22,282 nucleotides of DNA from a virus. This document shows, piece after piece, positions 1-22,282 of this stretch. The notes beneath the pieces were generated by a model. That model had not been told where the DNA came from. It saw only the letters and a program-made list of their open reading frames with translations, and did no database searches. The DNA lies in IMG/VR virus record IMGVR_UViG_3300025652_000622, positions 1 through 22,282 of that record, one strand, 5' to 3'. A program made the translations under genes and the position numbers. Positions within the stretch are counted from its first letter, which is position 1. The number at the start of each line of letters is the position of its first letter.

Positions 1-40
1 GAAAACGTTTCATTTCTTCTGAGTACCAGTGATTAGCCAT
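1..40 (-). CDS. Start of an unidentified gene, cut by the left window edge
   Basis: An ATG at 40-38 opens a frame beginning MANHWYSEEMKRF that runs off the window. The leader has a good SD (AAGGAGC) supplied by the last codons of the preceding gene, so the two genes look translationally coupled. Only 13 residues are visible and nothing can be said about function. Confidence 0.6.
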   Translation of the reverse strand, partial: MANHWYSEEMKRF

Positions 41-45
41 TTTAT

Positions 46-240
46 TTAAGCTCCTTTGTTTAGTTCATAGTTCAAGTTTTCTAGATAAGATATCGTAATC
101 TCTTCTTGTCGTTGTTCACGGCTAATATTACTATCAGGGTTCTCCTTGAACTCTTCCTCTGCCCAGATATAGAGGATTGCTTTGGTAAGCCCAATCAGTT
201 CTTCTTCTGAGTAGGTCAAAGTGCTTTTCTTGTAAGACAT
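46..240 (-). CDS. Hypothetical protein, 64 aa
   Basis: Small acidic protein with no motif I recognise. The start is supported by an AAAGGAA SD about 6 nt upstream. The middle is rich in Glu with helical character (residues about 11-32 and 43-60) and there is no membrane segment. It lies 15 nt after the previous gene and its final codons provide the SD of the next one, so it belongs to the replication-side operon downstream of the ssDNA-binding protein. Function unknown. Confidence 0.75.
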   Translation of the reverse strand: MSYKKSTLTYSEEELIGLTKAILYIWAEEEFKENPDSNISREQRQEEITISYLENLNYELNKGA

Positions 241-255
241 GGTATTTCCTTTTGA

Positions 256-534
256 TTAATCATCTATGTCGTTGTAGTTTAGAACTTCAACTAGCTGCCC
301 TGTGAAAGGTACTAACTCTACATACCAGCGGATTCGATTAACGACCCCTCCCAGGCGGAAAGAAACAAGCTCAACTACCTTTATCATGTCTCTTACTGAA
401 TGTGCTGACATATAGAGGTGAGGGTCATTTCGTGTTTGGTAGTACGAAGGGTTATCGAGCATTTCTTGAGGGTTGTCTAAGTTGTCTTGGTCCATCATAA
501 AGAACCGTGCGATTTCTAAGCCTTTATATCTCAT
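256..534 (-). CDS. Hypothetical protein, 92 aa
   Basis: A 92-residue soluble protein with an ATAAGGAG SD before the start. The N-terminal half is Asp/Asn/Tyr-rich. The C-terminal half (about 45-90) contains alternating hydrophobic stretches and the segment VVNRIRWYVELVPF, suggesting a small beta-rich fold. I do not recognise a family. It sits between the deoxyribosyltransferase-like gene (12 nt gap) and the 64-aa gene in one polycistronic run. Confidence 0.75.
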   Translation of the reverse strand: MRYKGLEIARFFMMDQDNLDNPQEMLDNPSYYQTRNDPHLYMSAHSVRDMIKVVELVSFRLGGVVNRIRWYVELVPFTGQLVEVLNYNDIDD

Positions 535-546
535 TAGTAGTACTCC

Positions 547-987
547 TTATAGAGAATAGTCAATAGCAGCATCAATAGCGTCTTGAAGCGAGTCGTGTAC
601 TTCAGTAGCCATGGCTGTCATAAACGGGTTTAACTTGTCTTCTGGGTTCTTGAACATGATGATGATCTTATTCTTCATGTGTGAGAACATAACCTCTGCC
701 GCTGTTCCTTGTGCTTTAGCGTGAGGGTGGTCTCGCATGTCTGTCAAGAGTACTTCACAACGAGCAATGTCACGAAGGTCTTGACGGAAGATTCGGTTGG
801 CTATGTTGTCTGATAACCCGTTGTCATCTAAGCTTTGCTCATGGAAGCTAATTCGGCGGGTAGGATCAAGACAGAAGACGTCAGCAGCCTCTAGTTGTTC
901 TGTAGCAATGTCCCGCCATCCTTTCATCTCTTTCCCAGTAAAGCCAGCCATTGGTCCAGCTAGATAGACTCCTCGTAGTAAGTTCAT
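547..987 (-). CDS. Nucleoside 2-deoxyribosyltransferase-like protein
   Basis: 146 aa. The sequence shows the layout of the nucleoside 2-deoxyribosyltransferase / DNPH1-like superfamily: an N-terminal strand ending in YLAGPM (residues 8-13), an Asp-rich helix with RQDLRDIARCEVLLTDM (68-84), and GTAAEV (94-99), whose E98 is the expected catalytic nucleophile. The following segment NKIIIMF is the next core strand. Family members cleave or transfer the glycosidic bond of deoxynucleosides or deoxynucleotides. In phages they are thought to serve nucleotide salvage or pools of modified bases; the substrate here cannot be read from sequence. Its start codon overlaps the stop of the preceding 54-aa gene (ATGA), so the two are translationally coupled. 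Confidence 0.8.
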   Translation of the reverse strand: MNLLRGVYLAGPMAGFTGKEMKGWRDIATEQLEAADVFCLDPTRRISFHEQSLDDNGLSDNIANRIFRQDLRDIARCEVLLTDMRDHPHAKAQGTAAEVMFSHMKNKIIIMFKNPEDKLNPFMTAMATEVHDSLQDAIDAAIDYSL

Positions 988-1148
988 ACTTCTTCTTCCT
1001 TATTTGTGATGCTTGCTGCTAAGTTCCAAGCCATTACAGCAGCGATACCCGCCATAGCTTTTTCTGAACCTTCAAGGTTATCAAGCCATGCGTGGAGTTC
1101 GTCCCAGCTAGCAGGGGTGTGAAAAAATCCTAACTCTGCGATCTTCAT
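984..1148 (-). CDS. Hypothetical protein, 54 aa
   Basis: Small ORF starting MKIAELGFFHTPASW and ending KEEEV. It fills the gap between the 102-aa gene and the deoxyribosyltransferase gene and shares an ATGA stop/start with the latter. The SD (AAGG, with a second AAGAG close to the start) falls in the last codons of the upstream gene. Residues about 31-47 form a hydrophobic, Ala-rich helix that is probably not a true membrane segment. Function unknown. The exact fit between flanking genes is the main evidence that it is real. Confidence 0.7.
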   Translation of the reverse strand: MKIAELGFFHTPASWDELHAWLDNLEGSEKAMAGIAAVMAWNLAASITNKEEEV

Positions 1149-1152
1149 ACTC

Positions 1153-1461
1153 TTAAAACCTTTCCATTACTTTTATATACAGTGGCTCATTTTCTTTCAA
1201 AGCTTCTTGAATCATTAACAATGACTTGTTAGCTTTTGTATTTCTAAGTTTAAAACGATCATAAGGTTTTCCTTTTGAGTTTAACTCTGTTAACTCATAG
1301 ATAAGCCCTCTTAGTGTTCTTCGGACACCTTCCAGTGTTAACTTATCTGTGAAACCTTCATAATAAATCTGCCCTGTTTTTTTGCTATAGACTCTATAAG
1401 CGAGCGAGCTATCTCCTAGAAACTCGTTATAAATACTTCCGAAGTTATTTGGCTTAGTCAT
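1153..1461 (-). CDS. Hypothetical protein, 102 aa
   Basis: Start chosen at MTKPNNFGSIYNEF (1461) because an excellent SD (CCAAGAGG) lies 8 nt upstream. The frame stays open to an ATG at 1512, but that ATG lies inside a repeated intergenic element and lacks an SD. The protein is basic, with DRFKLRNTKANKS near residues 66-78, and may bind nucleic acid, but I recognise no family. It follows the ssDNA-binding protein gene after a leader that carries repeats also found near 6.7-7.4 kb. Confidence 0.75.
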   Translation of the reverse strand: MTKPNNFGSIYNEFLGDSSLAYRVYSKKTGQIYYEGFTDKLTLEGVRRTLRGLIYELTELNSKGKPYDRFKLRNTKANKSLLMIQEALKENEPLYIKVMERF

Positions 1462-1477
1462 AGTATTACCTCTTGGT

Positions 1478-1492
1478 TGACGTATTTGATAA
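1478..1492 (-). repeat. 15-nt leader repeat, copy 1
   Basis: TTATCAAATACGTCA on the minus strand. It is identical to the 15 bases at 7391-7405, just downstream of the tape-measure terminator. Here it lies between the SSB gene and the SD of the 102-aa gene. Exact recurrence in two transcribed leaders suggests a regulatory or processing element; its role is unknown. Confidence 0.6.
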
Positions 1493-1497
1493 TAAAA

Positions 1498-1528
1498 GCA
1501 GTTTATACACATGCTTAGGTGTTTTTAT
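1498..1528 (-). repeat. Intergenic repeat with ACAC/GTGT arms, copy 1
   Basis: On the minus strand the core reads ACACCTAAGCATGTGT followed by ATAAACTGC. Related copies occur at 6724-6755 and 7094-7125. All three sit immediately after a stop codon and before the leader of the next gene. The ACAC and GTGT arms are conserved while the middle varies, as expected for a short dyad. Function is not clear: processing site, weak terminator or protein site. Confidence 0.6.
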
Positions 1529-2124
1529 TAAAAGTTTAGATCGTCGTTATCGTCCAGAGAATCACTAACTTGGTTATCCCCAATGGTAATGACTTTCATT
1601 TCAGTCATCTCGAAGGCGTCTTCTTGTGGCTTTTGCTCATACTTCAGGAGGTTAGTTACCTGAATAGCCATCAACATATTCGCACGACCCTCTTTACCTT
1701 GGTAGGTGTAGTCATACTGGAACAAACGAACGTTACCAGCAGAGCCGTTACCAACTTCCTTTGCGTTGATCGGTGTGAGATCACCACCGACCAGTTGTAC
1801 AGGGTTCTGTGCGGAACCATCTGCCTTAGTTACTTTCTTACGGACATTAACAGAGAAGTAAGGTTTACCTGTTTTCTCACACTTAACAACCTCACGAACT
1901 TTTTCGTTAAAGTCATCAATCATCGGTTGGCCACTAGCATCTTTAACAATGCGCTTTAGTGGTTTGAAGTTAATGCCTTCTTTGGCATAAGCTGCTGCTG
2001 CGGCCTTATCAGTGGTACGAAGCTGCACTTCCCAGTAGTCTGGCTTGCTAGGATCTACGTTCTTTACAGGACGCTCTGCATCAACTTTTACCCACCACAG
2101 TTCAACATTTTTTACGATAGCCAT
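1528..2124 (-). CDS. ssDNA-binding protein, T7 gp2.5-like
   Basis: 198 aa. The N-terminal about 180 residues look like an OB-fold core (KNVELWWVKVDAERP, DYWEVQLRTT, FSVNVRKKV). The C-terminus is a strongly acidic tail ending DDNDDLNF, residues about 188-198. An acidic tail capped by phenylalanine is the hallmark of T7 gp2.5, which uses it to contact DNA polymerase and primase-helicase. The protein would coat single-stranded DNA during replication and recombination. An AAGAGGAAAT SD precedes the start, and a short inverted repeat lies 37-58 nt upstream of the ATG. It lies downstream of the T7-type RNA polymerase, consistent with a T7-like replication module. The family call rests on size, tail and context. 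Confidence 0.8.
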   Translation of the reverse strand: MAIVKNVELWWVKVDAERPVKNVDPSKPDYWEVQLRTTDKAAAAAYAKEGINFKPLKRIVKDASGQPMIDDFNEKVREVVKCEKTGKPYFSVNVRKKVTKADGSAQNPVQLVGGDLTPINAKEVGNGSAGNVRLFQYDYTYQGKEGRANMLMAIQVTNLLKYEQKPQEDAFEMTEMKVITIGDNQVSDSLDDNDDLNF

Positions 2125-2160
2125 TATAGATTTCCTCTTGGTTTGTTTCTAGTATTTCGT

Positions 2161-2182
2161 TAAGGAACATTATTGTTCTTTA
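2161..2182 (-). promoter_or_regulatory. Inverted repeat in the SSB gene leader
   Basis: Nine-base arms (2161-2169 and 2174-2182) enclose a 4-nt spacer: a perfect GAACA/TGTTC core, one mismatch (G.T on the plus strand), then three more pairs. It lies between the 72-aa gene and the SSB start. It could be an operator or a structured leader; no U-tract follows, so it is not an obvious terminator. Confidence 0.45.
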
Positions 2183-2196
2183 GCGTCAGGTATTAT

Positions 2197-2415
2197 TTAG
2201 TCAAGGATTTCAACGAGATCCCAGTCTTTGCCCTCATCCTCAAGATACAGCTCTGCGTAGAACCTCTCATCTGCTTGACTTGGGTTTACAATTACTTCGA
2301 GGTATTCCCCTCCTGGGTCTACTGCTCGGACATAACCAATCTCTTCTAAGTCTTCAAAATTGATCTTGATAGTCTTACGCAAAAGCGAAGTCGGATTGGA
2401 GTACAGATTCGACAT
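2197..2415 (-). CDS. Hypothetical acidic protein, 72 aa
   Basis: Overlaps the 3' end of the RNA polymerase gene by 41 nt in a different frame, with an AAAGGAAC SD upstream of the ATG inside the polymerase coding sequence. It begins MSNLYSNPTSLLRKT and is acidic and beta-rich in its second half (EYLEVIVNPS, ERFYAELYLEDEG). Translational coupling to the polymerase is likely. Some T7-like phages encode small acidic inhibitors of host enzymes near the polymerase, but nothing here identifies such a role. Confidence 0.7.
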   Translation of the reverse strand: MSNLYSNPTSLLRKTIKINFEDLEEIGYVRAVDPGGEYLEVIVNPSQADERFYAELYLEDEGKDWDLVEILD

Positions 2416-4546
2416 TTAGTGTTCCTTTCTGAGGGGATAAGTCGAGAGCGTCTAGTTGTGTTAGGATGTCTTCTAGGGGTTCTGCTTGGTATAACTCAAC
2501 AAACTTCTGCCTAACGTGCAAGAACATGTGATTCATATTACCAGCATGACAACCAAAAGAATCATGAACAACGGTTGTAGTGTAGTCCGCATCGTGAATA
2601 CACATTGTTAGGTGAACAGCATCTAGGCTGTGCACTATGTTTGGTGCAGCGCCTGTTTTCTGTTTACTTTCGTTAAGAGTAGTTTCTTCCCACACTTGTA
2701 ATTGAACTTTAAGAAGCTCTTCACCGTATTTTAACTCGGTTCTTTTAGTTGTTGGTTTTCTGTAAGCTTGAAACACAGGGAAGTTTGTCACAGGCGAAAC
2801 CCAAGTCAAGTATACTTTCTTTTCGTTAGCTCTTTCAGCAAGAGTTTGAAATAGTCTTAGCATACGAGCAGGGCCCTTTAGCTCCTCATAGCAAGTCTGA
2901 TACACGAGAGAGCCCAGGAGGGCACCCCAGAGATGCTCCTTGTCCCTTAGATAAGGGGAGATATCCCTTGTATCCTCTATCACCTGTTGGCCCATACCGT
3001 AGGCTGTACCACCGTATCCCAGTGTCATAACGTTACGCTTTACAGTCTTACGTTGAATTTTCTTGTCTTGGATATTCGTCCAGTAAACAGGAAAGAGTTT
3101 TTCTCGCAAGCCTCTGTTTTGATTACGCCAAGTCTGAGCTGCTTGAAACGCTAGTGCCTTTCTTTCAGACTTGTCTGGTGCTTCTTGATACTCTTTTTGA
3201 AGCTTTGTTGCTGTTTGAAACACATCATTAAACTTGTTAATAGTTTCTGGGTCTAACTTGTTCTTTTTGTCTTCAAGGCTGTCCCAAGTCTTTTCTGCGA
3301 TAAACATGTAAACATCACCAGGAAGGTCTTGAGGAACCAAGTTAACCAGAGGGGCAACTTCATCATCTTGAGACATAGCAACAAGGTGTTGAACACCGTT
3401 ATTAGAGCCATCGATGTATACTGGTAAGCAACTTGGGAAGTCTTCTGGTTCGTTACCATCTCCATTCCAGTTAGAAACCATACTATGCTCATGACAAGCA
3501 GAAAGGAAGCTAAAAGGTTTATCAGCTTTCATCCAACCAGTATTTTTCATAGGGTTGTTAACATACGACATCATGTCGTCAAAGTTATCTAGAACCCACT
3601 GAGCACGGTCATCAAGACTAACCTTGTCATTCCCCCAAACGTTAGCAGTATGAACACACAACCAGTAGTAACCGTTTTCCCCTAGAGGCACCGCCTCGTC
3701 TAGCATTAGGATACCCTTTGCATTGTCACTAGACTGCTCGTGTAAGAAGGCTGTGTTAGGGTAGATGCGTCCACGGAAGTCTAGGTTATACAAGTGATAG
3801 AATGGTTTGTCTAGGTTCTTCTCTGCAAGCCTTTGGATAGCCTCTGCTTCGATAATTAACGAAGCCCGTTTAATTGGATCAATCTCCTTTGTGAACTTAA
3901 AAGGGTTTGACTCAGAGTGCATACACTGTTTGTAAACCTCAAAGACAGGTTGATTGATACGCCAAGCTGTATTATTTAGCTTATTTAGAGTATTAACAAT
4001 ATAGCTCATGTCATTCTTCTCAAAGTACTTTAGAGCGTCCTCATAGCCTTTCTTAATAACGCTAATACCTGTTGTAGAGTGATAAGCAGAACCATCCCAA
4101 GGCGCTGCTGGTGTATTTACAGGGAACATGTCACACTTTTCGGTGTCTACAAGATCCAGTAACTCCTTAATTGCTACCCAGTCTTTTGCGTAGATGAAGT
4201 AAGTTCTGTGTTTATCTTTCTTACCATTACGGTAGGTGTGTTTCTTACGATAGCCCAGTATCCCAAGCTCAATATAGCTAATCAGAACAAACCAGCCACC
4301 TTGAATGTCTAGCACACTGTTTTGTTTCTGACGTAGTTTCTGTCTTAACCTTCTACCAATACTACTAGCCACTTCTACTAGGCTGGAGTTTCTTTCTAAA
4401 CCCTTAAGGATGTGAGTGTAAGAGAACTCTACAATATCTCTCGCCCCCATTTCAGTTAAAAAGCTAGCTGCTTGTCTTTTGTCTAACATTCCTTGTCGAT
4501 AAGTTAAATCTTCCTCTAGTAGATCTAATACGGTTTTCTTAGTCAT
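2375..4546 (-). CDS. T7-family single-subunit RNA polymerase
   Basis: DNA-directed RNA polymerase of 723 aa. The catalytic core is intact: DFRGR (256-260, the DxxGR motif); motif A YIDGSNNGVQH with the metal-binding Asp at 379; motif B RKTVKRNVMTLGYG with Lys503 and Tyr511 (T7 K631 and Y639); VHSLDAVHL at 638-646; and motif C HDSF with Asp662 (T7 D812). The C-terminus SDFAFA matches the T7 'foot'. T7 RNAP is 883 aa; the shortening is mainly before the DxxGR motif, so promoter recognition and the N-terminal domain may differ. It should transcribe phage genes from its own promoters. The gene follows a terminator and has its own leader with an SP6-like sequence and a possible host-type promoter. 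Start supported by an AAGGAAGT SD. Confidence 0.95.
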   Translation of the reverse strand: MTKKTVLDLLEEDLTYRQGMLDKRQAASFLTEMGARDIVEFSYTHILKGLERNSSLVEVASSIGRRLRQKLRQKQNSVLDIQGGWFVLISYIELGILGYRKKHTYRNGKKDKHRTYFIYAKDWVAIKELLDLVDTEKCDMFPVNTPAAPWDGSAYHSTTGISVIKKGYEDALKYFEKNDMSYIVNTLNKLNNTAWRINQPVFEVYKQCMHSESNPFKFTKEIDPIKRASLIIEAEAIQRLAEKNLDKPFYHLYNLDFRGRIYPNTAFLHEQSSDNAKGILMLDEAVPLGENGYYWLCVHTANVWGNDKVSLDDRAQWVLDNFDDMMSYVNNPMKNTGWMKADKPFSFLSACHEHSMVSNWNGDGNEPEDFPSCLPVYIDGSNNGVQHLVAMSQDDEVAPLVNLVPQDLPGDVYMFIAEKTWDSLEDKKNKLDPETINKFNDVFQTATKLQKEYQEAPDKSERKALAFQAAQTWRNQNRGLREKLFPVYWTNIQDKKIQRKTVKRNVMTLGYGGTAYGMGQQVIEDTRDISPYLRDKEHLWGALLGSLVYQTCYEELKGPARMLRLFQTLAERANEKKVYLTWVSPVTNFPVFQAYRKPTTKRTELKYGEELLKVQLQVWEETTLNESKQKTGAAPNIVHSLDAVHLTMCIHDADYTTTVVHDSFGCHAGNMNHMFLHVRQKFVELYQAEPLEDILTQLDALDLSPQKGTLNVESVLQSDFAFA

Positions 4547-4573
4547 AGACTTCCTTTCTTAACAAGCTTTGTG

Positions 4574-4585
4574 ATAGTGTCACCT
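4574..4585 (-). promoter_or_regulatory. SP6-like phage promoter core upstream of the RNA polymerase gene
   Basis: The minus strand reads AGGTGACACTAT, identical to positions -13 to -2 of the SP6 RNA polymerase promoter. It lies 28 nt upstream of the polymerase start codon. The flanks differ from SP6 (the base at +1 would be A, not G). This would give an autoregulatory loop in which the phage polymerase transcribes its own gene. The match is seen in the sequence; activity is inferred. Confidence 0.55.
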
Positions 4586-4612
4586 TGTTTTATAAAGACA
4601 TTAGTTCATACG

Positions 4613-4641
4613 ATTAAAGAGATTACAGGTAATCAAAGCAA
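4613..4641 (-). promoter_or_regulatory. Possible host-type promoter with an operator-like dyad in the spacer
   Basis: The minus strand has TTGCTT (4641-4636), a 17-nt spacer and TTTAAT (4618-4613), a weak sigma70-like arrangement for transcribing the phage polymerase gene. The spacer contains a 6+6 bp perfect dyad, GATTAC-CT-GTAATC (4621-4634), placed exactly where a repressor would block RNA polymerase. The -35 match is only 3 of 6, so the promoter call is tentative; the dyad itself is plain. Confidence 0.4.
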
Positions 4642-4703
4642 AAATCAGTATGATTTGTATTAACAAGTTTTGTTTAACCTTTTGAAAAAAAAAAATAGTT
4701 TAT

Positions 4704-4731
4704 AAAACCCCCACCCCCGAAGGGATGAGGG
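4704..4731 (-). terminator. Rho-independent terminator after the HTH gene
   Basis: A 10-bp GC-rich stem (4731-4722 with 4717-4708) with a UUCG tetraloop is followed on the minus strand by TTTT and, after a short gap, a run of 11 T. Two pairs are G.U only on the minus-strand transcript, which supports this orientation. It separates the HTH gene from the RNA polymerase gene. Confidence 0.9.
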
Positions 4732-4741
4732 GTGTTTGTTT

Positions 4742-4975
4742 TTAACCGTTTAATCGTGGGTTGTTAGTATCAAGCGTTTTAACCCAGTTACGAACAGAGT
4801 CCCTGCAGCAACCAAGGTCATAGGCAACCTTAGCAATGCTCTCGCCGTTAATTACACGAGAAGCAGCAACAACACGTTCAGCGTTACTACGACCATTATA
4901 GGGTTGTCCCTTTTTAAGAGTGTAACGAGAGTTGCTATACATGGATGAGATAGTTGGGAAGTTACGAATAGCCAT
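4742..4975 (-). CDS. Small helix-turn-helix DNA-binding protein, 77 aa
   Basis: Residues about 32-70 (AERVVAASRVINGESIAK, then VAYDLGCCRDSVRNWVKTL) form a recognisable helix-turn-helix of the homeodomain-like / transposase-HTH type, with the turn around DLGCCRDS. The basic N-terminus (SRYTLKKGQPYNGRSNAER) could add DNA contacts. The gene is bracketed by terminators on both sides, so it is an independent transcription unit. It lies directly upstream of the polymerase leader that carries the GATTAC/GTAATC dyad, making it a candidate regulator of the polymerase; that link is inference. SD AAGGAGAT lies 7 nt before the ATG. Confidence 0.75.
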   Translation of the reverse strand: MAIRNFPTISSMYSNSRYTLKKGQPYNGRSNAERVVAASRVINGESIAKVAYDLGCCRDSVRNWVKTLDTNNPRLNG

Positions 4976-5003
4976 AAGAGATCTCCTTATTTATTGGCAT
5001 TAC

Positions 5004-5017
5004 AGACCCTGTGGTCT
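5004..5017 (-). promoter_or_regulatory. Small GC-rich hairpin in the HTH gene leader
   Basis: AGACC-ACAG-GGTCT on the minus strand: 5-bp arms and a 4-nt loop, placed right after a terminator and 29 nt before the HTH start codon. Its position resembles the TGATATA/TATATCA dyads before other small genes. It could be a promoter hairpin or a transcript-end structure. Confidence 0.4.
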
Positions 5018-5049
5018 AAAAGACCCTCCAACTTTTTAGGGCTGGAGGG
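5018..5049 (-). terminator. Rho-independent terminator before the HTH gene
   Basis: The minus strand has CCCTCCA (5049-5043), a 12-nt loop, TGGAGGG (5030-5024) and then TCTTTT. A 7-bp GC-rich stem followed by a U-rich tract is a standard intrinsic terminator. It ends transcription from the micro-gene cluster. Confidence 0.8.
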
Positions 5050-5067
5050 CTAGTTAAACAACAGGGA

Positions 5068-5110
5068 GGATTCCAATGAAATCCACGGAATCCACTCATC
5101 GAATGGATTC
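5068..5110 (-). promoter_or_regulatory. Overlapping inverted repeats able to form alternative hairpins
   Basis: Three related blocks lie upstream of the terminator. On the minus strand they are GAATCCA (5110-5104), TGGATTCC (5094-5087) and TGGAATCC (5075-5068). The middle block can pair with the first (7 bp) or with the third (7 bp), but not both. Mutually exclusive hairpins ahead of a terminator are typical of attenuators, though repeated protein-binding sites would look similar. Confidence 0.45.
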
Positions 5111-5118
5111 ACTGGATC

Positions 5119-5292
5119 TCACTGCTCCTGAAGTGTGGCTTCTTCGTCCACTTCTTCGTGATCACTCAAATGACTTACGTCAATGTAAGTGTGAGACCAC
5201 TTTTCATCAATTGCTTTAACAAGGTTGCTAAAGCTAATTGACTGCAAATGTTCTTTTTGCTCTTCTTCTGTGAGTTTCTTTTTAACGGCCAT
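5119..5292 (-). CDS. Hypothetical small charged protein, 57 aa
   Basis: Starts MAVKKKLTEEEQKEH and ends EEATLQEQ. It has a Lys/Glu-rich N-terminus and an acidic C-terminus with no membrane segment, probably helical. The ATG lies inside the last codons of the preceding 54-aa gene (11-nt overlap), implying coupled translation. It is the third gene of a run of three overlapping micro-genes after the lysis enzyme. No family recognised. Confidence 0.65.
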   Translation of the reverse strand: MAVKKKLTEEEQKEHLQSISFSNLVKAIDEKWSHTYIDVSHLSDHEEVDEEATLQEQ

Positions 5293-5446
5293 TAACTGTC
5301 TCCACTTTAATGTCGCCTACGTTTTGTAGAAACTGACTGCGAACAGCTTTAGCATAACGGTCTGCTTCAGACTTAGCTAAGAAAGACTTGTGGCAAATCA
5401 ATTTCAGGTCGAGGTCGTAGATGCCTACTTTGTAAACAGTGTTCAT
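5282..5446 (-). CDS. Hypothetical small protein, 54 aa
   Basis: Sequence begins MNTVYKVGIYDLDLKLICHK and continues SFLAKSEADRYAKAVRSQF. The strand-then-helix pattern suggests a compact alpha/beta mini-domain. Its ATG overlaps the TGA of the preceding 33-aa gene (ATGA) and the AAAGGAGAAG SD lies within that gene. No function can be assigned. Confidence 0.7.
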   Translation of the reverse strand: MNTVYKVGIYDLDLKLICHKSFLAKSEADRYAKAVRSQFLQNVGDIKVETVNGR

Positions 5447-5544
5447 TTGTCTTCTCCTTTAAGAAGGTATGGGGTGACGGCGTAGTCCGCAATAGCGGCT
5501 AGGAAAGGTGCAGCAAGAGCTGATAGTACAAGTACGTGTTCCAT
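5443..5544 (-). CDS. Hypothetical micro-protein with one membrane segment, 33 aa
   Basis: MEHVLVLSALAAPFLAAIAD is followed by YAVTPYLLKGEDK: a hydrophobic stretch (residues about 4-27) with a charged C-terminus. An AAAGGAAAACACT SD precedes the ATG and the repeat dyad at 5572-5588 lies just upstream. A short single-span protein right after a cell-wall hydrolase could be a lysis accessory or holin-like peptide, but nothing beyond topology and position supports that. Confidence 0.6.
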   Translation of the reverse strand: MEHVLVLSALAAPFLAAIADYAVTPYLLKGEDK

Positions 5545-5571
5545 AGTGTTTTCCTTTATGGATTGTTGTTT

Positions 5572-5598
5572 TGATATATGTTATATCATTATAGATGC
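5572..5598 (-). promoter_or_regulatory. Leader dyad element, copy 1 (candidate phage promoter)
   Basis: The minus strand reads GCATCTATAATGATATAACA and continues into TATATCA. The perfect dyad TGATATA-ACA-TATATCA (5572-5588) has a 3-nt loop and is preceded by CATCTATAA. The same element occurs before three other small genes (about 6650, 7020 and 7330). Here it begins 2 nt after the hydrolase stop codon and precedes the micro-gene cluster. This copy lacks the flanking ATAACCCAAG. Confidence 0.6.
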
Positions 5599-5599
5599 G

Positions 5600-6001
5600 C
5601 TAGCTTTCTCGGTTTTTATAGAACAAGTGTGTTCCAACTTTACTTACATACTCCAGATCATCTGCCCAGTAAGGCCAGACATAGTCAGCATGGTAGTGGG
5701 TAGTGTCTGTTCCAGGCAAGTATGTCTCAGGATCAGACAGGATAATAGCTGCTGCCTTGTAGATTTCCTTCCATGCCTGTTTGTCTAGGTAGCTCATTTT
5801 TGCAGGGTCATCAGTTAGACCATCGTGTGTCCAGCTGAACTGTTGTTTCTGATAAACTACCTCACAAATGGTATCAGGATAACCGCTAGACTCAACTCGA
5901 TTAAGAGTTACTTCAGCTACCATTTGCTGACCGATTAAAGGTTCATTACGAGCCTCAAAAAACATATTAAGTGCTAGACACATTGTTGCTGTCATAATCA
6001 T
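5600..6001 (-). CDS. SleB-type cell-wall hydrolase (probable endolysin)
   Basis: 133 aa, essentially one Hydrolase_2 (SleB) domain. Diagnostic segments are CLALNMFFEARNE (8-20, Glu16 being the expected catalytic acid), VAEVTLNRV (28-36), YPDTICEVVYQKQQFSWT (41-58), THYHADYV (101-108) and GTHLFYKN (123-130). This family cleaves the peptidoglycan glycan strand and is widespread as a phage endolysin. No signal peptide or membrane anchor is visible, so a holin-type partner would be needed for release; the small membrane proteins on either side are candidates. SD AAAGGAGA lies 8 nt upstream of the ATG; an in-frame ATG two codons later is an alternative start. Confidence 0.88.
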   Translation of the reverse strand: MIMTATMCLALNMFFEARNEPLIGQQMVAEVTLNRVESSGYPDTICEVVYQKQQFSWTHDGLTDDPAKMSYLDKQAWKEIYKAAAIILSDPETYLPGTDTTHYHADYVWPYWADDLEYVSKVGTHLFYKNRES

Positions 6002-6014
6002 CAGGCATTCTCCT

Positions 6015-6143
6015 TTAGTTTATAGGGCTAGAAGTAATAATAGAGTTTTTGCTACCAATAATATTCATGCACTGCGAGAATATATTGAATACAAATACTA
6101 TTAGAAAAAATCCAGAGTACTTTATTATGGAGTTAATTTTCAT
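6015..6143 (-). CDS. Hypothetical small membrane protein, 42 aa
   Basis: MKINSIIKYSGFFLIVFVFN is followed by IFSQCMNIIGSKNSIITSSPIN: a basic N-terminus, one hydrophobic segment (about 10-24) and a short polar tail. The ATG lies inside the end of the preceding 101-aa gene (overlap 11 nt, other frame), and the stop is 13 nt before the hydrolase start. The Cys after the hydrophobic stretch is not in a convincing lipobox. It could be a signal-anchored lysis accessory; function unknown. Confidence 0.55.
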   Translation of the reverse strand: MKINSIIKYSGFFLIVFVFNIFSQCMNIIGSKNSIITSSPIN

Positions 6144-6438
6144 TTAGATCTTCCTTTTTATTTTTTACTGGTATTTTAGATATTAACCAATTCACAGCAT
6201 TTTTAAGCTTTTCTTCTTTTTCTTTCTCACCCTTAATTGCCCAAGCGATGAGATCTAAAACAAACAGACCAGTGCAAAAGACAATACTTCGTGGCTCAAG
6301 CACGCCCGCTATCCCAATTACTAGTAACACCCAAAAAATTGGAACTCTATAAACAATACCGTGAGCAACTGTTTTTGCCCAAACAATCCTTATTGTTAGT
6401 CCCAACATAGCTGCTATGAGAACTGCGTAAATTAACAT
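6133..6438 (-). CDS. Membrane protein with about three spans, 101 aa
   Basis: Hydrophobic segments at about residues 2-20, 32-48 and 51-68 are followed by a highly charged Lys/Glu tail (about 69-101). An AAAGGAAAACAAT SD supports the ATG. Multi-span topology, short length, charged cytoplasmic tail and position just upstream of the cell-wall hydrolase fit a class I-type holin, but no holin family is recognised by sequence, so this stays a suggestion. Confidence 0.7.
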   Translation of the reverse strand: MLIYAVLIAAMLGLTIRIVWAKTVAHGIVYRVPIFWVLLVIGIAGVLEPRSIVFCTGLFVLDLIAWAIKGEKEKEEKLKNAVNWLISKIPVKNKKEDLNEN

Positions 6439-6457
6439 ATTGTTTTCCTTTCAAGGT

Positions 6458-6628
6458 TTAATAGACAACACTGCTAGTTTTAATAGCGTTTTTGTCTTGG
6501 TCATCTGTGTAGTAAACAAAAACAAACTCCCCGTTGCTTGTTTTCTTAACTTTATTTTTGCCTTTTGCTTTTTTTACAAGGCTGTAAAAAATAATAAAAG
6601 ACGCCGCCCACAACATTACTACGATCAT
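6458..6628 (-). CDS. Small single-span membrane protein, 56 aa
   Basis: Start taken at MIVVMLWAASFIIFYSL because GGAGAG lies just upstream. A GTG four codons earlier is in frame but is part of the repeated leader. One hydrophobic helix (residues 1-17) is followed by KKAKGKNKVKK and a polar C-terminal part. The N-in/C-out or reverse topology is undetermined. It is preceded by the duplicated leader module, suggesting its own promoter. Function unknown. Confidence 0.65.
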   Translation of the reverse strand: MIVVMLWAASFIIFYSLVKKAKGKNKVKKTSNGEFVFVYYTDDQDKNAIKTSSVVY

Positions 6629-6638
6629 TTTTCTCTCC

Positions 6639-6755
6639 ACTTGGGTTATTGATATATTGTTATATCATTATAGATGCATTGTTTTTCTTACTTTTTTGTA
6701 CACAAAGCCCGTACAATTGTGAAGCAGTTTTTACACTTGCTCAGGTGTTTTATTT
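6639..6755 (-). repeat. Duplicated intergenic leader module, copy A
   Basis: About 117 bases nearly identical to 7009-7125. In minus-strand order it holds the ACAC/GTGT element (6755-6724), an inverted repeat TTGTAC/GTACAA, an A-rich tract, GCATCTATAATGATATAAC, the dyad TGATATA-ACAA-TATATCA (6650-6667) and ATAACCCAAG (6649-6640). The module fills the gap between the 75-aa and 56-aa genes, whose proteins are unrelated, so the leader alone is duplicated. Confidence 0.8.
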
Positions 6756-6758
6756 TAA

Positions 6759-6986
6759 TCAATTCTCTTTGATGTTGTTAAAGAGTTTTTTGTAACGTTC
6801 TAATTCACGCTCTTGTTTCATAGCTATAGATCGCCAACTTGGCCCAGACGCATGTGCCAAAATTTTAGTTACAAATTTACGAGCAAACATTTCCGTTGGG
6901 CGTCCGCTAAATTGATTCATAAATTCTTTTGCATCACTTTCAGCTTTACGTTTTGCACGATACGTTTTGATTATGTTGATTTCCAT
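6759..6986 (-). CDS. Hypothetical basic helical protein, 75 aa
   Basis: Start taken at MEINIIKTYRAKRKAES; the SD AGAGGAAC lies 7 nt upstream. The frame extends to a GTG eight codons earlier, within the repeat leader, which is less likely. The protein is rich in Lys/Arg and probably all-helical (about 8-27 and 52-74). It may bind nucleic acid, but no family is recognised. It is sandwiched between the two copies of the duplicated leader. Confidence 0.65.
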   Translation of the reverse strand: MEINIIKTYRAKRKAESDAKEFMNQFSGRPTEMFARKFVTKILAHASGPSWRSIAMKQERELERYKKLFNNIKEN

Positions 6987-7008
6987 TTTAAGTTCCTCTT
7001 GGGTTTCC

Positions 7009-7125
7009 ACTTGGGTTACTGATATATTGTTATATCATTATAGATGCCTTGTTTTTCTCACTTTTTTGTACACAAAGCCCGTACAATCGCAGAGCAGTTT
7101 ATACACATACCCAGGTGTTTTATTT
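7009..7125 (-). repeat. Duplicated intergenic leader module, copy B
   Basis: Counterpart of 6639-6755, containing the dyad TGATATA-ACAA-TATATCA (7020-7037), GCATCTATAATG just upstream of it, an inverted repeat with GTACAA arms, and the ACAC/GTGT element at 7094-7125. It separates the 58-aa gene from the 75-aa gene. Differences from copy A are mostly single substitutions clustered between the sub-elements, which suggests the sub-elements are under constraint. Confidence 0.8.
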
Positions 7126-7301
7126 TATTTATATTTTGGCTTATAATAGAAAACATAAGCCAAGGGTATAGCCCCAAAGATAACAGTGAGGATAGCCCAC
7201 AGCCAAGGGTTTTGGCCATTGTATTTAGCCATAAGAAAGCTAATACGAGCGAGAAGACCTATACACACTACTGTGTAGATTGTAAACAGAATAACAATCA
7301 T
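7125..7301 (-). CDS. Small two-span membrane protein, 58 aa
   Basis: MIVILFTIYTVVCIGLLARI is followed by a polar link (KYNGQNPW) and a second hydrophobic stretch, LWAILTVIFGAIPLAYVF, ending in the basic tail YYKPKYK. An AAAGGAAATAAAAA SD precedes the ATG. The helical-hairpin topology fits small holin-like or superinfection-immunity-like phage proteins, but the sequence identifies neither. It is the first gene after the tape-measure terminator and follows copy 4 of the leader dyad. Confidence 0.7.
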   Translation of the reverse strand: MIVILFTIYTVVCIGLLARISFLMAKYNGQNPWLWAILTVIFGAIPLAYVFYYKPKYK

Positions 7302-7319
7302 TTTTTATTTCCTTTAACA

Positions 7320-7357
7320 CTTGGGTTATTGATATATGTTATATCATTATAGATGCC
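7320..7357 (-). promoter_or_regulatory. Leader dyad element, copy 4 (candidate phage promoter)
   Basis: The dyad TGATATA-ACA-TATATCA (7330-7346) is preceded on the minus strand by GGCATCTATAA and followed by ATAACCCAAGTG. It sits about 58 nt after the strong terminator that closes the tape-measure transcript and 29 nt before the 58-aa gene's start. This is where a promoter would be needed to start a new unit. The upstream stretch also carries the 15-nt repeat at 7391-7405. Confidence 0.6.
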
Positions 7358-7390
7358 TTGTTTTTCTCGCTTTTTTGTGTAGTTTTTTGC

Positions 7391-7405
7391 TGACGTATTT
7401 GATAA
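7391..7405 (-). repeat. 15-nt leader repeat, copy 2
   Basis: TTATCAAATACGTCA on the minus strand, identical to 1492-1478. It directly follows the tape-measure terminator T-tract and precedes leader dyad copy 4. Confidence 0.6.
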
Positions 7406-7429
7406 AAAAGGCCACCCCGAAGGGTGACC
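7404..7429 (-). terminator. Rho-independent terminator after the tape measure gene
   Basis: An 8-bp stem, GGTCACCC / GGGTGGCC, with a UUCG tetraloop is followed by six T on the minus strand (plus 7404-7409). It lies 25 nt after the tape-measure stop codon and marks the end of the morphogenesis transcript. Confidence 0.92.
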
Positions 7430-7454
7430 ATTAAGTTTTATTTTGATAAACTAG

Positions 7455-10400
7455 TTATCGACGGTAGTTGCTCTCTTTATTCTGAGAGTTCACACCTTGA
7501 GCAATAGAAGGCATCATCTTGATAATCTCTTTACGAGTTTGTCTAGAGATGTCACCTGTTACAGAGAGGTTAACTACTGTTTGATTGCTGCCATTGTTTC
7601 CAGAGTTACTCTTTAGCAATTCCGCAGTCCGTTGACTTGGTAGGACATACTCACCTGGGGTAAGCATGACAGGTACACTATCTTTACCTGCTTGTCCAAT
7701 GTTGGGGTTAACAAGACCTCCAGCAGCTCTCATTTGAACAATACCGCCAGTGTGAAGCGGAGCACCACTAAGGGCTCCAAGTATAGAGCTTAGGAAACCT
7801 CCGCCGCCGCTGAACATCCCAGAGAGCCCTTCGAAGATACTAGAAAGACCCTCACCAAGAGAGCCAAGTATGCTTGTAAATCCTGCAGAGAGACCAGAAA
7901 GTAGACCTCCGTCTTCCATACCTTCCAGACCGGCTTCAATACCTGTCTTGACCTCAATTCCAGCATTGTTTCCAACACTAGAAGCGCTGCCCATAAGCTT
8001 AGAAAAGAAAGTATCAAACATTGTGTCTAGATTAGAAGCTCTAAAGAAAGCCTGTGTAAAGGAATCTACAACCGTGTCAATAATGTTCTCACTTATAGAG
8101 TCAAGCAAACTTGTAAAGAAATCCTCCATAGAGCTTTCGCCTTTAAGGAGTGATTTAAAACTCTCTGCAAAGGCACTTCTAATATTATCAGAAGCTGCCA
8201 TTGAGTCAGAGGTTATGTTAGCCAACAATTCTTGTTGGTATTCTAGCTCTCTGGTTATATTAGATTTTGTCTCATAATCCAGATTAGAAGCATCGTTTAG
8301 CTGAAGTTGTAAATCAAGTATACGCCTTCCGATGGTTTCTGCTTGAGCACTTTTACCAACTTGCTCAGGATCTAGTCCAAAGGCAGAGTAAGCTTCGTTT
8401 GCTTGGGCCACGCTACCTTGAGTTAAGATATCTAAGATCTCAAGTTTTTGGGCGCGGATTGCTACAAGAGAAGCTTGTCTCGCCTTACTGTCACCTAGTG
8501 CCGCATTAACAATAGCCTTTTGTGCCTTCTCAATTTGTGAAAGAGGGCCTTTCAAGGAGTTAATTGCTTTTCTAGAGAGAGAAGCTGCCATTTCAATATC
8601 AAGCGCAAAACCGCTATCACTTAGTGAACCAACAAACTTTTCAAATACAGTTTCAGTGTCTCCCCCTTTAGACCCAGCCCCCGTGTAGTCTGTTGGCTTA
8701 ACTAGGTTTGTTCTTATAGAGTCAACAATGGCATTTAGAGCAGCTTCTTTTGCTAACAGCTCTGCAGCTTGTTCAGGACTAGGGAGAGAGCCCGCTGCCG
8801 CAGCAGCTGCGATAACCGCAGTAAGTACTGCAATTTCTGTTTGAGCATCCGTAATCTTCTTAAGCGTTGCCGAATCTAGCTGTAGAACTTTATTAAAATC
8901 AAATTCTACATTAGCAAACCTAGAAAAAGCATCAGACAAGAGTTGGCTAGGCTGTGAAGCTGCTGACAACCTAGTTGTTAGCTCCGTTAGTTGTACCCCA
9001 TAACTATTTAGACGAGCAACTTCCGAAGGGGTAACAATACCACCTGAGTCCTTGGCTTGTTGCATAGCCAGAGCTAGGGTGTCATAGTTGGCTTTCAGCT
9101 GTGCGATATTATCTATTTCAGCAGGATCAACGGCAAACAAGTTTGTCTGACTTATTTGGCCAAACTGGCTTCCAAACTGGTCAAAAGCACTTTTAGCAAC
9201 TGTAATTTTGTCGGTAATGTTAGAGAAGCTTGTTGAAAGAACAGCTGCGTTGTCTCCGAGATTCTTTTGAGCGGTTGAAAGTTCAGTGGTAAGAGCGTTA
9301 AGTCTTTCTAGCTCAGCGGGGGTATTAGCAAAAGGTTTAATTTTAGCAATCTCAAATTCAAGATCGTAGATTTCCCTTAAACCTTGCTTTACACCATCTA
9401 GGTTCATACCTTCCGCAAAAGAAATAGAAGCATTTTGCTCAGATGCTTGAGACAACACGCCAACAGTATCCGTTGCTACAGGGCGACGAACTGCCATAGC
9501 GCTTTCAGTTGCTGCTGCAATGTCTGAATCAAGTTGGTATATCTTAGCTAAGATAGTGTCAGAAAGACCCCCAAACATCTCTGCTAGGGCTTTTTGTTGT
9601 TCATCAGCACCTAGTAAAGTAAACTCATCAATATTAAAATCAGGAGTGTTACTAGTGATAAGGTTGGCCCTAGTCCCCATAAGCTCATTTATATTACTAA
9701 CTTCACCCTGATCGAAAGGTGCTCTTTCAAGGTTAGTTTTAAAGCTTTTCTGGGTTAGGATTTCTAAGTCAGTAAAGAAGGCTTCTCTAAAAGCACTCAT
9801 TTCATCAAACTTGCTAATTGCCCCCTGCCTTCCTCTTGCAACATCAAAATTACTTTGAAGATCAGCAGGGAGTTCTTTTGCTAGAGGATCCATAATTGCT
9901 CTAATCATAAGAGCGATAGCACTTGGATTGTCAGCAATTGAGCTAAAGTCGTTACCTGATGACATCGCCAAAGAAATGGCATCTACCATTTCACCAGTCA
10001 AATCACCCTTGGTTGTTGAAAGGGTTTGTAGAATATCTTTAAAATACTGAGGAAGATCGTCGCCGAGGGCCATTAAAGCATCCGCTGCAAAGGCTTGACG
10101 GCTTGCTACTTCCTCAAAGTCATATTTACCAGACGCCAACTGAGCAAAAAGCTGTTCTTGTAGTGTAAGCGCTCTGCCTTTTGTTGGGTCTTCTGTAGCA
10201 TTCCGACCAATAAGTGAAGCCCCCATGCTATCCCTAAGACGCAGTTTAAGGGGATCCATTCCACCTTCATTAACTGCCTCTCGAATAACCTCTGCCCAAC
10301 CAACACCGCCAATTGCTTGAGTTAAAACGTCTTCTATTTTTTTAGAAACACCGGTTGCTGCACCTGAAGTAGTTGAGCCTTCGCCCTTAGCTAAAAGATT

Positions 10401-13400
10401 AGCAGTCTCTCTAGTATTTTCTTCAATCTTTAGACGAGTTGCTTCTGTTAGTCTGCCAAAAACAGCAACTTCTCTATTGCCGTCTTTAGTGAGGCTTGCT
10501 TGTTCTCTTGCTAGTTTTTCTAGCTCCAGTAATTCAGAGTTAGAACGACCAACTAAGGAAGAATTCGCAAGAGAAAAAGTTAGCTCATTAGAACCTTTAA
10601 GTAAGTCTTTGTTCTTCAAGCCTTTTGCTTCTTTTGCTGAAACACTTAAACTTTTTCTAATAGTCTCTCTTGTTGATAGCGCATCCTTTTTGATAAGTCT
10701 AAAGAAGACACCAAAACGAGTAAGACTGTCCTTGATGCGATCTTTAATAGTATCGCCCTTACCAAAGATATAAGCCGCAATCCCTCCGGTTAGTAAAATT
10801 GCAGCGGAAGCTATAGCAGTAATAATTAGAATCGGAATAGCTGCAAAGAAAGCGCTGAGAGCTGCGCTAAAGCCCGCACCAAACGCTGCGCCAGCTGTAG
10901 CTCCAAACCCCGAGAATGCTGTTAATAACCTCTGAAACCCTGCTTTTATTGCAGAAATAGGAGTTGACTTTGCAAGAGCTGCAAAGAGGCCTTTTACTGC
11001 TGGTATGGTTTTTGACACAATAGTGTCACCAAATAAAATAAGGGCAGTCGCACCAAGGGTTAAGGCACCGTTAAAGATACCATCAGAGCTGTTACCATCA
11101 GAACCATCACTGGCTTTTGCAAACGTCGAGGTTACTGCAGTAGCAAGCACCGCCAAAGCACCAATTTTTGCAAGTCTAATAGCAGCTGTTTTGCTAAAGC
11201 TGCCAAAGAAACCAGAGGCCCTAGTTGTAGCCGCCTTCCAAACTTTAACAAAGATGTTAGACGAAGATAGGTTTATAGCTAACATTTTTGAAAGAGATGA
11301 CCTTACAGATCCCAAATCAAAAATATTAGAAAAGATACCAGATACCTTGCTAACATTAATAGACGACACTTTTGAAATAACGCCACTTAACACGTTATTA
11401 AACGTGGAAACAATTGCGTTCACTTTCGCAGGGTCTCCTAGTACTGCTTGTTGCATTACCGAAGCGCCAATACCAACAATAGCAGCCCCTGTTGTGCCGA
11501 TCAAGTCCCCTAGCAACATCTCAGCGCCAATAATATAGCCGCTTAAGGAAGCCAAGGCGGTTAAACCCCTCCTTCTGCTTCTTTGTGCAAGGTCTTGTGA
11601 AAGGCCGTCAAGCTGATCTCTGCTTGCACCTATAATTTGTTTCCTAGCAACATCAGGGTTACTACCAACAAACAAGTCGTAAAGCATGCCCTTCTTTTGC
11701 TTTGCACCTAGAATAGTTAAAGCAGAGGTTGCGAAACCTAAGAACTGCGTCCTCACCCCTTTAAAGAATACTGCTGCTGCAACACCCCCATAGAGTAAGG
11801 TTGTTAGCAGTCCACCGCCAGGTACGAAAGAAAGTATTTTTGCAGGAAGACCTACTATGCTATTGCCAATAGCGTCAGCTAAACCTTCACCAAAGGCTAT
11901 GGCCACTCTTGTGAGTGCTTGTAGTATTTGAGGGATGTTGCTTACGATGCTATCAATAACTGCGCCAACAGTGTTTCCCAAACCATAAGCAACAGACTCG
12001 AAGAAACCACTTTTCAAAATAGCGTTATCGAAAGCTGTTACAATTGCTGTGAAAACAGTAAGATAGAGCAGTGGGTTAAATTTTGATAAAAAGTTTGTAT
12101 ACAAGCTAGGCGCAAACGCTCTTGATAGTGCACCCGCAGCTAGCACAGATATAAAACCTGCAACTGCTGGGAATTGTTTTCTTAAGGTATTAAAAGCGTC
12201 TGAGAACCCATTTGAAAGACTCGATGCAAGCGGGCCTGCAATGTCTACTACGTAGTCTCTTGCTTTTAATGCTTTTAGGTTTATGCTTGATACTGTTAAT
12301 TTAAAGTTTATGTCTGTATCTAAGTCTTTGAAAGACCACAAAGCATACAGGTCTTTAAAGTAATTTGAAACGCCACCTGCAAAGTTTTTAACAACTGCTA
12401 AAGTTTTTGGAAGAAACTCTTGTGCTTTATCTAAAACACCTTCCATAAGGTCTGTCCACCAAGAGTTTTGTATAACTTCGTCGTACAACCAAAAGAATTT
12501 TCTCTCAATAAAATTAATAGATTTTTCTATAATTTTAACAGTATCCCCTAGTGCTGAAGTTGCAATACTTTTAACTTGAGACATTAGGTTGCTAAGGCTT
12601 TTGAAACCCTTAGTAAAAGAGTTATTGAAAGTATTATCAATTGAATTGCCTAGAATTCTGAAGCCCTGGGCTAGCTGGATTATGGCAACTCTAAAAGCTA
12701 CATAAATTTTAGAAGTAGAAACAATACTTGATATTCTTTTAAAAGCTCTTTCAATAACAACTAAGGACTTACCAAAGCGTTCAAAAGACACGTACTTAAA
12801 TGTGGTTAAGTCTTGTTTAAAAACACCAAAGTATCTTCCTAGTTTAATAAACCCAAAAGTAACTTTTCTAAAAGTTGTTTCAACCCTGTTACCAATGTTG
12901 TACCATCGCTTACCGTAGGTATCAATAGCATAGGACAAACCCTTTAGATTTTCCCCAAGCTCTATTAAACTCTTAGAGTTGAATATTCTTGAGAATGCAC
13001 CTTGGAATCCTGTTCCAATCACCTTACTAAGGGTTGCTTTTAACTTAATTGCTGTTCTGTTTGCAAAGGCAAAGACAGTCAAATCCAACGCTTGCAAAGC
13101 TGCAGAGACTTGTTGGAAGAACGTCCTTACTGGAGACACAAAGCGTGGTAAGGCATCGACTGCACGTTGAATAATTGAGCCAATAACTGAGCCAAGCCCA
13201 GACGCAACTGAAATAATCCCGTTAAAGCTATTCTTAAAGTTGAGAATAGTATCCGACACTGAGCCAACTATTTGTGATTTATTTGCTTCAATATACGAAG
13301 ATAGCCGAAGTATTTTGTCTGTATAACTAGAGGTAATATTTAGCTGTTTACTTATTTCTCCTGTTACACGACCAACTTGATCTTTCAAAGTAGTCATTGC

Positions 13401-14093
13401 CTGTGCAGAAGTAATCTCAAGTGTAGAGAATTCGTGGTTTAATTTTTCAGATTGGGATAGCAAAGCATCGAATACAACTGAAGTAGTTAGTTCACCTTGC
13501 TCTGCTAACTTCCTAAGAGCGCCACGAGGCTTGCCCATTGAGTCTGCAATAGCTTGTGCTAGTCTAGGGGCTTGTTCTAGAACAGAGTTAAGTTCTTCAC
13601 CCCGTAGTGTTCCAGAAGCCAAACCCTGACCAAGCTGAGTCAAGGCAGCACGAGCAGATTCAACTGAACCACCAGAAATAGCAATAGATTTGTTTACAGA
13701 CTCAACAGCCTTAAGAATATCTTCAGAGCTCTTACCTGCGCCCTGTAACGCTAGACCAAATCTGTTAAAAGTTTCAGCGGCAAGATCAACTGGCTGACCT
13801 GTTCTTCTTGAGATGTTGTATAGTTTGTCTAGTGTTGTGTTTAACTCTTTTGTACGTCCGGTTACAAGGGCAACCCTGTTCTCCATACTTGTTAAAGAGT
13901 CAGTAGTTCGGTTAATGCCTCTTGTAACAGAGGTTGCTGCAAACGCAGCGCCAATACCAACAGCAAGGGATTTGAAGGCATTTGTTAAGCCTTTTACGTT
14001 TCTATCTATGCTGCCAATTGATTTCTCTAAATTATTTAAATCCCTACGGGCTTGAGTACTATTGGAACGTACTCTAATCTCTACACCACTCAT
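7455..14093 (-). CDS. Tail tape measure protein, 2212 aa
   Basis: Sets tail length and is ejected through the tube at infection. Residues about 70-250 match the phage tape-measure N-terminal domain (LGQGLASGTLRGEELNSVL, then LAQAIADSMG, then AMTTLKDQVG). Long helical stretches alternate with hydrophobic segments in the middle (for example FFAAIPILIITAIASAAILL and GGLLTTLLYGGVAAAVFF), as is usual for these proteins. The C-terminus carries the common GKDSVPVMLTPGEYVL signature, with TPGEYVL at 2145-2151. At about 0.15 nm per residue the tail would be near 330 nm. The preceding leader can fold to hide the ribosome site. A terminator follows, and no distal-tail genes come after it, which is unusual. 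SD AAGGAGAAG lies just before the ATG. Confidence 0.95.
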   Translation of the reverse strand: MSGVEIRVRSNSTQARRDLNNLEKSIGSIDRNVKGLTNAFKSLAVGIGAAFAATSVTRGINRTTDSLTSMENRVALVTGRTKELNTTLDKLYNISRRTGQPVDLAAETFNRFGLALQGAGKSSEDILKAVESVNKSIAISGGSVESARAALTQLGQGLASGTLRGEELNSVLEQAPRLAQAIADSMGKPRGALRKLAEQGELTTSVVFDALLSQSEKLNHEFSTLEITSAQAMTTLKDQVGRVTGEISKQLNITSSYTDKILRLSSYIEANKSQIVGSVSDTILNFKNSFNGIISVASGLGSVIGSIIQRAVDALPRFVSPVRTFFQQVSAALQALDLTVFAFANRTAIKLKATLSKVIGTGFQGAFSRIFNSKSLIELGENLKGLSYAIDTYGKRWYNIGNRVETTFRKVTFGFIKLGRYFGVFKQDLTTFKYVSFERFGKSLVVIERAFKRISSIVSTSKIYVAFRVAIIQLAQGFRILGNSIDNTFNNSFTKGFKSLSNLMSQVKSIATSALGDTVKIIEKSINFIERKFFWLYDEVIQNSWWTDLMEGVLDKAQEFLPKTLAVVKNFAGGVSNYFKDLYALWSFKDLDTDINFKLTVSSINLKALKARDYVVDIAGPLASSLSNGFSDAFNTLRKQFPAVAGFISVLAAGALSRAFAPSLYTNFLSKFNPLLYLTVFTAIVTAFDNAILKSGFFESVAYGLGNTVGAVIDSIVSNIPQILQALTRVAIAFGEGLADAIGNSIVGLPAKILSFVPGGGLLTTLLYGGVAAAVFFKGVRTQFLGFATSALTILGAKQKKGMLYDLFVGSNPDVARKQIIGASRDQLDGLSQDLAQRSRRRGLTALASLSGYIIGAEMLLGDLIGTTGAAIVGIGASVMQQAVLGDPAKVNAIVSTFNNVLSGVISKVSSINVSKVSGIFSNIFDLGSVRSSLSKMLAINLSSSNIFVKVWKAATTRASGFFGSFSKTAAIRLAKIGALAVLATAVTSTFAKASDGSDGNSSDGIFNGALTLGATALILFGDTIVSKTIPAVKGLFAALAKSTPISAIKAGFQRLLTAFSGFGATAGAAFGAGFSAALSAFFAAIPILIITAIASAAILLTGGIAAYIFGKGDTIKDRIKDSLTRFGVFFRLIKKDALSTRETIRKSLSVSAKEAKGLKNKDLLKGSNELTFSLANSSLVGRSNSELLELEKLAREQASLTKDGNREVAVFGRLTEATRLKIEENTRETANLLAKGEGSTTSGAATGVSKKIEDVLTQAIGGVGWAEVIREAVNEGGMDPLKLRLRDSMGASLIGRNATEDPTKGRALTLQEQLFAQLASGKYDFEEVASRQAFAADALMALGDDLPQYFKDILQTLSTTKGDLTGEMVDAISLAMSSGNDFSSIADNPSAIALMIRAIMDPLAKELPADLQSNFDVARGRQGAISKFDEMSAFREAFFTDLEILTQKSFKTNLERAPFDQGEVSNINELMGTRANLITSNTPDFNIDEFTLLGADEQQKALAEMFGGLSDTILAKIYQLDSDIAAATESAMAVRRPVATDTVGVLSQASEQNASISFAEGMNLDGVKQGLREIYDLEFEIAKIKPFANTPAELERLNALTTELSTAQKNLGDNAAVLSTSFSNITDKITVAKSAFDQFGSQFGQISQTNLFAVDPAEIDNIAQLKANYDTLALAMQQAKDSGGIVTPSEVARLNSYGVQLTELTTRLSAASQPSQLLSDAFSRFANVEFDFNKVLQLDSATLKKITDAQTEIAVLTAVIAAAAAAGSLPSPEQAAELLAKEAALNAIVDSIRTNLVKPTDYTGAGSKGGDTETVFEKFVGSLSDSGFALDIEMAASLSRKAINSLKGPLSQIEKAQKAIVNAALGDSKARQASLVAIRAQKLEILDILTQGSVAQANEAYSAFGLDPEQVGKSAQAETIGRRILDLQLQLNDASNLDYETKSNITRELEYQQELLANITSDSMAASDNIRSAFAESFKSLLKGESSMEDFFTSLLDSISENIIDTVVDSFTQAFFRASNLDTMFDTFFSKLMGSASSVGNNAGIEVKTGIEAGLEGMEDGGLLSGLSAGFTSILGSLGEGLSSIFEGLSGMFSGGGGFLSSILGALSGAPLHTGGIVQMRAAGGLVNPNIGQAGKDSVPVMLTPGEYVLPSQRTAELLKSNSGNNGSNQTVVNLSVTGDISRQTRKEIIKMMPSIAQGVNSQNKESNYRR

Positions 14094-14157
14094 GGCTTCT
14101 CCTTAATAAAATTGCCCCCTAATTACATCTCGATTATGAGAAGCCATCAGGGGGCAA
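14092..14157 (-). promoter_or_regulatory. Tape measure leader: terminator-like stem with an SD-masking helix
   Basis: Stem 1 is AGGGGGCAA/TTGCCCCCT (plus 14149-14157 and 14112-14120), 9 perfect pairs followed on the minus strand by TTTTATT, like an intrinsic terminator with a 28-nt loop. That loop holds the complement (14138-14147) of the ten bases at 14092-14101, which contain most of the tape-measure SD and the first two bases of its ATG. The two helices interleave, so an H-type pseudoknot or alternative folds are possible. This would limit transcription or translation of the 6.6-kb gene. Confidence 0.65.
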
Positions 14158-14164
14158 GATTAGT

Positions 14165-14494
14165 TTATTTCGGGGTGATTAATCCAATTGTAAACAGAAC
14201 CTGTTCAATAAAATAACGAGGTGCTTGTTTGCTATGTCCTTTGTTCAAGTATTCAACATACTCTACTTTGTTATAAATAGTTCCGTTTACAAAACCATCT
14301 CTGTCTTTAGTAGTCTCGCTATTCCAACCACTTCGGGCTTTCCCCGTATCAACTGGAGTAACAATTCTTAGAGTCTTTGTAGCATAGTCAATTCTATCTT
14401 CAATCTCAAGATTAGATTGTTTAGAAACTTCCCTGCGTACTCTTTCCATTTCTTTTTTAAAGTTTACTAGCTCTAGGCTTACTTTAATTGACAT
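14165..14494 (-). CDS. HK97 gp10-like neck/minor tail protein, 109 aa
   Basis: Start set at MSIKVSLELVNFKKE (14494) because GGAGTG lies 7 nt upstream; the longer frame to 14560 only overlaps the chaperone gene. The features of HK97-gp10-like proteins are visible: a helical N-terminus, TPVDTGKARSGW at about 52-63, then IYNKVEYVEYLNKGHSKQAP, then FIEQVLF. These proteins usually act at the head-tail junction or in tube completion. In most siphophages the gene sits before the tail terminator; here it lies between the chaperone pair and the tape measure. Family call moderately sure, exact role less so. Confidence 0.7.
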   Translation of the reverse strand: MSIKVSLELVNFKKEMERVRREVSKQSNLEIEDRIDYATKTLRIVTPVDTGKARSGWNSETTKDRDGFVNGTIYNKVEYVEYLNKGHSKQAPRYFIEQVLFTIGLITPK

Positions 14495-14498
14495 GTTA

Positions 14499-15142
14499 TC
14501 ACTCCATTTTAGGTGCCCAACCAGAGCCATCGCCATTTTTGGCAGAAAGCATCTTTTCAAGGAATTTACCTTTTGGTCGTGCGTGGTCTGCTTTCTTTTC
14601 AGATTCCTGTATAGAAGCCATCATTGCCAGAGTTGGAAAGATTTTCTCAGCAGGTTCTTTTACACCCTGTGTCCTAAGGTACATGTAGGCACGTTGATCA
14701 TCTCTCCAGCCAACGGGTCTTCTCTTAAAAAATTCAACCCATTTTAATAGTTCGTCATAGGGCATCTCTTCTTTGAGAGTATAAACTGGCATACTTAAGT
14801 TATATGCCAGCTCATAAATAGACTCGTCAGCGGGTGTTAGTTTCCCGCAGTAGCATCCCCAAGACCAGAGTAGCCCAGAATAGCTGTTGAAATATCGTTC
14901 AATTCCCCAATTGGGAAAGTGTTAAAATCTTCATCGGTAATATCTTCAGCACCGATAACTGAAAGACGAATTACATCTCGCAAAAGAGAAAGCTGCCCAG
15001 AGTCTTCATTCTTTGACTTTGCGGCTTTCTTAACCATTTCTTGTACTTTAAGTACTTCCGAAACGGAGAGCTTACGAATTTCTACCTCGTCGCCCATAAA
15101 AGGGACTTTTTTAGTGATAACTTTACCTACCAAATGTTTCAT
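14499..15142 (-). CDS. Tail assembly chaperone, long frameshift product (gpG-T type)
   Basis: Ribosomes that slip -1 at GGGAAAC (14846-14840) avoid the TAA stop and read on through LTPADESIYELAYNL, MPVYTLKEEMPYDELLKWVE and FFKRRPVGWRDDQRA to the stop at 14499. The result is 101 + 113 = 214 aa. The second part has the typical T-domain look (PYDELLKWVEFFKRRPVGWRDD, 97 aa if counted from an internal ATG). That ATG (14792) has no SD and lies in a hairpin, so independent translation is unlikely. The long form is expected to link the tape measure and tail-tube subunits during assembly, as in lambda. Confidence 0.85.
14786..14810 (-). other. Hairpin over the internal ATG of the T domain
   Basis: CTGGCATA (14810-14803) and TATGCCAG (14793-14786) form a perfect 8-bp stem with a 9-nt loop on the minus-strand RNA. 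The in-frame ATG at 14792-14790 lies within the stem. It starts 29 nt after the slippery site, further than classical stimulators, so its more likely effect is to block internal initiation. Confidence 0.5.
14837..15142 (-). CDS. Tail assembly chaperone, short form (gpG type)
   Basis: 101 aa. The pattern KVPFMGDEVEIRKLSVSEVL, then KVQEMVKKAAKS, then LSVIGAEDITDEDFNTFPIGELNDIS is characteristic of phage tail assembly chaperones, which bind the tape measure protein and help tube polymerisation. The AAGGATTATAAGT leader gives a good start. The gene ends with the slippery GGGAAAC immediately before TAA, so a minority of ribosomes make the long form. It lies between the 79-aa gene and the tape measure region, as expected. 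Confidence 0.9.
   Translation of the reverse strand: MKHLVGKVITKKVPFMGDEVEIRKLSVSEVLKVQEMVKKAAKSKNEDSGQLSLLRDVIRLSVIGAEDITDEDFNTFPIGELNDISTAILGYSGLGDATAGN
14840..14846 (-). other. Programmed -1 ribosomal frameshift site GGGAAAC
   Basis: The minus-strand frame is gcG GGA AAC taa, an exact X XXY YYZ heptamer in the zero frame directly before the stop. The downstream chaperone frame is -1 relative to the upstream one and stays open across the junction. Lambda G-T uses the closely related GGGAAAG. Confidence 0.85.
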
Positions 15143-15153
15143 ACTTATAATCC

Positions 15154-15393
15154 TTACTTTAACTTGTCTTTTTCTGTGAATAATTCTTGGTTATTTGCTT
15201 GAAAATCGTCTAGCAATTTTCTTACTTGGTGCAATACCGAAAGGGTCTCAAGGCAATCTTTACCTTCAACTGAACCGTCTTCAAAATCTTTGAACCGTTC
15301 AAAACTCTTTCGAATGCTAATATCTACGCTACGCCGCATGTGCCTAAAGGTTGTGCGCATAACAAAACTCTTACTAAATGGTTTATCTGTCAT
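15154..15393 (-). CDS. Hypothetical protein between tail tube and chaperone, 79 aa
   Basis: Basic N-terminal half (KSFVMRTTFRHMRRSVDISI) and a helical second half (LETLSVLHQVRKLLDDFQ). It is located between the tail-tube and chaperone genes, where siphophages often have a small extra tail gene. It is separated from the tube gene by a terminator-like hairpin, so it may be expressed less. SD AAGAGAT is modest. No family recognised. Confidence 0.7.
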   Translation of the reverse strand: MTDKPFSKSFVMRTTFRHMRRSVDISIRKSFERFKDFEDGSVEGKDCLETLSVLHQVRKLLDDFQANNQELFTEKDKLK

Positions 15394-15410
15394 GTTATAT
15401 CTCTTATACT

Positions 15411-15439
15411 AAAGAAGAGAGGGCGGTTAAGCCCCCTCT
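15411..15439 (-). terminator. Terminator or attenuator after the tail-tube gene
   Basis: AGAGGG/CCCTCT arms (15439-15434 and 15423-15418) plus an inner GG/CC step with one bulged base form a stem 11 nt after the tube stop codon, followed by TCTTCTTT on the minus strand. A leaky terminator here would help make far more tube protein than the downstream tail proteins. Confidence 0.65.
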
Positions 15440-15449
15440 AATTTCACTA

Positions 15450-15989
15450 TTAGGCTGCAGCAACTGTTGCTGGACCAAAGAAGTCAGACTGAGCCGACAG
15501 AGTAACAGTCGCAGTAGTTGCGTCTGTCAACTGTGGGTTAACCAGAATAGCTTCAATTTTGCCTTTGAAGTAGAACTCTGTGTTTGCAGTTGCAAGAGTC
15601 GAAGCTGCACCTTGATCTGCAGTTACAGCGGATTCTGCCATCATAAAGCGGAATACAAGCTCTTCACCAATCAAAGCGTGAATTGCTTGCATATCTTCTG
15701 CAACGTAGTTAACAGTAACTTCCAAGCTTGGAGCGTCTGCTTGACCCTGAACCTGAGAAGAAGTCTTTTGACCATAAACAGGAACGTTTACGATGTTTGC
15801 AGGAGTACCTACAGAAGGGAACTCACGCACAGAAGGCATACGGACGTGGTCCGCATCAGCTGTACCTGGGGCTGTGCCCACAAAGAGAGCAGCGCACTCT
15901 GCAGCAGTGTCTGTGCCTGCTGGGATTGAGCCTTTAAAGATGTCGAGGTAAGTGAAGATACCTGCACCAAGAGTTGAGATATGAGCCAT
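15450..15989 (-). CDS. Major tail (tube) protein, 179 aa
   Basis: Assigned from position (after the tail terminator, before the chaperones) and from sequence character. It is a beta-rich, Thr/Ala/Val-rich protein starting MAHISTLGAGIFTYLDIFKG, with repeated strand-turn patterns (VTVNYVAEDMQAIHALIGEE, TEFYFKGKIEAILV, TATVTLSAQSDF) typical of tube subunits. It would polymerise as hexameric rings round the tape measure. There is only one such gene and no sheath gene nearby, which indicates a non-contractile tail. SD CGGAGAAT. A terminator-like hairpin follows. No direct diagnostic motif, so confidence is mainly contextual. Confidence 0.8.
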   Translation of the reverse strand: MAHISTLGAGIFTYLDIFKGSIPAGTDTAAECAALFVGTAPGTADADHVRMPSVREFPSVGTPANIVNVPVYGQKTSSQVQGQADAPSLEVTVNYVAEDMQAIHALIGEELVFRFMMAESAVTADQGAASTLATANTEFYFKGKIEAILVNPQLTDATTATVTLSAQSDFFGPATVAAA

Positions 15990-15992
15990 TTG

Positions 15993-16394
15993 TTATTCTC
16001 CGTATTTGGTAAATGGAATTATGTAAGATGCACTATAAAGTGCTTTGTTTTGAGGGTCTAGCCCCTCCACGTTTAAGTAAGATGTTCCAAACTCTGTACC
16101 ATTTGTTAAACGCTTATTTTGAAGTACGGTATCAAGAATATCTGAGATAGCCATAACGCGGGATTGCCCCTCGCCAGCTTTAACGAATACCTTAACTGCT
16201 ACCATACCCTTTAGAACTTTATTGCCACCGTAGGCATTTCTGCCACTGTTGCTCGGTAAGACATTTAGTCTACAAAATTCACTTTCTGTATTGATGTCAC
16301 CTTGATAGTTATCAGGATAGACCTCAATGTTGTTTACTGTCCAGGCCACAGAGGCAAATACAGATTCAACGTCTGCTAAGACATTATCATACAT
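15993..16394 (-). CDS. Tail terminator protein, 133 aa
   Basis: Begins MYDNVLADVESVFASVAW. It has an N-terminal helix followed by strands and a C-terminal strand reaching ALYSASYIIPFTKYGE, the pattern of gpU-like / DUF4128-type tail terminators that cap the tube and join it to the head. VAVKVFVKAGEGQSRVMAIS is a typical mid-segment. A very strong SD (AAAGGAGGT) lies in the end of the preceding gene. The order adaptor - closure - terminator - tube supports the call. Confidence 0.75.
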   Translation of the reverse strand: MYDNVLADVESVFASVAWTVNNIEVYPDNYQGDINTESEFCRLNVLPSNSGRNAYGGNKVLKGMVAVKVFVKAGEGQSRVMAISDILDTVLQNKRLTNGTEFGTSYLNVEGLDPQNKALYSASYIIPFTKYGE

Positions 16395-16395
16395 A

Positions 16396-16731
16396 CTATA
16401 CCTCCTTTGCCAGTATTGCGTCTATAGTAAAGCCATTGTCACTATGATCAACAATACTGTAAGATCCAGAAGAAACAGTTAGAGTATCATAAACAGACAG
16501 GTTTGGGCCTGACTTCATAATAGCAGTAACTGTAAAACCGTCTCCATAAGATTTTTTGGTCGATTGCAAGATAACATCAACAGTAGTAGTACTGGAAGTG
16601 CTAACTATGCTCCGTGTTGCAAAATCGTAACCAGAGACGGTTTTTGTAGAAAGTGTACCTTGTTCTACCAAGTCACCTGCGGCAGCAAAAGCCTTATCAA
16701 CAGCCTTTGTTACTTTAGCAGAGAGTGACAT
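16396..16731 (-). CDS. Head closure / head-tail joining protein, 111 aa
   Basis: MSLSAKVTKAVDKAFAAAGD is followed by a beta-rich body (VDVILQSTKKSYGDGFTV, SVYDTLTVSSGSYSIVD), a layout shared with small head-closure proteins (lambda FII / HK97 gp7 type function). Its ATG overlaps the stop of the adaptor gene by one base (TAATG), and its last codons hold the SD of the tail terminator gene. The role is inferred from position plus general resemblance. Confidence 0.7.
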   Translation of the reverse strand: MSLSAKVTKAVDKAFAAAGDLVEQGTLSTKTVSGYDFATRSIVSTSSTTTVDVILQSTKKSYGDGFTVTAIMKSGPNLSVYDTLTVSSGSYSIVDHSDNGFTIDAILAKEV

Positions 16732-17237
16732 TAGTTAGCCCTCCACCAGCTTGCACCTAGCCCGTCAACACCTCTTCTTAAAAGTGGACGGATAGGCTTA
16801 ATAACAAAACCAGGGGTTACAGAGATTCTAGTAACATCGTTATTAGAGTCGCTGACACTGATACTACCAATTTTAATACTTTCGTATGTTTGGGTTGTCT
16901 GTGCTACTAAGTCCTCGTTATTCAGCAGGTGTAAAGCCTGTTCATAAACAGCTACTTTGACTAGAGAAGGGATTTCTGTTTCAGAAAAAGCAATTTGCAT
17001 TCCTAGTCTATTATCAAGGTAGTTAGCGTTTCTTCGTGGCCATGCAAGAGCTTGGGAAGAACTAACAGCAGAGCCAATCCAAGGATTGTTGTCAATAATT
17101 TGTGTAGCAGTCACTAGAGCTTCTTCACGGGTTGAGTCTGGAGCGGAAGTCCAACTAGCAGAATCGATTCGTGTTTCAAAGTAAGCGTCAGCGTCAGCTA
17201 TTTCCACATAACTATTAGTATTAAGAACTAAAGCCAT
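16731..17237 (-). CDS. Head-tail adaptor with DnaT-like fold, 168 aa
   Basis: The segments YVEIADADAYFETR (10-23), STREEALVTATQIID (about 35-49), QALAWPRRNA (about 62-71) and IPSLVKVAVYEQALHLL (about 89-105) are the signature of phage adaptor proteins annotated as 'DnaT-like ssDNA-binding'. Despite the name, they bind the portal after packaging and prepare the neck for closure. It follows the capsid gene with an AGGAGGAG SD. The C-terminus, LLRRGVDGLGASWWRAN, resembles adaptor tails that insert into the portal. Confidence 0.82.
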   Translation of the reverse strand: MALVLNTNSYVEIADADAYFETRIDSASWTSAPDSTREEALVTATQIIDNNPWIGSAVSSSQALAWPRRNANYLDNRLGMQIAFSETEIPSLVKVAVYEQALHLLNNEDLVAQTTQTYESIKIGSISVSDSNNDVTRISVTPGFVIKPIRPLLRRGVDGLGASWWRAN

Positions 17238-17255
17238 TAGCTCCTCCTAGTCTTA

Positions 17256-18371
17256 TTATGAGTGGTAGATAGGCAGGATGCCCAAGTTCAAAGAATCCAT
17301 TTTACGGTTCCAAGAGCCAGCAGTTGCGTAAGCAGTGTTAGTTGCGAAAGCATTAGTTGCGCCAGCCCAGTCATAACCCATTGGGTGCATGATGAAGCCA
17401 TAACGGTACCAGATGTTTGTAGAGCCGCCACCTGTGTAGGAAGCTGGGTTACGATCAACTTCAACAGGAGTTGGAGTGGACACTGGTGCAAAAGACACAG
17501 AACCTGGCTTCAGAACGAAAGAACACTTAGCAGAAGAAGCGTTCAGGTCGCCAGTAGCAGGTGTGATTGTCTGGCTTGCACGAGTCATGATCAAGCGGAA
17601 CTTACCACCGAAGACTGTGTCAAACTCAAGGTTGCCGTCTTGTACACGAGTTTGGTCAACCAAGTTGGCTGCACGCATTTCAGCCATAACTTCTGGGGAA
17701 GTAGCCAAGTACATGAAATCTGGTTCCATGTCTTTGTAAGCCATGCCGATAGCTTTGAAGAGGCGCTCACCACGAGCAGCACCAATAGCGGAGCTGTCAA
17801 AGAGACGACGTGCATCGGAAGTACCTGTTGCAGCAGCACCAAATTCGCCAGCAGCGTTGATGTCAACAAAGAAGCCAGTGTTTGCAGCGTCTGCGTCTGT
17901 TTCGAAGGATACAATACCACCGTTACCAGTACCGCCAGCATCACCGAGGGCAACCTCGTGAGCAGCAACACCCTTAAGAACCTTCAAGAGTGCATCACCC
18001 TCGTCGTCGCCACGTACTTTTGCGAAGTCACGGGCAATCTTGGAGAGACCGTCTTGCTTCGAAACAACTTCCTGCAAGTTAACCTGCTGTGCACCGAAGG
18101 TGCGAACAGTCTTAACATAGTTAGCAATGTCAGTTGTGATATCAGTGTAAGCACCATCAGTCGCCGACGACAACGATGGAACGTTGATGTTTGCGGAGAG
18201 TGGCTTGTACCAACGGAACTGACCAACAAAGGACTCGCCGTTAGCGTTGATGTCATCACGCTGGCCAACGATGCCAGTGGAGTTAAGCTTTTTCTCAGTT
18301 GTGTAAGCCTCATCTGCATAAGCAGAGATTGCGAGTGCTACGTTCTGAAAGTCTGTGTTTGTAATAGCCAT
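17256..18371 (-). CDS. Major capsid protein, 371 aa
   Basis: Abundant shell subunit, identified by size, position after a scaffold-like gene and before the adaptor, and sequence style. The N-terminal region is helical (QNVALAISAYADEAYTTEKK), followed by a strand-rich body with FRWYKPLSANINVP and VKTVRTFGAQQVNLQEVVS, then KIARDFAKVRGDDEGDALLK, and a C-terminal part with PTPVEVDRNPAS and YRYGFIMHPMGYDWAG. This matches the large family of marine-phage coat proteins with an HK97-like fold, although the fold cannot be proven here. AAGGAAATAAATC precedes the ATG. The antisense strand is also open for 378 codons, a by-product of codon bias. Confidence 0.88.
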   Translation of the reverse strand: MAITNTDFQNVALAISAYADEAYTTEKKLNSTGIVGQRDDINANGESFVGQFRWYKPLSANINVPSLSSATDGAYTDITTDIANYVKTVRTFGAQQVNLQEVVSKQDGLSKIARDFAKVRGDDEGDALLKVLKGVAAHEVALGDAGGTGNGGIVSFETDADAANTGFFVDINAAGEFGAAATGTSDARRLFDSSAIGAARGERLFKAIGMAYKDMEPDFMYLATSPEVMAEMRAANLVDQTRVQDGNLEFDTVFGGKFRLIMTRASQTITPATGDLNASSAKCSFVLKPGSVSFAPVSTPTPVEVDRNPASYTGGGSTNIWYRYGFIMHPMGYDWAGATNAFATNTAYATAGSWNRKMDSLNLGILPIYHS

Positions 18372-18401
18372 GATTTATTTCCTTATGGTAACTATTAGAT
18401 A

Positions 18402-19082
18402 TTAGTAAGTGTAATTACCTAGCTGACCTTTGGCCGCTAGAGAAAGAACTTCTTCTGTTGTCATTTCACCAATAGACTTTTTCTGTTCCATTGACGAGGT
18501 GCCAGACGTAGTTGTCTTACCAGCACCAGTATTAGCTTTAATTCGAAATAGGAATGAATTCTCTTCATTCTTAGAGTAAGATGAAATAAAGTCCTGAATG
18601 TTAGTACCGGCTTTATGAACCCAAAGACCATCATCATTTTGAACGAGTTGTTCAACAATGTCACGATAGGCCATTTGGCGACTACGCTCATTACGGAAGT
18701 CTAGCCCGCTAAGCGCAGAGTTAACTACACTATCACGGTTAAGCTTAACATTCTCTTCTTCAAAAACTTTAAGCTTTGCCTGGGCTTCAGCAAGTTTTAG
18801 CTCTAGAGCTTCTTGCATTTTTCCCTCTTCTTCCAGACGTTGAATATGAGCTTGTTTTTGTTTTTGCTCAATTTCAACAGCCTTTTTCAAAGCTTCGTCA
18901 CGTTCACCCGCCATTCGATCCATGTTGGATTTCATTTTAGCGAGTCGTTCTTGGACTTCACGTTCAATCGGATCTACTTCACTCTCAGTGACAGTTCCCT
19001 CTTGAACAGTTTCTTGTTCTTGAGTCTCAGTGGACTCATCTTGAGCAGTTACTTCTTCAACTACTTTATTCTCTTCACTCAT
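18402..19082 (-). CDS. Scaffold protein, 226 aa
   Basis: Acidic, low-complexity N-terminus (residues 1-45, Glu/Thr-rich), then a long coiled coil (about 45-118, from VQERLAKMKSNMDRM to AQAKLKVFEEENVKL), then a C-terminal domain with FRNERSRQMAYRDIVEQLV and a Gly/Ser/Thr linker. This is the standard build of internal capsid scaffolds. It directly precedes the capsid gene (30-nt gap). No protease is seen in the window, so processing is undetermined. SD AAAGGAAG lies 8 nt upstream. Confidence 0.8.
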   Translation of the reverse strand: MSEENKVVEEVTAQDESTETQEQETVQEGTVTESEVDPIEREVQERLAKMKSNMDRMAGERDEALKKAVEIEQKQKQAHIQRLEEEGKMQEALELKLAEAQAKLKVFEEENVKLNRDSVVNSALSGLDFRNERSRQMAYRDIVEQLVQNDDGLWVHKAGTNIQDFISSYSKNEENSFLFRIKANTGAGKTTTSGTSSMEQKKSIGEMTTEEVLSLAAKGQLGNYTY

Positions 19083-19104
19083 TATTTCTTCCTTTCAAGC
19101 ACAG

Positions 19105-19146
19105 CTTGGGTTATGATTTCTTTAAATATACAGAGTTACAAACTCT
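19105..19146 (-). promoter_or_regulatory. Scaffold/capsid leader with hairpin and shared 10-mer
   Basis: The minus strand has AGAGTT-TGT-AACTCT (19146-19132), a 6-bp hairpin with a 3-nt loop, then ATAACCCAAG (19114-19105), the same 10-mer that follows the dyads at about 6640 and 7320. It lies between the large polymerase-like gene and the scaffold gene, 23-64 nt before the ATG. This could be a promoter for the head genes; a weak terminator is the alternative. Confidence 0.5.
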
Positions 19147-19181
19147 AGTTAGGTTAAGTCGCATGGGCTATTACAAATAAA

Positions 19182-22100
19182 CTATGGACCAATTCCATAC
19201 CAGTCCTTACCCGCAGGTATTGGGGCTAGTATTTCTTCTCTTGTAATCTTATCTTTAGGATCGATAAGACCTTGTGCCTTTGCTTTAGCAAGTAAAGCGT
19301 TGTAAGACTTGTTCGATAAACCCTGTCTACGCATTTCAAGAAGGGTCTTTCTGATAGTATTGCCCTCTAGAGCATCTGCATAGATGGTTCTAAGAGCAGC
19401 TTTAGCGTTGTCTGCTTCAGCGATGTTTGTAAAAAAAGCATCGTGAATCGTCCCTGTTTCAACGTTGTTTTTACGTCCCCACAAGTGAAACCTACGTACA
19501 ATAACTGCGTCATTGCTGTGGTTACCATTTACACCTAGTCCGATACGTGCGTCGTTAAGCGAGCCTTTTCCTAGCAGCTTTCCGTCTTGTGCACTGTCTT
19601 CATAGATGTTAGCAATTTTACGACCCGTAACCGGATCAGTAAATTCAATGCGCTCTTGTATCTTTGGTCGATACCTTTGCGTCATAATCTTTCCGTCAAA
19701 AGTAACCCACGGTATATCTACCTTTTGAGTTTCTTCAACAAAAACCTTTGCCACGTCTTTCCAGTAGTTAATGAAGTTGTCTGTAACCGGAGCACGTTGT
19801 GCTAGGTTCTTAGACATGATTCTAGAAACTTCCGAAAATTCTTTTGGGCCAATTATCCCTCGTCTGGAGTTCATAAGTTTATTTACAAAATCCGCAGTAT
19901 CAGGATGAATGTCTTGTGCTTGCTTTAACAAAGTTCTACCAGCAGGTTCATTCTTGTTGATCATTTCAATTAGTTCTGCTCTAAAAGAGGTTAACTCTGA
20001 TTCAACACCAATGGCACCTTGCCGATTAGCAATCTTAATTTTACCATCAATAATCCTAAGTTGTTCACCGAGGTTATCCTTAGTGACAGTAACATATCCT
20101 TTGCCATCAAGAACTTTTGATAACTGTCCAGCAACGTTTGCAGTCTTAGTCGCATCGCCCGCTCCGTAGAAAGAAACCATATTCTGTGACTTAGCCGCCT
20201 TAGCTAGGTCTTCCCAAGTAAGACTTGCGTCTCTCAATGCAGGAATCTTTAAGAAATCAGGATCGTTAACGGTGTCCATCGCAACTAGGTCATATAGGCG
20301 GTTTTTCTGAGTGGTTGGCAAAACATTACTTGCAAGAGATACTTTACGATCACCCGTCGAGAGTCCAATGATTTGAGCACCAGAAGAACTGGCGTCGTTT
20401 TCAATCATTAACTTTGTCTTATAGGTTGACAAACGAGATACATTGTTAAAGTCACCGTTTACATGATCATAAACACGAGCGTACTCTAGAGCCATTCTAG
20501 ACATCTTAGGCACTTCAGGGCCTTCAAGCCCTTTAATAAGTGGATGTTCTAGAAATTCCCTAAGCCTACGATCTCTTTGTGTCTTTGACTGAAGCAACCT
20601 TCCAAGTTCAAGTAACTTTGATTCATTCCTACGAAAGATTTCTAGACGTCCAGATTGAGTAAGTGCTTCCGTGCCAGGACCAATCATAGCTCCTAACTGA
20701 ATACGAAGCTCCCTCATTGCGCCTGGTGTCATAGACTTTGCAGTACCTGAGTTTAAAAAAGGCCGAACAAGCTCACCACCAGTAGGTGTAAGATAACCAC
20801 GATGGTATACCCGTCCACGGGAGTCAATAAAGACATTTGTTCTAAAGTTCTTATTACGCTGCGCATGAAACTTAACAGTTGACATAAGGCCATAGCCTTG
20901 TTCTCCACGATTAAGTATTTCATGCCGAAGTTCGTTTATAGAGTCATAATATTTAGAGTTACCACGAGGATCTCTGAAACGTACAATGTCGTCCATAAAG
21001 CCTGCAAATTCAACATCAACACCATACTCGACGTTAGACACATGATTCATCATCTGTGCCATTTCAGCATCAATTTGTTTGGCATCATAGTCAGCAAACT
21101 TATCACGAGAAATAATAGGTATACCTGTGTCGTTTCCACGAGAGTCTACAAAGGTCTTTTTGTTTGCCTTAACATACAATCTATCCTTATCATTGATAGT
21201 TCCTAGACGTCGAGCAATAGTTACTCTTCGCTCTGCCTCTTGGAGCTTTATCAAACCCTTATCAATAACAATAACTTCCCTAGAGATAGTGTCTTGCCAC
21301 CCACCGGAAGTTCTTCCAGTTTCCAGATCAAGTACACCTCTTCGTGTTTTACCTCTAAACTGAACTTTGATCATGTTTTGTTTGACCATAAAGTCTAATA
21401 TTTTAGAGCCTTCCGCATGATTATCTCTCAGCGTGTTTTTAGTAAAGGGTATAAGGTTTTCAAAATCTTTCGAGAACTGCTTACCAATGTTAATCGCAAG
21501 AGAGTCGTAATCAGTTGACTGCCCTGATGAAATTAGCTTGGCAATCTTAGTGATACTATTAAGTGCTGCGTCATCCATTACTTTAGAAGTAGGCTTTTTG
21601 TCAGCAATCAAAAATTCCATATCTAGAATTCTTCGAATAGCTTCATTCTTTTTTGATACGAGTTGTGTCCACCAAGAATCAGAAGGTTCTCGATTGTATA
21701 AGAATTTGTAAGAGTCATAAGCTTGCTTTACAAAGGGTAACTTTAAGAATTTTTTCTTTAGTTTATCCTTAGAAGGATACTTTTCAGTAAACCCGTTAAA
21801 GTAAACCCGCATAGGTGACCTACCAGTAAAGAACAGCTTTTTGGCTAGGGCTTTTCCTTCGGTACTACGCCAAGCATCAATATAACGTTGATCTTTTAGC
21901 TGGTCTCTTACAAGCTCTTCAAAGTTGTAGTACTTACCCATAATCTGAACTTGTGGAGTATCCTTGGACAAATAGCTAACAAACATCTCTGACCTTTGTC
22001 GTGAGCGGGTGTCTAAAAGCCTTGAAACGTTCTGAACAGCAAACCTGTTTTCCGCTCTAACAACTGAAGCAAAATCTTGCCAAGGGTCTTTGTTTTTAGC

Positions 22101-22282
22101 ATAACGCTCAAAAACAACCCTTAAGTTCTCTACAATTACTGTCTGTTGGTTAACAGAAAGCTTATCATCGAGACTAGAAGCCATTGATTCAATAAAGTCT
22201 TTTTCTTCTAATTTTAGAAGTTGGGACTTTCTCATAAAGTCAATACGCTCTTGGTAGAGGTTGAAGTCAGGGTCATAGAGGT
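19182..22282 (-). CDS. Divergent single-subunit RNA polymerase, candidate virion RNAP (5' end outside the window)
   Basis: At least 1017 aa from the first ATG (22235); the frame remains open to the window edge. Core motifs, numbered from that ATG: DSRGR (471-475, DxxGR motif); motif A ENDASSSGAQII with Asp614; motif B AKSQNMVSFYG with Lys682 and Tyr690, spaced as T7 K631 and Y639; GNHSNDAVIVRR (His906, matching the HSxD segment of T7); motif C GTIHDAFFT with Asp932. The rest is unlike T7. The 250-residue distance from motif B to C (T7: 181) and the size recall the N4 virion polymerase core of about 1,100 residues. Its place beside the scaffold and capsid genes fits a packaged enzyme injected with the DNA. 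Polymerase identity is well supported; packaging is inference. Confidence 0.88.
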   Translation of the reverse strand, partial: LYDPDFNLYQERIDFMRKSQLLKLEEKDFIESMASSLDDKLSVNQQTVIVENLRVVFERYAKNKDPWQDFASVVRAENRFAVQNVSRLLDTRSRQRSEMFVSYLSKDTPQVQIMGKYYNFEELVRDQLKDQRYIDAWRSTEGKALAKKLFFTGRSPMRVYFNGFTEKYPSKDKLKKKFLKLPFVKQAYDSYKFLYNREPSDSWWTQLVSKKNEAIRRILDMEFLIADKKPTSKVMDDAALNSITKIAKLISSGQSTDYDSLAINIGKQFSKDFENLIPFTKNTLRDNHAEGSKILDFMVKQNMIKVQFRGKTRRGVLDLETGRTSGGWQDTISREVIVIDKGLIKLQEAERRVTIARRLGTINDKDRLYVKANKKTFVDSRGNDTGIPIISRDKFADYDAKQIDAEMAQMMNHVSNVEYGVDVEFAGFMDDIVRFRDPRGNSKYYDSINELRHEILNRGEQGYGLMSTVKFHAQRNKNFRTNVFIDSRGRVYHRGYLTPTGGELVRPFLNSGTAKSMTPGAMRELRIQLGAMIGPGTEALTQSGRLEIFRRNESKLLELGRLLQSKTQRDRRLREFLEHPLIKGLEGPEVPKMSRMALEYARVYDHVNGDFNNVSRLSTYKTKLMIENDASSSGAQIIGLSTGDRKVSLASNVLPTTQKNRLYDLVAMDTVNDPDFLKIPALRDASLTWEDLAKAAKSQNMVSFYGAGDATKTANVAGQLSKVLDGKGYVTVTKDNLGEQLRIIDGKIKIANRQGAIGVESELTSFRAELIEMINKNEPAGRTLLKQAQDIHPDTADFVNKLMNSRRGIIGPKEFSEVSRIMSKNLAQRAPVTDNFINYWKDVAKVFVEETQKVDIPWVTFDGKIMTQRYRPKIQERIEFTDPVTGRKIANIYEDSAQDGKLLGKGSLNDARIGLGVNGNHSNDAVIVRRFHLWGRKNNVETGTIHDAFFTNIAEADNAKAALRTIYADALEGNTIRKTLLEMRRQGLSNKSYNALLAKAKAQGLIDPKDKITREEILAPIPAGKDWYGIGP

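Follow-up and report, generated by a model that had tools for sequence, protein, structure and literature searches.

A conserved GAUGG hairpin ahead of the tape-measure gene of long-tailed phages, and its probable role as a leaky terminator

The tape-measure gene of the DNA analysed here, a stretch of 22,282 nucleotides from a marine phage that we call the window, is preceded by an RNA hairpin that is conserved among relatives. The conserved order of parts is an outer stem GCCC(C)..GGGC, a GAUGG on its 5′ arm, a short inner stem, a U-rich tract, a Shine-Dalgarno (SD) sequence and the tape-measure start codon. We propose that this element, lying between two cistrons, is probably a partial (leaky) class I terminator that acts on the T7-like RNA polymerase of the phage itself and would lower the tape-measure protein below the head and tube proteins. 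The phage polymerase would transcribe the head and tail-tube genes and, once it had made the GC-rich hairpin with its U-rich tract, a fraction of the polymerase complexes would stop; the enzyme stopped would be that of the phage rather than that of the host. The remaining complexes would read through into an SD and start codon lying within about 20-25 nt, so that less tape-measure mRNA would be made. The tape-measure protein, present in few copies per virion, could thereby be set below the capsid and tube proteins, present in hundreds.

The leader is on the minus strand, flanked by a gene for a tail-completion/neck-type protein (14165-14560) and by the tape-measure gene (14093..7455). In the 5′ to 3′ direction it reads TTGCCCCCT-GATGG-C-T-TCTC-ATAATC-GAGA-TG-TAATT-AGGGGGCAA-TTTTATT-AAGGAG-AAGCC-ATG. 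Its parts, and the genes concerned, are as follows.

14165..14560, minus strand: upstream gene, tail completion/neck-type protein (PHROG_5, 2.7e-12); its stop codon lies 5′ of the hairpin
14149..14157, minus strand: 5′ arm of the outer stem P1 (TTGCCCCCT); the GCCC/GGGC pairs are present in 61/61 leaders and the inner P1 pairs vary on both sides
14144..14148, minus strand: invariant GAUGG, 5′ arm of the middle helix M; in 61/63 full-length unbiased leaders, with 0 parsimony changes
14138..14147, minus strand: lineage-specific anti-SD strand ATGGCTTCTC; overlaps GAUGG and P2, inside the loop of the 9-bp stem
14138..14141, minus strand: 5′ arm of the inner stem P2 (TCTC), from fold prediction; relatives also show an inner stem
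14128..14131, minus strand: 3′ arm of P2 (GAGA), from fold prediction
14121..14125, minus strand: 3′ arm of the middle helix (TAATT in the window), mostly wobble-paired to GAUGG; pairing kept in 90-98% of leaders
14112..14120, minus strand: 3′ arm of P1 (AGGGGGCAA), pairing with TTGCCCCCT over a perfect 9 bp; TTTTATT comes next
14105..14111, minus strand: U-rich tract 3′ of the hairpin (TTTTATT); the longest T run is at least 4 in 53/60 leaders
14099..14104, minus strand: SD of the tape-measure gene (AAGGAG); SD-like sequence in 60/61 leaders
14092..14101, minus strand: GAGAAGCCAT, partner of the anti-SD strand; part of the SD plus the AT of the start codon
7455..14093, minus strand: tape-measure protein gene, 2212 aa (Pfam TMP_3, 3.9e-55; PHROG tail length tape measure)
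2375..4546, minus strand: T7-like single-subunit RNA polymerase, the presumed reader of the element (Pfam RNA_pol, 2.2e-81)

A first-pass annotation, made from the letters of the window, had described two interleaved helices here and judged them very unlikely by chance. Both are present and perfect: the 9-bp stem pairs TTGCCCCCT (14157-14149) with AGGGGGCAA (14120-14112), and the 10-bp helix pairs ATGGCTTCTC (14147-14138) with GAGAAGCCAT (14101-14092), which takes up part of the SD together with the first two letters, AT, of the start codon. Chance is indeed a poor explanation, as two stems of at least 9 bp occurred in 0/3000 dinucleotide shuffles of the 70-base stretch, while any perfect stem of at least 9 bp occurred in 1.3% and one of at least 10 bp in 0.37%. 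The further inner stem TCTC/GAGA was missed, and so was the GAUGG directly inside the outer stem, which on sequence comparison is the conserved part.

To follow the element in relatives, leaders were collected via protein searches only (with the upstream gene and the tape-measure N-terminus), the RNA itself not being used; this gave 64 distinct leaders, one of which ends before the element. GATGG stands between GCCC and GGGC, at the same place, in 61 of the 63 full-length ones. The two exceptions are L525, with GATGC in a similar hairpin, and L540 (44% identical), with no hairpin; GATAA is seen in the hairpin of L012, a distant relative of the upstream gene. The element is present in the Naomviridae phages DSS3_PM1 and DSS3_VP1, the leader of VP1 being the same as that of PM1. 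The median pairwise identity of the tape-measure N-termini is 54% for the 60 proteins used for the tree.

The terminator-like stem of the first-pass annotation is thus conserved, and it carries compensatory changes. When pairs are counted in register, those of P1 and of the GAUGG helix form in 90-100% of leaders. In a 30-row alignment of the eleven-pair stem, 98.5% of cells are paired and two P1 pairs vary on both sides; the covariation score is 0.343 versus 0.241 for shuffles (0/500 as high), with slid controls at or below 0.159. The mean minimum free energy of the hairpin is -24 kcal/mol, a stable GC-rich hairpin of the kind found in class I terminators, and about 20-25 nt separate its end from the tape-measure start codon.

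Judged by sequence, the conservation of the middle helix is one-sided: the 5′ arm is fixed and the 3′ arm drifts through wobble pairs, its common forms in relatives being CTGTT, TCGTT, CTGTC and CCATT. By parsimony on the tape-measure protein tree, the strand opposite GAUGG has undergone 61 changes (13, 2, 16, 13 and 17 per base) and GAUGG 0, in a tree set that was chosen to contain GATGG and from which just two full-length leaders were excluded for want of it. P1 positions adjoining the middle helix show 8-15 changes on either arm. A G-U pair turned into A-U, or a U-G into C-G, through a change in the 5′ arm was never seen, though pairing would be kept or strengthened. Because such changes never occur, GAUGG is selected as a sequence and not merely as half of a helix.

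The AUG within GAUGG is as invariant as the motif, and a leader peptide starting there and controlling the hairpin could be imagined. We consider this scarcely credible: an SD precedes that AUG in 0/60 leaders, the AUG falls 24, 19 and 17 times in the three frames as set by the tape-measure gene, and the lengths of the putative peptides are erratic. A leader-peptide attenuator is ruled out by the lack of an SD and the random frame in these 60 leaders.

A protein that recognises GAUGG would be another reason for the motif to be kept. The hairpin would then be an RNA operator, or a processing or stability hairpin, by means of which a protein of phage or host origin governs how the tape-measure mRNA is translated or cleaved, and the U-rich tract would be incidental. 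The 0 changes in GAUGG versus 61 in its partner strand fit such a reading, as does the lack of pairing-neutral changes through the 5′ arm, by which sequence and pairing are both selected. So do the seven of 60 leaders in which the T run is eroded to 2-3 while hairpin and GAUGG stay (e.g. L494, AAACTTATT), an observation that counts against a terminator, and the distance of about 20-25 nt from hairpin to start codon. Most leaders nevertheless have a U-rich tract after the stem, no candidate protein was identified, and both the layout and the pattern of a constant 5′ arm with a wobbling 3′ arm recur in the terminators of the T7 group. Altogether we regard an operator or processing hairpin as unlikely, with the invariant GAUGG and the eroded tracts leaving some room for it. 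Direct contact of GAUGG with the polymerase, or with some other protein, is conjecture. A broader suggestion, which we make tentatively, is that the hairpin represents a new phage regulatory RNA family whose GAUGG is read directly by a protein, be it the polymerase of the phage or one of the tail or head proteins. If so, tape-measure expression would be tuned or timed by specific RNA recognition rather than by a generic terminator, and GAUGG would be a recognition code across Naomviridae-like phages.

The 10-bp helix fared differently from the stem. According to the first-pass annotation, the loop strand pairs with the SD, in a competing fold or a pseudoknot, and so times tape-measure translation. 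Within the window the pairing is a perfect 10 bp, and the competing folds it envisaged are energetically possible, being predicted at -38.1 versus -38.3 kcal/mol over 126 nt and at -51.4 versus -51.2 over 196 nt. In general, too, loops match the SD region somewhat better than their shuffled versions do (mean -10.0 versus -7.6 kcal/mol), a modest complementarity of a pyrimidine-rich 5′ arm to a purine-rich SD. However, loop:SD pairing over 10 contiguous bases is found in the window and L526 only, the latter a near-identical contig (from L004). L450, L527 and L529, whose tape-measure N-termini are 81-83% identical, have at most 4 contiguous Watson-Crick loop:SD pairs, and relatives thus lose the helix without compensation. 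For the other 58 leaders, a loop paired with its own SD scores no better than with permuted SDs (-9.73 versus -9.44, p = 0.12). In every relative the outer stem is predicted to form with a probability of about 1.0, compared with 0.41 for the window and 0.51 for L526, and the hairpin, being transcribed ahead of the SD, should fold first. We therefore reject an SD-sequestering switch or pseudoknot, loop:SD complementarity being neither kept nor compensated among relatives, and hold such a device to be very improbable. The bistability of the window leader, as modelled, is real on paper and private to its lineage, and the SD-hiding helix is probably an accident of that lineage or a local extra brake. 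What stands of the earlier proposal is that a structured RNA lies ahead of the tape-measure gene and probably restrains its expression; the interleaved helix as the device does not stand.

For a leaky terminator, the hairpin is followed directly by a U-rich tract (TTTTATT in the window), and a single-subunit RNA polymerase is encoded in the window (2375-4546) and in the well-covered relatives and is missing from the element-free outgroups. The window polymerase is 56% identical to that of DSS3_PM1, an enzyme of 732 aa. RNA_pol genes are present in all 12 best-covered element-bearing records and, more broadly, in every element-bearing record tested, two fragment records showing a second, diverged kind only. 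Five phages with related tape-measure proteins (Rhizobium P11VFA and RHph_I4, Ruegeria Tedan, Pseudomonas D14E and Acinetobacter B1251) have neither an RNA_pol gene nor a significant match to the covariance model R1; the sole weak match among them, in B1251 (E = 0.049), is away from the tape-measure gene, and P11VFA and RHph_I4 have about 25 bp only ahead of that gene. Polymerase and element could also co-occur merely as markers of one phage group. A further point against the leaky terminator is that a 5′ arm fixed in sequence is more than a plain terminator requires.

The second, diverged RNA polymerase lies in the C-terminal portion of a minor head protein (window 19182-22235, minus strand; Pfam RNA_pol, 1.3e-5), which is 65% identical to a 1463-aa 'minor head protein-like' protein of DSS3_PM1. 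From its sequence it looks like a virion-carried enzyme, in a long-tailed phage, besides the canonical T7-like polymerase. Both kinds are present in most relatives.

A promoter-like motif, ATAGGKKRCGTTAAAGA with G-rich sequence behind it, occurs in 15 strong copies in DSS3_PM1; every copy is on the coding strand, and the scores stand clearly apart from background. Examples lie at record positions 21730, 25927, 37853, 47925 and 64410 (L448/L449), and one copy is 1.37 kb upstream of the tape-measure gene. The motif is likely to be a promoter of the phage polymerase. Few sites were seen at the equivalent place in relatives, support being confined to DSS3_PM1, and upstream of the tape-measure gene of the window the motif was not clearly found; a weaker candidate is at about 2188 (ATACCTGACGCTAAAGAAC). 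The DNA of DSS3_VP1 and DSS3_PM1 has been reported to carry deoxyuridine in place of thymidine (PMC12697855).

These data bear on a further reading, in which it is the host RNA polymerase that stops, at an ordinary intrinsic terminator or attenuator, and the tape-measure level is affected in the same way. A GC-rich stem with a U tract is a bacterial signal as well, and class I signals stop both host and phage polymerases (PMC11347151). The element is nonetheless missing from the five tape-measure relatives that have no phage polymerase, and phage-promoter-like motifs lie upstream in DSS3_PM1. An invariant 5′ arm would also not be expected of a host terminator. We consider a host terminator decidedly unlikely, more so than an operator.

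Other signals in the window may be recorded here. Directly 3′ of the tape-measure gene is a terminator-like plain hairpin without GAUGG (GGTCACCCTTCGGGGTGGCC TTTTTT; 7399-7432, minus strand). Also 3′ of this gene are four copies of GCATCTATAATGATATAACA (7356, 7047, 6677 and 5598, minus strand), which resemble host-type -10 promoter elements; GCATCTATAATGA has three occurrences in DSS3_PM1 too. A hairpin GAGGGGGC..GCCCTCTC lies directly 3′ of the major tail protein gene (15391-15460, minus strand); at the equivalent place DSS3_PM1 has the promoter-like motif and a hairpin, and L490 and L527 are similar.

The element is specific in its placement. R1 gives a single strong match in the window and a single one in DSS3_PM1, at the tape-measure gene, with nothing further in the latter at E up to 10. 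Over 19 whole records there is one strong match in each of the 17/17 element-bearing ones, some with a weaker opposite-strand mirror, and weak matches only in the two element-free records, L540 and L012; wherever its position was checked, the strong match sits at the tape-measure gene. With a stricter DNA pattern in viral contigs, a tape-measure start follows in 76/83 distinct elements among the matches listed. One strong copy per record and the tape-measure starts behind the pattern matches tie the element to this gene, rather than marking it as a general terminator of these phages. The stricter pattern has 75 matches in 257 Gb of bacterial genomes, and the translations listed for them show no tape-measure context; the looser patterns CTGATGG..AGGGGGC and CTGATGGC..AGGGGC gave mostly chance matches and were set aside. 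Rfam has no family above its gathering threshold, the best sub-threshold matches being far under their gathering scores, and our literature search found no description of the element, Naomviridae or DSS3_PM1 being mentioned in few papers.

The leaky terminator would amount to a testable rule for how much tail-ruler protein is made relative to shell and tube proteins, across a group of environmental long-tailed phages, and the motif is a signature for finding the tape-measure genes of this group.

Among known systems, RNA operators of phage coat proteins (e.g. that of MS2) are small hairpins, conserved in part of their sequence, near a start codon. The element is alike in these respects; it differs in that the start codon is outside the hairpin, a U-rich tract follows and any binder is only putative. 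With the class II signal of T7-type polymerases (HATCTGTT) it shares a 3′ arm that often reads CTGTT or CTGTC, and in L493 and L507 ATCTGT(T/C) lies inside the stem, resembling engineered hairpin-plus-pause hybrids (PMC9157156). Whole HATCTGTT is absent from the 60 elements tested; L477, outside that set, reads TATCTGTT. In the element, however, the 3′ arm is the variable one, and this variation rules out a class II pause sequence as the main conserved signal.

The closest likeness is to Tphi, the terminator between genes 10 and 11 of T7, with a hairpin, six U, an SD and an ATG in a layout like that of the window element. The annotation puts Tphi at 24210 and the gene 11 start at 24228, so that the terminator ends 18 nt before the start. 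In its native form the T7 terminator contains five G-U pairs; in vivo it halts 62% of polymerases and reduces downstream relative to upstream genes (PMC9157156). With Tphi of T7 and its relatives (T3, gh-1, KP32, FE44) the element shares a GC-rich base, a G-U-rich middle, a small loop and a U-rich tract, a tail gene whose SD and start follow within about 20-25 nt, a location behind the capsid gene block and a phage-encoded polymerase. A near-constant 5′ arm with wobble changes in the 3′ arm is also common to both: in nine T7-group phages (T7 and eight relatives) the 5′ arm CCCCUUG(G/A)G is near-constant and the 3′ arm changes by wobble-keeping transitions. The differences are that the element has GCCC..GAUGG where Tphi has CCCCUUGGG, that it precedes the tape-measure gene of long-tailed phages, that some of its U-tracts are eroded and that its termination is putative. 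R1 has no match in T7, T3, gh-1, KP32, FE44 or PF7A, and the element thus has no sequence homology to Tphi. By analogy of layout, then, it may work like Tphi without being a sequence member of that family. The comparison suggests that the solution seen in T7, a leaky terminator set atop the ribosome site of the next gene, arose also in unrelated phages with a T7-like polymerase. One-sided conservation, found in 61 leaders and apparent also in nine terminators of the T7 group, suggests that it may be the 5′ arm that phage polymerases read.
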